Shown piece by piece: positions 1-64,000 of a stretch of DNA of 64,000 nt. Origin of the DNA: Mariprofundus ferrooxydans PV-1 (GTDB lineage Bacteria > Pseudomonadota > Zetaproteobacteria > Mariprofundales > Mariprofundaceae); assembly GCF_000153765.1 (NCBI RefSeq), contig NZ_DS022294.1, positions 1,362,049 through 1,426,048 of the forward strand, read 5' to 3'. Numbering within the stretch: the stretch's first letter is position 1; every line of letters starts with the position of its first letter. A program made the translations under genes and the position numbers. A model generated the notes under the pieces. It was not told the origin of the DNA. It saw only the letters and a program-made list of their open reading frames with translations, and did no database searches.

Positions 1-855
1 AATCTTACGCCACTCTACCCGAACGAACGGCTGAAAATGGAGATCGATGATCCGACGCATAAGGATATAACGGGCCGGATCATTGATATTGTATCACCGA
101 TCGGCAAGGGACAGCGAGCTCTGCTGGTTGCCCCTCCGCGTACCGGTAAAACAGTGATGATGCAGTCCATTGCCCACTCGATTGCCGCCAATCATCCGGA
201 AGTTGTGCTGATGGTGTTGCTGATTGATGAACGTCCTGAAGAAGTGACCGATATGAAACGCTCGGTGAAGGGCGAGGTGGTCTCATCGACCTTTGATGAG
301 CCGGCGCAGCGCCATGTTCAGGTCTCCGAGATGGTGATTGAGAAGGCCAAACGACTGGTAGAGCATGGCCGTGATGTGGTGATCCTGCTTGATTCGATCA
401 CCCGTTTGGCGCGTGCCTATAACACGGTAGTTCCATCTTCGGGTAAAATTCTGACCGGTGGTGTGGATGCCAATGCGTTGCATCGGCCAAAGCGTTTTTT
501 CGGTGCGGCGCGTAATATCGAAGGTGGCGGCAGTTTAACCATTATTGCCACGGCTCTGGTGGAAACAGGCTCCAAGATGGATGAGGTTATTTTCGAAGAG
601 TTCAAGGGTACGGGCAATATGGAGATCAAGCTTGATCGCAAGCTGACAGACAAGCGCGTGTTCCCGTCTATCGATATTGCTCCCTCCGGCACACGTAAGG
701 AAGAGCTGCTGACACCGCGTGAAGATCTGCAAAAAGTATGGATTCTGCGCAAGATACTCTCCCCGATGGGTACGATTGATGCGATGGAGTTTCTGATCGA
801 CAAGCTGGGACCAACAAAAAATAATGCCGAATTCTTTGATCGGATGAATCAGTAA
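1..855 (+). CDS. rho: Transcription termination factor Rho, 3' part
   Basis: Hexameric RNA-dependent ATPase and translocase that ends transcription of untranslated RNA. The frame is already open at base 1 (codons before the first ATG at 37 read [12 protein letters not shown], a conserved Rho stretch), so the N-terminal RNA-binding domain lies outside the window and 284 codons of the RecA-type motor are seen. Visible signatures are Walker A APPRTGKT, Walker [10 protein letters not shown], the Q-loop GGVDANAL, the R-loop KGTGNMEI and a conserved C-terminal SGTRKEELL. The C-terminus looks complete (FFDRMNQ). The gene is followed by a run of hairpins and an intrinsic terminator. Identity is certain; only the 5' end is missing. 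Confidence 0.98.
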
Positions 856-867
856 CAGCTGATTTGG

Positions 868-932
868 CACCCGAACAGGTGGGGCGAAAGCCCTGAGGGC
901 TACGATAGCCCGAATCAAAGCGCCTCCAGCGC
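868..932 (+). other. Four consecutive hairpins in the rho 3' UTR
   Basis: Four short perfect stems stand almost end to end: CACC/GGTG (868-881), GGGC-GAAA-GCCC with a GNRA tetraloop (882-893), GGGCT/AGCCC (897-911) and GCGC/GCGC (920-932). They lie between the rho stop codon and the terminator at 977-1010, in a convergent intergenic region with no ORF that looks real. The structure is seen directly; its role is unknown. It does not match a riboswitch consensus I know. It could protect the rho mRNA 3' end or be part of a 3'-UTR-derived small RNA. Confidence 0.45.
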
Positions 933-976
933 GCCGTTCTTCTCTACTCAAATATGGATGAGGCCGGAAGATCTGG

Positions 977-1010
977 AAGGAGGGATCAACAACCAGAACC
1001 CTCCTTTTTT
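977..1010 (+). terminator. Intrinsic terminator of rho
   Basis: An 8-bp stem AAGGAGGG (977-984) / CCCTCCTT (999-1006), loop of 14 nt, runs into six consecutive T on the + strand. The opposite strand has no T tract after the stem, so it serves rho and not the convergent HAD gene. Confidence 0.8.
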
Positions 1011-1018
1011 CGACATGA

Positions 1019-1645
1019 CTAGATGCCGAGAGAGTCGGGCAGGTGATGGAATGTCGGGATATGATAATCCCATTCACCACTAGCCTCATGGCATATATGC
1101 ACCGTCTTGCAGCCGAGTTCGCGCGCAGCTTGCAGATTATCTGCCATATCATCCACAACCAGCGTGCGTGCAGGCAGCGCACCTTCGAGTGAAATCAGCC
1201 TGGCCAGTGTTTCTGATGACGGTTTCGGGATATAGTGATTGAATCGTATATCGTAGATACGCTGAAAGTGGTGGGCAATGCCGAGAGCTGCGAGAATACG
1301 CTCTGCATGCTCGCGGATGCCGTTGGTATGAATGACCTTGTGATAAGGCAGGCGTGAGAGCGCATCATCCAGCGCATAATCGACGGTCAATATCTGATGG
1401 GCATCCACATCGTGAACATCATGCAGAAAAGCTTCCGGCTCCATATCGTGATGCAGCATCATACCGCGCAGGGTGGTGCCGTACTCTTTCCAGTATTTCA
1501 CTCGCAGGCGATCAGCCTCTTCCCTCTCTACGCCCAGCTCTCTGGCGACAAATGCGGTCATGCGCTTGTCCATACGCGCAAATACACCGCTGTCGGCGGC
1601 ATAGAGGGTGTTATCCAGATCAATGACGGCTAAATCAAATGGCAT
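1019..1645 (-). CDS. HAD-family pyrimidine 5'-nucleotidase-like hydrolase
   Basis: A 208-aa haloacid-dehalogenase-fold phosphatase. Motif I is DLDNT (catalytic Asp9 and Asp11), motif II is the Thr in HTNG, the motif III lysine sits in YIPKPS, and motif IV is VVDDMADN. The sequence around motif I (DLDNTLY) and the all-helical cap resemble the SDT1/pyrimidine 5'-nucleotidase group, which dephosphorylates UMP/CMP. In some bacteria relatives act as house-cleaning phosphatases. Substrate cannot be read from sequence alone. The gene is convergent with rho and divergent from the small gene at 1826. Start is the ATG at 1645; no obvious alternative is nearby. Confidence 0.85.
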   Translation of the reverse strand: MPFDLAVIDLDNTLYAADSGVFARMDKRMTAFVARELGVEREEADRLRVKYWKEYGTTLRGMMLHHDMEPEAFLHDVHDVDAHQILTVDYALDDALSRLPYHKVIHTNGIREHAERILAALGIAHHFQRIYDIRFNHYIPKPSSETLARLISLEGALPARTLVVDDMADNLQAARELGCKTVHICHEASGEWDYHIPTFHHLPDSLGI

Positions 1646-1825
1646 GTGCTCATGCTAGCAGGGGTAGCGTAGTACAAATAGTGCGCATCTGGGGGGAAAA
1701 ACGACGCTTGTGAGTATCTGGCGCTGATCACTATCCTCAAAATGGCTTGATAATTTCACCGGTGTTTACCTTTGCCTGTTGCCAGGGGCACTGTGTGAAA
1801 TGATGCTGATGACAGGAGTAATATT

Positions 1826-2245
1826 ATGGATGCCAAGATCAACCGTTCACATATCGGAAAGGAAATATTAACTACGATTGCTGCCAGCAATATTGAAACC
1901 CGGGTTTATGACGGACGCTTTGTAGAAGGTCCGCATGCGCAGGAATATGGTGCGGTGCTGCATGAACATACAGACATTTACCGCCTCTATTACAGCTTTC
2001 ATGGCGTCGGTGTGGATATTATTGCACACAATATTCATCTTGTTCTTACGACCAGCGACTATGGTACACCGTTGCATGAGTATATGTGGCTGTTTATCGG
2101 CCAGTCAGCTGTGGGCAGAATATTCAGTGAGGAGGTGATTCCCGAGTATGCACGCATCATGATTTCACAAAGGATGCTGCATGAGCATCACCATCTGGCG
2201 CATGCATTCCTGCACCAGATCGATAAAATCATATGCGATGACTAA
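1826..2245 (+). CDS. Hypothetical protein with His-rich C-terminus
   Basis: A 139-aa protein I do not recognise. The start is supported by ACAGGAG about 7 nt before the ATG. It has no signal peptide and no membrane segment. It is rich in aromatic residues and histidine; the C-terminal quarter contains a histidine cluster (HEHHHLAHAFLHQ) that could bind a metal or simply lie along one helix. Codon use is like its neighbours. It stands alone, divergent from the HAD gene and convergent with the SRP RNA gene, so context gives no functional hint. Confidence 0.7.
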   Translation: MDAKINRSHIGKEILTTIAASNIETRVYDGRFVEGPHAQEYGAVLHEHTDIYRLYYSFHGVGVDIIAHNIHLVLTTSDYGTPLHEYMWLFIGQSAVGRIFSEEVIPEYARIMISQRMLHEHHHLAHAFLHQIDKIICDD

Positions 2246-2301
2246 ATAAAGGAAGTAAAAAAAACGGGTGGTTGCGGCAGCGTGTTATGTGCAAAAAATG
2301 C

Positions 2302-2411
2302 GCCGTCCGGGCCAAACTGAACCGCAACGCGTGTCATCCCGCTGCCGCTGCTTCCTTCCGGACCTGACGGGGTTCACGGGGGTTCACCGTGCGGGGCTCA
2401 ACCCGGACGAC
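2302..2411 (-). ncRNA. ffs: Signal recognition particle (4.5S) RNA
   Basis: The minus strand carries the SRP RNA apical core GGTCAGGTCCGGAAGGAAGC, including the GGAA tetraloop region bound by Ffh. The two ends of the transcript pair over about 12 bp (GTCGTCCGGG at 2411-2402 with CCCGGACGGC at 2311-2302), giving a 110-nt hairpin of the short bacterial type without an Alu domain. Directly after the 3' end the minus strand reads GCATTTTTT, so the closing stem doubles as a terminator. It is the RNA partner of Ffh, whose gene lies at 37352 in this same window. Confidence 0.95.
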
Positions 2412-2422
2412 ACCTGGGTTCC

Positions 2423-2451
2423 ACCTTAAGTGGAAACTGGTGGTGAGACAA
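2423..2451 (-). promoter_or_regulatory. Probable sigma-70 promoter of the SRP RNA
   Basis: On the minus strand TTGTCT (2451-2446) and TAAGGT (2428-2423) are separated by 17 bp. The predicted start is near 2416, about 5 nt before the paired 5' end of the SRP RNA. Both boxes are imperfect matches, so this rests largely on position. Confidence 0.45.
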
Positions 2452-2461
2452 AAGCCTCACG

Positions 2462-2610
2462 AAACTTGAGATATTGGACAGGCTGAGAGGGATTGATTCG
2501 GATCATCCATGATCCTCACCCTTTGGGCAGTCTGGCGACTGTCTAAATCGGCAATCGTGCCGATTTATCGAACCCTCAGCGAGTGTTCTCACACCCTCTA
2601 TCTCAAGTTT
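2462..2610. ncRNA. Candidate structured RNA, unassigned
   Basis: A 149-bp element closed by a perfect 12-bp inverted repeat (AAACTTGAGATA at 2462-2473, its complement at 2599-2610). Inside is a second stem (GCTGA..GGG at 2482-2491 with CCCTCAGC at 2573-2580). Three hairpins follow: GGATCAT/ATGATCC (2500-2515), CAGTC/GACTG (2528-2541) and a 10-bp stem TAAATCGGCA/TGCCGATTTA (2544-2567). Together they make a four-way, cloverleaf-like fold. It contains no ORF that looks real and sits between tRNA-Ser and the SRP RNA gene. Strand is uncertain. I could not match it to 6S RNA, RNase P, tmRNA or a riboswitch. Confidence 0.5.
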
Positions 2611-2651
2611 AAATGAACGGGGCGCTACAAAAGCGCTCCGTTCGTTTAAAC
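2608..2651. repeat. 19-bp inverted repeat between tRNA-Ser and the candidate RNA
   Basis: Two 19-nt arms (2608-2626 and 2633-2651) pair around a 6-nt loop at 17 of 19 positions. Both exceptions are G-T pairs when the + strand is transcribed, but A-C mismatches on the minus strand. The arm at 2651 abuts the CCA end of tRNA-Ser. There is no T tract, so it is not a classical terminator. It may be a processing signal or part of the adjacent RNA. Confidence 0.55.
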
Positions 2652-2741
2652 TGGCGGAGAGAGAGGGATTCGAACCCTCGGTACGCTTTCACGTACACAC
2701 GCTTTCCAGGCGTGCTCCTTCGACCGCTCAGACATCTCTCC
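2652..2741 (-). tRNA. tRNA-Ser (anticodon GGA)
   Basis: A 90-nt tRNA with the long variable arm typical of class II tRNAs. The acceptor stem GGAGAGA (2741-2735) pairs with TCTCTCC (2662-2656), the discriminator base is G and CCA is encoded (2654-2652). The anticodon loop is CTGGAAA, giving anticodon GGA for serine codons UCC/UCU. The T-arm GGGTTCGAATCCC is canonical. Confidence 0.98.
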
Positions 2742-2765
2742 ATATCCCTTTTTACGGGGCGGCGG

Positions 2766-2794
2766 ATAGTAAGGTTCAACGCCCTGATCCGCAA
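2766..2794 (-). promoter_or_regulatory. Sigma-70-type promoter of tRNA-Ser with GC-rich discriminator
   Basis: On the minus strand TTGCGG (2794-2789) and TACTAT (2771-2766) are separated by exactly 17 bp. They are followed by a CCGCCGCCCC discriminator before the tRNA at 2741. GC-rich discriminators are typical of stable-RNA promoters under stringent control. The boxes lie between the lapD stop and the tRNA, so the tRNA need not depend on lapD read-through. Confidence 0.6.
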
Positions 2795-2807
2795 GAAAGA
2801 TTTAGTT

Positions 2808-4748
2808 TCACTCTTTCAGAGGTGCAGGCTCACCGAAGTAGTAACCCTGCATGGCATTGATCCCCAGAGCCTGCATGGTTTCAGCATCGGCCGCTGTTTC
2901 TATCTGTTCAGCGATGATTTCGATATCCAGTCCGTGGGCAATATCGGCCACTGTTTGCAGGAAGAAACGGTTGTCATTGTTGACGGTAATGTCGCGTGTA
3001 TAGCTGCCGCTGAGCTTGATATAATCCACTTTCAGCTGACGCATAGTCTGGAATGAGCTGAGCCTGGTGCCAAAATGTTCCATGACGACCTTGCCGCGAT
3101 GAGCATGTATCAGTGCGATGAAAGCCGTGGCCTGTTCGATTTGTTGCAGCAGACCATGCTCGCTGATCTCGAACAGTAGATGGCCGTCCGTATCGCCATG
3201 GTGGTTAAGATGATTTTCCAGCCAGCTAATGAATGACGGATTATTGATCGAGTGTGGGGAGAGGTTGACGGCCAGTGGCGACGTTGTGGCGTGACCGGCT
3301 TCGATCAGGCCGGTTGCCCGTGTGATGACAAACTGATCCAGTGTTGTATTGAGCTCCAGTCTGTCGGCCATAGAGGTGAAGACGCCGGGGGTGGCAAGTA
3401 TGTTACCGTCCTGGTCCTGAATGCGAATCCGTAACTCTGTGTAGAGCACCTGTCGTTGCAGGTTGAAAACCGGTTGCGCTAACAGGTGAATATCGTTGTT
3501 GAGCATGGCCTTCTCGATGAGCTGTTTCCATGCGATATTACCCGGTACTTCGCTTTTTTTGCTTTGAATCACGAAGCCGTTTCCGCCCAGATGAGATGCT
3601 TCTGCAAGGGCTGCGTCGGCATCACTCATGATTTCACTCATGGTGCTGGTCTCATGAAATAACGCAATACCGGTGTGAGCCAGCTCCGCCATATCGATGG
3701 TGTTTGCCAACCGGTTTATCGCATTGCTTATGCTCTGCCCAAATTCAGCCGCCTTGTCGCTATCGACCAGCGGTAAAATAACGCCAAAATCAGTATCTGT
3801 GATACGAGCCGCAGTGGACATGTGGTAGGCGTTAGCCGTCAGGCTGATTTTTTTCGCGATATCGATTAGTAAATCATCACCGGCCTGAATGCCATGGAGC
3901 CGGTTATAATCGGCAAAACCACTGATCCGGATGACGGCAAGTGAACCTGTCCCACCCTGTTCCTTGTCATGGATGATATTCTCCAGCATGGCATTAAATG
4001 CCCGGCGATTTGCCAATCCGGTCAAGCTGTCGTCAAGCGAGTCCCGGCGCATCTGTTCTGCCTGAGTGGTCAGTTCATTGATGATTCCCTGGACTTTGGC
4101 GGACATTTTGTTCATAGCCAGTACCACGCGCCTTAACTCGCGTGTGCGTGGAAGATGCTCCTGAATCGGAAAACCTCTTTCACAGATAGCCATAGCCTGT
4201 TTCTCAACGGCATTTAATGGGCGAAGAATGGTTCTGAGAATCAGCAGCACAGCTACCAGGGATGCCATAAATGCGAGCGATGACCATAACAACGTTTGCA
4301 GCGTGGTTTCCCATAATTTTTGGTAGGCAAATCCCGGATGGGCGACAAGGGTGAGGCGACCGGCCTGGGCCCAACCCGTGGTAATGAGTGATTCTGCCTT
4401 TGGTGTTTGCAGGCTCAGATGATCAATAAACCACTGTGGAACCCCTTCAATGTGCGATGTGTTTTCGCGCGAAATCAATACCTTGCCGGTCATGGTGGTC
4501 AGCAGAAGCGATTTGTAATAGCCGCTGTCAAAAGCGGCACTGACCATGGTGTCCATGGCCGCTATATCTCCGTGCTGCATATGGGGCACGAGCGACAGAC
4601 CGAGTGAATCGGCTGCATTTTGTGTCTGTGTTGCCAGTTGCAACAACAGATAGGAGCGGGTGTTGTCCACGGAGATCCAGATTGTACCTGAGAAGATCAG
4701 AAATACTGTGATGGAGATAAGGGTCATGAGTTGACGGGAGAGTGTCAT
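2808..4748 (-). CDS. lapD: LapD-like c-di-GMP receptor, degenerate GGDEF-EAL
   Basis: A 646-aa inner-membrane receptor. An N-terminal transmembrane helix (about residues 5-27), a periplasmic LapD/MoxY-type domain and a second helix (about 150-172) lead into a HAMP region and then GGDEF and EAL domains. Both catalytic motifs are broken: the GGDEF site reads TDTDF and the EAL signature reads ELRIR. This matches LapD, which binds c-di-GMP at the EAL domain without cleaving it and then sequesters the protease LapG through its periplasmic domain. The gene starts 9 bp after lapG, an operon arrangement. No LapA-type adhesin lies in the window. Confidence 0.9.
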   Translation of the reverse strand: MTLSRQLMTLISITVFLIFSGTIWISVDNTRSYLLLQLATQTQNAADSLGLSLVPHMQHGDIAAMDTMVSAAFDSGYYKSLLLTTMTGKVLISRENTSHIEGVPQWFIDHLSLQTPKAESLITTGWAQAGRLTLVAHPGFAYQKLWETTLQTLLWSSLAFMASLVAVLLILRTILRPLNAVEKQAMAICERGFPIQEHLPRTRELRRVVLAMNKMSAKVQGIINELTTQAEQMRRDSLDDSLTGLANRRAFNAMLENIIHDKEQGGTGSLAVIRISGFADYNRLHGIQAGDDLLIDIAKKISLTANAYHMSTAARITDTDFGVILPLVDSDKAAEFGQSISNAINRLANTIDMAELAHTGIALFHETSTMSEIMSDADAALAEASHLGGNGFVIQSKKSEVPGNIAWKQLIEKAMLNNDIHLLAQPVFNLQRQVLYTELRIRIQDQDGNILATPGVFTSMADRLELNTTLDQFVITRATGLIEAGHATTSPLAVNLSPHSINNPSFISWLENHLNHHGDTDGHLLFEISEHGLLQQIEQATAFIALIHAHRGKVVMEHFGTRLSSFQTMRQLKVDYIKLSGSYTRDITVNNDNRFFLQTVADIAHGLDIEIIAEQIETAADAETMQALGINAMQGYYFGEPAPLKE

Positions 4749-4757
4749 AATCGACTC

Positions 4758-5447
4758 CTATTGTGTCATGCTTTTGGCAGTATAGCTACGACCACGTTCG
4801 CGCTGCTGCATACGTAAATTCAGATCGCGCCACAGGTTGATGCGCTGAGAACCGCCGGTGACCAGGCGGCCTTGCCCCCGCTCCTTGGACATCCACAGGT
4901 TGCTACCGTTGAAACTGTAAACAGGCAACAGGTCGGTACGCCGGGATGCCGGTTCAATGTCGGGGATGAGGTTGTCAAGAATCAGTGGGTCGCTTTGCGG
5001 GGTTTCATACCAGGCGAGCACCATATGAGCCTCATTCAGGCGCAAGGCTTTGACATAGGTGATACGCAGGTGATCGTCAGGTACGCCCATCTCGCGCAGG
5101 GTAAAGTACTTGGCGATGGAAAAATCTTCACAGTCACCGCCATTGGAGGCCAGAAATTCAACCGGTGTGGCCCAATAATCCGTGCGATGCCAATGCTGAA
5201 GGTCTGAGACAAAGGGTATATGGTTGAAGAAATCATTGACCGTGTGAATGCGATCCCGCTCGCTGGTATGATGTATCTGGGCGGACTCAATCAGATGTTG
5301 CCAGTCAACCACCCGCTCTTTGGCGCTGTTGCCGTATTTCTGTGCTATCTGAGCGAGAAACTCGGGTGTGAAAGTGTCATTGTCGGCCGTTGCAGCCGTT
5401 GCTACGAGTACCATAACCAGGAGCAGGAGGCGGTGAACGCAGCTCAT
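4758..5447 (-). CDS. lapG: LapG-like periplasmic cysteine protease
   Basis: A 229-aa transglutaminase-like cysteine protease of the LapG (C93) family. It has a signal peptide (about residues 1-21) and the catalytic triad Cys106 (in GGDCEDF), His141 (in NEAHMVL) and Asp158 (in ILDNL). LapG cuts the N-terminal region of giant RTX/LapA adhesins to release cells from surfaces when c-di-GMP is low. The gene directly precedes lapD on the same strand, so effector and inhibitor are co-transcribed. The substrate adhesin must be encoded elsewhere. Confidence 0.9.
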   Translation of the reverse strand: MSCVHRLLLLVMVLVATAATADNDTFTPEFLAQIAQKYGNSAKERVVDWQHLIESAQIHHTSERDRIHTVNDFFNHIPFVSDLQHWHRTDYWATPVEFLASNGGDCEDFSIAKYFTLREMGVPDDHLRITYVKALRLNEAHMVLAWYETPQSDPLILDNLIPDIEPASRRTDLLPVYSFNGSNLWMSKERGQGRLVTGGSQRINLWRDLNLRMQQRERGRSYTAKSMTQ

Positions 5448-5585
5448 ACGAGTGACGAGCAGGTATTAGGCATGACATCAGGCATGGGCGGGTTTGCATG
5501 TATGCCCAAACACAGCTGATCGAGGCGTTGCCTTAGGCTGCTTGAGATATAGCTGGAAGTGAGTCATAGGATGAAGCATATATGA

Positions 5586-5628
5586 AAATATTGAGGGTGA
5601 AAGCAGTGTGCCTCCACCCTCAATATTT
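5586..5628 (-). terminator. Terminator after flgE
   Basis: A perfect 14-bp inverted repeat (5586-5599 with 5615-5628; arms AAATATTGAGGGTG and its complement) around a 15-nt loop stands 22 bp after the flgE stop. The AT-rich outer stem ends in TTT on the minus strand and on the + strand. It most likely closes the fliK-flgD-flgE transcript and insulates lapG from it. Confidence 0.75.
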
Positions 5629-5649
5629 AGATTATGCAAAACTCAAGAA

Positions 5650-7053
5650 TCAGCGCTTGAGCTGCATTAATGATGAAAGCATCTGATCCGTGGTCAGGAT
5701 GGTCTTGGAGTTTGCTTCATAGCCACGCTGAACAACGATCAATTTCACGAATTCGGCAGCCAGATCCACATTGGATTGCTCCAAGCCGTACGGCGTAATC
5801 GTGCCCATGCCGCCGTTGCCGGGTTTTTCCAGTACAGGGGAGCCGGACTGAATGGTTTCCTGCATCAGATTCCCGCCGACATGGTTGAGTACGGCATCAT
5901 TGGGGAATTTGGCCAGAGCGACCTGAAACAGGGCACGGCGCTGGCCGTTAGTGAATGTGCCGGAAACGGTTCCGGAGGAGTCTGTGGTCAAGGTATCCAG
6001 GAAGCCAGCAGCATAACCGTCTTTTGACACTTGTCGGGTGGCAAAAGCGCCTGCCATCTGTACCGTGGCATCAAGACCGGTGCCTGTAATGCCCTGGGAA
6101 TCGGCCGTTGCGACAGGGTAGAGTGTGCCTTGACCTGCAGCATTGCCGAAGTTCAGTGTGATGGTGCTGGCTGCGGAGCCCGACCAGTTAAACGTAGCCG
6201 GAGGGGCATTTTCCTGTACCAGTTCGCCGGCCGGGCCGAAGACTAGCGTCTGTGTGCCGATGGCTGTGACGGTACCACCGGCACTGACGGTCGATGCGGT
6301 GGGGGCGCCTACTTCGGTGGGGGTACCGGCTGTGCCGCCGACAATTTCCTTACCATCGACAGATGTATGATAGTCCCAGACATTATTGCCGGCTGCATCC
6401 TGTCCCATGCGTGTGAACTGCTGGCTGACGACATGGGTGGCTCCCAATGCATCAAATACGGTCACGTCGGATTTGAAATGGAATGTGGCTGGGTCAGCTG
6501 GGTTGAAAACGGTGCCGGTCGGTAGCACTGGTGCGGTGGAGTCGAGCGTGAGTGACGAGGTGACATTGGCGGTTGATTTTGCCTGGGCTGCCAGATTGCC
6601 GAATGAAAGGTCAGTGGCGCTTCCAATGGCTTTCCCGGAGAGGGGGTCGATAGCATAGCCCTGAACAATATTGCCACCGCCATCAATCAGGTTGAAGTTT
6701 TTGTCCAGCTGGAAGGAGCCGGCACGGGAGTAGCTGGTCTGATTGGTAGCCGGATCCCGCAAGGCGAACAGGCCATTGCCGTTAATAGCCATATCCGTTG
6801 CACTGGATGTGTTCTGAATGGATCCCTGCATCTGGTTACGAGAGATGGTGCCGATTTTGACACCATTACCGACTTGTTGAGAGCCCGTGCTGGACACACC
6901 AATCGTCTGGGACAATACGTCCGTGAAGCTGACGCTTTGGCTTTTGAAGCCGATAGAGTTGACGTTGGCAATATTGTCACCTACGACACGCACAGCCTCG
7001 CCGAATGAAGTTAAGCCACTTGCGCCTGAAAATAATGCATTATAAATACCCAT
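5650..7053 (-). CDS. flgE: Flagellar hook protein FlgE
   Basis: A 467-aa hook subunit exported by the flagellar type III system and polymerised under the FlgD cap. The N-terminal rod/hook signature (GASGLTSFGEAVRVVGDNIANVNSIGFK) and the C-terminal helix (NVDLAAEFVKLIVVQRGYEANSKTILTTD, split here by description) are both present. The middle is Gly/Ala/Thr-rich as in other FlgE proteins. It is the last gene of fliK-flgD-flgE, 24 bp after flgD, and is followed by a strong terminator. Length is usual for FlgE. Confidence 0.95.
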   Translation of the reverse strand: MGIYNALFSGASGLTSFGEAVRVVGDNIANVNSIGFKSQSVSFTDVLSQTIGVSSTGSQQVGNGVKIGTISRNQMQGSIQNTSSATDMAINGNGLFALRDPATNQTSYSRAGSFQLDKNFNLIDGGGNIVQGYAIDPLSGKAIGSATDLSFGNLAAQAKSTANVTSSLTLDSTAPVLPTGTVFNPADPATFHFKSDVTVFDALGATHVVSQQFTRMGQDAAGNNVWDYHTSVDGKEIVGGTAGTPTEVGAPTASTVSAGGTVTAIGTQTLVFGPAGELVQENAPPATFNWSGSAASTITLNFGNAAGQGTLYPVATADSQGITGTGLDATVQMAGAFATRQVSKDGYAAGFLDTLTTDSSGTVSGTFTNGQRRALFQVALAKFPNDAVLNHVGGNLMQETIQSGSPVLEKPGNGGMGTITPYGLEQSNVDLAAEFVKLIVVQRGYEANSKTILTTDQMLSSLMQLKR

Positions 7054-7077
7054 GATAGTCTCCTTATAAGTCCTTTT

Positions 7078-7743
7078 TTATAGTCTGATTTCAGTGATGT
7101 TGGCTTGTGAGCTGGCAATGCCGCCAATGATCATTGTTGTGCCATTTGCCGAGAAACGTACGGCATCGACAGTGCCGGATTGTTCGATATGAGATGTGAC
7201 TGCTGCTCCCTGAGCATCGGTTGCCTGAACATTAATGGTGTATTTTCCCTGTGCGGCTGCAGCGCCACTGTCGGTGATACCATCCCAGCTTAAATTACTG
7301 CCACCTGCAGGCAGGTTCTTCAGGTTAATGGTGCGTACCGGCGTGCCGGTGCTATCGGATACGGTGATCTGAGCTTGTGCCGCAGGGTGATCGGTAACAA
7401 CAGAGAAATTCGATGCTGTACCGGTATAGTTAATCTGGTCTTGTTGTACTGTGACGTTTTTGCCAAGGTAACTGGCACCATTGCTGGATGTTGCCTTCTG
7501 CGTGCTGCTTGCATCTACCAACTGCTGAAGCAGAGCATTGCTGCTGGTTTGTTGCTCAACCATATTGAACTGAGCCAGCTGGCTGGACATCTGCGTTGGA
7601 TCCTGCGGTTTGAGCGGGTTCTGATTCTGCATCTGGGCCACCAGAAGTTTAAGAAAAATATCTTTTTTACCCAGATCATTTTGTGTGGTTCTTGTTGTCT
7701 GGGCAGCCTGGCCGGATGCGGTGGCGGCTGTAGGTGTGAGCAT
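7078..7743 (-). CDS. flgD: Flagellar hook cap / assembly protein FlgD
   Basis: A 221-aa scaffold that caps the growing hook. The conserved N-terminal segment FLKLLVAQMQNQNPLKP with QDPTQMSSQLAQFNMVEQ identifies FlgD. The rest is a beta-rich Ig/tudor-like region with the Gly-rich SWDG turn. It lies between fliK and flgE, 10 bp after fliK, which is the usual hook-gene order in many proteobacteria. Confidence 0.95.
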   Translation of the reverse strand: MLTPTAATASGQAAQTTRTTQNDLGKKDIFLKLLVAQMQNQNPLKPQDPTQMSSQLAQFNMVEQQTSSNALLQQLVDASSTQKATSSNGASYLGKNVTVQQDQINYTGTASNFSVVTDHPAAQAQITVSDSTGTPVRTINLKNLPAGGSNLSWDGITDSGAAAAQGKYTINVQATDAQGAAVTSHIEQSGTVDAVRFSANGTTMIIGGIASSQANITEIRL

Positions 7744-7753
7744 ATATATCCTC

Positions 7754-10282
7754 CTAGATGTGAATGCTTAGACCGCTGTCGCTATGGAAGGCGGAGTGGC
7801 GGTTAGCTGCGATGGGTGATGTTTTTACGTTATCAGTGCTGTTTTTATCCGGTTGTGAGCCACCGGATGACTGGCGATCGCCAAAGCCGGATGAGGCTTG
7901 TCCCCCATGTGATCCCATGGAGAAGCCCGAGAGGTTCAAACCCTGCTCTGCCAGTGCATGCCTGATGGCCGGTAGTTGCTGATCCATTGCTGTTCTGGTT
8001 CCCGACTGATCGACAATCATATGGATCTGAATCTGTTTGCTGGCATCTGTTTGCAATGAGATGTGGATTTTTCCGAGGTTGACGGGATCCAGTTGGATTT
8101 CCAGTTTGGTCTGACCATTTTTTGCCGATTGGGCAATGTGTTGGATGGAATCAAACATGGTCATGGTGGGGGTCGGGCGGTGGTTTAAATATTGTTGAAA
8201 GTGGCTGGCCGAGACAGATGCTGAGGCAGGCCGGTTATCGGCAGAGGTGACCTGAAAACTGTGGGGCTCCTGATTACCTTTGTCGCCCGACTGCTGTCCG
8301 CTATCGCCCTGGGCAAGTCCCTGCGTTAAAGCTTCGGCTGTGGATGTGCCGGCTGCTGCTGGGGGCTGCGATGGTTGCTGTGTTGTGACATTGTGCAGAG
8401 CCACCGGACTCACGCGTTCGGTTCCGGCATTTTGTTTGGCTTCGCTGGCATGTTTGACTTTTTCATTTTTTGCCAAGCCAGCAGCTTGTTTCTCACCCTT
8501 GACTGATGGGATGGCCCGGCTAAATACGGTACTCTCAGGTGCCTGCTCCGATGTTTGCGGGCTGTTTTGCATTGCTGCTGCTGTGGATACAGTAGCACTG
8601 CTCCTCGCCGTCATTACTTTATCTTCGGCGCTGCTGCCTGCCTGGGTGCTAGGTGCCTGTTTTGCAGGCTGACTCTGTTTGCCTGCTGTGAACGCTGTTG
8701 CCGCTGCCGCAAGCTTCGTTTGACTGTTGAATTTTGGCTGCTCTGCATCATCCCCTTTAGTCGCGATCTGGATAGAAGTCTCTTTGGCCTGAGCAACAGG
8801 CGTACTGAATTGCTTGCCGCCAGCAGTGGCTTGCACGGGGCCAGCTTTGTGGGGGCCGGCCTGTAATGCTGCAGCTTTGGCGCCAGCAACAGGTGTGTTG
8901 ATCTGTTTGTTGTCAGGGGCTTGCAGTGGTGCAGCTTTGGCATCAGCAACAGGTGTGTTGATCTGCTTGCCGTCAACGGTTTGCACCGGGGCTGCTTTGT
9001 GAACTTCAGCCTGCAGCGGTGCAGTAGTTTTGGCATCAGCAACAGGTGTGTTGATCTGCTTGCTATCAACGGTTTGCACCGGGGCTGCTTTGTGAACCTC
9101 AGCCTGCAGTGGTGCAGTAGTTTTGGCACCAGCAATCGGTGTGTTGACCTGTTTGTTGTCAGGGGCTTGCAGTGGCGCAGCTTTGGCATCAGCAACAGGT
9201 GTGTTGATCTGCTTGCTGTCAACGGTTTGCACCGGAGCTGCTTTGTGAACCTCAGCCTGCAATGGCGCAGCTTTGGCATCAGCAATCGGTGTGTTGACCT
9301 GTTTGTTGTCAGGGGCCTGCAGTGGCACAGCTTTGGCATCAGCAACAGGTGTGTTGATCTGCTTGCCGTCAACGGTTTGCACCGGGGCTGCTTTGTGAAC
9401 CTCAGCCTGCAATGGCGCAGCTTTGGCATCAGCAACAGGTGTGTTGATCTGCTTGCCGTCAACGGTTTGCACCGGGGCTGCTTTGTGAACTTCAGCCTGC
9501 AGCGGTGCAGTAGTTTTGGCATCAGCAACAGGTGTGTTGATCTGCTTGCTATCAACGGTTTGCACCGGGGCTGCTTTGTGAACCTCAGCCTGCAATGGCG
9601 CAGCTTTGGCATCAGCAACAGGCGTGTTGATCTGCTTGCTATCAACGGTTTGCACTGGGGCTGCTTTGTGAACTTCAGCCTGCAGCGGTGCAGTACTTTT
9701 GTCGTCAGCAACAGGCGTGTTGATTTGCTTGCCGTCAGTGGTTTGTAACCGTACTTCTTTAGTATCAGTAGTCTGAGTATTACCCTGCTTGTGTCCGTGA
9801 GCTGCCTGCACTGATGTGTCTTTAGTTGATGTGACGGGTACTGTTTTATTCTGTTTGCCTGAGTTGCTGCCGAAGTGGATTGTCTGCCTCTTCCCTTCCG
9901 TAGTTTCATCAGGGTTAAACTGGAAGGCTGTAGACTTCGGAGTTGTGGCATGCGGCTGGCTTAATATTTGTAGGGCTACGGCCTGAACGGTTGAGCCATC
10001 TTCGGAGTTGTTGATCTGTGGAGTGGCGAGCTTTGTTGCTGTGGCTGGTCCGGTCAACAGCTCTTTCTGTATTGATTTCTGTTGTCCCAGTGTGATGTGC
10101 TGTACAATAGTAAATTTCGGCTGCTGGTTGTCGGCGGGAGATGCGTTGCCTTCACTACCCTTACCTTGTTTGCCAAGTATGGCCATAAGTTTAGCAAACA
10201 AGCCCGAGGCTGCCTGTTTGCCGGTGCTGGCGCTCTTTTCTGCGATGCCGGATGAGCCGGGTCCCGTCACTTGTTCTATCAT
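7754..10282 (-). CDS. fliK: Flagellar hook-length control protein FliK, repeat-expanded
   Basis: An 842-aa secreted molecular ruler that sets hook length and triggers the switch of export specificity. The C-terminal hook-length domain (about residues 690-790, including the LDPVNLGKI motif) identifies it. The N-terminal three quarters is disordered and rich in Ala/Gln/Lys/Thr. It includes a long array of near-identical units (see the repeat feature). At 842 aa it is about twice the usual FliK length. Just upstream of the start codon there is no clear Shine-Dalgarno. Because FliK is stretched during measurement, the array should lengthen the hook unless compensated. Confidence 0.92.
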   Translation of the reverse strand: MIEQVTGPGSSGIAEKSASTGKQAASGLFAKLMAILGKQGKGSEGNASPADNQQPKFTIVQHITLGQQKSIQKELLTGPATATKLATPQINNSEDGSTVQAVALQILSQPHATTPKSTAFQFNPDETTEGKRQTIHFGSNSGKQNKTVPVTSTKDTSVQAAHGHKQGNTQTTDTKEVRLQTTDGKQINTPVADDKSTAPLQAEVHKAAPVQTVDSKQINTPVADAKAAPLQAEVHKAAPVQTVDSKQINTPVADAKTTAPLQAEVHKAAPVQTVDGKQINTPVADAKAAPLQAEVHKAAPVQTVDGKQINTPVADAKAVPLQAPDNKQVNTPIADAKAAPLQAEVHKAAPVQTVDSKQINTPVADAKAAPLQAPDNKQVNTPIAGAKTTAPLQAEVHKAAPVQTVDSKQINTPVADAKTTAPLQAEVHKAAPVQTVDGKQINTPVADAKAAPLQAPDNKQINTPVAGAKAAALQAGPHKAGPVQATAGGKQFSTPVAQAKETSIQIATKGDDAEQPKFNSQTKLAAAATAFTAGKQSQPAKQAPSTQAGSSAEDKVMTARSSATVSTAAAMQNSPQTSEQAPESTVFSRAIPSVKGEKQAAGLAKNEKVKHASEAKQNAGTERVSPVALHNVTTQQPSQPPAAAGTSTAEALTQGLAQGDSGQQSGDKGNQEPHSFQVTSADNRPASASVSASHFQQYLNHRPTPTMTMFDSIQHIAQSAKNGQTKLEIQLDPVNLGKIHISLQTDASKQIQIHMIVDQSGTRTAMDQQLPAIRHALAEQGLNLSGFSMGSHGGQASSGFGDRQSSGGSQPDKNSTDNVKTSPIAANRHSAFHSDSGLSIHI
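8850..9735 (-). repeat. Tandem repeat array inside fliK
   Basis: Seven copies of a 30- or 31-residue unit containing HKAAPVQTVD and KQINTPVADAK alternate with three copies of a shorter 20-residue unit ending in LQAPDN. This gives a mosaic array of about 0.9 kb. Copies are nearly identical at the DNA level (differences include AAPLQ versus TTAPLQ). That implies recent duplication or gene conversion. Unit lengths are multiples of three bases, so the frame is kept and antisense frames also stay open. There are no unique spacers, so this is not a CRISPR array. Confidence 0.9.
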
Positions 10283-10444
10283 ATCATTGACAGAGCAGGA
10301 TGGGGGCCATATTAAAAACCTATATTAATCAATTATTTACAGTTTTCGTCGACCATTCTTTCCGGAAATAAGTTCCCATTCGGGGAAAAAGTTTCCGCTA
10401 GGGATTGTGCAGTTTGTGCCGGCGATTATGAATCAGTAAGGATG

Positions 10445-10479
10445 GAAAATGCAGATGCAGGCGCGAGCGCCTGCATCTG
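10445..10479 (-). terminator. Terminator after the ion channel gene
   Basis: A perfect 12-bp stem CAGATGCAGGCG/CGCCTGCATCTG (10452-10463, 10468-10479) with a 4-nt loop is followed on the minus strand by CATTTTCC. It stands 27 bp after the channel stop and separates it from fliK. Confidence 0.7.
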
Positions 10480-10505
10480 TGGTCAGCCAAGGAGAAAAGA
10501 AGTAA

Positions 10506-13358
10506 TCAGTCAGGCGAACTCTGGCCGATGACGATCAACTCAACCACCTCCTGCCGGTACTGTGTCCATGAGTGACGGGATACCGGGTTTCCGAATGGGT
10601 TGAGAATGATCTGGAACTGTCTGAGACAGGAGAAGTCCTCTTCGCGCGGGAATATTTTGCGAATGGCATCCTGCACAGGGTCTGACCATATGAAGCTCTC
10701 CTGCAGCCGGTAGCCGATCCAGACGTAACCCTGATTCAGCAGGGTAGCAAACAGGGCTTCAGCATCTTCGGGTAACTCCTGTTTTACTTCCAAGGCGAGC
10801 AGGTTCATCTCATCGGAATCGCCGACATCACCCATCATATCATCAATGATATGGCGCAGTACGCGTTGCAGCTCATAGGAGCCCTCGTTTTCCGATGCAT
10901 ACATGTGAAAGCTGGTATGGGCCAGATAAGTGCCGTAGAACTCATCAGGCACGGTGACGTGAATCTCCATAGGGAAATCGAATCGCTCCAGCTCCTGCTG
11001 CAGCAGACGCGCCTGTTCACGGTTTTCCATGACAGGAAAGATGTCAGGGGAGCCATTCTGTTCCCGGACAATAGTGACCAGGTGTGACAGGACGGTTGCG
11101 ATACTGGCATAAGCTGCCGTCGCCAAGTGTAGCGGCCGTGAAAGCAGGATGCGATCAGCACCCAGCACATAAGGGCGCAGGAAATTCATATCAGAGAAAT
11201 CCCAGTGTATGATTTCGGCGCTAATACGCCCGTTGGCTCCCGGTGTTTCATCGAAACGTCTGCGCAGATAGCTTAACTGCTCTTCCCGCTCATCCGGGCT
11301 GAGGTCATCAATCAGAGTGACTTTGATCTGCTCGAATTCAGACAGTAACCGTTGTAACAGTAGCGGCAGGCTGCCGATCCAGCCGGTAATCAGCAGGTTC
11401 AGTGTTTTACCGTGGCTGGCTGGGCGGATGCTGCTTGTATCGAGCACCTGTTCAGGCAGTGGGAGGTGATTCAGTCGTTTAACAGTGTAATATGCCTCTG
11501 CATTGAGGGCATTGGCATTGATGGCAATACCTAGCATGGAGGGAATGTTCAGCGGTAACTTGAGCTGGTTGAGTTTGTACAACGGGTGAGCCTGGCCAGC
11601 CTCATCCACCAGCGCCAGCAGCGTAGCTCCCCGCACAAGCAGGCGAGCTGCCAATGTGGTAGTTTCCATGGACGCACTGTTGTCGGGAAGAAACAGATGA
11701 ATGGCACCGTCAACATGATCGAGACGCCCTCCCCATTCGCTGATCTGCAGGGATGATTCTTCGGTGCGCTCGGGAATCATCAATCGCTCCATCACCTGAT
11801 CGAAATCCCGATAAATCAGAATGTTGCGGAACATATTTGCACGTACATCTGCCTGGGAGTGCACCACGGTAGGCTTGTTGTAAAACGACTGCGTATCCCA
11901 GCCAATCTGTAGCATATGCTGATGTGAGTTCAGATGAGGATGGGCCATTCCCGGTGTAGCATAGTTCAGGTAGATATCGGGGTTGACCTTGCGAATTGCA
12001 ATCAGTGAGAAGGTGGCTAATGCCAGATTCTCGGCGCTGCTGTGGCCCTCCGGAATCGATATGATCGCCTGTCTGGCATGCGCCAGGTTGACTCGCTGTA
12101 AGGATGCAACCTCCTCCAGGTTTCCCCAGCGATAGGATACCCATGTATGCTCAATGAGTTCTTCAGGCATATGTTCGCTGTTATGCAGAATCACCAGCTT
12201 CAGTTTGGAAAAGCTGCGTTCCGAGATAATTTTTAACTGCGACAGGATAAACGGAGAAACAGCCGACCAGCCAAGCATGACCATATGATTGGTAATATTC
12301 AGCCGTTCATTACGTAATTTGGCCATTAAGCCGGAAACAATGCTGGCACCGATGCCGATAAAAAAGGCGAAAATAAAGACGCCGAGTATGACGGCGAGTA
12401 CCGAGATGAAGGCGATTTCAGTATTGTCCGGATAGTAAATGACATTGCCCGGGTCAGTGAAAAGGCGGAAGGCGAACCAAATTGGCGCCAGCATGCCCTT
12501 GTCTTCCGGGTTCAGGTGGCCATTCTGATCGTAATCAAAGTCGGCCATGGTGAAGTGACCGATGACACCGCCGCCTATTGAGAGCACGCCGAGCAGCAGC
12601 ACGATCAGGTTGATCTCCTGCATGAACTGACCTTCTCGCATCACGTCTTTGAGGTTGCGGAGAATCACCATCCATGGTCTGAGCAGGCGGATCAGGCGCA
12701 GCATACGCAAGGCTCCACCGTAAGGGATAAAAGCAAAAGCCGGAATCATGACGATGGTGGCGACCAGATCCACTGTCCAGTAGAACCATTCGGAAACCTT
12801 GTCACGTTTAGTTTCGAATTTGATGTTGCGCATGATCAGGAAGCGGATTGCCAGCTCCACACTGAAGAAAATGATGATAATCCACATCATCGTATCCTCA
12901 GCAAAAAACGACATCAGAATGATCAGCGAGATCAACATGCCGTAGGTTGGTGAATACATCGCGCTTTGCAGGTCGATATAACGGAACATGCGAAGTGTTC
13001 GCAGCAGGTAGACGGCGCGCAGCAGGCGTGCGGCAGCTATGTTTTCAGCATCAAGCGGGATATTGAAAATGGTAATCAGCAGAGAAGCGATACCGATCAG
13101 ATCGAGCACCAGAAACAGTGCATCAATTTTTTGGTTCAGTGATGAGCGATACGGGTTGGTGCGCCGTTTGTTCAGCATGATGGCAAAGCGCAAGCCCAGT
13201 TCGAAAGAGAAAAAGATAAACAGGGCTGTGGCAAGCAGGCGGTTATGGCTGAATGAAAGTGCAATCAGCCCCATCATCAGAAAGCCGAAGCGAGGATGCA
13301 TCAACACCCATTCCATGTGATGATAAAACAGTGGACGGTCACTGAACACAGAATTCAT
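10506..13358 (-). CDS. CASTOR/POLLUX-like ion channel with tandem voltage-sensor-like modules
   Basis: A 950-aa membrane protein. Two similar membrane modules (about residues 18-130 and 140-235) each end in an S4-like helix with regularly spaced arginines (RLLRAVYLLRTLRMFR at 111-126; LRMLRLIRLLRP at 217-228). A pore region follows (about 250-345). Its filter reads LFTDPGN (299-305), like the ADSGN filter of plant CASTOR/POLLUX and unlike K+ channel TVGYG. Between pore helices lies an EF-hand-like loop, DYDQNGHLNPED (275-286). The cytoplasmic part holds two RCK/TrkA-N-like Rossmann regions (from about 355 and 650). It probably conducts a cation gated by ligand and perhaps voltage; the ion is not known. 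Confidence 0.75.
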   Translation of the reverse strand: MNSVFSDRPLFYHHMEWVLMHPRFGFLMMGLIALSFSHNRLLATALFIFFSFELGLRFAIMLNKRRTNPYRSSLNQKIDALFLVLDLIGIASLLITIFNIPLDAENIAAARLLRAVYLLRTLRMFRYIDLQSAMYSPTYGMLISLIILMSFFAEDTMMWIIIIFFSVELAIRFLIMRNIKFETKRDKVSEWFYWTVDLVATIVMIPAFAFIPYGGALRMLRLIRLLRPWMVILRNLKDVMREGQFMQEINLIVLLLGVLSIGGGVIGHFTMADFDYDQNGHLNPEDKGMLAPIWFAFRLFTDPGNVIYYPDNTEIAFISVLAVILGVFIFAFFIGIGASIVSGLMAKLRNERLNITNHMVMLGWSAVSPFILSQLKIISERSFSKLKLVILHNSEHMPEELIEHTWVSYRWGNLEEVASLQRVNLAHARQAIISIPEGHSSAENLALATFSLIAIRKVNPDIYLNYATPGMAHPHLNSHQHMLQIGWDTQSFYNKPTVVHSQADVRANMFRNILIYRDFDQVMERLMIPERTEESSLQISEWGGRLDHVDGAIHLFLPDNSASMETTTLAARLLVRGATLLALVDEAGQAHPLYKLNQLKLPLNIPSMLGIAINANALNAEAYYTVKRLNHLPLPEQVLDTSSIRPASHGKTLNLLITGWIGSLPLLLQRLLSEFEQIKVTLIDDLSPDEREEQLSYLRRRFDETPGANGRISAEIIHWDFSDMNFLRPYVLGADRILLSRPLHLATAAYASIATVLSHLVTIVREQNGSPDIFPVMENREQARLLQQELERFDFPMEIHVTVPDEFYGTYLAHTSFHMYASENEGSYELQRVLRHIIDDMMGDVGDSDEMNLLALEVKQELPEDAEALFATLLNQGYVWIGYRLQESFIWSDPVQDAIRKIFPREEDFSCLRQFQIILNPFGNPVSRHSWTQYRQEVVELIVIGQSSPD

Positions 13359-13392
13359 AATGTTAAACCTCGATATAATATAGTGATGGACG

Positions 13393-13411
13393 CTGTCATG
13401 ATGTCTGACAG
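13393..13411. promoter_or_regulatory. Inverted repeat upstream of the channel gene
   Basis: CTGTCA (13393-13398) and TGACAG (13406-13411) form a perfect 6-bp palindrome with a 7-bp spacer. It lies 35 bp before the channel start, near an AT-rich TATATTATA stretch that may be the -10 region. It could be an operator; nothing else supports that. Confidence 0.3.
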
Positions 13412-13492
13412 GTCAACCCGAATGCATGCAGATGTTGCTTGCACATCATGAGCGGCTGCTGGATGATTCATGATAGTGAGGCAATGTGCCGG

Positions 13493-14179
13493 TTATTTGA
13501 CGGTACTGATCTGGCGCGTCAACGCCTGGCTGATCTGTACAGCCTTGTCTGCAGGCAGAAAGGAGAGAATTTTTCCTACTTTCTTTTCATCCATCAGGGA
13601 AAATATTTTGACCACCGTCGCCAACTCCATTTCGGCAATGACAGGGGCGGCCTTGTCGGCCTTCATGCCTTCATAGACTGAAGTGAGTCGTTTGATTTTT
13701 TTGGTCTTGATACCGGCCTCATCTTGCAGGCGTTGCTGAATGCTGGCTTCCAGTTGTTCCAGTTCAGTAACCCGCTGTTGCAGCCTCTCTTCTGCCCGCT
13801 GCAGGTTGTTGCTGCGTTGATCGAGTTCGTTTGCACGCTGATCCAGCGATGCTTTGTAGGCTCGTAAAGTAGCCAGAGTTTTATCCTCTTCGGCAGGTGC
13901 TGTCGCAGTTTGGCGGGGTGGGTTGCCTGCCGCACCGGCATCGGGAATCAGCAGGGTCTCCAGCAACGCCAGTGAGTCCGTCTCCGGAGAGGTTGTTGCC
14001 GGCTGCGAAAGGAGGGCTGCTTTCGCAGCAACTTGTGATGTGGCTGGCGCTGTTGTCCGTGCCTGCTGCTCAGGCACGGTGGCGGTAGCTTGCAGTTCAG
14101 GTGAGATCAGATGAGTGGCTACCCTGACCACCAGCAGCAGGGTAATAGCGAGCATCAGGGTCCATGTACGCCGTGCCAT
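13493..14179 (-). CDS. MotE-like flagellar protein (membrane anchor, coiled coil, MgtE-N-like domain)
   Basis: A 228-aa protein with an N-terminal membrane helix (residues 5-25), a Thr/Ala/Pro-rich linker, a long coiled coil (about 90-150) and a C-terminal MgtE-N-like helical domain (about 165-228, with LMDEKKVGKILSFLPADKAV). This architecture is that of MotE, a periplasmic chaperone for the stator/motor protein MotB in Campylobacterota. Similar proteins occur at the end of fliJ operons in other groups. It follows fliJ by 3 bp and ends the flagellar operon. Assignment is by architecture and position; the stator genes motA/motB are not in the window. Confidence 0.7.
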   Translation of the reverse strand: MARRTWTLMLAITLLLVVRVATHLISPELQATATVPEQQARTTAPATSQVAAKAALLSQPATTSPETDSLALLETLLIPDAGAAGNPPRQTATAPAEEDKTLATLRAYKASLDQRANELDQRSNNLQRAEERLQQRVTELEQLEASIQQRLQDEAGIKTKKIKRLTSVYEGMKADKAAPVIAEMELATVVKIFSLMDEKKVGKILSFLPADKAVQISQALTRQISTVK

Positions 14180-14182
14180 GGC

Positions 14183-14635
14183 TCAGGCGCTCCCGGCCGC
14201 ACGATGTGCTGCGGCACGACGTCCAACAAGGTCATCCAGCTCTCGTTGGGTCTGTTGTTCCTGCTCCCGCTGGAGCCGGTGCTTCTCTTTATGGTGCGCG
14301 GCTTCATAGCTATGTTTGGTGCGGCATGCCGTTTTCATGCGATCCAGTACTTCATGTTTCAGTTGTGCAAGCTCCGCAATAGCCGCGTTTGTGATAGACA
14401 GCAGTTGTTGTTGCTCACTCATGCATGCATTCAGGTTTTGCAGGAGGGCCGAGTTGTTATGTTGCTTCATGATTTGATCCCGTTGCCGGTTTAATTGCTG
14501 AATATGCTGGCTGGTCTGTTCCTGTTGCTGTTGCATGTGTTGGAGACGCTCGTTCAGTTCGGCCAGCTCACGCTCAATGTCACTGCGTTCCTGATCGCTG
14601 AGCTGAACCAAAATTCTGGACGTTGCGAGCTTCAT
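14183..14635 (-). CDS. fliJ: Flagellar export protein FliJ
   Basis: A 150-aa, almost wholly coiled-coil protein rich in Gln/Glu/Arg. Position between fliI and the motE-like gene, size and composition fit FliJ, the central stalk-like subunit of the export ATPase that resembles the gamma subunit of F1. Its start overlaps the 3' end of fliI by 56 bp, which is long. A later start is possible but there is no good in-frame ATG with a Shine-Dalgarno close by. Sequence conservation of FliJ is low, so part of the call rests on synteny. Confidence 0.82.
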   Translation of the reverse strand: MKLATSRILVQLSDQERSDIERELAELNERLQHMQQQQEQTSQHIQQLNRQRDQIMKQHNNSALLQNLNACMSEQQQLLSITNAAIAELAQLKHEVLDRMKTACRTKHSYEAAHHKEKHRLQREQEQQTQRELDDLVGRRAAAHRAAGSA

Positions 14636-15995
14636 GCATGTTCTCCCCGTATGACATCTTGCTTACAAGCTCTAGCAATCGTTGTGCCGAATCTTCCCGA
14701 GCAGAACATGAATTGGATGTTTGTTGCAAAAAACCTTTTATTTCCTGCAGGTTGTCGATGATATTATCCAGCTCCGGGTTGCTTCCCTGTTCGTAGGCAC
14801 CTATAGAGATCATATCTTCCATGCGTTCGAAGATTGACATCTTGCGGCGCAGCATTCGTGCAGCCTGCATCTGCTCATTGTTCATCAGCTGGGTATCAAG
14901 GCGGCTAATACTGCGCAGTACATTGATGGCTGGAAAATGACCTTGTTCAGCCAGTTTTCGATCAAGAAGGATGTGGCCATCAAGTACAGACATCGCCGAA
15001 TCTGCAATAGGATCGGCTCGCATATCATCGCCCTCGACCAGCACAGTGTAAAATGCGCTGATATCGCCTCCCTGGGCGGTGCCGGGGCCTGAACGCTCCA
15101 GCAGTTCGGCCAGTATGGAAAAGCAGGATGGGGTATAACCCTTGCTGGCCGGCGGTTCACCAAGCATCAGCCCGATTTCACGTTGCGCCTGAGCTACGCG
15201 GGTGAGACTGTCCATCAATAACAATACGCGTTTACCCTGCTCCCGAAAGGCTTCGGCGATGGTGGTAGCCATATGGGCGGCTCGTACCCTGAGGACCGGT
15301 GGCATATCGGAGGTGGCAACAATGACCACGCTGTGCTGTAGCGCTTCGGAACCGAGCGCCTGATCGAGAAACTCCCGTACCTCCCGGCTGCGCTCTCCGA
15401 CCAGTGCGATAACATTGACCTCTGCATCAGAATTGCGGGCCAGCATGCCCAGTAGTGTACTTTTGCCTACCCCCGCGCCGGCAAACAGACCCATCCGTTG
15501 TCCCCAGCCCATGGGCATGCATGCATCAATGGCGCGTACGCCCAGTTGCATCGGAGCGTCAATCGTATGACGGGTAAAAGGATTCAGGCGGGTGCCATGC
15601 AGAGGGAATAACGTGCCGAGGTTGCTCAGTGCGTATTCGTCCATCGGGTTGCCCTGTGCGTCGAGTACTCTGCCGAGCAGATGCGGGCCTACGCGAATTG
15701 ATGGGGTTGTCGACAAGGGTTCAATGGGGTCTCCCGGGGCGATGCCGCGGGTGCTGCCAACGGGCATTAATAGCGTATGTTCTCCGCGAAATCCGACGAT
15801 TTCCGCCTCAATGCTATGCCCTATGCTGCAGCAGATATTGCAGGCATGTCCGATGCTGGCTTTTAAGCCGGTTGCTTCCAGCATCGGGCCCAGAACCTTG
15901 TACACTTTTCCACGAACCGGAAACAGGACAGGTTTGTGAGCATCTTCCAATACTTTCCGGCGCTGTGTGCTGTTCCACAGCGCGATGTCAGTCAT
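14580..15995 (-). CDS. fliI: Flagellum-specific ATPase FliI
   Basis: A 471-aa ATPase of the flagellar type III export apparatus, homologous to F1-beta. Walker A reads GAGVGKST, Walker B LLMDSLTR, followed by the conserved GEPPASKGYTPS segment and the DMRADPIADS loop. It works as a hexamer with FliH as regulator and FliJ as stalk. It starts inside the fliH stop (ATGA overlap). The C-terminus is slightly extended and overlaps fliJ. Confidence 0.96.
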   Translation of the reverse strand: MTDIALWNSTQRRKVLEDAHKPVLFPVRGKVYKVLGPMLEATGLKASIGHACNICCSIGHSIEAEIVGFRGEHTLLMPVGSTRGIAPGDPIEPLSTTPSIRVGPHLLGRVLDAQGNPMDEYALSNLGTLFPLHGTRLNPFTRHTIDAPMQLGVRAIDACMPMGWGQRMGLFAGAGVGKSTLLGMLARNSDAEVNVIALVGERSREVREFLDQALGSEALQHSVVIVATSDMPPVLRVRAAHMATTIAEAFREQGKRVLLLMDSLTRVAQAQREIGLMLGEPPASKGYTPSCFSILAELLERSGPGTAQGGDISAFYTVLVEGDDMRADPIADSAMSVLDGHILLDRKLAEQGHFPAINVLRSISRLDTQLMNNEQMQAARMLRRKMSIFERMEDMISIGAYEQGSNPELDNIIDNLQEIKGFLQQTSNSCSAREDSAQRLLELVSKMSYGENMHEARNVQNFGSAQRSGTQ

Positions 15996-16687
15996 GCTCC
16001 TGTGTCCTTATTGGCGGGTGATTGAACCTGCCCCAGCAGTAATGGCTGCAGTTGAGACAGATAACCGGCTACAGCGCCAACCGGGTCGATAAGAATATCC
16101 TGATCGGCAGAGATAACGCGGCATGTTCCAGTTGTGACAGTGGGGTCGGCACGTAGAACTGCGGTTGTATCATCATCATCCAGCATGCGTTTGAAGGTAG
16201 CATAGTCATCTGCAGAAACCGCGATGTGCAACTTTGAAGTGTCGGGCAGCTGGTTGGCAGCTTGTCGGGCAATATCGAGCAGCGCAGATCTGTCGTGTGC
16301 AAGTGAGCGGCCGATAATCTGCTCTGCAATATGTTCGGCTACGTCCATGGCGGCCTCGGCAAATGCTGACCGCAATGTAGCAATGTCACGCTCAGCCTCT
16401 TTCAGGCTGGCTTGCACTGTCTCGAGAATTTGTTCGCCGCGTTTTTTGCCCAGTGTCATGCCTGCCTTTTCACCGGCCAGATAGGCTTTGTCATAGGCTT
16501 CTTTCTCTACAATTTCGGCGCGGCCCTGAGCTTCCTGCAGCATCTGCTCGAGTTGTTGCATCCTGTTATCGGCCACGCTGCTTGCATGTTGACTTGTTCT
16601 GTTTGCCGGGGTGAATGGAAAGGCGGCTGCGTGTTGTGTCGCTTCACGTACATCGGCAGGAAAGATGAGTGGTTTGAGTTCAGACAT
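15992..16687 (-). CDS. fliH: Flagellar assembly protein FliH
   Basis: A 231-aa regulator and membrane/C-ring tether of FliI. It has an Ala/Glu-rich coiled coil (about residues 45-115) with glycine-spaced helices (EKAGMTLGKKRGE) typical of FliH. The C-terminal domain resembles the delta subunit of F1 (about 125-215). It sits between fliG and fliI with 11-bp and overlapping junctions, the standard order. Confidence 0.9.
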   Translation of the reverse strand: MSELKPLIFPADVREATQHAAAFPFTPANRTSQHASSVADNRMQQLEQMLQEAQGRAEIVEKEAYDKAYLAGEKAGMTLGKKRGEQILETVQASLKEAERDIATLRSAFAEAAMDVAEHIAEQIIGRSLAHDRSALLDIARQAANQLPDTSKLHIAVSADDYATFKRMLDDDDTTAVLRADPTVTTGTCRVISADQDILIDPVGAVAGYLSQLQPLLLGQVQSPANKDTGA

Positions 16688-16698
16688 GGCGGTAGCTG

Positions 16699-17703
16699 TT
16701 ACACCATATCATCGCTGCTGCCCAGATTGACAGCACCTTCATCGTCCAGCTTGCGGATGATTTTCAGTACGCCCTGTTGCGCATCCTCCACATCGGCGAG
16801 CTTCATCGGCCCCATGACTGCCATATCTTCCTTCATGATTTCAGCAGCTCGCTGCGACATGTTACTGAAGAATCGCTCAGAGACCTCATCTGTTGCACCT
16901 TTCAATGACTTCACCAGATCGTCGGACGAGATATGTTTGAGGACGGTTTGAATATCGCGATCGGACAACTCTTTCAGGTCCTCAAATATCAGCAACAGTC
17001 TGTCCACCTGTGTAAACAGGTCGGCATCCTTGTCCCGCAACTGGTCAAGAATGGGACGGGCAACCTCTTTTTCCAGTCCTTTGAGGATATCCACAACACT
17101 GACCATACCATCGAAGCTGATACCCGATTCGCCCTGCATATCGGACAACTCCTTCTCCAGTGTCTCTTCGATGTCCCGCACCAGTTCACGCGGCACCGAT
17201 TCGATTTTTGACATGCGCATGACCACGGATAGACGCATCTCCTCCGGCAGAATAGCAATCACCCGGCTGGCTACGGAGCTGTCGATGTTGCCCAGGATCA
17301 GGGCGATGGTTTGCGGGTGCTCATTCTCAATATAGCCGGCAATCATCTCGGGTTTCAGGCGAGAGAGTTTTTCCCAGATCGTGAACTTCTTCGGAGCATT
17401 TAGCTCGTTAACCAGACGGTCTGCACGATCACTTTCGATAGCGAACTTGAACAGCGTGACGACATCTTTATGGGTGGAGCGCAGAAGCGGGTCTTCAGAC
17501 TGATGTAGCTTGAGATACTCTTCAGTCACACTGTTAAGTACATCAGCATCAATTTTACCCAGATCCGCCATGCGTCGGCCCAGTCGGGTCAGCGTTGCAT
17601 CATCAAGCGCCTCAACCAGTGGGGCGGATGCTTCAGGCCCGAGTGCGAAGAGCAGAATGGCTGCTTTGTCTTCTCCGCTCAGCTGTTTTTTTATCAAAGT
17701 CAT
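16699..17703 (-). CDS. fliG: Flagellar motor switch protein FliG
   Basis: A 334-aa rotor protein that contacts the stator and sets rotation sense. All three domains are present: the N-terminal FliF-binding domain, the middle domain with the EHPQTIALILGN motif and the C-terminal charged torque helix. I chose the ATG at 17703 because it overlaps the fliF stop as ATGA; an upstream ATG at 17718 would overlap by 19 bp and add MGRSD only. Confidence 0.95.
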   Translation of the reverse strand: MTLIKKQLSGEDKAAILLFALGPEASAPLVEALDDATLTRLGRRMADLGKIDADVLNSVTEEYLKLHQSEDPLLRSTHKDVVTLFKFAIESDRADRLVNELNAPKKFTIWEKLSRLKPEMIAGYIENEHPQTIALILGNIDSSVASRVIAILPEEMRLSVVMRMSKIESVPRELVRDIEETLEKELSDMQGESGISFDGMVSVVDILKGLEKEVARPILDQLRDKDADLFTQVDRLLLIFEDLKELSDRDIQTVLKHISSDDLVKSLKGATDEVSERFFSNMSQRAAEIMKEDMAVMGPMKLADVEDAQQGVLKIIRKLDDEGAVNLGSSDDMV

Positions 17704-19343
17704 ATCGGATCGACCCATTCACGCAGTACCTTGGTGGCCCGTTCAGGTTGCAGCTCAATGCTGCTTCTGACCTGCTCCATATTAGCCAGCCGCTTGTAGG
17801 TGCTATCGGACAGATGGAGGGGCGTGACCGGCGCGGGTTTGCCTGCAGTCTGATCATGAGGGGTGGAGTCCTGAATGCGTTTTGCCAGTGGTCGCAAGAC
17901 GAACCAGCCCAGCAGCATCAGAGCAAGTGCGGCAATGCCATAGCGGGCTGCTTTCATGTAAAATACACGGGCTTCGGCTTTATCCAGTGCGGCAGTGTCC
18001 GCACTGCTGGATATATCCATCAGAGGCATGCTTTGTACGGTGACCGAGTCTCCTCGGTCCTCATCATAACCCATGGCGCTTTCAACCAGTTTCTGGATCT
18101 CGGCCAGTTCTGCTCGGCTGCGCGGGACGAATGTTTGTACGCCCTTGGCATCGGTTTGCATGTGGCCGCCGACAATGGCTGCGACTGACAGCTTTTTGAT
18201 GTTTCCAAACGGAACCACACGGTGCTCGCTGGTACTGCTGATTTCATAGTTATTTACATCTTCATTGCGCTTTGCCGTATTTCCCGGCTGTGATGGCGCA
18301 GCTGCAGTCTTGTTGCTGGTGGCCGGGTTGCTGCCGGGGGTGTTGGAGGCCAGCCCCGGTACGCCCATAGCCCCACTCGAGGATGAGGTGTGCGACTCCA
18401 CAATCGATTTGCGACTGCGTAAGACCTGCTCATCAGGATTATAGCGGGTGCTCTGCTGGTCGATAAACTCCCGATCAATATCAGCGGAGACGCGCACGAC
18501 TGACTGCCCCTCGCCGACAATTTGTTCAAGCATGCCGGTAAGTCGCTGCTCCAGTCGCTGCTCCAGCTTACTCTGATACTCCTGCAGGGTTTGGCCTTCG
18601 CTTGAGGGAGTCTCTTTTTCGCTGCTGGAGAGCAGGGTGCCGGAAGCATCCACGACCGTGACATCGGCGACATTCATTTCGGCGACGCTGGATGCGACCA
18701 GGTTTTGAATAGCCAGTACGGTATTTTTGGACAGGCGTTGCGAACCTGAGAGTTGCAGCATGACTGAGGCTGTTGCTTTGCGATCTCTGTCTGCAAATGC
18801 AGACTCTTTGGGCAGAACCAGATGCACGCGTGCTGCCGAGACCTGTGGCATGACTTCGATGGTGCGGGCCAGCTCGCCCTGCATGGCGCGCTGCAGATTG
18901 ATTTTTCGGGTGAAGTCGCTGAGTCCGAACTCATTGCTCTTGTCGAACAACTCATAGCCACTGGTGCCGCGAGGATTTATTCCCTGCCCGGCTAGTTTCA
19001 TGCGAACTTCATAGACCTGATCCTCCGGCACCATGACGGTGCCGCCTCCTTCCAGACGATAAGGAATATGTTCTTTTTGCAGCATTTCAACAACGGTAGC
19101 TGCATCTTTCTCCTCCATGCCGGCATAGACAGCACGATAGGGTTTTTCCGATGACCAGAGAACCAGTCCGATGAAACCGGCCAGCATCAGGCTGGCTGCG
19201 ATAAACAGCATCAGTCGTCGATATTTAACCAGCATTTGCGGGATATGAATGCTGGCACCGCCGGCGGCGCCTGTTTCAGTGCCGGCTTCGATCGGAGAGG
19301 GGTTCATTCCCATCGGGGCGCGGGGAGTCAATTCATCGGCCAT
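17700..19343 (-). CDS. fliF: Flagellar MS-ring protein FliF
   Basis: A 547-aa MS-ring subunit, the platform on which rod, C-ring and export gate assemble. Two transmembrane helices flank the ring-building domains (about residues 45-65 and 457-475). The ring-building motif (PYRLEGGGTVMVPED, LAGQGINP, SNEFGLSDF) is conserved. The last about 40 residues form the FliG-binding tail. It is translationally coupled to fliG. Confidence 0.96.
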   Translation of the reverse strand: MADELTPRAPMGMNPSPIEAGTETGAAGGASIHIPQMLVKYRRLMLFIAASLMLAGFIGLVLWSSEKPYRAVYAGMEEKDAATVVEMLQKEHIPYRLEGGGTVMVPEDQVYEVRMKLAGQGINPRGTSGYELFDKSNEFGLSDFTRKINLQRAMQGELARTIEVMPQVSAARVHLVLPKESAFADRDRKATASVMLQLSGSQRLSKNTVLAIQNLVASSVAEMNVADVTVVDASGTLLSSSEKETPSSEGQTLQEYQSKLEQRLEQRLTGMLEQIVGEGQSVVRVSADIDREFIDQQSTRYNPDEQVLRSRKSIVESHTSSSSGAMGVPGLASNTPGSNPATSNKTAAAPSQPGNTAKRNEDVNNYEISSTSEHRVVPFGNIKKLSVAAIVGGHMQTDAKGVQTFVPRSRAELAEIQKLVESAMGYDEDRGDSVTVQSMPLMDISSSADTAALDKAEARVFYMKAARYGIAALALMLLGWFVLRPLAKRIQDSTPHDQTAGKPAPVTPLHLSDSTYKRLANMEQVRSSIELQPERATKVLREWVDPI

Positions 19344-19355
19344 GATAAGCTACTC

Positions 19356-19661
19356 CTATACCTGCATGCGAGAAATTTCGCGGTAGGCATCAACCAGCTT
19401 GTTGCGTACACCCATCATCATCTGGAACGAGAGATCTGCTTTCTGTATAGCCAGCAAGGTTTCTGATGTGTTGCCGCCTTTGCCCAGTGCCAGGTCCTGC
19501 GCGGCGCTATCTGCTACCTTATGGTCATGATTCACCTGTTGGGTATAGCTGTTGAGCAGTGCCGCAAAATTACCGCTGCCTGCTGTTGTCGTTTTGCCAG
19601 CATCGGATATTTTTGCTGACTGACCGATACCGGGTAATGGGGCGTATCCGTGAATGTTCAT
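19356..19661 (-). CDS. fliE: Flagellar hook-basal body protein FliE
   Basis: A 101-aa protein joining the MS ring to the proximal rod. The C-terminal conserved segment SFQMMMGVRNKLVDAYREI is diagnostic. It lies 12 bp before fliF and 10 bp after flgC in the classical flgB-flgC-fliE order. Length is normal. Confidence 0.95.
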   Translation of the reverse strand: MNIHGYAPLPGIGQSAKISDAGKTTTAGSGNFAALLNSYTQQVNHDHKVADSAAQDLALGKGGNTSETLLAIQKADLSFQMMMGVRNKLVDAYREISRMQV

Positions 19662-19671
19662 TGTTGTCTCC

Positions 19672-20118
19672 TTAACGCAGCAGTTCCAGTGACTTCAGAA
19701 ACATGCGTTTGGATGCTTCCATGGTTGTAACATTTGCTTCAAAACTTCTGGCCGCGGAATTCATATCAACCATCTCCTCTACCGGGTTGACGTTGGGCAT
19801 CTTGACGATGCCACGGGCATCGGCATCGGGATGAGAAGGGTCGTATACTTCGCGAAATGGTTTTTTATCCTGGGCGATATACGCAGCCTTAACCGATTTC
19901 TGCCCTTCGCTTTGAAAGCTACTGTTGAAGACTTGTGAAAAGGGTTGTGCCGGAGAAACCGCCTGAAAGATCACCTGACGGCGACGATAGGGACCACCTT
20001 CACTGGTGCGCGTAGATCCGGCATTGGCAATGTTTTCAGCTACGATATCCATGCGTGTACGCTGGGCGGACATGCCGGATGCACTGATGTGCATGGAGGA
20101 TAACAGATCATTTGCCAT
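19672..20118 (-). CDS. flgC: Flagellar proximal rod protein FlgC
   Basis: A 148-aa rod subunit. The N-terminal rod signature (SGMSAQRTRMDIVAENIANAGS) and the C-terminal NPVEEMVDMNSAARSFEANV region identify it. Its start overlaps the last base of the flgB stop, so the two rod genes are coupled. Confidence 0.96.
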   Translation of the reverse strand: MANDLLSSMHISASGMSAQRTRMDIVAENIANAGSTRTSEGGPYRRRQVIFQAVSPAQPFSQVFNSSFQSEGQKSVKAAYIAQDKKPFREVYDPSHPDADARGIVKMPNVNPVEEMVDMNSAARSFEANVTTMEASKRMFLKSLELLR

Positions 20119-20519
20119 TAGCGGCTACCCTCCTTGATGGTGTTGGCCAGACTGCTCAGGTCACCTTTGATCAGGCGCATGGTTAACTCGTACATCAGTT
20201 GGTTTTCACTCATGCTCGCCATCTGCTGTTGCATATCGACATTATTGCCATCCATACTGGCGCTGGGTTGCTGTCCGAGAATGCTGCCGGAGAGGCCTGG
20301 TTCGTTGGTGTCGGAGATATGCATCGGGTTCGTGGTTGTTGCAGCTCCGATACTTTTCCCCGTCTGCAGTTCCGACAGAAAATCGGAAAACGAACGTTTG
20401 TCGGCATGAAAATTCGGGGTGTCGGCATTGGCGATATTGCTCGCCAATACACCTTGCACCTTTTCTCTGGCGATCAGGGCTGATTCAAGTTTTTGAAATC
20501 CGCTTCCTAACATATCCAT
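20118..20519 (-). CDS. flgB: Flagellar proximal rod protein FlgB
   Basis: A 133-aa rod subunit and the first gene of the nine-gene basal-body operon. It has the rod signature LASNIANADTPNFHA and a C-terminal helix. A strong Shine-Dalgarno (AGGAGGG) precedes the ATG. Transcription is expected from the sigma-54 promoter at 20589-20604, inside the 3' end of the FleQ-like gene. Confidence 0.95.
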   Translation of the reverse strand: MDMLGSGFQKLESALIAREKVQGVLASNIANADTPNFHADKRSFSDFLSELQTGKSIGAATTTNPMHISDTNEPGLSGSILGQQPSASMDGNNVDMQQQMASMSENQLMYELTMRLIKGDLSSLANTIKEGSR

Positions 20520-20582
20520 CTCTGCTCGACCCTCCTGTGCGCAACTCTGTGGTATCTTTTTATGACATGACTGTGCTTGGTG

Positions 20583-21944
20583 TTACTCAGCAAGCGACAT
20601 GCCAGATTCATAGGCATGCAGTTTATTGCGTAGCGTGCGGATGCTGATGCCGAGCAACTGCGCGGCTTCGGTGCGGTTGCCCTTGACATGTACGAGTGTT
20701 TTTTCGATCAAAGCCCGCTCCATATCGCGGATGCTGAGACCTGCAGCGACAGCTTCGCCGGACTGCCGCAAATCCGTTGTTACCTGTGGGCTCAGGGCTT
20801 CCAGACAGAGGTGCTCAGGTCGAACAGGTTCATCCACGGCCATGAGGAAGGCCCGGTGCATGCAGTTTTCCAGTTCGCGTGCATTGCCCGGCCACGGGTA
20901 ATACTCAAGGTTGCCAACGGCCTCATCACTAAGTGCCGGAGCACGGCGGCGATACATATCGCTAAAGCGCTGCAAAAAGTGCCCGGCCAGAGGCAGGATG
21001 TCACCTTTGCGCTCGCGCAAGGGCGGGAGCTGGATAGTGACGACATTCAGACGGTAATACAGATCCTGCCTGAATGCCCCCTCCTGTACGGCCTGAGTGA
21101 TGTTTCGATTGCTCGTCGCGATCACGCGCACATCGATTTTGACAGGCTTGCTGCCGCCGAGCCGGTCTACTTCGCCCTCCTGCAGAACACGCAACAGTTT
21201 GGCTTGCAGGTGAACGGGCATTTCAGTGATCTCATCGAGCAGTAGCGTGCCCTCATGGGCCAGCTCGAACTTTCCCGGACGAGCGCTTGTGGCACCGGTA
21301 AAGGCGCCTTTTTCATGGCCGAACAGTTCGGCCTCCAGAACACCTTCAGGAATGGCGGCGCAATTAATGGCGATGAAGTTTTCATCCTTGCGACTGGAGC
21401 AGGCATGTACAAATCGGGAGAGACGTTCCTTGCCGGTGCCGGATTCGCCGATAACCAATACCGATGCATTGCTCGGAGCAATCAGGGCAACCCGATCCAG
21501 CAGGCGACGAGTTTCGATATCCTCGGTCACAAAAATATTTTTTGTATCTTCCGGCGCAGGTCGTTGTGCGCTGGCTTGTTGAGCCAGCGCACTCTGGTGG
21601 CCGCTTTTACGAATATAAATTTCCAGTACATCATCAGGTACCGGAATCAGGCGGTAATCCATCGCCCCCAGATGCATCAGGTCAGCGGCGCGCTCACCAT
21701 TGCCGTTATCAGTAAGGATCACAACATTGGCTTGCGGCGCACTGTCAAACAGACGGCGAACCAGAGCAGGGGAGGTCATGCTATCCCAAATAAGGATCAG
21801 CCCGTCTTTCCCTTCGATGCTTTGCGGGCTATTTGCCATCCGGGTCTCAATGCGTGTCTCCGGCAGCAGTTTGCCAAGTTGAATGCGCAGCTCAGCCTCT
21901 ATATGCGGAGGGAAATCGATCATGGTGATATGTGACAGGCTCAT
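20583..21944 (-). CDS. FleQ/FlrA-like sigma-54-dependent transcriptional activator
   Basis: A 453-aa activator. The N-terminal about 120 residues resemble a receiver fold without an obvious phosphorylatable Asp pocket, as in FleQ. Next comes an AAA+ domain with Walker A GESGTGKE, the sigma-54 contact loop GAFTGA and the R-finger region. The C-terminus is a Fis-type helix-turn-helix (TEAAQLLGISIRTLRNKL). The open frame extends to 22088, but the start at 21944 overlaps the upstream stop as ATGA and yields the normal N-terminus. It lies directly before the flgB operon and probably drives it. Whether it binds c-di-GMP, as FleQ does, cannot be decided here. Confidence 0.85.
   Translation of the reverse strand: MSLSHITMIDFPPHIEAELRIQLGKLLPETRIETRMANSPQSIEGKDGLILIWDSMTSPALVRRLFDSAPQANVVILTDNGNGERAADLMHLGAMDYRLIPVPDDVLEIYIRKSGHQSALAQQASAQRPAPEDTKNIFVTEDIETRRLLDRVALIAPSNASVLVIGESGTGKERLSRFVHACSSRKDENFIAINCAAIPEGVLEAELFGHEKGAFTGATSARPGKFELAHEGTLLLDEITEMPVHLQAKLLRVLQEGEVDRLGGSKPVKIDVRVIATSNRNITQAVQEGAFRQDLYYRLNVVTIQLPPLRERKGDILPLAGHFLQRFSDMYRRRAPALSDEAVGNLEYYPWPGNARELENCMHRAFLMAVDEPVRPEHLCLEALSPQVTTDLRQSGEAVAAGLSIRDMERALIEKTLVHVKGNRTEAAQLLGISIRTLRNKLHAYESGMSLAE
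20589..20604 (-). promoter_or_regulatory. Sigma-54 promoter of the flgB operon
   Basis: The minus strand reads TGGCATGTCGCTTGCT, matching the -24/-12 consensus TGGCACG-N4-TTGCT at 14 of 15 informative positions with the required GG-N10-GC spacing. The -12 GC lies about 70 bp before flgB. The element overlaps the last codons of the upstream FleQ-like gene, so it is easily missed. Activation by one of the two sigma-54 activators encoded next to it is the natural expectation. Confidence 0.8.
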
Positions 21945-23905
21945 GGTTTTGCTCCCAGTAGTGAGCCAGCCTGCTGGTTTGCCAGCTCCAGCTTGGCCAG
22001 TGTCGCAAAGCGCCCGGCACCTTTGTCGGCTGCGAGGCCCTGCAATCGCTCGGTTCCTTGTTTTACTGCTCCGGTATTGAGTTGGCATCGGCCTACATAG
22101 TACTGCCAGGCAGCATCACGCCGCTCATCCGGGATCTGCATGAACTGCTTGTAGGCCTCTGCAAACTCCGACGCAGTGAACAGTGCATCTGCCTCATTCA
22201 GCAAGCCCTGTACCTGATCAGCGCCGGAGCTCTTCCGGTATTGCTTCCAGTTGCGCGCGGCAGTGTGCCATTCCTTCATAGCTGCGGCGATTTCGGCCTT
22301 AGTGAGCCAGAAGGAAGCTCGTGACTCCGTGGCGAGGGCATCAGCACTGACTCCTGAAAGCATTTGCCGTGCCAGCTCGGGTTGTTTCTGATTCATGCGG
22401 ATGCGGGCAATGATCAGAATCATTTCAGGCCTGTAGATGCTCAACGGATTGCGGTTGATCCAGGACATGATCTTTTTTACGCCGTCATTATCCTGACGAT
22501 CCATCCAGAGTTTTGCCATCTCCACCATGATCTTCTGACCACGGATGCTGGTCTTGTTGCGGGCATATAGGTTCTGCAGCATATCTTCTGCGGCATCGAA
22601 CAGCATCAGCATGCGCATGGCATGGGCGACACTGAACTCCAGATCGGGCGCCTTGCCTGCTGCCGGTTGAAGTTGCGGGTATTTGCGCCATATGGTTACC
22701 GTTTCCAGCCAGTGGCCGGCTTCCAGCTGAGTATTCAATTTCGACTGCAACCAGCGTGCTCCCTCGCTGTTGGCAGCTTTGGCAATACGTTGATCCGTGG
22801 AAATGGCGGCATGAGCGTAGGCCTCCAGTGCCGGCGCATGCCCCGTATTGTTATGCACGGGTGAGCTGATACGCGTCCACAATCTGGCGAGATCCAACAT
22901 GGCTTCATCTTCCAGTTTCGACAATTGGTTGCTGTCGGCGACTTTTTTTAGTGCGACCATAACCGGAAGCAATTTGTCGCGCTGACTCTCGTGTCTGTTT
23001 TCCAGCATCAGCTTGCGCATGAAGGCACGGCGGCCGACACCGGTTTCGGCCTGTGAGTCGGCCAGAATACCGTACTCCTTGATTGCTGCCGGGATGTTTG
23101 TTTCTTTTTCGCTTATGATGTCTGCATGGATCAGCCGAATGTCGGCTGCCAGTTCCGTGTCGATATAGCGCCGTATAAAATCTTCAGAAAGATGCAGGGC
23201 CTGATCATTGTGGTTACGTTCGCGAAGTAGCTTGATATAAGTGGAATATAACAGTGGCTGGTCGCTCACTACTGCAGGCCAGTGTCTGAATACGGTTGCC
23301 AGGTTGGTGTAGGATGCATCACTGCGGCCTTCGCCTTTGTCCACAATGGCCATCCATGCCATACCGACAGCCTGCTCACGACTTTTCTCATTAACCTGCA
23401 ATCCGTATTGCAACAGGTCGCTGCGTGCATATGCATAGTGTCGCTGTCCGATATGAATGCGAGCCATCATCAGCCAGGCCCTGCGCAAATTACCCGGTTG
23501 CTGGTCTTTGGCGATAATTTCGCGCAGTGTGGTCATTGCTTGTTTGTTGTTGCCGGATTGTTGCCACAACCAGGCGCGATTCCAGCGGTATTGTGCTGCC
23601 TGCGGGAGGGCGGGGAACTCATGCAGCAGTGCGTCAATAGACTGGATTGCTATATCGACCTGTTGGAAGTGTTGGTGTGTAGTGCGCATATACTCGGCAT
23701 CGGCAATGAGGCGGAGTAGCTCGCGTTGCTCATCTCTGCTTAAGTTTTGTTTTTTCAGAAGTTTTTCGGCAGTACGTACCGCCTGATCAGGATTGCCGTT
23801 GGCAAGAAAGATGCGTGCGGTTTGTACGCGATCGCTGCTGGCTGCCATGGATAGGCATGGCGACATGATAAATAAAGTGGCGATGACGAGTAGTAGACGG
23901 AGCAT
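21941..23905 (-). CDS. Exported TPR-repeat protein, flagellar cluster
   Basis: A 654-aa protein with a cleavable-looking signal peptide (MLRLLLVIATLFIMSPCLSMAA) and helical tetratricopeptide-like repeats over most of its length. I do not recognise a named family. Its stop overlaps the FleQ-like start, so the two are co-transcribed, and a sigma-54-like element precedes it. A periplasmic TPR scaffold coupled to flagellar control genes might assist motor or stator assembly; that is inference. There is no Shine-Dalgarno before the ATG. Confidence 0.75.
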   Translation of the reverse strand: MLRLLLVIATLFIMSPCLSMAASSDRVQTARIFLANGNPDQAVRTAEKLLKKQNLSRDEQRELLRLIADAEYMRTTHQHFQQVDIAIQSIDALLHEFPALPQAAQYRWNRAWLWQQSGNNKQAMTTLREIIAKDQQPGNLRRAWLMMARIHIGQRHYAYARSDLLQYGLQVNEKSREQAVGMAWMAIVDKGEGRSDASYTNLATVFRHWPAVVSDQPLLYSTYIKLLRERNHNDQALHLSEDFIRRYIDTELAADIRLIHADIISEKETNIPAAIKEYGILADSQAETGVGRRAFMRKLMLENRHESQRDKLLPVMVALKKVADSNQLSKLEDEAMLDLARLWTRISSPVHNNTGHAPALEAYAHAAISTDQRIAKAANSEGARWLQSKLNTQLEAGHWLETVTIWRKYPQLQPAAGKAPDLEFSVAHAMRMLMLFDAAEDMLQNLYARNKTSIRGQKIMVEMAKLWMDRQDNDGVKKIMSWINRNPLSIYRPEMILIIARIRMNQKQPELARQMLSGVSADALATESRASFWLTKAEIAAAMKEWHTAARNWKQYRKSSGADQVQGLLNEADALFTASEFAEAYKQFMQIPDERRDAAWQYYVGRCQLNTGAVKQGTERLQGLAADKGAGRFATLAKLELANQQAGSLLGAKP

Positions 23906-23916
23906 AGCAGGTCAAT

Positions 23917-23932
23917 CGCAAGATTCATGCCG
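23917..23932 (-). promoter_or_regulatory. Possible sigma-54 promoter of the TPR/FleQ-like operon
   Basis: The minus strand reads CGGCATGAATCTTGCG, with GG-N10-GC spacing and most consensus bases (TGGCACG-N4-TTGCA). The -12 GC is only about 13 bp before the ATG of the TPR gene, so the mRNA would be nearly leaderless. That lowers confidence, although the gene indeed lacks a Shine-Dalgarno. Confidence 0.4.
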
Positions 23933-23988
23933 AATATAATCCAGCTGATGTTAATTGCAGGAGACGGCAGTAAGGCCCGCTTATTAGC

Positions 23989-25380
23989 CTATTTGGTAGG
24001 TTGCAGGCCCTTCTTTTTAATTTTCTCTACCAGCGTGGTTCGGTTCATTGCCAAAAAATTGGCGGCCTGGTTTTTGTTCCACTGAAAGCGCTGTAAGGCC
24101 GATAGAATCAGATGGCTTTCGAACTCATCTACGGTTGACTTCAGGTCAATGCATTCGGCATTCTCGACATCCATCCGGAAGCTTTGCAATACCCGTTCCT
24201 TGTCGCTGATCATGCGGGAAGGCAGGTCTTCAAGCTCCATGATGCCGTGGCGTTTCAGTGTGGTGACGCGCTCGATCAGATTCTGTAGCTCACGCACATT
24301 CCCCGGCCACTGGTAATTGAGTATAATTCTTTTTACCTCATCCGATACGCCCGTGATATCAGCCTTTTTTTGCTGGTTAAAACGGGTAATGAAATGATCG
24401 GTCAGTAGCAGGATGTCATCACCTCTCTCTCTGAGGGGCGGTAGTGTCAGGGGAATGACATTGAGGCGGTAATAGAGGTCTTCGCGGAAGCGGCCTGCAG
24501 CTATTTCCGCTTCCAGATCCCGATGAGTGGCAGCGATAACCCGGACATCAACATGAATGCTCTGCTGGCTACCCACAGGTTCGAAACAACGTTCCTGCAG
24601 CACACGCAGTAGCTTGACCTGCAGTTTGGCGCTCATATCGCCGATTTCATCCAGAAATATGGTGCCGCCGTTGGCGATTTCAAAACGACCGGGCCGGGCT
24701 CGGACAGCGCCGGTAAAGGCACCCTTTACATGGCCGAACAGTTCGGACTCGAGGAGCTCCTCAGGAATAGCACCGCAGTTGATTGACACCAGTGGCTTGC
24801 CTGAGCGTGAGCCTGATTTATGCAGGGCTTTGGCCAGGACTTCCTTGCCGCATCCCGATTCGCCGGTAATCAGTACGGTGCTGTCGGAATTAGCCAGCAG
24901 GGAGACAGTTTCCGTCAGCTTCTGTATTGCCGGACACTGTCCGATCAGCCCTGTATTCTGATCCTGACTGCGCACCAGCTCGCGCAGGTTTTTGTTGTCG
25001 GCTTTTATTTGGCGGGTTTTAATCAGCTCGTCGATGCGGACCAGCATTTCATCAATGTCAAAGGGTTTTTTTAAAAAATCATTGGCACCGAGCCTTACTG
25101 CATCAACGGCTGTGTCAACTTCCGCATAGCCGGTCATAATGATGATCCCCATGTCAGGGTCGCTATGGCGAAACTCACGCATCAGTTCAATGCCGTTGCC
25201 GTCTGGCAGGCGCACATCAAGCAGGGAGAGGTCGAATTTTCCGAGCGTCATGGCTTCGCGCGCGCGCATGGCATTGGCTACTGCTGTAACATGAAAACCA
25301 GAGCGCTCCAGCGCCTCCTGAAGAATCAGACGAAAATCTTCATTGTCTTCGACCAGTAAAATAAATGCAGACTGCTTCAC
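23989..25380 (-). CDS. NtrC-family sigma-54 response regulator (FlrC/FleR-like)
   Basis: A 463-aa response regulator. It has a receiver domain with the phospho-acceptor Asp in LSLLDVRLPDG and the acidic pocket VEDNED. The AAA+ domain carries GESGCGKE and GAFTGA, and the C-terminal Fis-type helix-turn-helix includes WNKNQAANFLAMNRTTL. Placement beside flagellar genes and a FleQ-like activator suggests the FlrC/FleR role, the class III activator of hook and basal body genes. No cognate sensor kinase (FleS/FlrB) lies next to it, which is unusual for that pair. Confidence 0.85.
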   Translation of the reverse strand: MKQSAFILLVEDNEDFRLILQEALERSGFHVTAVANAMRAREAMTLGKFDLSLLDVRLPDGNGIELMREFRHSDPDMGIIIMTGYAEVDTAVDAVRLGANDFLKKPFDIDEMLVRIDELIKTRQIKADNKNLRELVRSQDQNTGLIGQCPAIQKLTETVSLLANSDSTVLITGESGCGKEVLAKALHKSGSRSGKPLVSINCGAIPEELLESELFGHVKGAFTGAVRARPGRFEIANGGTIFLDEIGDMSAKLQVKLLRVLQERCFEPVGSQQSIHVDVRVIAATHRDLEAEIAAGRFREDLYYRLNVIPLTLPPLRERGDDILLLTDHFITRFNQQKKADITGVSDEVKRIILNYQWPGNVRELQNLIERVTTLKRHGIMELEDLPSRMISDKERVLQSFRMDVENAECIDLKSTVDEFESHLILSALQRFQWNKNQAANFLAMNRTTLVEKIKKKGLQPTK

Positions 25381-25534
25381 GCCCCGTACTCCCCTTATAC
25401 CAGCAAAGTCAAAATAATGACGGAGTGCGAGCCAAAAGCAAGCACTTCTGCATCAGGGACGGACTCATGCCGGGGAGCTGAATCTGCGTGTGGGGTTGGA
25501 GGGCTGAAGTGACCTGTCTGATGATTGAAAAATT

Positions 25535-25561
25535 TAAAGTCGGCTATCTTTGAGCCGATAG
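25535..25561 (+). promoter_or_regulatory. Sigma-28 (FliA) promoter
   Basis: TAAA (25535-25538), exactly 15 bp, then GCCGATAG (25554-25561), matching the flagellar sigma-28 consensus TAAA-N15-GCCGATAA at 11 of 12 positions. It lies about 50 bp before the small gene at 25609, giving a leader that includes a strong AGAGGAGG Shine-Dalgarno. Confidence 0.85.
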
Positions 25562-25608
25562 ATGTAGGTGCATGGGTTTATCCGGGCACTTGCAGAGGAG
25601 GTATGAAT

Positions 25609-25866
25609 ATGGCGATTATTAGTGCGCAACCCGTCGATGGATTGATCTACCGCCTGCTGCAGCAGAACAGTAAACCTTCAGCCACAGTGCGCGCTCAGAC
25701 GGCCGGCATGGCCGGTGACAGCGCGACCATCTCTGCACAGGCGCGGGATCAGCAGCCCATGCATTCGGTCGAGTCACAACTGCATGTCTCTGTTGGGAGC
25801 GGAGGGCGCTCTTTGGAATCACACTTGCTAAGCCTGTATAAGTCGAACGACTTGATTGGAGGCTGA
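25609..25866 (+). CDS. Small sigma-28-controlled protein of unknown function
   Basis: An 85-aa protein. I start it at the second ATG (25609) because AGAGGAGG at 25594-25601 has better spacing to it than to the ATG at 25603. It is polar and probably disordered in the middle (DSATISAQARDQQ, a phrase reminiscent of small flagellar proteins). The C-terminus is helical (ESHLLSLYKSNDLIGG). It is not a clear FlgM: the C-terminal anti-sigma helices are missing. It heads a run with two response regulators and a PilZ-like gene, so all may be class III flagellar genes. Confidence 0.75.
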   Translation: MAIISAQPVDGLIYRLLQQNSKPSATVRAQTAGMAGDSATISAQARDQQPMHSVESQLHVSVGSGGRSLESHLLSLYKSNDLIGG

Positions 25867-25868
25867 TT

Positions 25869-26357
25869 GTGGATAGTAGCCGCTTGTTGCTGGCGGAAGA
25901 TGATGAAGCTCTGGCATCGCTGTTGGAGGAGTACCTGCTGGAAGCGGGTTATTCTGTTGTTGTATACAAGCGTGGCGATACGGCGCTGGCAGCGCTGCAG
26001 CAGGGGTGTTTTGATCTGGTTTTAAGTGATGTTGTGATGCCGGGGGCTGACGGCCTGTCATTGCTGGCTTATGTGCAGGAGCAAAAGCTGGATACACTGG
26101 TGTTACTGATGACAGGTTATTCCGGCATAGAAGATGCCTTGAGTGCGGTGGAGCAGGGGGCGTACGATTTTGTCAGTAAACCATTCCAGTTGCCCGAGAT
26201 ACGGGTTCGCCTGGATAATGCAGCCAGATACCAGCAGCTCATGCGTCGGTGGAGGGAGATCAATGGTGAAGTTGTCATAACAAGCGAATCGAAAAACAGT
26301 AACGGGTTGGCGGCCGTCAAGGCTTATGGGCGACAGAACAGCGGAGGGTGGCAGTGA
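25869..26357 (+). CDS. Single-domain response regulator (receiver)
   Basis: A 162-aa CheY-like receiver with a short C-terminal extension and no output domain. The acidic pair is in LAEDDEA, the phospho-acceptor Asp in LVLSDVVMPGADG, the switch Thr in LLMTGY and the conserved Lys in VSKPF. The start is GTG at 25869 with GGAGG 6 nt upstream. It follows the small protein by 2 bp and is overlapped by the HD-GYP gene. It may receive phosphate from the same kinase as the neighbouring regulators. Confidence 0.88.
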   Translation: MDSSRLLLAEDDEALASLLEEYLLEAGYSVVVYKRGDTALAALQQGCFDLVLSDVVMPGADGLSLLAYVQEQKLDTLVLLMTGYSGIEDALSAVEQGAYDFVSKPFQLPEIRVRLDNAARYQQLMRRWREINGEVVITSESKNSNGLAAVKAYGRQNSGGWQ

Positions 26358-27952
26358 TGCTTCGTTTACTGATAGTAGAAGATCAATCTGCCGTACGTGA
26401 GGTGGTGGCTGAAATTGCCGGGGAGCTGGATGTTGGAGGCGCAGGCACTGACGTTGAGGTGATTCAGGTCGCCAGTCTGGAGGAGGCGAAGCAGGCGCTC
26501 AGTTCCGGTCAGTGGCAAGGTATGATTACCGATATGAGTCTGGGCGATGGAAATGCGCTGGAAATGATTGCGCAATTGCGCGCGGATGGTGTGACTATGC
26601 CGCCTGTTATATTGATGTCGGGCTTTCTTACGTCAGCCCGAATGACGCAGGCGGTGGAGCTTGATATCGAACATGTGCTGTCCAAGCCGTTTGCTCCCGA
26701 TGTGCTGCTGAGTTGCCTGAATAAGCTGTTCTGCTCTGTCGGTGATACAGGGGCTGAGAAGCAGGCATATCGCACGGCACGATCCTCTGATCGTTTGCTG
26801 CCGGAAATGTTTGATATGGATCGTCGACTTGGGTTGGTCTACCGCATGTTTGATGAAATGCCGGCCCATCATGATGTATCCGAGATATGCGCCAGCGCGC
26901 TTGGGCTGGCTATGGAAGTGGTGCATGCTGATGGCGGCTATCTGGCGCTGTTTGAGCGCCAGCGGCAGAAGCTGGTGCAGGTCGCCGCGCAAGGCATGGG
27001 TGAAGAGATTGGCGGGACATGCGCTCTGAATGATACCTGCTTCCAAGCTATGATTGATGGCGATGAGGAATTGCTGCAAGCGGGTGCAGACGGTGTGAAC
27101 GGGCTGTGCTGGCCAGGGATATCGGAGGGCAGCTTTGTGGCGGTTCCTGTGCGTTTGCAGGGCGTATCGATGGGCGTATTATGTCTGCTGCGTCCGGGCG
27201 AAGTGCCGCTGAAAAGCGAAACGCGCCAGATTCTTGGTCTGCTGGTTAAAAAGCTGGATACCTTGTTGGATAACCGGGCTGTGCATGCAGCATTGGCGGC
27301 AAATATGCGCGATACACTGATCGCGCTGGTGCGCTCTCTGGAGGCACGTGATCGATATACGCGTGACCATTCGGCCCGGGTAGGAAACTTGTCGGCAGTT
27401 CTGGCGCGTGATCTGGGGCTGGACAGTGATCACGTCGACCTGATTCGTACCGGAGGGTTGTTGCATGATATAGGAAAATGCGGTGTGCCCGATGCAGTGT
27501 TGCTCAAACCCGGTCGCTATACCGATCAGGAATTTGCTATTATGAAAGCACATCCGGCGATCGGAGATAATATTCTGGCGAATATGGATACCATGGTACG
27601 CGAGCGCCTGATGTTGCGGCATCATCATGAACGTTATGACGGTTACGGGTATCCGGATAAGCTGGCGGGTGAGCAAATACCGTTCAATGCCCGGATTGTA
27701 TGTGTGGCGGATGCGATTGATGCGATGACCACGCACCGTGTTTATCGTATGGCGAGGCCGTTATCATTTTGTCTGGAGCAGTTGAAGAATAATTCTGGCA
27801 CGCAATTTGATCCACTGGTGGTAGAGGTTGCCATCGCTGCTGTTGAATCTGGTGAGGTAAGGACACAGGCGGAAGACTGCCATCAACCGGATGGGGTAAT
27901 GCCATTGTCAGCTCTAATATCTGTTAAGACAGAGGTGCGTAAGTATGCCTGA
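26357..27952 (+). CDS. Response regulator with GAF and HD-GYP c-di-GMP phosphodiesterase domains
   Basis: A 531-aa protein. It has a receiver (residues 1-125, phospho-acceptor in ITDMSLGDG), a GAF-like domain (about 165-315) and an HD-GYP domain (about 325-500). The last has the catalytic HDIGK, the HHERYDGYGYP signature and the downstream VADAIDAMT helix. HD-GYP enzymes hydrolyse c-di-GMP, usually promoting motility. The start at 26357 overlaps the previous stop (TGATG) with GGAGG 9 nt upstream. GTG codons at 26348 and 26354 are alternatives. Confidence 0.9.
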   Translation: MLRLLIVEDQSAVREVVAEIAGELDVGGAGTDVEVIQVASLEEAKQALSSGQWQGMITDMSLGDGNALEMIAQLRADGVTMPPVILMSGFLTSARMTQAVELDIEHVLSKPFAPDVLLSCLNKLFCSVGDTGAEKQAYRTARSSDRLLPEMFDMDRRLGLVYRMFDEMPAHHDVSEICASALGLAMEVVHADGGYLALFERQRQKLVQVAAQGMGEEIGGTCALNDTCFQAMIDGDEELLQAGADGVNGLCWPGISEGSFVAVPVRLQGVSMGVLCLLRPGEVPLKSETRQILGLLVKKLDTLLDNRAVHAALAANMRDTLIALVRSLEARDRYTRDHSARVGNLSAVLARDLGLDSDHVDLIRTGGLLHDIGKCGVPDAVLLKPGRYTDQEFAIMKAHPAIGDNILANMDTMVRERLMLRHHHERYDGYGYPDKLAGEQIPFNARIVCVADAIDAMTTHRVYRMARPLSFCLEQLKNNSGTQFDPLVVEVAIAAVESGEVRTQAEDCHQPDGVMPLSALISVKTEVRKYA

Positions 27953-28517
27953 GCCAAAAGCGGAGCATGGAAGACAGGATTTTCGTATTGACGATGTGAT
28001 ACCGGTCAGTGACAAAAAATTGACAAACGAACAGTTTGAGCTGTGTAGAACGAAGGTTGGTGTGCGCTCCCGGCAGAACAGTATGCTGCAACAGATGGTC
28101 GGCAGGGATATTTTTGCCGGTGACGAGCACGCGGGGCTGAGTGCAGAGGTGGCAGTGGCGCTGGAGTCACTGGATGCCAAGTTGAACTACCTTATCGGCG
28201 TGAATATGCTCAATGATGCCAGTCATTCGGAGATGCAGGAGCGGCCGGTGAACCTCAGTGTGACCGGTATCAGCTATGTTTCTGATTGTTCTTATCAGGC
28301 GGGTGATTATGTGGCGGTGAGTTTGATGCTGCCTTCATTTCCGCCAACGATCATGGAACTGGTAGGTACGGTTGTGCGTGCTTCCAGATTAGCAGACGGG
28401 CAGATGAAGATTGCCATCCGCTTTTATTATCGCTGCGATGATGAGGGGGATACCATCTCCAAATATGTCTACAAACGGCACAGGGAAATGATCCGTACCG
28501 AGAACAGGAACGAATAG
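27945..28517 (+). CDS. PilZ-like c-di-GMP effector, tentative
   Basis: A 190-aa protein. The C-terminal half has the PilZ pattern: RPVNLSVTGISY (compare DLSxxG) followed by beta strands with VAVSLMLPS and a later GTVVRASR. The arginine motif RQDFRIDD near the N-terminus may supply the RxxxR ligand-binding residues. It overlaps the HD-GYP gene by 8 bp, so a c-di-GMP hydrolase and a receptor are made together. The PilZ fold is likely; c-di-GMP binding is inferred. Confidence 0.65.
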   Translation: MPEPKAEHGRQDFRIDDVIPVSDKKLTNEQFELCRTKVGVRSRQNSMLQQMVGRDIFAGDEHAGLSAEVAVALESLDAKLNYLIGVNMLNDASHSEMQERPVNLSVTGISYVSDCSYQAGDYVAVSLMLPSFPPTIMELVGTVVRASRLADGQMKIAIRFYYRCDDEGDTISKYVYKRHREMIRTENRNE

Positions 28518-28727
28518 AATAAACGTTCCATTGCTCCGGGGAGTCCATAGCGAATGCCGGTTGTAAACAAAACATAGCGTAAGATTTTCACAGGAGAGCA
28601 TATACTATACAGAAGCAGGAGATGCGGCAGTCAGTGTGTCCTGGTTTTTACGATAAGAAACAGCAAAATGCTCTCTCGGCTCGCCGGGTCTGACAAAAGG
28701 GCGCAAGAGATGTATGAATAATCCGGA

Positions 28728-29963
28728 CTACTCTTGTTCTGCTACGCTGACCTGATTGCGTCCGTTCTCCTTGGATTGATAAAGTGCTTTATCAGCGGCC
28801 TTGAAGGTTGCTGCATGGTTTTCGTCCTCTTTGTGAGGGGCAAGGCCGATACTGATGGTGACCGCAATGTCACCCGCGGCTGTTTTTAGTGGTTGCAGGT
28901 CGACGGAATGGCGTAGTGACTCGGCCATGCCAACACAGCTTTGCAAGTCGGTATCGGGGAAAACAATACAAAATTCTTCACCGCCGATGCGTGCAGCAAG
29001 GTCTGTGCTGCGGGTGCTGCCCAGCAGTATGGCGGCCAACTGTCGCAGGATTTCATCGCCTGCATCGTGACCATACGTGTCGTTAATGTTTTTGAAATTA
29101 TCAACGTCGCAAATTACAACGCAAAAGCTGTTTTTGCCAAGAGAGTTGAGAAATTCAGCCAGATGTCTGCGGTTGGCCAGACCGGTCAGCGGGTCGTTAC
29201 GCGCATCCAGTTTTGCCCGCGCAAGGTTGTCGGACATTTCAGTCAGTTTTTCCATGTTCTCCTGAATATTGCCGTGCAACTTCTTGCTGGCACTGGCAAG
29301 TTTGTTGCCAGCTTGCACAATGCAAAGGCGAGCCTGCTGGAGCAGTTGTTTGGCTTGTTCGGCATCATCCGGCAGATCCTTCTCCAGCAGCAGTTTGACC
29401 TGTTGTAGTTCCGGGGAGTCTTCTCCCGCCTCTTGTAATATTGTGGAAAAGGCGTCCAGTGAAGGAGAGAGTGCTGTAATGAGTTGTTGCAGCTCCTGTC
29501 GAAGTCCTGAATTATGTTTTATGTGTGTCTGCAGGTGCTTGCTCAGGTGGCGAGCCTTCTCCTGTACGGTTGTTTCAGTGGTAGGTTCCTTGCCGATGAT
29601 GATGCAGCATTGATCCAGCATGCGGCGTGCAGCCGGAATGCTATGCAGGGCTTCCAGCAGCAACGACTGGCGTTGTTCGGTGTGATTCCAGATCGACTGA
29701 CGGGCAGGGGGCGGTATTTCCCCGTTATTTTCCGGTCGCAACAGGGCGCCGTGCTCTGCATCAAGCAGCCTGGCTGTAATCTGGCTGAGCCATAGATAGG
29801 TGGTGGCGGGTACGGATGGCTCTTGTTGCATACTCTCCAGATCTGCAATCATGCGGCGGGTCGTAGCGCGCAGCGTCAGGTCTTCCGGCATTGCGGCGAT
29901 AACGATGGGGCGGATAGTGTCCATATCCTCCAGCAACTGCTGAAGTATCTGTTGTTGATCCAT
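28728..29963 (-). CDS. Diguanylate cyclase (GGDEF)
   Basis: A 411-aa soluble protein. About 240 N-terminal residues are helical and contain no domain I recognise. The C-terminal GGDEF domain (about 250-405) is intact: GGEEF active site, DVDNFKNINDTYGHDAGD substrate loop and an inhibitory I-site RSTD five residues before the active site. It should make c-di-GMP with product feedback. It lies 7 bp after the FliX-like gene on the same strand and faces the HD-GYP/PilZ cluster, so synthesis and breakdown are encoded back to back. Confidence 0.9.
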   Translation of the reverse strand: MDQQQILQQLLEDMDTIRPIVIAAMPEDLTLRATTRRMIADLESMQQEPSVPATTYLWLSQITARLLDAEHGALLRPENNGEIPPPARQSIWNHTEQRQSLLLEALHSIPAARRMLDQCCIIIGKEPTTETTVQEKARHLSKHLQTHIKHNSGLRQELQQLITALSPSLDAFSTILQEAGEDSPELQQVKLLLEKDLPDDAEQAKQLLQQARLCIVQAGNKLASASKKLHGNIQENMEKLTEMSDNLARAKLDARNDPLTGLANRRHLAEFLNSLGKNSFCVVICDVDNFKNINDTYGHDAGDEILRQLAAILLGSTRSTDLAARIGGEEFCIVFPDTDLQSCVGMAESLRHSVDLQPLKTAAGDIAVTISIGLAPHKEDENHAATFKAADKALYQSKENGRNQVSVAEQE

Positions 29964-29970
29964 GGTCGGG

Positions 29971-30351
29971 TCAGGACTGCAGGGCGCGCATGCGTTCGAC
30001 TTCGACGGCCAGCAGGATTTCCGCCTGTGTCAGGTCCCGTGTATCGCTGCCGGAGGGCAGTTGCTGGTGCAGAGCGGTGCGTAGTTGGTCAATGCTGTCC
30101 ACCAGCTGTTGTGTCGGGGCCTGGCCTGACTCCAGGCACTGCATAGCTTCATCCAGCAGGAAGACGCTATCTTCAAGGGCTCTCCAGGCCTGATCCTGAG
30201 AGTTGCGTTCATCCGGTGTCTGCTGCTCTCCGGTTGTCTGCACGTCAGCAACTTCAGCCTCGAACAGGGTATGAAATACGCTGCCGGAACGGCTTTTTCC
30301 GGATTTTCTGGTCTGATTGCCATTTATCGGCAGATTATTATGTATTTTCAT
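29971..30351 (-). CDS. FliX-like small protein, tentative
   Basis: A 126-aa soluble protein with a basic, disordered N-terminus (MKIHNNLPINGNQ..) and a helical C-terminal half. The end, EILLAVEVERMRALQS, and the LLDEAMQCLESG helix resemble FliX, the alphaproteobacterial flagellar assembly regulator. The likeness is short and the call is uncertain. It is co-directional with the diguanylate cyclase, 7 bp upstream of it. Confidence 0.45.
   Translation of the reverse strand: MKIHNNLPINGNQTRKSGKSRSGSVFHTLFEAEVADVQTTGEQQTPDERNSQDQAWRALEDSVFLLDEAMQCLESGQAPTQQLVDSIDQLRTALHQQLPSGSDTRDLTQAEILLAVEVERMRALQS
30324..30350 (-). promoter_or_regulatory. Sigma-28-like sequence over the start of the FliX-like gene
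   Basis: The minus strand reads TGAA, 15 bp, then a perfect GCCGATAA (30331-30324). The element overlaps the first codons of the FliX-like gene, so it could only drive a shorter transcript or the diguanylate cyclase downstream. It may be a coincidence of the codons for LPIN. Confidence 0.3.
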
Positions 30352-30455
30352 ATCACCCGTTCCAGATGCTGCAGTCTTCGTTATTTATCCACCTGTCTAA
30401 CATATAAAAAAACGAGCAAGAAATAGGCCAGTGCGGCGCCCCTGCTGATAACAGT

Positions 30456-30728
30456 CTACTTTGCACTCCGCGAGGCTATATCAATACTAAGGGCGTGGAT
30501 GCTTTTCGGGAACAGACTGGCGAGGGCCTGATGAACCATGCGGTGGCATTGCAGGCGTGATTTGCCGGCAAAATGTTCCCCTGTAATGCGTACATGATAA
30601 TGTCCGCCGCCATGCTCTCTCACTCCGGCATGACCGGCATGTTTCCACGATTCATCTTCAATGCTCAGAGAGTCCGGTTGGAACGCTTCGGTGAGCAGTT
30701 GCTCGATGCGCTCGACAGTGTTGCTCAC
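30456..30728 (-). CDS. BolA family protein
   Basis: A 90-aa BolA-fold protein: GGHYHVRITGEHFAGKSRLQCHRMVHQAL carries the conserved histidines that bind Fe-S clusters together with monothiol glutaredoxins. The family acts in iron-sulfur trafficking, envelope stress and the motile-to-sessile switch. It overlaps yhbY by 4 bp (ATGA), so the two are co-expressed. No glutaredoxin is visible nearby. Confidence 0.92.
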   Translation of the reverse strand: MSNTVERIEQLLTEAFQPDSLSIEDESWKHAGHAGVREHGGGHYHVRITGEHFAGKSRLQCHRMVHQALASLFPKSIHALSIDIASRSAK

Positions 30729-31003
30729 GACTGTGTCTGCTGCTTGCGGTACAGGATCGTTGTTTTGCCGATATGATCAACGACTTCAGCATGGCTTTGC
30801 CTGGCCAGCTCCAGGCCGCTGGCCTTGCATTCGCTGCCGTTTTCTCCGGCAATATGCACCTTGATCAATTCGTGGGTGTCCAAAGCCTGTTCGGTTTCCA
30901 GAACAAGGTTTTCAGTGATACCTTTCTGCCCGATACGAATGACAGGTTTGAGGTGATGTGCTCGCGCTTTAAGTTCCTTGCGCTCTTTGCTGCTTAAGGC
31001 CAT
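30725..31003 (-). CDS. yhbY: CRM-domain RNA-binding protein YhbY
   Basis: A 92-aa single CRM (CRS1-YhbY) domain protein associated with pre-50S ribosomal subunits. It has the conserved PVIRIGQKGIT (GxxG-type loop) and LIKVHI stretches. It is followed directly by bolA. The divergent gene at 31133 shares its 129-bp upstream region. Confidence 0.92.
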   Translation of the reverse strand: MALSSKERKELKARAHHLKPVIRIGQKGITENLVLETEQALDTHELIKVHIAGENGSECKASGLELARQSHAEVVDHIGKTTILYRKQQTQS

Positions 31004-31132
31004 ATTATCCTCCGACTGCGAATCATAGCATTCGTTGGTGGAGTTGGTATATCATTTGCTGTTTTAATCTCTGTGAATTATCTCTATGGATAACTGACAT
31101 AAAGGGCGGGGCATCAAGTTGGTGAGAGGGAT

Positions 31133-32032
31133 ATGAACAAGTTACGGGAAGACCCGCACCGGGCGGTCATTCTTGGCGCAGGCCGAGGTGGCACTGCAAT
31201 GCTCGAAATGTTGCTGGAAGAAAATCTGGTCAGTGTGGTGGGTATGGTTGATATTAATCCTGACGCGCCCGGCCTTGCTCTGGCACGCGAACATGGTATT
31301 GCTATTTACAATAATGCAGAAGAGGCATTGCGTGCCTGTGCGCCCTGTGTGTCATTCAATATGACGCACAATGAGATGCTGGAAGAGGTCGCATCCGAAA
31401 TTTTGGGTGCTGGCGGAATTGTTGGCGGACTGGAAGCGAGGCTGATCTGGCGCATTATCTCAAATATGAAGGATGCTCAGTCAGAGTTGCATTTTCAGGC
31501 CAGTCATGATGTGTTGACCGGTCTGTACAACAGACGCTATATGATGGAGCAACTGTACCAGGGCGTGTCTCAGGCGACGCGTTATCGACACCCCTATGCG
31601 ATTGTGGTGATGGATCTGGACCGCTTCAAGCAGGTGAATGATATCTACGGGCACGCAGCCGGAGACAAGGTGTTATCGACCATGGCTGGAATCCTGCGCG
31701 AGAGTGTGCGTGATGCCGATATCGCCGGTCGCTGGGGTGGGGAGGAATTTCTCGTGTTGCTGCCTCACACCGATCTGGACGGAGCAAGGCAGGCAGCAGA
31801 GCAGTGGCTGAAACGGGTGCTTGCTACACCGCTGGGTGTGGGTGGTGGTAAATCCATCCAGGTCAGTTTTTCCGCCGGCGTTGCGATGTTCGATCCGGTA
31901 AATGGTAGGCCAGCGGTGAAACAGGCGCTGAATATTGATCAGCAGGTTGAAACATTGCTTCATCTGGCAGATAAACGTATGTATCTGGCCAAGGATAGCG
32001 GCCGTAGTTGTGTTGTCGTTAGCGGAGATTAA
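31133..32032 (+). CDS. Diguanylate cyclase with N-terminal Rossmann-type nucleotide-binding domain
   Basis: A 299-aa soluble protein joining two domains. Residues 10-110 form a Rossmann-like fold with GAGRGG (15-20) and an acidic residue at the end of strand 2 (VGMVDINPDA, Asp40), the pattern of NAD(H)- or CoA-binding domains. Residues 120-295 are a GGDEF domain with GGEEF, an I-site RDAD and the DLDRFKQVNDIYGHAAGD loop, so it should be active. Typical cyclases carry PAS, GAF or receiver sensors; a Rossmann sensor is rare. It heads a five-gene operon. RBS is GAGAGGG before ATG. Confidence 0.88.
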   Translation: MNKLREDPHRAVILGAGRGGTAMLEMLLEENLVSVVGMVDINPDAPGLALAREHGIAIYNNAEEALRACAPCVSFNMTHNEMLEEVASEILGAGGIVGGLEARLIWRIISNMKDAQSELHFQASHDVLTGLYNRRYMMEQLYQGVSQATRYRHPYAIVVMDLDRFKQVNDIYGHAAGDKVLSTMAGILRESVRDADIAGRWGGEEFLVLLPHTDLDGARQAAEQWLKRVLATPLGVGGGKSIQVSFSAGVAMFDPVNGRPAVKQALNIDQQVETLLHLADKRMYLAKDSGRSCVVVSGD

Positions 32033-33527
32033 AAGCAACTTTACCCCCTTGCGCATCCCTATTCGTTGGCGCTGGGCTATGCTGGTGGGTTTTGCCGTTG
32101 CTATCGCGGTGGTGGTGCTATTCTTTATTATTCTGGATATTGAGCGCGATGCATGGTTGCAAAGCCAGGCCATGCAGGCTGAACTGCAGGTGGATCGTCT
32201 GGCCGATGAGTTGAAGCTGCCGCTGCTCTCCGGCAGTAGTGCCGAGACAGATCTGGTGGTGCAGAAGTTTCTGGAAAAAGTACCGACTGTGTTGGGTGCG
32301 CTGATCAGGCATATTGATGGCAAGGTCAAAACATACAGGGATACAGGCGCTGTCGATGCCGTCATGAAGGTTAATGTAGGCAGTGTAAAGGTGCGTCGCA
32401 TACCGGGGAAATCGCTGTGGTACGCCCGTTCGGTGATGTATTCAGGTACGCCGCTGGCAATGGTGGCTGTTCGCTTTTCCGGACAGGAGTGGGCTGATAT
32501 TGCCGGCAAACTGGTGCAGAAGATATTCATCGCTGCTGTGCTGGTGGTGATGTTTTCATCTATTCTGGTGCTCTGGATATCGAGACGCATGTCCCAGCCG
32601 ATCGAAATGCTGGCCGAGGCGGCCCGCAAGGTGGCTGATGGTGATTACAGGGTAACATTACCCGTGCGCGGCAATAATGAGATATCAGATGCAGTTTCTC
32701 AGTTTAATGCCATGACGCGCGAGCTGGCTCATAAAAAGGAGCTCAGGGCGGTATTCAGCCGTTACCTCAACCCCAAGCTGATCTCCGATGTGTTTGCCGG
32801 TGGTGATGCCGATATGGAAAGCCACCGTCAGGCCGTATCCGTACTGTTTGCCGATATGGTACAGTTTACCTCCTTTTCAGAGTCCAGTGAGACGGAGGAG
32901 GTGATTCAGGTGTTGAACAAGCACTTTGAGGTATTCCACCGGCTGGTTACCTATTACGGAGGCCATGTCGACAAATATATCGGCGATGCATTGATGGCTG
33001 TATTTAATCATCCGATCAATGATCCCGGGCATGTGCGCCACGCTGCCATGGCTGCGCTGGCCATTGATTCAGCCTGTCACAGGTTAAAGGTAAGACGCAA
33101 GGATGGAGAGACCATTACCTTCAGGCTGGGGCTTAATTGCGGTCAGGCCATTGTCGGCAATATCGGTGCCGCACAGCGACTGGAGTATACCGTGATCGGT
33201 GATGCTGTGAATGTCGCCTCCCGTATGGGGGGGCTGGGACGCGGCCGGGAACTGATCATGCCCAGAGAGACGTTTGAGCTGCTTGGTGACGGCTTTGATT
33301 TTGCGCCTGTCGGTGAATGTGAAATCAAGGGCGTCAGCCGAAAAATTGAAGCAGGTGTGGTCACGGCTGTCAGTGCACCGTTGCTGTTGGATATCGATGC
33401 TGCAGTGAGTTTGGCATTTGATGACGATTTGTCCCAGCATGGGCCCCGTATCGTCGGCCAGTCAGGCACAGTGGAACAGGCTGTGGGGGCAGCGGACGAA
33501 AGCGATAAAGCCACAGGAGAGAGCTGA
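32010..33527 (+). CDS. Class III adenylate cyclase with HAMP domain
   Basis: About 505 aa: an N-terminal transmembrane helix, a periplasmic domain of about 120 residues, a second helix (VLVVMFSSILVLWI), HAMP and a C-terminal class III nucleotide cyclase domain. Metal-binding aspartates are in LFADMVQFTSF and KYIGDALMAVF; the Lys of DKYIGD and the EYTVIGDAVNVASR segment fit adenylate cyclase. The frame is open from 31935, overlapping the upstream gene. I chose the GTG at 32010; TTG 32049 and ATG 32082 are alternatives, and none has a good Shine-Dalgarno. Its stop overlaps the next start. Confidence 0.88.
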   Translation: MLSLAEIKSNFTPLRIPIRWRWAMLVGFAVAIAVVVLFFIILDIERDAWLQSQAMQAELQVDRLADELKLPLLSGSSAETDLVVQKFLEKVPTVLGALIRHIDGKVKTYRDTGAVDAVMKVNVGSVKVRRIPGKSLWYARSVMYSGTPLAMVAVRFSGQEWADIAGKLVQKIFIAAVLVVMFSSILVLWISRRMSQPIEMLAEAARKVADGDYRVTLPVRGNNEISDAVSQFNAMTRELAHKKELRAVFSRYLNPKLISDVFAGGDADMESHRQAVSVLFADMVQFTSFSESSETEEVIQVLNKHFEVFHRLVTYYGGHVDKYIGDALMAVFNHPINDPGHVRHAAMAALAIDSACHRLKVRRKDGETITFRLGLNCGQAIVGNIGAAQRLEYTVIGDAVNVASRMGGLGRGRELIMPRETFELLGDGFDFAPVGECEIKGVSRKIEAGVVTAVSAPLLLDIDAAVSLAFDDDLSQHGPRIVGQSGTVEQAVGAADESDKATGES

Positions 33528-34714
33528 TGTTCCGTTGTCGTCATCTATGCATTGTTGTCAGTCTGCTGGCTGCCTCCGTGCTTGCCGGTTGTGCGCAGGG
33601 CGGACATACGCTGACGATACCCGACAGCCTGATCTCGGATGGCGCCTACATTGGCCTGATTAATTCATATACCATGATTCGGCAGGATTTTGACAGTGGC
33701 CGCATTATGCGGGCGCGAGCCAGAGTGCTGGCCATGAAAAAGGACCATGCTGATTATGCACGGGCGCGAGCCTTCCTGAAGAGCACGATAGAGCCGGCCC
33801 GTCTGCGTATATTTCTCCACTATCTGCATATGGCACAGCATCTGGAGGCCGACAAGTTGTGGTCGGAAGCGATGTGGGCCTATGATCAGGCAGCGTCAGT
33901 GACGATCAAGCCGGAACGTATGCAGGCCAAGCGGGATGAAATGGAAATCAGGATGCGTCAACTGCGTCTGGACAAGCTGATTGTACAGCGGCGATGGTTG
34001 GACCGGCTGCTACTGGATGGTGTGCGCCACTATAATGCGCCGCGCGGGCTGGATGCGAATGATGAAACCTTCGCACGTTTGCGTGAACAGTATAATGACC
34101 AGCTGGAAGGGCGGGCATCGCTGGCAATAAGAGAGGCCCGAAGGCAGTTGCATAACGGGTTGCCTGAAATTGCCTATATGGAGATTGAGTCGTATTTGCG
34201 CATGCAGCCGGATGCATCCGGGGCCAGGGTGTTGCGCGACGAGATCGTGGCAGCCATACCCAAGGGTATTGTGATTCCCCCGCTCTCTGCCAAGGAGAAG
34301 TCGGTCGAAGAGGCAGTGGCTGCAAGACAGGCCGGAGCAGGCGCGGTTGTGACCGAGGAGCAGATTAAGGCGGCCCTGAAAAAGGATGACCTGATCAAAG
34401 CCAGAGCGCTTGTGCATCAGTTCCGCCGTAACGGGGGCAGTGGTGCGGACAGATTGCTGGCGACTGTTGAGAAAAAACTCGATGCGAGCGCAGCCAGCCT
34501 GTTTGCCAAAGGCAGTGTTCAGTTTCGCCATGAACATCTGGCCAGCGCGATCGATTACTGGCGTCAGGCTGTTGCTCTGAATCCGGATGAACCGGAATAT
34601 GTTGAGGCACTGCGCAGGGCAAGGCAATTGCAGGAGCGTTTAAGCCTGTTGCGCGGCAAGCTCGGTGATGAAAAAAACGGCCAGGGCGGTAACGACATGC
34701 CAGAAAGGGAGTAA
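33527..34714 (+). CDS. Outer-membrane lipoprotein with TPR-like repeats
   Basis: A 395-aa lipoprotein: signal peptide with lipobox LAGC (Cys22), then helical repeats. A C-terminal TPR (about residues 325-365, [19 protein letters not shown]) is clear; the rest is charged and helical. The start overlaps the cyclase stop (TGATG), so translation is coupled. Function is unknown. Coupling to a membrane cyclase suggests it could feed an envelope signal to it, or it may be a scaffold. Confidence 0.78.
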
Positions 34715-34715
34715 T

Positions 34716-35822
34716 ATGCAGGATGTAATTGTAGCAGCACGCAGAAAGACAAGGCAGGTACAGGTAGGCAGCGTCGCCGTGGGTGGCGATGCGCCGGTGG
34801 CTGTGCAATCGATGACCAATACGCTCACTACTGATATTGATGCAACGGTTGCACAGATCCATCGCCTGGATGAGGCGGGGGCCGATATCGTGCGTGTTTC
34901 CGTACCGGATCCCGACTCGGCAGCTGCGATGCCCGAAATTCTGGCCCAAACCAATGTGCCTCTGATCGCTGATATCCATTTCAGTTATAAAATGGCGCTG
35001 GCCTCGCTGGAGGCAGGCGTACACGGACTGCGTTTGAATCCGGGTAATATCGGTAGTCGTGATCGTGTCGAGCGGGTGGTCAAGGCTGCCGCTGAACGGG
35101 GCGTTTCCATCCGGATCGGTGTCAATGCCGGTTCGTTGGAGAAAGAGCTGAATGAGAAGTATGGTGAGCCCTGCGCTGATGCGATGGTGGAATCTGCGAT
35201 GGGGCACATCCGGATTCTTGAGGATATGGACTTCCATGATATCAAGGTTTCATTGAAAGCCAGTAATATTCCGATGACGGTCACTGCCTATCGCAAACTG
35301 GCGAAGCTGGTTGATTATCCGCTGCATCTGGGTATCACCGAATCAGGCAGCCTGTTTGGCGGTACGGTGAAATCCTCGATCGGGTTGGGGCTGCTACTGG
35401 CTGATGGCATAGGCGATACCATTCGCGTTTCTCTGGCGGCAGAGCCGGAAGAAGAGGTGAAGGTTGGTTTCGAGATACTCAAGTCGCTGGGCCTGCGTCA
35501 TCGTGGCATTAACCTGATTGCCTGCCCCAGTTGCGCGCGACAGAAGTTTAATGTGATTGATACCGTGGCCGAACTGGAGAAACGCCTGGCCCATATCCAT
35601 GAAAACATGGATGTTGCGGTGATCGGCTGTGTGGTTAACGGTCCGGGAGAGGCCAGAGAGGCGAATATCGGTATCACCGGAGGCTATCCGGTACATATGA
35701 TGTACCGTGACGGCGAAAAGTCTGAAAAGATCAAGAGCGGCGATATGGTGGATCAGCTGGTGGATGAAGTGGAAAAACGGGCTGCAGTGATACGTGCAGA
35801 GCAGGAGAAAAAATCAAAATGA
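34716..35822 (+). CDS. ispG: 4-hydroxy-3-methylbut-2-enyl diphosphate synthase
   Basis: A 368-aa iron-sulfur enzyme (GcpE) of the non-mevalonate isoprenoid pathway, converting methylerythritol cyclodiphosphate to HMBPP. The start at 34716 lies 2 bp after the previous stop and gives the usual N-terminus; the open frame upstream is not used. Cluster ligands are the cysteines of CPSC and the Cys in [12 protein letters not shown]. Typical motifs QSMTNT and ADIHF are present. It overlaps hisS by 4 bp. Confidence 0.97.
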
Positions 35823-37057
35823 GTGCAAAGAAACTGCAGAGTATACGCGGCATTCATGATGGTCTGCCGGGTGAGGTGGCCCGCTGGCAGCGGGTGGAGC
35901 AGGCGGCGCGTAAGGTGTTCGGAAGCTATGCATTTTCCGAAGTGCGTATGCCGGTACTGGAGCCTGTTGAGCTGTTTGTACGCTCGGTCGGTGAGGATAC
36001 CGATATTGTTTCCAAGGAGATGTATGCCTTTACCGATCAGGGTGGTGATCACATCTGTCTGCGTCCGGAGGGTACAGCCGGTGCGGTACGCGCGTGGTTG
36101 CAGGGCGGTTTGACCCGGGCAGGGGCACAGCGGTGGTATTATATAGGGCCGATGTTCCGGCGTGAACGGCCGCAGAAAGGGCGCTTGCGCCAGTTCCAGC
36201 AGATCGGTGTGGAGATGTTTTCCGCTCCCGGTCCGATTGAGGATGCCGAGATTCTGGCGATGGCCCATGCCTTTTTGAGCGAGCTTGGCGTTCCCGAGTT
36301 GAAGATGGAGATCAACTCGCTCGGATGTAACAGTTGCAGGCCGGGTTACCGGGACAAGCTGGTGACATACCTGCAGGCGCGTGCCGATCGCTTGTGTGAA
36401 ACCTGTGTAGAACGGATCACCCGCAATCCGATGCGCGTGCTCGACTGCAAGGTTGCATCCTGTCAGGCGGAGCTGGGCGATGCGCCGGAGATGGTGGCAA
36501 ACCTGTGTGATGCGTGCGACAGGCATTTTACCGATGTGCAGAAGGGGTTGGATGCGCTGGCGATCCCTTACAGTGTGAATCCCCGTATTGTCCGCGGCCT
36601 GGATTATTACAACCGCACAGCTTTCGAAATTGTTACAGACAAGCTGGGAGCACAGGGCACAGTGCTTGCCGGCGGGCGTTATGACGGTCTGGTGGAAGAG
36701 CTCGGTGGTCCTGCTACCCCTGCCATCGGTTTCGCCGCAGGGCTGGAGCGATTGGCGATGCTGCTGGATGATGATGAAGCGACAGGGCCCGATATGGCGG
36801 TCGTGGCGTTGGGCGAGGCTGTGCAGGGCTATGCGCTGGCGCAGGCAGATCTGTTGCGCAAGGCGGGCTTGTCGGTGGTGCATTGCGGCGGCGGCAGTGC
36901 CAAACGCCAGTTTAAAATGGCGGATCGTGAAGGCGTGCGTTTTGTCGCGGTCATCGGAGATGATGAGATGCAGGCTGGTACGGTGATGTTGAAAAACATG
37001 GCCACGGGTGAGCAGCAGTCGGTAGCCACGGCAGCTGTTGCGGGTTGTACCGGATAG
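35819..37057 (+). CDS. hisS: Histidyl-tRNA synthetase
   Basis: A 412-aa class II synthetase charging tRNA-His. Motif 1 region ([11 protein letters not shown]), motif 2 ([19 protein letters not shown]), the histidine-A loop [12 protein letters not shown] and motif 3 (AAGLERL) are all present, with a C-terminal anticodon-binding domain. ispG-hisS is a common bacterial pair. A strong terminator follows. Confidence 0.98.
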
Positions 37058-37070
37058 CGGGCACAAGAAA

Positions 37071-37105
37071 AAGGCCCCGGTAAAAACCGGGGCCTTGATA
37101 CTTTT
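37071..37105 (+). terminator. Terminator of the ispG-hisS operon
   Basis: A 10-bp stem AAGGCCCCGG / CCGGGGCCTT (37071-37080, 37087-37096), extended by one T-A pair, with an A-rich loop, is followed by GATACTTTT. It ends the operon that begins at 31133. Confidence 0.8.
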
Positions 37106-37124
37106 GGTCGCTAATACATCCGGA

Positions 37125-37145
37125 GGGATCAAAGGGAGGGGAGGG
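37125..37145 (+). other. Potential G-quadruplex motif upstream of ffh
   Basis: GGG-N6-GGG-A-GGGG-A-GGG: four runs of at least three G on the + strand within 21 nt, in the intergenic region between hisS and ffh. It satisfies the usual G4 pattern. Whether it is in the ffh transcript depends on an unmapped start site. Confidence 0.45.
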
Positions 37146-37208
37146 AGGAGTTCCTCTCCGGACAGGACGAAACTTACGGAGATGCCGGTTAGCTACCCGT
37201 GAACTTTC

Positions 37209-37233
37209 TGTGAAAACATATTCACTTTTCACA
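37209..37233. promoter_or_regulatory. Palindrome upstream of ffh, possible operator
   Basis: TGTGAAAA (37209-37216) and TTTTCACA (37226-37233) form a perfect 8-bp inverted repeat with a 9-bp AT-rich spacer. AATAAT just after it could be a -10 box. The form is that of a dimeric regulator site, but the regulator is unknown. Confidence 0.4.
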
Positions 37234-37277
37234 ATAATACTGTCGATGGCGCAGTGAGAGCAAAAAAACCGGTGATT

Positions 37278-37328
37278 GACCCCATGCGCGGGGTTCACAG
37301 AATGGCTGACCCGTTTCCGATACGGGTC
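37278..37328 (+). other. Two hairpins in the ffh leader
   Basis: GACCCC/GGGGTTC (37278-37296) and GACCCGT/ACGGGTC (37308-37328) are consecutive stems immediately before the ffh Shine-Dalgarno. They share the GACCC motif in their left arms. They may modulate ffh translation or stability. Confidence 0.4.
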
Positions 37329-37351
37329 GTATGCATGGCAGGAGTGATGGA

Positions 37352-38707
37352 ATGTTTAACCGTTTGAGTGAAAAGCTGGGAGATATTGCGCACAAGCTGC
37401 GCGGTTCAGCACGTATTTCCGAATCCGATCTGGATGACACGCTGCGTGAAATGCGTCTGGCGTTGCTGGAGGCTGATGTGGCCTTGCCGGTGGTGCGCCA
37501 TTTGATGAGTGAGGTGCGCGAACAGGCTCTGGGCGCAGAGGTGGCCAGGAGTCTGCAACCGGGGCAGGTGATCATCAAAATCCTGCATGATGTGCTGGCC
37601 GATGTGTTGGGCGGGCAGCGGCGCGACCTGGACCTGAGCAAGATTCCCTCGGTGGTTCTGCTCTGCGGTTTGCAGGGTGCAGGTAAAACAACCACTGCCG
37701 GTAAACTGGCGAAACTGCTTGCCTCACAGGGTAAGAAAGTTGCGCTGACCAGTGTGGATGCAACTCGTCCGGCTGCACGCGAGCAGTTGCAGGTGCTCGC
37801 AAGTCAGGTGGACGTGCCTTATATCGAAGGGGCCGGCGCTACGGCGGCGGCAATGGCGGCATCAGCTGTCAATGAAGCCGGTCGCAGCGGCTATCATGTA
37901 CTCATTCTCGATACGGCTGGTCGTCAGGTAGTAGATGATGCCCTGATGGAAGAGATTCGCGAGGTGGCAGAGCAAGTTCGTGCCAGCGAGCGTTTGCTGG
38001 TGCTCGATGCGATGACCGGTCAGACGGCACTGTCGATTGCCGAGCAGTTTCATGCGGCGGTCACTATGACCGGTTGTATTCTGACCAAGACCGATGCGGA
38101 TGTGCGCGGCGGTGCCGCTTTGTCGGTGGCCCGCAGCACCGGTGTGCCTGTACGTTATATCGGTACCGGTGAGAAAATCGATGCATTCGAAGCCTTCGAC
38201 CCGGATCGCATGGCCGGTCGTATTCTTGGGCAGGGTGACGTGGTTGGCCTGGTCGAAAAGATTCAGTCCTCTGTTAATCAGGCTCAGGCTGAGAAAACGG
38301 CTGCCAAAATCAACAAGGGTCAGTTTGATCTGGGTGATTTTGCCGAGCAGTTGGGGCAGATGCAGAATATGGGTGGTATGGCGGGTATGCTGAAGATGCT
38401 GCCGGGTGTGAAGCTGCCCCAGGAAGCACTGGCTCAGGTGGATGATAAACCGATCAAACGGATGCAGGCGATGGTCAGCTCTATGACGCTGAAGGAGCGG
38501 CGCTATCCGCGTGTCATTAACGGCAGCCGAAAAAAGCGTATTGCCGCCGGCTCAGGCACATCGGTGCAGGAGATCAATAAAATGCTCAAACAGTTTGCCC
38601 AGATGCAGAAAATGATGAAGAAAATGAAGGGTTCCAAGGGTAAACGTATGATGGCTCAGATGGCCGGGCGCTTTGGTGGCATGGGCGGCGGCATGCCGAA
38701 AATGTAG
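37352..38707 (+). CDS. ffh: Signal recognition particle protein Ffh
   Basis: A 451-aa GTPase that, with SRP RNA (ffs, 2302-2411), targets nascent membrane proteins to the receptor FtsY. The N domain is followed by the G domain with GLQGAGKTTT, DTAGR, TKTD and GTGEK, then the Met-rich M domain that binds signal sequences and RNA (INGSRKKRIAAGSG). An upstream in-frame ATG (37331) exists, but the ATG at 37352 has CAGGAG spaced 6 nt away and gives the normal N-terminus MFNRLSEKL. Confidence 0.97.
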   Translation: MFNRLSEKLGDIAHKLRGSARISESDLDDTLREMRLALLEADVALPVVRHLMSEVREQALGAEVARSLQPGQVIIKILHDVLADVLGGQRRDLDLSKIPSVVLLCGLQGAGKTTTAGKLAKLLASQGKKVALTSVDATRPAAREQLQVLASQVDVPYIEGAGATAAAMAASAVNEAGRSGYHVLILDTAGRQVVDDALMEEIREVAEQVRASERLLVLDAMTGQTALSIAEQFHAAVTMTGCILTKTDADVRGGAALSVARSTGVPVRYIGTGEKIDAFEAFDPDRMAGRILGQGDVVGLVEKIQSSVNQAQAEKTAAKINKGQFDLGDFAEQLGQMQNMGGMAGMLKMLPGVKLPQEALAQVDDKPIKRMQAMVSSMTLKERRYPRVINGSRKKRIAAGSGTSVQEINKMLKQFAQMQKMMKKMKGSKGKRMMAQMAGRFGGMGGGMPKM

Positions 38708-38747
38708 AGAGCTGCGTTTATGTGGTTAACGGGCAGGTCATGCCTGA

Positions 38748-39182
38748 TCAGGTCGCGAGAAGCAGTGCGCCGGTCGCGACGAGGATGATGCCGATCCAGT
38801 TGCCTGCAGAGAGGTGTTCGCTCAGGAACAGTACGCCGAAAATGGCTACCAGCACTACGCTGAGTTTATCGAGCGGAGCTACCTGAGAGGCGTTGCCCAG
38901 TTTCAGAGCACGAAAATAGCAGAGCCATGATGCGCCGGTGGCCAGTCCCGAAAGCGTCAGAAACAGCAGTGTTTTTCCGGATATCTCATGCAGCGACTGG
39001 AATTGATGCGTGCTCCAGACAATCAGCGACAATGCCAGCAGGATGACAATGGTGCGCAGCAGGGTGGCAAAGTCGGCATTGATGTCGGCCACACCGACCT
39101 TGGCGAAAATGGCCGTCAGGGCGGCAAATGCAGCCGATAGCAGCGCCCAGAACTGCCAGGATTCGAGAATGTTCATATGCAT
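38748..39182 (-). CDS. Half-size EamA/DMT-family transporter
   Basis: A 144-aa membrane protein with about five hydrophobic helices making a single EamA domain (about 140 residues). Usual members have two such domains. Single-domain relatives exist and are thought to work as dimers. The start at 39182 has GCGGAG at good spacing; the frame upstream of it is not protein-like. Conserved end: GNWIGIILVATGALLLA. Substrate is unknown. Confidence 0.8.
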   Translation of the reverse strand: MHMNILESWQFWALLSAAFAALTAIFAKVGVADINADFATLLRTIVILLALSLIVWSTHQFQSLHEISGKTLLFLTLSGLATGASWLCYFRALKLGNASQVAPLDKLSVVLVAIFGVLFLSEHLSAGNWIGIILVATGALLLAT

Positions 39183-39385
39183 GTTTTCTCCGCATGGTAT
39201 TGATACGAGAGCAATGGTGGCATGTATTCCTCCATCCGTCGAATTGCTGATGTTGTCTCTGTAAGACCATGTGCTTAAGGAGAGCATCGCCCTGCTATAC
39301 TCGGGATATTGTTATGCCCGTCGTTGCTTTTCAGGAGGCAGATGAAGTGGTGCGTCATATAAGAGTTAAGTGATCGGAGTATTGT

Positions 39386-39883
39386 ATGTTGAAAATCGTA
39401 TCGGTATTGATTTTATTTATCATGCTTTACCTGTTGCTCAAGCGCCAGGTATTGCCCCGGATCTTATCCGGGCTGGAGAGGCGCACCCGGCAGATTGAAC
39501 AGGAGATGGAGGGGGCACGTCAGCAGCGCGAAGTGACCGAGCGGATGAGAGAGGAGTCTGCAGCCCGACTACTGCAGGCTGATCAGGAGACACAAGCGAT
39601 GCTCGATGCATCCGGGCAGCGTGTGGTGGAGCAGCGAGAGCAGCTGATGCGGGAGTGGGAGCTGCAGGTGGAGAGTCAGACGCAGCAGTTCAGGGAAGAT
39701 GTGGCGAGATCACGTCGGCAGGCGATACAGGAAATACGCGCACAATCTGCCGATCTGGTTGTTGCGGAAACGGAAAAGCTACTGCATCAGCAAATGGATG
39801 CGGATGATACAGATACACGGGTTGATGGGGCAATCGAATCGCCGGGCAATGATGATGCCGTGCCGCCGAAACGGCACAACTGA
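39386..39883 (+). CDS. Orphan ATP-synthase-b-like membrane coiled-coil protein
   Basis: A 165-aa protein: one N-terminal membrane helix (residues 3-19), then a long polar coiled coil of about 110 residues. The C-terminal part, AIQEIRAQSADLVVAETEKLL, resembles the delta-binding end of F0 subunit b. No other ATP synthase gene is near, so it is either a stray b-like subunit or a membrane-anchored coiled coil converging on the same pattern. It stands alone between the EamA gene and the oxidoreductase. Confidence 0.6.
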   Translation: MLKIVSVLILFIMLYLLLKRQVLPRILSGLERRTRQIEQEMEGARQQREVTERMREESAARLLQADQETQAMLDASGQRVVEQREQLMREWELQVESQTQQFREDVARSRRQAIQEIRAQSADLVVAETEKLLHQQMDADDTDTRVDGAIESPGNDDAVPPKRHN

Positions 39884-39914
39884 TTGTCAGTATCCGCTTC
39901 CGCAGTAGGTACTA

Positions 39915-40946
39915 CTACTCCCGGACAGCCTCCTGGTCGTCGTGTGTGGCGCCAGCCTCAATATCCAGCACCAGTTTGCCGCTCATTGATCCGGCCTCAA
40001 TGCGACGATGCGCTTCGGCAGCCTGCTCCAGTGGCAGCACATCCGAGACAAAAACAGAGAGCTTCCGCTCATCAAAGAATTGTGCGCATTGCTCGAGGAT
40101 ATCGCCATGGTGTTCGGCTGCTTCATGCAGCCCCAGCACCATCGGAGTCAGCATTAATTCATGCGATATGCGGATATTGCGCAGTCTGATCGATTTCCAG
40201 TCGGCATCATCAGGCACTTGCAGAATCGTAACGATATCACCGTAAACGCGGGTGGCGGGAACCAGCTGGTTGAAGGCTTCACCACCGACCGTATCGAAGG
40301 CAACATCAACGCCCGTGCCATCGGTCCAGGCCAGCAGGGCTTCTGCTACATCCTGACTGCGATAGTGAATGATCAGATCCGCCCCGAGCTCGCGCACCAC
40401 ATCAGCCTTCTCATCCGAGCTGACACTGGTGGCAACATGGCACCCCGCCAGTTTGGCCAACTGGATTGCCACATGGCCGACGCCGCCGGCGCCACCGGCA
40501 ATATACACATGCTGGCCTGATTGGATGTGGGCGCGATCAAACAGCGCCTCCCAGGCGGTGATCAGGACCAGCGGAGCTGCCGCGGCATCCATAAAATCCA
40601 GACTGTCGGGTTTCTGCGCCACATAGGGCTCCGGTACCGCAATATATTCAGCATAATTTCCGGCAGTCTGTCCGAGACCGCCATAACAGTAATAGACGGC
40701 ATCGCCCGGTTCGAAGCGGCTGACATTTGTACCGATAGATTCAACGATGCCGGCGCCATCACAGCCGAGTATGGCAGGCGGTTTGCCGCAATAGAGGCCG
40801 CGACTGCGAAGCTTGGTGTCGACCGGGTTGATGCCTGCTGCGATAATCCGAACCAGCACCTCATCCGGGCCACAAGTCGGAGGCTCCTGCTCACTGAGGG
40901 TTAATACGTCCGGTTCGCCCGTATCTTTCATGATGACTGCGCGCAT
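39915..40946 (-). CDS. Quinone-oxidoreductase-type (MDR) dehydrogenase
   Basis: A 343-aa NADPH-dependent medium-chain dehydrogenase/reductase of the quinone oxidoreductase kind. A GroES-like N-terminal domain (with GCDGAGIVESIG) is followed by a Rossmann domain with GGAGGVGHVAIQLAK. Zinc-binding cysteine patterns of alcohol dehydrogenases are absent. The start at 40946 has AAGGAG 8 nt upstream; the open frame continues to 41102 but is not protein-like. It is divergent from cimA. Substrate is unknown. Confidence 0.88.
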   Translation of the reverse strand: MRAVIMKDTGEPDVLTLSEQEPPTCGPDEVLVRIIAAGINPVDTKLRSRGLYCGKPPAILGCDGAGIVESIGTNVSRFEPGDAVYYCYGGLGQTAGNYAEYIAVPEPYVAQKPDSLDFMDAAAAPLVLITAWEALFDRAHIQSGQHVYIAGGAGGVGHVAIQLAKLAGCHVATSVSSDEKADVVRELGADLIIHYRSQDVAEALLAWTDGTGVDVAFDTVGGEAFNQLVPATRVYGDIVTILQVPDDADWKSIRLRNIRISHELMLTPMVLGLHEAAEHHGDILEQCAQFFDERKLSVFVSDVLPLEQAAEAHRRIEAGSMSGKLVLDIEAGATHDDQEAVRE

Positions 40947-41100
40947 ATCTCTCTGCTCCTTTACCAAAGGCACCATTTCAGCACAGTTTACGCTTGCTGA
41001 AAAGGCATTCTGAAAAGGCGTTACAGATTTGCACGAGAGGCGTATTATAGCGATTCCTCCGTGGCGGGGGGGTGAGAGAATCCGCAAGGGATAGATGATC

Positions 41101-42726
41101 ATGACGACCGATGTGCGCAGAATCCAGCTCTATGATACCACCTTGCGTGATGGCGCACAGTCAGCCGGAATCCATTTTTCCGCTGAGGACAAGAAGCGCA
41201 TTGCCCGACGCCTGGCTTCTTTCGGTATGGACTGGATCGAGGGGGGGTGGCCTGGCGCCAGTCCGACCGATGATTGTTTTTTTGAACTGATGCGTGATCG
41301 TGCCTGGTCGCACAGCAGACTGGTCGCCTTTGGCAGTACCGCCCGCCCCGGCCATCCGGCGTCTGAGGACCCGGGGCTTGCCCGTCTGGTGGCTTGCGGT
41401 GCGGATGCGGTATGCATTTTCGGTAAAAGCTGGGATCTGCATGTGACGACAGGATTGGGTATTGATCTGCAGACCAATCTGGATCTGGTACGCGAGTCCG
41501 TGGCATGGCTTAAGTTGCATGTGGATACGGTGCTCTTTGATGCCGAGCACTTCTTCGACGGCTATGCCGCCAACAGGGATTATGCCATGCAGGTGCTGGC
41601 GGCGGCAGCGGATGCAGGAGCTGATTCGCTGGTGTTGTGCGATACCAATGGTGGCAGTCTGCCGGAGCAGATTGGCGCCTGTGTTCGACAGGTGGTCGCT
41701 CGCTATCCGGATCTCACCATTGGCATACATGCCCACAATGATTCGGAAATGGCGGTGGCCAATGCGGTTTCCGCGGTCAGTGCGGGTGCATCCCATGTGC
41801 AGGGCACGATTAATGGCCTTGGCGAGCGCTGTGGTAACACCAACCTTATTTCGGTTATTCCCGTGTTGAAATTGAAGATGGGTGTGAATTGCGGAGTCAG
41901 CACGGAGAGTCTCAGAAAGCTCAGGCGGCTCTCCACCTTCGTTAATGAAATGGCCAATCAATTGCCGTGGCAGCATCAGCCGTTTGTCGGGCAAAATGCC
42001 TTTGCTCACAAAGGCGGTATCCATGTGTCTGCTGTGCGCAAGGCAAGTCATCTGTATGAACATATTGACCCGGCCAGTGTGGGCAATGCGCAACGCGTAC
42101 TGGTCTCCAATCAGGCGGGTCGGAGTAATATTCTGGCCAAATTGCAGCAACTGGAGCCCGATGCCATAGTGGATGACGCTGCGGTGGTGAGAGCCGTACA
42201 GCGCATCAAGGAGATGGAGGCGACGGGCTACGCATTTGAGGGGGCGGATGCCTCTTTTCAGTTGCTGCTGCGCCGTGCGACAGGGCAGTTCAGGCGGCAT
42301 TTCGAGTTGGTCAGTTTTCGGGTCTATGATGAAAAGCGCGGGCATGATGAGGCTCCGGAATCAGAGGCGACCGTGCAGGTTCGTGTCAATGGGCGCCTGT
42401 TGCATACCGCAGCGCTTGGCAGCGGGCCGGTCAATGCTATGGATAAAGCACTCCGGGCTGCACTGACAGGCGCATATCCGGGGTTGGAAGATATGCGCCT
42501 GACCGACTTCAAGGTGCGTGTTTTATCTACAAAAGATGCGACGGAAGCGGCCGTTCGAGTGCTGATCGAGTCATCCGACGGTGTGCGCAAATGGAATACA
42601 GTCGGTGTTTCAACCGATGTGCTGGAAGCCACTTACCGGGCGCTCAATGATGCGATTGAGTATAAGCTGGTGATGGATCAGGTGGCATCAGAGGGTGAGC
42701 AGGTTATAACAGATGGTTCTCTCTGA
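41101..42726 (+). CDS. cimA: (R)-citramalate synthase
   Basis: About 541 aa. A HMGL/DRE-TIM catalytic barrel (LYDTTLRDGAQSAGI, metal ligands in GIHAHNDSEMAVAN) is followed by a LeuA-type regulatory domain (about residues 400-530). CimA condenses pyruvate and acetyl-CoA to citramalate, giving threonine-independent isoleucine synthesis. The start at 41101 or 41095 (ATG ATC ATG) are both near AAGGGA; I prefer 41101 for spacing. The 3' end overlaps the next gene by 14 bp. Confidence 0.93.
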   Translation: MTTDVRRIQLYDTTLRDGAQSAGIHFSAEDKKRIARRLASFGMDWIEGGWPGASPTDDCFFELMRDRAWSHSRLVAFGSTARPGHPASEDPGLARLVACGADAVCIFGKSWDLHVTTGLGIDLQTNLDLVRESVAWLKLHVDTVLFDAEHFFDGYAANRDYAMQVLAAAADAGADSLVLCDTNGGSLPEQIGACVRQVVARYPDLTIGIHAHNDSEMAVANAVSAVSAGASHVQGTINGLGERCGNTNLISVIPVLKLKMGVNCGVSTESLRKLRRLSTFVNEMANQLPWQHQPFVGQNAFAHKGGIHVSAVRKASHLYEHIDPASVGNAQRVLVSNQAGRSNILAKLQQLEPDAIVDDAAVVRAVQRIKEMEATGYAFEGADASFQLLLRRATGQFRRHFELVSFRVYDEKRGHDEAPESEATVQVRVNGRLLHTAALGSGPVNAMDKALRAALTGAYPGLEDMRLTDFKVRVLSTKDATEAAVRVLIESSDGVRKWNTVGVSTDVLEATYRALNDAIEYKLVMDQVASEGEQVITDGSL

Positions 42727-43051
42727 CAGTTTGCGGAATAAAAAATGCCTGCCTTGTCAGGGCGGAGTTGCGCCTATGGAGGCCGACGAGGCAACGACGC
42801 TTCTGGCGGCTGTTCCCGGCTGGGAGCTGACGGGTGAAGCCCGCAGGCTCAGGCGTACGTTTGTCTTTACCGATTTTATGCAGGCGCAGGCTTTTGCCGT
42901 ACGGGTTGGTGAAACGGCTGAAGAGGAGAATCACCATCCGGATATCAGCTATGGCTGGGGTTATTGTACGGTGGTGTTTTATACGCACAAAATCGGCGGG
43001 TTACATCAAAATGATTTTATCATGGCAGCCAGGGTAAATGGCTTGCTTTAA
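42713..43051 (+). CDS. phhB: Pterin-4a-carbinolamine dehydratase
   Basis: A 112-aa protein with the PCD signature EENHHPDISYGWGYCTVVFYTHKIGGLHQNDF, whose histidines catalyse dehydration of 4a-hydroxytetrahydropterin. It carries a short extra N-terminus with two cysteines (KKCLPCQGG), as seen in several bacterial homologues. It overlaps cimA by 14 bp. No phenylalanine hydroxylase is in the window, so its role may instead be in molybdopterin or other pterin metabolism. Confidence 0.92.
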   Translation: MVLSDSLRNKKCLPCQGGVAPMEADEATTLLAAVPGWELTGEARRLRRTFVFTDFMQAQAFAVRVGETAEEENHHPDISYGWGYCTVVFYTHKIGGLHQNDFIMAARVNGLL

Positions 43052-43100
43052 GGTGTAAGTGTCAAAGCCCCTTAAGGAGCTTTACATCACTTTCAACCTA

Positions 43101-45497
43101 TCATTTGCCCAGTCCGAAAAAGCCGGAGTCTTTCGCATCGGCGGGAATTTCCCCTTCGTTGGGTGGTGTCTCTTTTGTCGGAGCTGTGCCAGCGCGGAAC
43201 GCTTCAAGTGTGATTTTCTCACTGTCCGGGCCGGGCAGTAGTCCGCTTTTTTCATCAATAGCAACCCATTCAATGCCCGGCGGCGGGGTGAATGATTTTT
43301 TCTCTTTGCCCTGATGAAATGCCTTCATAGCGGCCAGCCAGGTAGGCAGGGCTGCATGGGCACCGGTTTCTCTGCGGCCCATCGTGGAGGGGGTATCCCG
43401 TCCTGTCCATACACCGGTCAGAATCTGTGGGGTGTAGCCCATAAACCATGCATCGACCTGCTTATTGGTGGTGCCGGTTTTGCCGGCAGCCGGCCGGTTC
43501 AGGGCGCGGGCGCGGCGGCCTGTACCGTGCTGGATCACGCCTTCCATCAGGTTGGTGATCAGAAACGCATTGACGGGGTCAATTGCCTGATCGGCAGGCC
43601 GCATGTGTTCATTCACCGCCATGACCGGGTCGGCATGGCATATCTGGCATCGGTGACCGGCAACAGCACGGTAGACCGTTTTGCCGGTGCGATCCTGTAC
43701 CTGCTGTATGGAAACAGGTTTCCATTTCTGACCGTGGCTTGCCAGTACGGCATAGGACTCGGTTAATGCCTCCGGCGTTACCTCTGTGGCGCCAAGTGCC
43801 AGCGCCAGCTGGGCAGGGAAGGTGCGCTGCAGGGGGTAGACTTGCAGGTCGCTCAAAAAGTGCTGGATGCCGACGTTTTGTAATAATTTGATTGAGGCGA
43901 GATTGCGCGAGTGCTCAAGTGCATTGCGTAGCGTAACCGGGCCGGCAAACTTGTTTTTATAGTTTTCCGGACGCCAGAAGCTATCGCCGCTTTGCCCGTC
44001 AAACACGACCGGAGAATCCATGATGATTGAGGCCGGGGTATAGCCGCTGGCCAAAGCCGAGGTGTACAGAAATGGTTTGAACGCACTGCCCGGCTGTCGC
44101 TTGGCCTGACCGACACGGTCAAAGCCACTGGTCTGATAATCATAGCCACCTACGCGAGCCAGTACGGTGCCTCGTTCCAGGTCAATGGCATAGAGTGCGG
44201 ATTCAATCGACGGCTCCTGTGACAGGCGTACTCCCTGTTTTCCATCCCCCTGCAGCCGGATTTCATCACCGGCAATCCATGTGCGAGGATGGTGTTTCAG
44301 GATGGCCATCTGCGCATCAGTGGCCCCCTCTTCCCGGTAATCATCTAGCGATTTCCACGACCACTTTGGTTTCTTTAACTGCCATCTGCGGAAACCGTCA
44401 TTGACGGTGAGATCCCCTTTTGCCGACACCTTTTCCACCAAAGCGGGAAACACTCCGTCGCCTGCCAGCGAGGGTGCGGTGTTATCTGCCTGTTCGCGCC
44501 AGTTGGAGAGCAGGGCACTCCAGTCTGCGCGTGGGTGATAGGTTGGATAGCGGTAGTGCTGTCCTCTCTCAACCTCCAGCACGCCGTGGCGTAAAGCACT
44601 GATGGCGGCCAGCTCCGCTTTGGGATCGTAAGGGATCACAATGGTGAGACCCTGATTGCGCAAGGTTTTCAGGCCAAATCGGTGAATCAGTTCGTGATAG
44701 ACCTGATCGGCATAGGCATCGACCAGCTTGGGCTCTTCCAGCGGTTGGATCTTGAGCGGTTCCTTCAGGGCTTTGGCAACGGCCTGCTTGTCGGCCATGC
44801 CGCTGCTCCGCATCAGTTTCAATACCGTGTTACGGCGCTGCAGTGCCTTCTCAGGGTTGATATGCGGCGCATACTTGCCCGGCGCTTTTGGCAGCCCTGC
44901 CAGTACGGCGCATTCGCTCAGGGTCAACTCATCCAGCGACTTGTGAAAGTAACGCCATGCCGCAGATGCAACACCGTAGGAGCCGCGCCCCAGATAAATC
45001 TGGTTCAGATACAGATAAAGGATATCCTCTTTTGAAAATGCCTGCTCAATTTTGTAGGAGAGAATCGCCTCGCGAATCTTGCGGGTGTAGGAACGCTCAT
45101 TAGTCAGCAGAAAGTTTTTCGCCACCTGTTGCGTAATGGTCGATCCGCCCTGTACTGTGTGGCCGGCTCGCAGGTTCGCCAGGGCAGCGGAGAGGATGCG
45201 GGCGGGATTGATGCCGGGGTGTTCGTAGAACTGCTGGTCTTCTGCAGCCAGAAAGGCGTTGACAAGCTGCTTGGGGATTCTATCAAACGGAGTCAGGATG
45301 CGGTGTTCATCGGCGTATTCCGCCAGCAGTTCGCCGTCGGTATTATATACGCGGCTGACCAATGGCGGCTGGTACTCTGACAGGGCGGAGAGCTTGGGCA
45401 GGTTGCTGGAAAAAACCATATAGCCTATGGTGAGCCCTATGGCGGCAAGGACACTCAAGGAGATGATGATTTTCGCGATAAGAGAAAAGATGCGCAT
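43101..45497 (-). CDS. mrcA: Penicillin-binding protein 1A
   Basis: A 798-aa bifunctional peptidoglycan synthase. An N-terminal membrane anchor (residues 5-27) is followed by a GT51 glycosyltransferase (EDQQFYEHPGI, GGSTITQQVAKN). An OB-like insert typical of PBP1A comes next, then the transpeptidase with SxxK (Ser471 in GSAFKPF), SRN and KTG (GKTGTTN). The open frame extends to 45566, but the start at 45497 gives the normal N-terminus MRIFSLIAK. The C-terminal tail is proline- and lysine-rich. Confidence 0.95.
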   Translation of the reverse strand: MRIFSLIAKIIISLSVLAAIGLTIGYMVFSSNLPKLSALSEYQPPLVSRVYNTDGELLAEYADEHRILTPFDRIPKQLVNAFLAAEDQQFYEHPGINPARILSAALANLRAGHTVQGGSTITQQVAKNFLLTNERSYTRKIREAILSYKIEQAFSKEDILYLYLNQIYLGRGSYGVASAAWRYFHKSLDELTLSECAVLAGLPKAPGKYAPHINPEKALQRRNTVLKLMRSSGMADKQAVAKALKEPLKIQPLEEPKLVDAYADQVYHELIHRFGLKTLRNQGLTIVIPYDPKAELAAISALRHGVLEVERGQHYRYPTYHPRADWSALLSNWREQADNTAPSLAGDGVFPALVEKVSAKGDLTVNDGFRRWQLKKPKWSWKSLDDYREEGATDAQMAILKHHPRTWIAGDEIRLQGDGKQGVRLSQEPSIESALYAIDLERGTVLARVGGYDYQTSGFDRVGQAKRQPGSAFKPFLYTSALASGYTPASIIMDSPVVFDGQSGDSFWRPENYKNKFAGPVTLRNALEHSRNLASIKLLQNVGIQHFLSDLQVYPLQRTFPAQLALALGATEVTPEALTESYAVLASHGQKWKPVSIQQVQDRTGKTVYRAVAGHRCQICHADPVMAVNEHMRPADQAIDPVNAFLITNLMEGVIQHGTGRRARALNRPAAGKTGTTNKQVDAWFMGYTPQILTGVWTGRDTPSTMGRRETGAHAALPTWLAAMKAFHQGKEKKSFTPPPGIEWVAIDEKSGLLPGPDSEKITLEAFRAGTAPTKETPPNEGEIPADAKDSGFFGLGK

Positions 45498-45564
45498 GTA
45501 CCCGAATCCAACCGCAAATGAGGCAGGCAGGCAAGCCGGAGTATCAGCGCGGCCCGGCTCGGGC

Positions 45565-45993
45565 ATGCGTCAGTGCGGTTTTACTTTGCTGGAGCTGTTG
45601 ATTGTCATCACGATTATCGGTGTTCTGGTGACGATAGCCGTTCCTGCTTTTGCCAGCTGGCGCGAAAATCAGGCGGTGCGCTCGGCGACACAAACCCTGC
45701 TTGCGCAGCTGAAACAGGCCCGTGTGTTGGCCATGAGTGAAAACAGGAGTGTGAGCATCACATTTACCGGCACCTCCTATGTCTTTGATGCTGATACGAG
45801 CGGGAGCGGTGCATGTGACCGGTGTCGAAATGAAGCTGTAGACCTGAGCAAGTTTTCAACCAGTCTGTCTGTCTCACCGACAACCACCCGCACGTTCTCC
45901 AGTCGGGGTACATCCAACTCCGGAACCATTACGCTGACTGCCGGCAATGCCAGTCAAACGATCACCCTCAATGTGATCGGCAGGGCCTACTAG
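45565..45993 (+). CDS. FimT/GspH-type minor pilin
   Basis: About 142 aa. The prepilin signature is MRQCG followed by FTLLELLIVITIIGVLVTIAVPAF: a short leader cut after Gly, Glu at +5 and a hydrophobic helix. Cysteine pairs in the C-terminal part (GACDRCR) may form a disulfide. The frame is open far upstream; I prefer the short 5-residue leader. A start at 45496, which would abut the mrcA start on the other strand, cannot be excluded. First gene of a four-gene pilin set. Confidence 0.85.
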   Translation: MRQCGFTLLELLIVITIIGVLVTIAVPAFASWRENQAVRSATQTLLAQLKQARVLAMSENRSVSITFTGTSYVFDADTSGSGACDRCRNEAVDLSKFSTSLSVSPTTTRTFSSRGTSNSGTITLTAGNASQTITLNVIGRAY

Positions 45994-45994
45994 T

Positions 45995-46480
45995 ATGGAT
46001 ATGCAACAGGAGCAGGGATTTACCCTGATTGAGATTCTCATTGCGCTGGTGGTGGTGTCAGTGGGCGTGCTGGCGCTGGGGGGATTTTCGGTTTCGGTGA
46101 TGAGTAGCGGACAGACTTCCCGCGAACGATTGACGGCGGTGCATCTGGCTGAGCAGGTGCTGGAGCACTGGCAGCATGATGCCAACGATTACGCGCCGGT
46201 TATCACGACATCAACCTGTGCGCTGAGTGATGCTGGCAGCGCTCCTGCTTACCCTGTAACGACGGTATGCACCTCTTCAACCGGTGCAGGGACCAGTTTC
46301 ACGGTGATGGTCAACGAAACTCAGGCAAACGGACCTTTGCCGGCGAGTTTGTCGACGCTCACCGCGTTTACCCAGCAGGGCTATGCAAATGTGCCCAAGA
46401 CCAAGGTGGTATCTGTCTCCTGGAATCGTAGAGGGGCATCTCACCAAATTTACCTGACACATTTGTCGCAGGCGAAATGA
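45995..46480 (+). CDS. pilV: PilV-type minor pilin
   Basis: A 161-aa prepilin with leader MDMQQEQG and the N-terminal FTLIEILIALVVVSVGVLALGGF helix, Glu at +5. Order after fimT and before pilW and size fit PilV, a minor pilin of the type IV pilus tip complex. It starts 1 bp after the previous stop and is overlapped by pilW. Confidence 0.85.
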   Translation: MDMQQEQGFTLIEILIALVVVSVGVLALGGFSVSVMSSGQTSRERLTAVHLAEQVLEHWQHDANDYAPVITTSTCALSDAGSAPAYPVTTVCTSSTGAGTSFTVMVNETQANGPLPASLSTLTAFTQQGYANVPKTKVVSVSWNRRGASHQIYLTHLSQAK

Positions 46481-47121
46481 GTATGGAAAAGGCTTTTCAC
46501 AATCGCGGCGGGGAGGCGGGCTTCACGCTGATTGAGCTGATGATCAGCATGGTGATGGGGTTGATTATCATTGCCGGTCTGGCCTCGGTCTTTGCGACCA
46601 ATGGCAGGGTAGTCAGTGCGGTGACCTCCCGTACGGAGCGGATGGGGGATCTGTACCTGGCTTCCCAGTTGATGCAGGCGGGGTTGCGTGAGTCCCGGAG
46701 TACGCCGGATGCGACGACTTCTGTGCTGACCGACCTGAGTAACCGGGGTATCACCTCGCCTTCCGGATATCCCGCCAGTGATGCTACATTTGCTTCATTG
46801 CCCTATTGGGATGCAGCCAGTAAGACGCTCACCTATCAGGACCTGGATGGGCATGTCGGCATTTTTCAGTATCAACGCCCCAGCAACAACTGCCCGAACA
46901 ATGGTGCAGGCTGTATCTATTGGCTGCGCCCGTTGGCTGCAGGTGTCTCCGGTTCGTCCACCTTTCAGGAGATGTTGCGGAACTTGGACACAACGAACGG
47001 CATGGTTGCCTCCACATCAGCTGCTGGCGGTGTCAGTGTGGCGCTGCAGTCCAGATATACGAATGAACAGCGCCAAAGCAGCACGTTGTCACTGAGTTTT
47101 AAGCTATGGCCGAGGAACTGA
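46477..47121 (+). CDS. pilW: PilW-type minor pilin
   Basis: A 214-aa prepilin with leader ending GGEAG and the FTLIELMISMVMGLIIIAGL helix. It has the long C-terminal domain usual for PilW, with a cysteine pair (NNCPNNGAGC). It overlaps pilV by 4 bp and pilX by 16 bp. Confidence 0.85.
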   Translation: MSMEKAFHNRGGEAGFTLIELMISMVMGLIIIAGLASVFATNGRVVSAVTSRTERMGDLYLASQLMQAGLRESRSTPDATTSVLTDLSNRGITSPSGYPASDATFASLPYWDAASKTLTYQDLDGHVGIFQYQRPSNNCPNNGAGCIYWLRPLAAGVSGSSTFQEMLRNLDTTNGMVASTSAAGGVSVALQSRYTNEQRQSSTLSLSFKLWPRN

Positions 47122-48077
47122 ATGTGAGGAATCATCAATTGTCGCATGAGGCGCAGAGCGCGCACAGTCAACGTGGTTTCGTGCTGGTCACCGCGCTGGT
47201 GATGCTGGGGTTGCTGACACTGATGTCGCTGGCCATGTTTTACTCAGCACGCATCGCCACCCAGACCAGTGGCACAGCCCAGAGTTCGACGGAAGCTTAT
47301 TATTATGCTGAAACAGCTCTGCATTATATGTCCTGGGCGCTGGCCAATGATGCGGAGTTCGATAGTCATACTTACTCCGGGACCTATATTCATGCGCCGT
47401 TTGGTGAGCCTGCAACGTCTGGCAATCCTGTGCCTGCTAATGCAGCCTCGGTTGGAGATTACAGTGAGCTGCAGGGTTACTTGTGGAGTCCCGGCCCGAC
47501 AGCGATCAGTGATACACTGGCTGCCGGTGTCACCGGGCAGTTGATGTATTTCGATAACTCACCGATGAGCAGTCGTCATCTATGCCTGCAGGATGCTGCC
47601 CTGTTTTCAAACTGTGTGGACGTCACGGTTGATCCGACCAGCCGGGTGGAGCCTTCGATGAACAAGATCAGCGCTCAACTGCCGCGTTATATTCGTCTGG
47701 ATATTGCAGCCGATGGTTCAATTACGCCTTCAATCCCGTCGCTGCCTCACCATACAACGCCGGTTGTCGGAGAGGATATTCCGAACAATGGTGCGATTAT
47801 CTGGCTAACAGCAGGCGATCCGACCAATGCAAATCACGATATCGAGATATTTCCTCTCGACCCGGCCAATGTTTATAGTGGAACATCGCCAACGGCCTGT
47901 ATCGGCGGTACTTTGCCGAGCTGCCCGTGTGATTCCGGAGCCGCGGTCTCATTTGCAACGGCACAGGCCTGTGATGCGAATAGTGGCCAGTGGCTGTCCT
48001 CTTACAGTATTGTGGCGTATGCAATTGGTTATGTGAACGGCAAGCCCAGTCATATGTTGCGGGCCGTGATTCAGTAA
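47106..48077 (+). CDS. pilX: PilX-type minor pilin
   Basis: A 323-aa protein with the degenerate pilin N-terminus of PilX (RGFVLVTALVMLGLLTLMSLAMFYSA, no Glu at +5). The conserved AYYYAETAL segment follows the helix. Four cysteines lie near the C-terminus. It overlaps pilW by 16 bp. PilY1 and PilE, which normally follow, are absent; secreted low-complexity proteins come instead. Confidence 0.82.
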   Translation: MAEELNVRNHQLSHEAQSAHSQRGFVLVTALVMLGLLTLMSLAMFYSARIATQTSGTAQSSTEAYYYAETALHYMSWALANDAEFDSHTYSGTYIHAPFGEPATSGNPVPANAASVGDYSELQGYLWSPGPTAISDTLAAGVTGQLMYFDNSPMSSRHLCLQDAALFSNCVDVTVDPTSRVEPSMNKISAQLPRYIRLDIAADGSITPSIPSLPHHTTPVVGEDIPNNGAIIWLTAGDPTNANHDIEIFPLDPANVYSGTSPTACIGGTLPSCPCDSGAAVSFATAQACDANSGQWLSSYSIVAYAIGYVNGKPSHMLRAVIQ

Positions 48078-48175
48078 GACGTTCACTGTGCCGCGGGCGC
48101 ACACCCCATGGCGATTTTGTTTGACCTGGGCGGGTTGATCGATACTGTGCAGCCTTTTATTCTCGGGGGGATTTT

Positions 48176-48658
48176 ATGCGGAATATGTTTTTGATGGCCT
48201 TTTTCGGGCTGTTTATGGTTGCAGGCTTCACGACCCAGCAGGGCGTGTGTGGCTTGATGATGGCGCCTGCGTTTGCGGGTGATGACCACGAAAGTAACAG
48301 CAGCCATGAAGATAGAAACAACGGTGACGAGCATGCTGGCAACAACGACAGTAATAGCCACCATGAAGACAGCAATAAGGGTAACGAGCATGCTGACAAC
48401 AACGACAGCAAAGACAGCAAAGACAGCTCTAATGACAGTGCCAGCAAAGACAATTCTAATGACAGTGCCAGCAAAGACAGTGGCAGCAGTGATGATCAGG
48501 CCAGCACGGCCTTTCACTGTCCTGCGGGCGTCACAACCTGCTACAGCGCTGATGGTCAGAAACATACAGATCTGAACAATCTGCCTGCGACGGCAGCCGG
48601 CCCGGGGTCGACTGGTAGCGGAGCAGCTCTGATGCCGACCCACATGCGCTCCTTATAA
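48176..48658 (+). CDS. Secreted Asp/Asn/Ser/His-rich low-complexity protein
   Basis: A 160-aa protein with a signal peptide (residues 1-35, ending PAFAG). About 80 residues of low complexity, rich in D, N, S, H and K (for example NNDSKDSKDSSNDSASKD), follow. The C-terminus has two cysteines (FHCPAGVTTCYSADG). Strong GGGGGGA before the ATG. Function unknown; acidic, His-containing repeats could bind Ca2+ or iron. It sits 99 bp after pilX and is followed by a strong terminator, so it may belong to the pilin transcript. Confidence 0.75.
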   Translation: MRNMFLMAFFGLFMVAGFTTQQGVCGLMMAPAFAGDDHESNSSHEDRNNGDEHAGNNDSNSHHEDSNKGNEHADNNDSKDSKDSSNDSASKDNSNDSASKDSGSSDDQASTAFHCPAGVTTCYSADGQKHTDLNNLPATAAGPGSTGSGAALMPTHMRSL

Positions 48659-48679
48659 GTAAACTGTTTTCTGCTTCAC

Positions 48680-48713
48680 AATGGCGTCTGCTTCGGCAGG
48701 CGCCATTTTTTTT
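48680..48713 (+). terminator. Strong terminator with UUCG loop
   Basis: A 12-bp stem from AATGGCG to CGCCATT with CTGC-TTCG-GCAG at the top (48680-48707), one T-G pair, followed by eight T (48706-48713). It closes the pilin/48176 transcript. Confidence 0.9.
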
Positions 48714-48717
48714 ATAC

Positions 48718-48744
48718 TTTAGGTCGTTACGTTGTCGCCGATAA
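48718..48744 (+). promoter_or_regulatory. Possible sigma-28-type promoter of the 48880 gene
   Basis: A perfect -10 GCCGATAA (48737-48744) is preceded at 15 bp by TTTA (consensus TAAA). It lies just after a terminator and about 135 bp before the secreted protein gene. The leader contains two hairpins (GGTTAC/GTAACC and GGTT/AACC, about 48805-48865). Confidence 0.4.
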
Positions 48745-48879
48745 ATAGTTCTGATAGTTTCCTTTGTCATGCATCTGCCGTTTCTGTGGATGAGAAAAAT
48801 GTGACGCAGGTTACATCTTCAGGTAACCAAAGGGGATTTACTGGCACCATTGGTTTATGAACCGAAGAAGGAGATATAG

Positions 48880-49626
48880 ATGAAGAAAAACACACTGTTT
48901 ATTATCATGTTGGCGGTCATGTTCAGCTTTGCTTTTACAGCTGAAAACGGCGCGTTGTCGTTCGGGGTTTCATCCGCACTGGCGAAAGATGACCACAACA
49001 ATGACAACGGCAACAAAGATGACCACGGCAATAACAATGACAACGGCAACAAAGATGACCACGGCAATAACAATGATAATGGCAACAAAGATGACCACGG
49101 CAATAACAATGATAATGGCAATAAAGATGACAACGGCAACAGCAATAAAGTGACTATTTGCCATGTGCCGCCCGGCAACCCGTCGAATAAGCAAACTTTG
49201 AGCGTCAGCCAGTCAGCTGTTAATGCGCATATGGCGCATGGAGACTCCATGGGGGCTTGTAGGGTAACTATTTGCCACTTTACCACGAGTACGAACAGCA
49301 GCTCAAACAATGAGAGCGAGAACAAGAACGAAGACAAGAATGAAAACAAAAACAGTAACAAGAACGATGACAGCAATGGCCATCACAGCGCTGCTGCTAG
49401 CAGCAGCGTGACTGCCACTACAATTGAAATCAATGAGTCGGATCTTAATGCGTATCTGGCGCAGGGAGATACTCAGGGTGCGTGCTCGCCTTGTGCTCGT
49501 CCATCGGTGTCAGGGATTGTAGATGCATCCAATGCCACTTGTACCCGTGCAGATGGTACGCCGGGAGTTCGTTCAGGTGCTAACGTGACTACGCCAAGCA
49601 GCGTGCGGGAAGTCTTCGGCAACTAA
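48880..49626 (+). CDS. Secreted protein with duplicated Cys-His-PPGNP motif and 12-residue repeats
   Basis: A 248-aa protein with a signal peptide (about residues 1-35). A low-complexity region of four 12-residue repeats like NNNDNGNKDDHG (about 40-88) follows. Next is the motif VTICHVPPGNPSNKQT..AVNAHMAHGDSMGAC (91-127). A second, diverged copy begins VTICHF (129-134) and resumes at TIEINESDLNAYLAQGDTQGAC (181-202), split by about 45 low-complexity residues. The C-terminal domain ends VREVFGN. The motif is known in many secreted proteins of unknown function. RBS AAGGAG is good. Confidence 0.8.
   Translation: MKKNTLFIIMLAVMFSFAFTAENGALSFGVSSALAKDDHNNDNGNKDDHGNNNDNGNKDDHGNNNDNGNKDDHGNNNDNGNKDDNGNSNKVTICHVPPGNPSNKQTLSVSQSAVNAHMAHGDSMGACRVTICHFTTSTNSSSNNESENKNEDKNENKNSNKNDDSNGHHSAAASSSVTATTIEINESDLNAYLAQGDTQGACSPCARPSVSGIVDASNATCTRADGTPGVRSGANVTTPSSVREVFGN
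48991..49146 (+). repeat. 36-bp tandem repeats coding for N/D/G/K/H-rich units
   Basis: About four copies of a 36-bp unit encoding 12 residues (GNNNDNGNKDDH and variants). The first copies are nearly identical and the last diverge (AAC to AAT changes). They are coding and contiguous, without spacers. Confidence 0.85.
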
Positions 49627-49661
49627 CTGACTCTGGTTGTGCAGGGTTAGTGATCGCAATG

Positions 49662-49689
49662 ACGGCGTCCCGATTGGGACGCCGTTTTG
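49662..49689 (+). terminator. Terminator after the 48880 gene
   Basis: A perfect 10-bp stem ACGGCGTCCC/GGGACGCCGT (49662-49671, 49676-49685) with a GATT loop is followed by TTTTG. Confidence 0.85.
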
Positions 49690-49811
49690 TTTGGTGGCAG
49701 GATTGTTGAGATATCAGGGGGTAGTATGGACGACTGTGAACGGCAGGTGTCTGGCAGCTGATGATATTTCCGCTACACTTCAATGTTGGTGTGGTGGTTA
49801 AAGGAGAGTAT

Positions 49812-50246
49812 ATGATAAAATACACATGGTTTGTTTTTATGCTGGCGGCGATGCTGGGGTTTTCCTTCAGCGCCGAAAAGGGCATTGTCTATGTCGACAT
49901 CCCGTCCGCCTTGGCCGGTAGTGAAAACGGTAACAAGAGCGATAATGGCAAGAGTGATAACGGCCATAAAAACAATGGCAAGAGTGATGATGAAAAAAAG
50001 GTGACGGTTTGCCATTTTCCTCCCGGCAACCCGAAGAATGCCAGCACAATGAGGGTGAGTGAGTCTGCGCTGCATGCGCATCTGGCCCATGGGGATACCA
50101 GGGGCGTATGCGGACCTTGCGCCTGTCCGACAAATGGCGGCGTTGAGACGCCTGAATGTTACTGTGCCAATGGCATGCCCGGAGTCGTTCCCGGCGTCAA
50201 TTCCACCACGCATCCGAATAATGTGAGGCAAATTTTCGGCAATTAA
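49812..50246 (+). CDS. Secreted paralogue with a single Cys-His-PPGNP motif
   Basis: A 144-aa protein with a signal peptide (about residues 1-36), a short N/K/D/G-rich stretch (38-62) and the motif VTVCHFPPGNPKNAST..ALHAHLAHGDTRGVC (64-100). A Cys-rich C-terminal domain ends VRQIFGN. It is homologous to the 48880 product over the motif and the C-terminus but has one motif copy and few repeats. The start at 49812 has AAGGAG at good spacing; the frame upstream is unused. Function unknown; paired Cys/His could coordinate a metal or form disulfides. Confidence 0.8.
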   Translation: MIKYTWFVFMLAAMLGFSFSAEKGIVYVDIPSALAGSENGNKSDNGKSDNGHKNNGKSDDEKKVTVCHFPPGNPKNASTMRVSESALHAHLAHGDTRGVCGPCACPTNGGVETPECYCANGMPGVVPGVNSTTHPNNVRQIFGN

Positions 50247-50274
50247 ACCTGCCCGTTACTGAGTCAGGTTTATT
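50245..50274 (+). terminator. Weak terminator after the 49812 gene
   Basis: A 7-bp stem AAACCTG/CAGGTTT (50245-50251, 50265-50271) overlapping the stop codon, followed by TATT. The rest of the interval to 50421 shows no gene. Confidence 0.45.
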
Positions 50275-50421
50275 CGGCGGCCGCGTCTGTGCATCCATGC
50301 GTCTGGTTCATTTAGCTATCGTTGCTCAGGGGGTGCCGAGCCTTGCTCCTGCACGTCACAAAAAGCGCAGAGGAAAGTTACCAGCCGCAGGTGCGCCGGG
50401 GCATGATTACCTGTGACTATG

Positions 50422-51144
50422 TTATTTGTTTAACGTATCCAGCATGCGTTGAACCAGCGCATGTGCCTGTTGCAGGCGTTCCGGCTGCTGGCTGGACAGG
50501 CATATCTTGCCACAGGGGCTGGGGCCGCAGCGACCGGGGTAGGAGCCGATCTCCACGTCGTCGAACTGCAACTGAATGGCCTCCAGGCCGGCTGCGAACA
50601 TGCTTTCGGGCAGAGTGACCTCTATTTCCTGTCGATGGAACGGAGTGTCTCCGAATTCGTCCAGAATTGCGCTTAGTTGGGATGCAAAAATATCGGGTAC
50701 GCCTGCCAGTATATAGACATTGCCGATATGGGCGCCGGGGGCGATGGTTTTCTCGCAGCGAATCAGGTGAGCGCCGTCCGGTACACGAGTCATGCGGCGC
50801 CTGCCATCATTCAACCCGTCCTTACCGTAATATTCGGTCATGGCCTGCACAATAAAGCGGTGCTCAATCAGAGGGACACCAAATGCATCGGCTATGGCTT
50901 CCATGGTGATGTCATCGTGGGTAGGGCCGATGCCGCCGGATGTGATGACGGCATCATATTGTTGTCTTAGCCGGTTGAGTGTGCTGACGATGGCTGCGTG
51001 TTGATCCTGTACAACGGCAATTTCAGCCAGTTTGCAGCCGCGCTCAAACAGCGATTGTGCTGCCACCCATGCATTGGCTTCGCGGGTGCGGCCGGACAGC
51101 ACCTCGTTACCGATAACCAGAATGGCGGCTGTTTGATGATTCAT
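50422..51144 (-). CDS. CinA N-terminal / molybdopterin-binding domain protein
   Basis: About 240 aa with the MoCF/CinA-type domain: AAILVIGNEVLSGRTREAN, the GGIGPTHDD loop and ILAGVPDIF. It lacks the C-terminal amidohydrolase domain of full CinA. Stand-alone members of this family are annotated as competence/damage-inducible or molybdopterin-binding proteins, and the real substrate is uncertain (FAD/NMN pyrophosphatase activity is known for some). I start at 51144 to match the family N-terminus; a GTG at 51186 is also open. It follows htpX by 55 bp. Confidence 0.8.
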   Translation of the reverse strand: MNHQTAAILVIGNEVLSGRTREANAWVAAQSLFERGCKLAEIAVVQDQHAAIVSTLNRLRQQYDAVITSGGIGPTHDDITMEAIADAFGVPLIEHRFIVQAMTEYYGKDGLNDGRRRMTRVPDGAHLIRCEKTIAPGAHIGNVYILAGVPDIFASQLSAILDEFGDTPFHRQEIEVTLPESMFAAGLEAIQLQFDDVEIGSYPGRCGPSPCGKICLSSQQPERLQQAHALVQRMLDTLNK

Positions 51145-51199
51145 GGGTGAAGGGTCAGGGGTGAGAGGAGATGAGTCAAGCGTCACTCCTCTTTACGCC

Positions 51200-52124
51200 T
51201 TACATATTTCTGAGCGCCTGGATACGTGCTTCTGTCGAGGGGTGTGATGCGAACAGCGCCATCAGACCATCGCTTGTGCCGTGGATCTTCATGGTGGCCA
51301 GCGCATCTTTCGGAGCCAGTATGGAACTCTCCTCCTCGTCCGGGGAAGCCGTGCGCTGCGACAGTGCCTCAATCCTTTGCAGGGCGCGAATCATATTCTC
51401 GGAGCCGTAGGCACGGGCTGCATAGGCATCTGCCTTGAACTCGCGGTGGCGTGAGTGCCACATAACAACCACAGAAGCGAGGATTGAGAACAGGATCTGC
51501 AGCACCATATTGACGATAAAATAGAGCATAATATTCATCTCTCCGTCACGGGAGCCGGCACTGGCGATCAGGCGGGCAATCATGCCGGCCAGAAAATAAA
51601 CAAAAGTGTTCATCAGTCCCTGCAGCAGCGTGGTGGCGACCATATCGCCGTTGTCCACATGCCCCATTTCGTGCGCAAGCACCGATTTGAGCTCATCTTC
51701 CGTCATGGCCATAGCCAGTCCGGAGGAGACGGCTACCATGGCACTGTTGCGCGTGGGACCTGTGGCGAATGCGTTGGGGGCATCATCCCAGTAAACCCAT
51801 ACTTCCGGCATCTGATGCCGCCCGTTGTGACAGCTCTTTTACGGTATTAAATACGAGATGCTCTTTGGGTGTACTGGGATTGGTTACCTGTTGCATCTTG
51901 TACATGCGTTTGGCCATCGGCTTGGACATCCACAGCGAAATGAACGCGCCGCCAAAGCCGAATACCATGGCCCAGGCGAACTGATAGGTGGCAACACTGC
52001 CGCGCAAATCAATGCCGAAAGCGGGCAAAACAAAGTTAATCAGGATCGAGCCGCTGATCGCCAGCGTCAGAAATACCAGTAAATTGGTGATAATCAGCAT
52101 GAACAGGCCTTTAAAGCTTCGCAT
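51200..52124 (-). pseudogene. htpX: Zinc protease HtpX, split by a frameshift
   Basis: HtpX is a membrane metalloprotease that removes damaged membrane proteins. The N-terminal part (52124 to about 51816) has two membrane helices and reads to VKELSQRA, then runs off frame to a stop near 51783. The C-terminal part continues in another frame from MPEVWVYWDD, including DAPNAFATG, the zinc site HEMGHVDNGD and two further helices. Homologues read QAGI-x-MPQV at the join, so the sequence lacks a net 2 bases (or has 1 extra) near 51811-51825. It could be a real pseudogene, a sequencing error in a G run, or recoding. Confidence 0.85.
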
Positions 52125-52220
52125 GAATCCTCCGGATTGTTACTATAGGTGCAAATGTGGAGGCGATATGCTGACTTTTCAAGCCTTGAAAATAGATGAT
52201 TGTAGCCTTAAGTACCGTTC

Positions 52221-54731
52221 ATGAATTCAGATACCATACACTCCCCCGAATCCCTTGATGCAGCCGCGGCTGCAGATGCGGAGAGCAATCATACAAATGA
52301 CAGTGCTGCCGGCCCTGACACAGCGAAAGAAGGGACGCTGGTGCGTTCCGATGAGGTACTTCCGAAACAGTTGACCCTGCTGCCGCTGTCCAACAGGCCC
52401 CTGTTCCCGGGTCTGGTTGTGCCGCTGATCTATGAAGGCGGAGAGATGGGCAAGGTGGTGCGCGCGCTGGCCGATAGTCATGAGCAGTATGTCGGCCTGG
52501 TATTGGTGCGCGATGAGGGTGAGCCCTATGCGCCGCAGAACCTGTTTGAAGTCGGTGTTGTCGCCCGTATTGCCAAAGCGGTGGAGATCGAGGGGCACGG
52601 GTTGCATCTGGTGGTCGAATGCATGCGTCGATTCAGCATCGACGGCTTCATCACCAGTGAAAATCCGATCCGGGTAGCTGCCAGCTATCGTCCTGAAACT
52701 GCGTATGATGATAACATTGAACTGCGTGCCTATACGGTGGCAGTGATCAATACGATCAAGGAGTTGCTCAAACACAACCCGATGTATGAGGAAGAGTTGC
52801 GCCTGTTTGCCTCGCGTTTTGATGTCAATGAGCCGAACAGACTTGCCGATTTCGCTGCCAGCCTGACTACCGCCAGCAGGGAGGATTTGCAGGATATTCT
52901 GGAAACATACCCTATTTTCGATCGTCTGAAAAAAGTGGTGTCACTGCTGAACCGTGAACTCAATGTTAGCAAGGTGCAGACCCGGATACGCGAGAATATT
53001 GATGAGCGTATTTCCGAGCAGCAGCGCCATTTCTTTTTGCAGGAGCAGTTGCAGGAAATTCAGCGCGAACTGGGTATGAATGAAGATCCTCAGGAAAAAG
53101 TGCTGGATGACTTCCGTAAAAAGGCAAAAAAGTTGGATTTCAGCACAGAGGCCGGGAAAGCTTTTGACGAGGAGATGAACAGGCTGTCGATGCTCGATAG
53201 TACATCACCCGAATATAATGTAACCCGTAGCTATCTGGAGTGGCTGACATGGTTGCCGTGGGGCAAGTATTGCCGCGAACGCTATAATCTGAAAACCGCG
53301 TCGCGCGCCCTGAACAAGCATCACTCCGGCCTGGATGATGTAAAGGATCGTATCCTTGAGTTTATTGCAGTCGGCGCCCGCAAGAAAGCGGTGGGCGGCT
53401 CGATTATTCTGTTTGTCGGCCCGCCGGGTGTCGGTAAGACGTCGCTGGGTAAGGCGATTGCCGAGGCAGTGAACCGGCCGTTCTTTCGCTTTTCTGTCGG
53501 CGGTATGCGCGATGAAGCGGAAATCAAGGGGCATCGGCGCACCTATATCGGCGCGATGCCGGGCAAAATTGTGCAGGCGCTCAAGCGTGTGGAGGTCTCC
53601 AACCCGGTCATCATGATTGATGAAGTGGATAAAATCGGTTCCGATTTCCGCGGTGACCCGGCTTCAGCATTGCTGGAGGTGCTCGATCCGGAACAGAATT
53701 CGGATTTTATGGATCACTATCTCGATGTCCGGTTTGACCTGTCGCAGGTGCTGTTCCTGCTGACAGCCAATCAGCTTGATACCGTGCCGGGGCCGCTGCT
53801 GGATCGTGCCGAGATCATCCGACTGCCGGGCTATATGGCCAGCGAGAAGGTGGAGATTGCCCGCAAACACCTGTGGCCGAACCAGCTGAAAGAGCATGCG
53901 CTGGATCGTCAGGATGTCTCTGTCACGAGTTCTGTATTCCGTCATCTGGTTGAAGATTATGCCCGTGAGCCGGGCGTGCGCCGTCTGGAAGGGCTGATGA
54001 AAAAGATTCTGCGCAAGCTCTCGAGAAATCTGGCGGAAGAGAAGCTAGAGCTGCCGGTACGCATTGGCGTGTCCGACATCAAGGATTATATCGGTTTGCC
54101 GCGCTTTCGCGAACAGGCCATCAAGGAGGGAGTGGGCCTGGCAACAGGGCTGGCCTGGACCGCGATGGGGGGCACGACGTTGACGCTGGAGGCGGCGGTC
54201 ATCCATCATGACCAGCGCGGCATGAAAATTACCGGTCAGCTGGGCAAGGTGATGCAGGAGTCATCCGATATCGCCTACTCCTATATATCAGCCAACCTGG
54301 AGCGTTTTGGCGCGCCGGCAGACTTCTTCGACAAGGCTTTTGTGCATATGCATGTGCCGGAAGGTGCTGTGCCCAAGGATGGTCCGAGCGCAGGCATTAC
54401 CATGGCGACGGCATTGCTCTCGCTGGCACTCGGCAAGGCACCGGCTCACATTGCGATGACCGGCGAAATGACGCTGGTCGGCGAAGTGCTGCCGATTGGT
54501 GGTGAGCGCGAGAAGCTGCTGGCGGTCAAGCGCCTTGGCATTACCGAGGTGATTCTGCCTGTCGGCAATAAAGTGGATGTGGACGAGTTGCCTGAGTCGG
54601 TGCGTGAAGGCATTACCATCCATTATGCCCGCCACTTCAGTGATGTGGCCCGGTTGATGTTCGGTATCCGCATGAAGCCGGCAACACGGCGAAAGACGGC
54701 AATAGCGAAACAGCCCGAGGCTGCTTCCTGA
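52221..54731 (+). CDS. lon: ATP-dependent protease Lon
   Basis: An 836-aa AAA+ serine protease for damaged and regulatory proteins. The N-terminal LON domain begins after an unusual 45-residue acidic/Ala-rich extension. Walker A GPPGVGKT is at 400-407. The catalytic dyad is Ser723 (in KDGPSAG) and Lys765 (in GGEREK). The start at 52221 has no strong Shine-Dalgarno, so a later start that removes part of the extension is possible. It is divergent from htpX; both serve protein quality control. Confidence 0.97.
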   Translation: MNSDTIHSPESLDAAAAADAESNHTNDSAAGPDTAKEGTLVRSDEVLPKQLTLLPLSNRPLFPGLVVPLIYEGGEMGKVVRALADSHEQYVGLVLVRDEGEPYAPQNLFEVGVVARIAKAVEIEGHGLHLVVECMRRFSIDGFITSENPIRVAASYRPETAYDDNIELRAYTVAVINTIKELLKHNPMYEEELRLFASRFDVNEPNRLADFAASLTTASREDLQDILETYPIFDRLKKVVSLLNRELNVSKVQTRIRENIDERISEQQRHFFLQEQLQEIQRELGMNEDPQEKVLDDFRKKAKKLDFSTEAGKAFDEEMNRLSMLDSTSPEYNVTRSYLEWLTWLPWGKYCRERYNLKTASRALNKHHSGLDDVKDRILEFIAVGARKKAVGGSIILFVGPPGVGKTSLGKAIAEAVNRPFFRFSVGGMRDEAEIKGHRRTYIGAMPGKIVQALKRVEVSNPVIMIDEVDKIGSDFRGDPASALLEVLDPEQNSDFMDHYLDVRFDLSQVLFLLTANQLDTVPGPLLDRAEIIRLPGYMASEKVEIARKHLWPNQLKEHALDRQDVSVTSSVFRHLVEDYAREPGVRRLEGLMKKILRKLSRNLAEEKLELPVRIGVSDIKDYIGLPRFREQAIKEGVGLATGLAWTAMGGTTLTLEAAVIHHDQRGMKITGQLGKVMQESSDIAYSYISANLERFGAPADFFDKAFVHMHVPEGAVPKDGPSAGITMATALLSLALGKAPAHIAMTGEMTLVGEVLPIGGEREKLLAVKRLGITEVILPVGNKVDVDELPESVREGITIHYARHFSDVARLMFGIRMKPATRRKTAIAKQPEAAS

Positions 54732-54814
54732 GGTAATGAACCAACGTTGTTCAGTCGGGCTACCCGGGTTTTACGGCGTTTGACCATGGGGTGAATGGTT
54801 TTTGTTGCGACGTA

Positions 54815-55516
54815 TCAGGAGATCTTGACGATGATATCGTTGAGCTTGTCTGCGGCATGGGCCAGTCGATCCGCTCCGTTGGACATGTGACGGTATATTT
54901 CGCGATGTTTGAAAATATCAATGATTGCCAGTGCCAGCAGTTGGTGTCCGTCGCCGTTGTTATCGCCGGGTATTTTTTGCAGCATGGCTTCAGTCTGAAA
55001 CAGTTCGGCGATGGAGTGGCGATAGACGTTTTCAACCTTGCGTTCGGCTTTGCGCGCGGCCATTGCATCATGCTCGGCATGGGCCGGGTTGGTCGAGAGC
55101 TTGGCAAAACCGCGTTGCAGCGCTTCACTGCCTGCCCGTAATTCGATCGCCATTTCGAGCATGTGCCGATCCGGCTCCAGGCTCAGTACCTCCAGCTCGC
55201 GTATGGTGCTTTTTGCATAATTGATGATCTCATCAATACTGGTAATCGCATCATAGATGTCCTCACGATCCATCGGTGTCGTGAATGCCTTGTCGAGCAC
55301 GTGATTGTTGCGTCGTTTGAGTTTGTCCCCCTGTTTTTCCAGGTGGCGGATTTCAGCTGCGGTATCGGCATCGCCCCGCTCCATATGGCTGACGAATACG
55401 GTCATCGTTTGTACGCACAGGTCACACTGCTCATTGATTAGTGAGAAAAAATCCGGCATCGGAGGGATTACCCTGTCGATCAGTCGTTTCAGAAAAGTTC
55501 CGATTGACGTGCTCAT
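54815..55516 (-). CDS. DUF47 family PhoU-like protein
   Basis: A 233-aa all-helical protein of the DUF47/TIGR00153 family, structurally related to PhoU, with acidic motifs (EIRHLEKQGD, DREDIYDAITSIDEI) that bind metal clusters in PhoU. Members lie next to PiT phosphate transporters and are thought to regulate them. Here it follows the pit gene by 1 bp, which supports that. Confidence 0.9.
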   Translation of the reverse strand: MSTSIGTFLKRLIDRVIPPMPDFFSLINEQCDLCVQTMTVFVSHMERGDADTAAEIRHLEKQGDKLKRRNNHVLDKAFTTPMDREDIYDAITSIDEIINYAKSTIRELEVLSLEPDRHMLEMAIELRAGSEALQRGFAKLSTNPAHAEHDAMAARKAERKVENVYRHSIAELFQTEAMLQKIPGDNNGDGHQLLALAIIDIFKHREIYRHMSNGADRLAHAADKLNDIIVKIS

Positions 55517-55517
55517 A

Positions 55518-56579
55518 TCACCCGCCTCCTGTGTTTATGTTCAGTCCGTAGTTCAACAGCAGATAACCCGCCGCCGCGATCAATGCCGCGCCCGGAATGG
55601 TGATGATCCATGTGCTGACAATATCACCGGCTTTTCTCCAGCGAACCGAGCGGGGGCGCTCTGATGCGCCGATGCCCATGATGGATGAGGAGACCACGTG
55701 CGTGGTGGATACAGGCCCGCCCAACAGGGCTGCGGAAAAAATTACTACACCGGCCGTGATCTGAGCGTTTACGGCATGTAATGGTCTGATTTTGTATATA
55801 CCGAAGCCTACCGTTCGCACAATGCGCCAGCCGCCGGACATGATGCCCAGCGTGATCGCCACGGCACAGAGCAATACGACCCAGAACGGCACGGCAAACT
55901 GAGGTATAAAACCGCCCAACAGCAAGACCAGCGTGATTACGCCCATGCTCTTCTGGGCATCATTGGCGCCATGGGCAAAGGCCAAAGCTGCGGTGGTAAG
56001 GAATTGCATGCGCCTGAGTGTGTGATTTACCTGCAGAGGTGCACTGCGCAGCAGCCATCCAACCCAGCGATGGATCAGAAAACCGCCCCAGAAGCCGATA
56101 ATCGGGCTGATTAACAGTGCCAGCAACACCTTGAATACGCCGATAAGATGGCCATCGGCCAACTCTCTCACGCCCCATACGATATGCTCACTGCCTGCAG
56201 ATACCAGGACAGCACCTACCAGACCGCCAACCAGGGCATGCGAGGAGGAGGATGGGATGCCAAAACGCCAAGTGATGATATTCCAGGTTACAGCAGCGCT
56301 TACGCCGCATAAAATAATGACCATGGCCGGCATGGCCTGCAACTCGGAAATGTCGACAAAGCTGCCGATGGTATCGGCGACGGCCGTGCCGCCAAGCAGG
56401 GGGCCGAGGAACTCAAAAAAGCCGACGATGAGCACGGCCTGTAGCGGCGTCATGGCGCGTGAGGCAATCGAGGTGGCAATGATGTTGGATGCATCATGAA
56501 AGCCGTTGGTATAGTCAAACACCACCAGCACGACCACCGTCACCGTCGCGATCACGATCAGACTATCCAACGTGCTCAC
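55518..56579 (-). CDS. PiT-family inorganic phosphate transporter
   Basis: A 353-aa membrane protein with about ten hydrophobic helices and the two inverted PiT signatures: FDYTNGFHDASNIIA near the N-terminus and FAHGANDAQKSMG in the second half. PiT proteins take up neutral metal-phosphate complexes driven by protons or Na+. It forms an operon with the DUF47 gene. Confidence 0.93.
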   Translation of the reverse strand: MSTLDSLIVIATVTVVVLVVFDYTNGFHDASNIIATSIASRAMTPLQAVLIVGFFEFLGPLLGGTAVADTIGSFVDISELQAMPAMVIILCGVSAAVTWNIITWRFGIPSSSSHALVGGLVGAVLVSAGSEHIVWGVRELADGHLIGVFKVLLALLISPIIGFWGGFLIHRWVGWLLRSAPLQVNHTLRRMQFLTTAALAFAHGANDAQKSMGVITLVLLLGGFIPQFAVPFWVVLLCAVAITLGIMSGGWRIVRTVGFGIYKIRPLHAVNAQITAGVVIFSAALLGGPVSTTHVVSSSIMGIGASERPRSVRWRKAGDIVSTWIITIPGAALIAAAGYLLLNYGLNINTGGG

Positions 56580-56694
56580 CTCCTGCCCGAAGGCTGATCA
56601 TACTCTTTGCGCAGGTTAACGGGCAACTGGAATGACTATTACTGAATGTAGATTAGCAGGTTGTGAAGTGTGAAACTCGGGCAGGGCGTGCGGG

Positions 56695-57177
56695 TCAGCT
56701 CTTTTTAAAACTGGTGATCAGCAGCAGGACGACGGCTACCGAGATGCAGGCATCTGCGATGTTGAAGGCGGGCCAGTGGTATTCGCTGCCGCCTATGCGT
56801 AGATACCAGTCGATAAAGTCAACGACGTAGCCCAGCTGGATACGGTCCCAGATGTTGCCTGCGGCACCGGCGAGAATCATCACCAGCAGCCATGAGGTGA
56901 TGCCTGAGTGATGGCGCTCCTTCCACCACCAGAGAAGAACGGCAATGGCGATACCGATCGTGACTGCCAGCAGCAACCAGAGCCGAACGGCATCCGGCAG
57001 GTCGGCGAACATGGAAAATGCGACGCCGGGATTGTAGGCGCGAACGATGTTGAAAAAGCCGTCAATCACCGAGAATGCATGGAAATTTGCCTGCTGTATC
57101 CACCATTTGGATAGTTGGTCTGCAGTGACCAGCAGGGCAAATAGCCCGATCTGCATAGTTGTCCGATTCATCATCAC
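56695..57177 (-). CDS. lspA: Lipoprotein signal peptidase II
   Basis: A 160-aa inner-membrane aspartyl protease with four transmembrane helices that cleaves prolipoproteins before the lipid-modified Cys. Catalytic Asp residues are in GNIWDRI and FNIADAC. The family usually has Ser or Ala after the second Asp, so this is within normal variation. It would process the lipoproteins at 33527 and 61446. It stands alone. Confidence 0.95.
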   Translation of the reverse strand: MMMNRTTMQIGLFALLVTADQLSKWWIQQANFHAFSVIDGFFNIVRAYNPGVAFSMFADLPDAVRLWLLLAVTIGIAIAVLLWWWKERHHSGITSWLLVMILAGAAGNIWDRIQLGYVVDFIDWYLRIGGSEYHWPAFNIADACISVAVVLLLITSFKKS

Positions 57178-57291
57178 TACCTCACTCTACGTGGCGCGAA
57201 GCATGGCATAACGCTATGGATATGCCAGCCGGAAGCAGCACAATCGTACAGTGAAATTGTTTTTCAATATAACGGAGTTCATGATGCGCCC

Positions 57292-58758
57292 ATGAATCAG
57301 CATACGATGGCTTTCTTGCGGCCTATTATGACGGTTATGGCCTTCGTGCTTATGATGGGAGCGGCTTTGTGCGTTCCGTCCATATCACTGGTTGGACATG
57401 AAGGGTTGCATACAGCGCACAGTTTTATTTATTCGGCCATTGCATTTGCAGTTACGGGAGCCCTGCTGTTTCTCATCTTTCGGGCAGAGCGCTTTGAAGT
57501 ATCGAGTCAGCAACTGTATCTGATTACTGTATTCAGCTGGTTACTTTTTGCCCTTATTGGCTCTATTCCGCTCTACTTCGGTTTACACGGACTCTCTTTT
57601 ACCGATGCCTTTTTTGAGTCCATATCAGGGATAACCACTACCGGTTCAACGGTTCTTGAAAGACTGGATACGATGCCCCGCAGTATTCTGTTGTGGCGAG
57701 GCATTCTGCAATGGATAGGCGGCATTGGCGTGATTGTGGTTGGTATCGCCATTTTGCCGTACCTCAGAGTGGGTGGCATGCGTATGTTCTCCACAGAGTC
57801 ATCTGACTGGTCGGACAAGACGCTGCATCATGCGCAAACGTTCATTCAGAATATCAGCCTGATTTATTTCACGTTCACGCTGCTGGCTTGTCTGTTGTAC
57901 TGGCTGGCGGGCATGAGTCTGTTTGATGCCGTCGTACACTCGATGACAACGCTTTCAACCGGCGGCTATGCGAACCATGACTCTTCTATGGGATATTTTA
58001 ATGATTATCCGCTGATCCTGTGGATTTCGAGTCTATTCATGCTGTTGGGATCATTGCCCTTTTCGCTCTTTGTCGGGGCCGCTCATGGTAAATGGCGCGA
58101 GCTTGTGCATGACAGTCAGGTGCGAGGCTTTATCGCATTTGTAACGATATTAATATTGCTGTTCAGTATTGAACGTACGATAAACAGTCACTTGAACTTT
58201 TTTCAGGTGCTCACACATGTGACGTTTAATGTCGTTTCGGTTATCACCACTACGGGCTATGCCTCTGATGACTATAGTCTGTGGGGGCCGTATGCCGTCA
58301 TTATCTTTTTCTATATTATGTTCGTTGGCGGATGTTCCGGATCCACAGCCGGCTCCATGAAGTTTTTCAGATTCCAGGTGGCATTTATCCTGTTGAGAAA
58401 CCAGTTGCATCTGATGCGGCATCCCAGCGCAGTTTACCCTTTGAAGTATAATGGTCGTTTGCTCTCCGACGATATCGTTCGCTCTATTGTCGCATTTTCA
58501 TTCTATTTTGTTTTTACCATTGCGGCGATCGCACTGTTTCTGTCGCTGACCGGACTGGATTTTATCACCAGCCTGAGTGCTGCTGCCACCGCCGTCACGA
58601 ATGTCGGCCCCGGCCTTGGGGAGACTGTTGGTCCGGCCGGTAATTTCTCATCTCTTTCTGATGCAGCCAAATGGATTTTATGTGCAGGCATGTTGATCGG
58701 GAGACTGGAAATCATGACTGTTATTGTTGTTTTCACCCGCACATTCTGGCGCATATGA
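57292..58758 (+). CDS. trkH: TrkH-family potassium transporter
   Basis: A 488-aa membrane protein with four repeated pore modules. Filter-like sequences TTTGST, TLSTGGY, TTTGYA and TNVGPG each carry the central glycine of Trk/Ktr transporters. Its length fits TrkH. The regulatory subunit TrkA is not adjacent; it may be elsewhere. Confidence 0.95.
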   Translation: MNQHTMAFLRPIMTVMAFVLMMGAALCVPSISLVGHEGLHTAHSFIYSAIAFAVTGALLFLIFRAERFEVSSQQLYLITVFSWLLFALIGSIPLYFGLHGLSFTDAFFESISGITTTGSTVLERLDTMPRSILLWRGILQWIGGIGVIVVGIAILPYLRVGGMRMFSTESSDWSDKTLHHAQTFIQNISLIYFTFTLLACLLYWLAGMSLFDAVVHSMTTLSTGGYANHDSSMGYFNDYPLILWISSLFMLLGSLPFSLFVGAAHGKWRELVHDSQVRGFIAFVTILILLFSIERTINSHLNFFQVLTHVTFNVVSVITTTGYASDDYSLWGPYAVIIFFYIMFVGGCSGSTAGSMKFFRFQVAFILLRNQLHLMRHPSAVYPLKYNGRLLSDDIVRSIVAFSFYFVFTIAAIALFLSLTGLDFITSLSAAATAVTNVGPGLGETVGPAGNFSSLSDAAKWILCAGMLIGRLEIMTVIVVFTRTFWRI

Positions 58759-58854
58759 TGGCAGATGCTTAAAGCTGTAATCATAAACAGGAAGTTCACT
58801 CCCGTTCGATGATTCAGGCTTATGCAATGGCCATGCTCATGCTACATTGCGGGC

Positions 58855-61443
58855 ATGGCAAAAACGTCGACTGACACCACGCACACACCCATGATGCAAC
58901 AGTATCTGAAGATCAAGTCCGAGTATGCGGACTGTCTGCTGTTCTATCGCATGGGCGATTTTTACGAGATGTTTTTTGATGATGCGGCAGAGGCATCAAA
59001 AATACTGGACATCACACTGACCAAACGCGGGAAAGCCGGGGGTGATGATATCCCTATGGCAGGCGTGCCCTGGCATCAGGCCGAGGGCTATCTGGCCAGG
59101 CTGGTGGCAGCCGGTAAACGCGTGGCGGTGTGCGAACAGATGGAACCACCTGACGGCAGCAAGGGGCCGGTGCGCCGGGAGGTAGTGCGTGTGGTGACCT
59201 CCGGCACCATTACCGAATCCGAACTGCTGGATCAGTCGCGCTCAGCTCCTCTTGCCGCCTGTTTTCATCAGGGAGAGCAGTGGGGTATTGCGGCTGTAGA
59301 CCTCTCCTGTGGACACTGGCGCTTGCTTGAGGGTCATGGCGACACGGCTTTTGAGGAGCAGTTGTCGGTGCTGGCTCCGGCTGAACTGCTGCTACAGAGC
59401 GGCGATGATATGGTGTTCGAAATGCCTGTGGCCAGGCCCGGTGACTGGAGCTTCTCGGTTGCAGTTACGCGTGAGCAGCTGGAGCAGCACTTCGGCATCA
59501 GCGACTGGCAGTCGCTGAATCTGGATGCGCATCCGCTGGCAGCTGCGGCTGCGGGTGCCGCGCTTGTTTATCTGGGCCAGACACAGAAGTGTGCGCTGGC
59601 ACACCTGCAGCTGCCGGTGTTTATTGAGCAGGGCGAGGGGATGCGCATTGATATGCGTTCGCGGCGCAACCTGGAGCTCTACTGTTCTCTGGCAGGAGAC
59701 CCGAAAGGGGGCATGATTGCCGTGCTGGATGACAGCTGCACGCCGATGGGCGCGCGGTTGCTGCGCCAATGGATTGACAACCCGCTGACGGATCTGGAGC
59801 GCCTGCGCCAGCGACAGGATGCTGTGCAGAGCCTGATTGATGACAACGAAATGATGCATGCCGCGCGTACACAATTGCGCGATGTACGCGATATGGAGCG
59901 TATGCTGACCCGTATTGTGCTGGCACGTGCGAATCCGCGTGACTTCAGGGGGATAGCCGAGGCATTGCTGGCGCTACCTGTACTGTACAACTTGCTGGGG
60001 GATCGCGGCGGTTTGTTTTCCGATATGATTTCTGCGTTGCAGGGACTGGAGACAATAGCCGGAGAGATGGATCGTGCCATCATTGAGATGCCTCCTGCAC
60101 TGTTTCGTGATGGCGGCGTGATCCGGGAGGGCTTTGATGCGGAGCTGGATCGCTTGCGCGGGCTGGCTCGCGATGCCGGTGACTGGTTGCGCGATTATGA
60201 GGCGCGGGAGAGGGAGCGCACCGGGCTGACCAATCTGCGTGTTAAATACAATAAAGTGTTCGGTTACTTTATCGAGATTTCCAGAGCACAGGCCAGAGAA
60301 GCGCCGGCGGACTACGTGCGTAAACAGACACTGGTCAATGCCGAACGTTTTATTACCGATGAGCTGCATCAGTTTGAATCGGAAATCCTTGGTGCGCGTG
60401 ATGCCGCCATGCAGCGTGAGGATGAACTGATTGAGTCGGTGCGCCAGTTGTTGTGCTCCCATGCTGCAAGTATCCAGCAGGCGGCGCGGGCTGTGGCCGA
60501 GCTGGATGTGCTGGCCTGTTTTGCGCATCTGGCGATTCGCCACCGGTATGTGCGGCCACAGGTGCATGCCGGACGCAATATGAAAATTGTTGCAGGGCGC
60601 CACCCTGTCGTCGAACGTCATCTGCAGGGCGATGAACCGTTTGTGGCCAATGACACGCATATGGATATGAAATCGCGCCGCTTTATGCTGCTGACCGGGC
60701 CGAATATGGGCGGTAAATCGACCTATATGCGACAGGTGGCATGGATTGTCTGGCTGGCGCATACGGGCTGTTTTGTGGCGGCGGACGAGGCGCGTATCCC
60801 GCTGACCCGGCGCCTGTTTACGCGCGTAGGTGCCGGCGATGAGCTGGCCAGCGGCCGTTCAACCTTCATGGTGGAGATGATGGAGACGGCGACTATTCTC
60901 AATCAGATGGGGCCGCGGTCGCTGGTGATCGTCGATGAAATCGGGCGCGGTACCAGTACCTGGGATGGTCTGGCTATTGCCTGGGCCGTGGCTGAGCGAC
61001 TGATCGGTGCCAGTGACATACTGACGCTGTTTGCCACCCATTATCATGAGCTGACGGAACTGCCCGATACATGGGCTGAGGCGTTTAATGCTTCTGTCAC
61101 GGTACGCGAGTGGAATGGATCGGTCATTTTCATGCATCAGGTGGTGGAGGATGCGGCCGACCAGTCGTATGGCATTGCCGTGGCGCAATTGGCCGGGCTG
61201 CCGCGTGAGGTGGTGAAGCGGGCAAGAGAACACCTGTTCCGGCTGGAGCATGGCTCCGAGCTGGTGGCGGAGTCGGGCAAGAATCAACTGGGACTGTTTG
61301 CTGTAGCTGAGAAGCGACAGCAGCAGGCGGAGCTGGATAGTTTGCGCGCGCTCAGGGAAAAGGTACGGCAGACTGATGTAAACAGTATGCGTCCGCTGGA
61401 CGCGCTGACGTTTCTCGATAATCTGATCCAGGAGGTGAAATAG
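58855..61443 (+). CDS. mutS: DNA mismatch repair protein MutS
   Basis: An 862-aa mismatch-recognition ATPase. The mismatch-binding motif Phe-x-Glu is in MGDFYEMF; Walker [10 protein letters not shown] at 615-623; the STFMVEM signature and Walker [17 protein letters not shown] follow. The frame is open from an ATG at 58822, but the ATG at 58855 starts the usual [19 protein letters not shown]4156-like lipoprotein gene follows after 2 bp. Confidence 0.97.
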
Positions 61444-61445
61444 AA

Positions 61446-61763
61446 ATGAGTTATATAAATAAGATCGCCATATTGGCGTTGCTGGCACTGAGCGCATGTA
61501 CATGGGTGGAGCCGACCAAGGCGGGCGTAAATGTGCGCGTGGCCTATTTAAGCCAGGTTGACGGATGTAAAGAGCTGGGCAAGGCAACTGTGTCGGTGCT
61601 CGATAAAGTGCTGTTTGTTTCACGCTCGAAGGAAGAGGTCGCAGATGAGCTGGAGACGTCGGGGCAGAATGCGGCAGCTGAAATGGGCGGTGATACCATT
61701 GTGCCCATGAGCCGGGTAGTCAATGGCGAACAGGTATTTCGTGTCTACCGTTGCAGGCAGTAA
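61446..61763 (+). CDS. DUF4156-like small lipoprotein
   Basis: A 105-aa lipoprotein with lipobox LSAC (Cys18) and a small domain beginning VRVAYLSQVDGCKELGKA and ending GEQVFRVYRC. The two cysteines after the lipobox could pair. It follows mutS by 2 bp and slightly overlaps the likely glnD start. Function unknown. Confidence 0.82.
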   Translation: MSYINKIAILALLALSACTWVEPTKAGVNVRVAYLSQVDGCKELGKATVSVLDKVLFVSRSKEEVADELETSGQNAAAEMGGDTIVPMSRVVNGEQVFRVYRCRQ

Positions 61764-64000
61764 TTTGGAGCCCCGTCAGCAGCTTGAGAGTATTTATGAT
61801 GCGGTGGCGGCCGCATTTGTGGCCGGAGAAAGCGGTTCTGAATTAAGCCGGCTGATGTGCAGCCGCGTGGATGATATGCTGATTCGTCTGTGGCAGGAGA
61901 AGGCCCCAACGGCATCCGGCTGTATCGATCTGATTGCCGTCGGCGGTTATGGGCGCGGCGAGTTGTCGCCGCATTCTGATTGGGACTTATGGTTTATTGT
62001 GCCCGATGTCTGCCCGCCGACGGTTGAGGAAGAGCTGCAGGCATTTCTGCTGTCGCTGTGGGATATGGGCGCGAAGATCGGGCACGCCGTGCGTAGCGTG
62101 AAAGAGACGCTGGAGCATGTGCAGGACGATTGGGCCAGTGCGACAGCCGCACTGGAATCACGCCTGTTGGCCGGCCCGGGTGAACTCAATGCGTTGTTGC
62201 AGTCGAAACTGGAACTGTTTTTCAGGAAACAACGCAAGGCCTTTGTGCAGGCCAAACTGGGGGAGCTGGAAGAGCGACACCGGCGCACCGGCGGCACGGC
62301 CTTCTGGATGGAGCCGGATATCAAAGAGGGGCAGGGTGGACTGCGGGATGTACAGGCAGCCTTCTGGATGGGCAAGGTCTGGTATGGTTGTGATCATATC
62401 GCCGGGCTGGTCAGTGCGGGGGGGATTTCGGCAAGAGAGCTGGAACAACTGTTGGCAGCGCAGGATTTTCTCTGGCGCTGCAGGGCGGCACTGCATATTG
62501 AGCTAAAGCGTGCAAATGATCGGATGGGCTTCGAGCAGCAGGTAGCACTGGCGGAGCAGATGGGGTATCAGTCTGCAGGCCATCGCCCGGCAGTGGATGC
62601 GTTTATGAAGGATTATTTCCGTCATGTCGGACGTGTGGCGCGCGTTACAGGGTTGCTGGTGATGCACTTTCAGGAGCAGCTGCACCCCCGGCGATTTACT
62701 TTCACCCGCAACATTGGTGATGGCTTTACCCAGGAAGGTTCGCTGGTTGGCATTCGCGATGCCGACGTGTTCAGAGAGGATCCGCTGCGCCTGCTAAGGG
62801 TATTCCACGTTGCCCAGCAGGGAGAGCGCAGACTCTCCAGTCAGGCGCTGCGCCAGATTCGTGCTGATGTGTTGTTGATTGATGATGCATTCCGCGACAA
62901 TCCTGAAGCACAGCGCTTATTTTTGAAAATTTTACGCTCCAATCGCCATGTACACTGGGCCCTGAAGGAGATGAATGATACCGGCGTGCTGGGACGGTTT
63001 ATCCCCCAGTTCCGCGATGTGGTTGGTCTGGGCCAGTTCAATCGTTATCACGCCTATACCGTGGATGAGCATACGATTCGTGCAGTCGGTGAGGCTCGCA
63101 ATTTCTGGCATAGTGATTATCCGGCGCGGTTACCGCTGGCGCACGAAGTGTGTCATGCCATCAATCGTCCTGAACTGCTTTATATCGCCTTGATCTTTCA
63201 TGATATTGCCAAGGGGTTGCCGGGCGATCATTCAGTAGAGGGGGCAAAGCTTGCACGCAGCTTCTGTCAACGGATGCATCTGGATGCGGATGCGTCTGAA
63301 CTGGTCGAGTGGCTGGTGCAGGAACATCTGCTGATGGCTGTCAAATCGCAACGTTTTGATCTGGCGGACCCTGAGGTGATTCGCAGTTTTGCCGAGCGGG
63401 TGGGTAACCTCAACTACTTGCGTTATCTGTTGCTGTTGACCGTAGCCGATATTGCGGCAGTAGGCCCGAACGTCTGGAACGACTGGAAGGGCTCATTATT
63501 GCAGGAGCTCTACTGGCTTACCAGCCAGTATTATCAGAGCGATGAGTCGATCAGTGAATCATCCGAGCGATTGTGCCGGACCCGCATCAGGGCGGCGCTG
63601 GATGGTGCCGGAGGCGGGCGGGATGAGCTGGAAGCAGCTGTGGCACAGATGTCGCGTGGATGTATCATGCATTTTCCGCCGAGACATTTGCAACATATTG
63701 TGCAGTTGATTGCCTCCACCGACGGCGACGGCGTCAAGTACTGGGTCGACCGTGATCGTGGCCACAGTCTGTTCTTTGTTGTTGCCCGGGAGCGCAGCGG
63801 CCTGTTTGCTGCGTTGACTGCTACACTGACCTCCGGTCACGGCAGCATTATGGCGGCCTATGCTGATGAGCTGGCTGACGGTCGTGTACTGGACGTGTTT
63901 CATCTGCAGAGCGTAGATGGCTCGCCCTTTGACATTGAGAGCGATCTTGAACGGTTGCAATCCCGAATCACGCAATTACTGGCTGCTGACACGCTATCCC
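61741..64000 (+). CDS. glnD: PII uridylyltransferase/uridylyl-removing enzyme, 5' part
   Basis: Bifunctional nitrogen sensor that uridylylates PII at low glutamine. The frame is open to the window end (about 753 codons). The nucleotidyltransferase motif is GGYGRGELSPHSDWDLWF (the two Asp bind metal) and the GlnE/GlnD linker contains KEGQGGLRDVQ. The HD uridylyl-removing domain includes FHDIAKG and the first ACT domain is partly seen (HSLFFVVARERSGLFAA). The GTG at 61741 (23-bp overlap with the lipoprotein gene) or TTG at 61765 may start it; there is no clear ATG. The C-terminal ACT domain lies beyond base 64000. Confidence 0.93.
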   Translation, partial: MSTVAGSNLEPRQQLESIYDAVAAAFVAGESGSELSRLMCSRVDDMLIRLWQEKAPTASGCIDLIAVGGYGRGELSPHSDWDLWFIVPDVCPPTVEEELQAFLLSLWDMGAKIGHAVRSVKETLEHVQDDWASATAALESRLLAGPGELNALLQSKLELFFRKQRKAFVQAKLGELEERHRRTGGTAFWMEPDIKEGQGGLRDVQAAFWMGKVWYGCDHIAGLVSAGGISARELEQLLAAQDFLWRCRAALHIELKRANDRMGFEQQVALAEQMGYQSAGHRPAVDAFMKDYFRHVGRVARVTGLLVMHFQEQLHPRRFTFTRNIGDGFTQEGSLVGIRDADVFREDPLRLLRVFHVAQQGERRLSSQALRQIRADVLLIDDAFRDNPEAQRLFLKILRSNRHVHWALKEMNDTGVLGRFIPQFRDVVGLGQFNRYHAYTVDEHTIRAVGEARNFWHSDYPARLPLAHEVCHAINRPELLYIALIFHDIAKGLPGDHSVEGAKLARSFCQRMHLDADASELVEWLVQEHLLMAVKSQRFDLADPEVIRSFAERVGNLNYLRYLLLLTVADIAAVGPNVWNDWKGSLLQELYWLTSQYYQSDESISESSERLCRTRIRAALDGAGGGRDELEAAVAQMSRGCIMHFPPRHLQHIVQLIASTDGDGVKYWVDRDRGHSLFFVVARERSGLFAALTATLTSGHGSIMAAYADELADGRVLDVFHLQSVDGSPFDIESDLERLQSRITQLLAADTLS

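Follow-up and report, generated by a model that had tools for sequence, protein, structure and literature searches.

In the marine iron oxidizer Mariprofundus ferrooxydans PV-1, a small array of genes encodes apparently secreted Cys-His proteins that are probably new parts of the type IV pilus tip. Since this rests on sequence and gene order, we infer rather than observe the association with the pilus. What a cell adheres to and what it senses depend on the tips of its type IV pili. Here a full fimT-pilV-pilW-pilX cluster occurs without a detected PilY1 and with a conserved alternative in its place, which, if the reading is right, would provide a far smaller tip module that lends itself to testing. 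The Cys-His domain is unnamed and found in no protein-family library searched. The window analyzed is the whole stretch of 64,000 nucleotides, and the features of the pilin cluster and gene family described below lie on its forward (+) strand.

Gene A (positions 48880 to 49626) encodes a two-domain protein of 248 aa and gene B (49812 to 50246) a one-domain protein of 144 aa. The start of B is most likely the ATG at 49812, behind an AAAGGAG site, which gives 144 aa versus 161 aa for the longest frame. A preliminary description of this DNA had placed two adjacent genes with a common motif here, and both the genes and the motif are present; its claim of a secreted family is supported by signal-peptide-like N-termini, from which, read by eye, A and B read as secreted. 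A search of the whole genome with B found both parts of A (E values of 2e-16 and 3e-16), so A and B are homologous, and found no further match beyond the pair. The array consists of three genes rather than two, the gene at 48176 to 48658 included. The description was silent on this third gene, as it was on the type IV pilus operon, the recurring loop insertions in relatives, and the breadth of the domain. A and B share a layout of signal peptide (by inspection), low-complexity N/D/K/S/G stretch, Cys-His domain, and short Cys-containing module. The Cys-His domain is 38 residues long and occurs once in B and twice, back-to-back, in A. In A, the N/D/K/G-rich linker (48997 to 49146) is encoded by a 36-bp tandem repeat of 4.2 copies with 94% matches. 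The C-terminal Cys modules (49486 to 49626 in A and 50112 to 50246 in B) end in SSVREVFGN and NNVRQIFGN, giving a shared extreme C-terminus of VR-[E/Q]-[V/I]-F-G-N. The R-x-x-F-G-N end described earlier is thus present in both proteins, as a local variant of a broader tail, R-[E/S/Q/T]-x-x-G-[N/Q]. Directly after the linker (48997 to 49146), A carries a canonical copy of the domain (copy 1, 49147 to 49260) followed by a split one (copy 2, 49261 to 49485). After the "CH" of copy 2, a low-complexity loop of 46 residues (49279 to 49416) stands in place of the 10-residue PPGNP loop; the interruption of about 45 residues claimed earlier is therefore real and amounts to about 36 inserted residues net. 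PPGNP is absent from copy 2, which reads AYLAQGD where AHxxHGD is expected (His28 to Tyr and His31 to Gln), so that both helix histidines are gone while C, H6, G, D, and C, including both cysteines, are retained; it matches the domain profile over positions 15 to 38 (2.4e-4). The DNA of the two VTICH starts in A is nearly identical (gtgactatttgccat and gtaactatttgccac), in line with a local duplication, and the inserted stretch is made up of short AGAACA-like repeats. Together, these features bear out the proposed duplication followed by repeat insertion. The second copy is split in genomes G007 and G011 too, as is a single copy in G010, all at the same hairpin loop as in A, and short-loop forms (CHDGSTLSV and CHNGHSITIS) are without most of that loop. 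Given that long inserts and near-deletions both fall there, the hairpin loop is a tolerant site rather than part of the core, and we take the split copy of A to be, most likely, a knob or spacer that has degenerated. Elsewhere in the window, a protein encoded beside flagellar genes (7754 to 10282), of the hook-length-control type by position, has a repeated HKAAPVQTVDSKQINTPVADAK unit.

The third family member (48176 to 48658) sits between pilX and A and has a signal peptide, an acidic, N/D/S/K-rich low-complexity stretch, a CPAG..CYSADG module, and the end HMRSL, without a Cys-His domain. Its orthologues occupy the same place in relatives, and since the counterparts in G015 and G016 carry a short-loop Cys-His domain, the domain was likely lost from this gene. 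Terminator-like hairpins with T runs follow the third member (48680 to 48707, 12 pairs) and A (49661 to 49686, 11 pairs). Accordingly, the three genes may differ in expression level, and the third member and A need not be cotranscribed with pilX.

AlphaFold (83 sequences) predicted a beta-beta-alpha fold for the domain of B (49998 to 50111; strands at residues 2 to 6 and 16 to 20, helix at 22 to 30), with a mean confidence of about 86 to 94 over the domain, unlike the tail, which was modelled poorly. The preliminary description had called for a family-wide alignment of the motif; made from 140 distinct copies, it has Cys5 (133/133), His6 (133/133), Gly32 (138/138), and Cys38 (135/135) invariant where aligned. 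His28 (136/138), His31 (133/138), and Asp33 (137/138) are close to invariant in the same copies, which were gathered with PPGNP- and AHLAH-based patterns that inflate the conservation of the loop and partly that of His28 and His31. Substitutions fall on the helix histidines or Asp33, and the cysteines missing in a few rows are alignment ends. Copy 1 of A and the domain of B have the complete signature of Cys5, His6, His28, Gly32, Asp33, Cys38, and a variable hairpin loop. Searches of Pfam, NCBIfam, and PHROG with the proteins and the domain alignment returned no match in the domain, searches of the PDB by sequence and by fold returned no credible match, and literature searches by motif strings returned nothing relevant. 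The domain is clearly widespread yet unnamed, a gap in family libraries that covers hundreds of proteins in many phyla.

The preliminary description proposed that the conserved Cys and His residues could hold a metal. For the His/Asp set, which is conserved, metal binding is plausible, and His6, His28, His31, and Asp33 are perhaps a functional cluster, possibly a metal site; the two cysteines more likely form a disulfide (Cys5-Cys38). Because copy 2 of A lost its helix histidines and kept both cysteines, we take the cysteines to be disulfide-bonded and the histidines to have a function. The same natural variant suggests that the histidines are not needed for folding, and it bears on the alternative of a metal-free domain with a purely structural role, a disulfide mini-fold in which the histidines form a hydrogen-bonded core. 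The very small size of the domain, its invariant Cys pair, and a confident predicted fold without metal are what such a mini-fold would have, whereas conservation of three histidines and an aspartate across bacteria and archaea suggests a function; we consider this alternative, which covers the domain only and is compatible with a place at the pilus tip, doubtful. The further suggestion of extracellular iron chemistry is not supported, as Bacteroidota, Planctomycetota, Nitrosopumilus, and others also have this domain without an evident tie to iron; in view of this taxonomic spread, we rejected iron-specific chemistry as its general role.

Directly upstream of the family genes and in the same direction lie four minor-pilin genes: fimT/fimU-like (45427 to 45993), with a prepilin-type N-terminus by sequence and conserved as the first cluster gene in relatives; pilV-like (45995 to 46480; Pfam N_methyl, 1.1e-07) and pilW-like (46477 to 47121; N_methyl, 3.9e-06), both in conserved order; and pilX-like (47106 to 48077; RG/FVLVTAL, with no Glu at +5), with a PilX_N match of 2.9e-04 that is below the curated cut-off. 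A pilX match was found in 23/23 genomes of the Mariprofundus-like genus, in one solely at an E value of 4e-4. The order conserved in relatives is mrcA(-)/fimT-pilV-pilW-pilX followed by one to four family members in a row, at about 50 to 1000 bases from pilX in genus genomes, and often, further downstream, by an approximately 275-aa membrane protein and then pilMNO(P)Q. That membrane protein (L034:10618-11439 and equivalents), located between the Cys-His genes and pilMNO(P)Q in many Mariprofundus-like genomes, had no Pfam family above cut-off. PilX ends (LRAVIQ, IRAVIR, LRSVVQ) resemble the ends of Cys-His proteins (VREVFGN, LREIYGQ, LRSIHGE), a likeness that could reflect a shared strand or chance. 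PilQ is encoded in the PV-1 genome as well, with the pilQ match about 1.26 Mb from the minor-pilin cluster.

Of the 23 genus genomes, 14 gave a Cys-His domain in profile searches and 18 a match in a full-length search, some via parts outside the domain; B was matched in 20/41 related genomes, a pattern far above chance. Most genomes in which enough sequence is available have a relative with the tail just behind pilX. Even in the domain-free G003, G013, G014, and G018, a secreted low-complexity protein with the same tail is encoded after pilX, which suggests that the tail-bearing protein is the constant element and the domain optional. No family gene was seen after pilX in G010 and G012, where members are encoded elsewhere in the genome. 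Cys-His proteins are also encoded at pilin-free loci in several Mariprofundaceae (L040, L045, L049, L196, L197, and L201), some with an N-terminal CDC or CMC motif, and a further member away from pilin genes is found at L042.

In a species-level genome collection, at least 427 loci, bacterial and archaeal, encode the domain, as found with a narrower alignment that yields a wide set biased toward PPGNP forms. These relatives belong to Bacteroidota, Planctomycetota, Omnitrophota, Myxococcota, Chloroflexi, Gemmatimonadota, Nitrosopumilales, and others. Among 398 Pseudomonadota genomes, a sample enriched for near relatives, 29 have the domain, and nine of these lie outside the order. In eight of the nine, the domain either forms part of a PilX-like pilin by fusion or is encoded within or next to a minor-pilin cluster. 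The fused pilins, with a mature N-terminus without Glu5, occur in G029, G047, G060, G137, G165, and G169, and their PilX-like identity comes mostly from N-termini read by eye, with weak support from Pfam PilX_N for some. G140 has the domain in secreted proteins within a minor-pilin cluster and G177 in a partial gene near a pilin gene; in G127 no pilin link was visible. With a few pilin clusters, each about 15 kb, in a genome of 4 Mb, we roughly estimate the probability of such a link by chance at below 2% for each genome. G029 has two separate minor-pilin loci (L048:9871-10761 and L050:8962-9687), each with a PilX-like pilin fused to the domain. By inspection, fusions of the domain to PilX-like pilins without Glu at +5 also occur in Dadabacteria (L058) and in L129. 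N_methyl is the commonest Pfam companion of the domain (9/75 wide proteins, partly from related Omnitrophota) and TIGR02532 the commonest NCBIfam companion (6/75), while companions in other phyla include PKD, SdrD_B, FecR, Calx-beta, carboxypeptidase-regulatory, and other surface domains. One Omnitrophota pilin with the domain was modelled at a mean pLDDT of 69, with a long helix at the N-terminus, strands at the C-terminus, and a beta-beta-helix arrangement of the domain; a fold search of the PDB with this model returned no credible match. A mobile-element origin was rejected, with no match in phage records and a single Halorussus match in plasmids. As its distribution indicates, the domain is a general extracellular module that has been put on pilins repeatedly. 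A membrane protein of about 910 to 956 aa with a spermidine-synthase-like domain and TPR repeats (Pfam was run on L037, L205, and L208) recurs beside pilin or Cys-His genes in several lineages (L037:7787-10639, L039:12741-15548, L047:10190-13015, L198:5648-8518, L205:62-2803, and L208:975-3707).

PilY1 is the textbook soluble tip protein of type IV pili and the usual partner of PilX. The PilY1 profile, PF05567, matched none of the 23 genus genomes and 106 of the 398 sampled Pseudomonadota. Neither A, B, nor the third gene had any Pfam match, and PF05567 was found nowhere in the PV-1 genome. Weak PilY1 matches were found in three domain carriers outside the order (G060, G127, and G137); these rule out a general rule that the domain replaces PilY1 and limit any replacement to the Mariprofundus-like lineage. 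In that lineage, to judge from gene order, the family genes stand where PilY1 stands in the best-known pili.

We propose, at a little short of an even chance, that A, B, and the gene at 48176 encode soluble proteins that are exported by Sec and partner the tip complex of a type IV pilus made of FimT, PilV, PilW, and PilX, given their signal-peptide-like N-termini (by inspection), their location after pilX, the lack of a PilY1 match, and the PilX-like fusions elsewhere. After export by Sec, the conserved C-terminal module and R-x-x-x-G-[N/Q] end would dock on the PilX-topped minor-pilin complex, and the low-complexity stretch would serve as a flexible arm of variable length. The 38-residue domain would be an exposed binding knob at the pilus tip, held by a Cys5-Cys38 disulfide clasp, whose His6/His28/His31/Asp33 cluster may bind a divalent metal or ligand and which may contact surfaces or partners. 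Against this reading count the members away from pilin genes, the many relatives in other phyla that are unrelated surface proteins, the distant pilQ, the terminators after the first two genes, and the weak PilY1 matches in three of the nine outside carriers.

Several of these same points would be expected if the proteins were instead secreted matrix or cell-surface proteins with pilus genes as mere neighbors and the domain a generic extracellular knob of unrelated surface proteins: the surface-domain companions in other phyla, several Mariprofundus-like copies not near pilins, and the family genes' own terminators. We consider this unlikely, as placement after pilX is kept across genus and family, which is hard to explain by neighborhood alone, and PilX-like pilin fusions recur in unrelated lineages. 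Alternatively, the proteins could be substrates that a type II-like machinery or the type IV pilus itself releases; the R-x-x-x-G-[N/Q] tail would then signal their secretion, and the domain would do its work outside. The tail is conserved in members with and without the domain, and PilY1 has been compared to a type II secretion substrate to which GspK/PilX binds (PMC7541494). Release is nevertheless very unlikely in our estimation, since the fused PilX versions need none and, to our knowledge, no secretion signal has the form R-x-x-x-G-[N/Q].

Altogether, the family is real and conserved, the domain unnamed and widespread, and the pilus association strong, with a putative function. A bolder extension of the pilus-tip reading, which we hold to be quite unlikely in full, is that type IV pilus tips repeatedly use, as a working surface, an uncatalogued extracellular metal-binding mini-domain shared by bacteria and archaea and that, in Mariprofundus-like iron oxidizers, this domain displaced PilY1 via a family of small soluble tip proteins whose knobs, borne on repeat arms, are exchanged and multiplied.

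The domain can be compared with several known systems. Like C2H2-like zinc fingers, it has a predicted beta-beta-alpha topology in which strand 1 ends in ligand-type residues and the helix contains others; unlike them, it is extracellular, has an adjacent Cys-His instead of CxxC, has a near-invariant Asp and an invariant Cys after the helix, and matches no PDB entry by structure or sequence. The Cu-binding MopE motif (PF11617) is likewise a putative extracellular metal-binding motif and co-occurs with the Cys-His domain in 2/75 proteins, but it differs in sequence and had no match in the window proteins. Tip pilins of the PilX/GspK class (PF14341, PilX_N) carry the same domain as a fusion in several other Pseudomonadota, whereas A and B have apparent signal peptides (by eye) and no class III prepilin leader with a hydrophobic helix, which is present in some domain-carrying relatives. 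The closest parallel is with PilY1. In Myxococcus, soluble PilY1 is encoded with FimU-PilV-PilW-PilX and interacts with the minor pilins encoded beside it and needs PilX in order to accumulate; the complex is assigned to the tip, and PilY1 to the tip of the priming complex (PMC7541494). Proteins of the A/B type resemble it as apparently exported soluble proteins (signal peptide by eye) encoded beside fimU-pilV-pilW-pilX, with a variable N-terminal part, a conserved C-terminal part, and a presumed tip position. They differ in having no PF05567 beta-propeller, in their size (about 110 to 270 aa versus mostly more than 1000 for PilY1), in having up to four paralogues per locus, and in carrying a Cys-His domain in contrast to the EF-hand-like calcium site of PilY1. 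Known PilY1 proteins require calcium (PMC7541494, PMC8833165), a need that a metal-dependent tip knob would, by analogy, fit.
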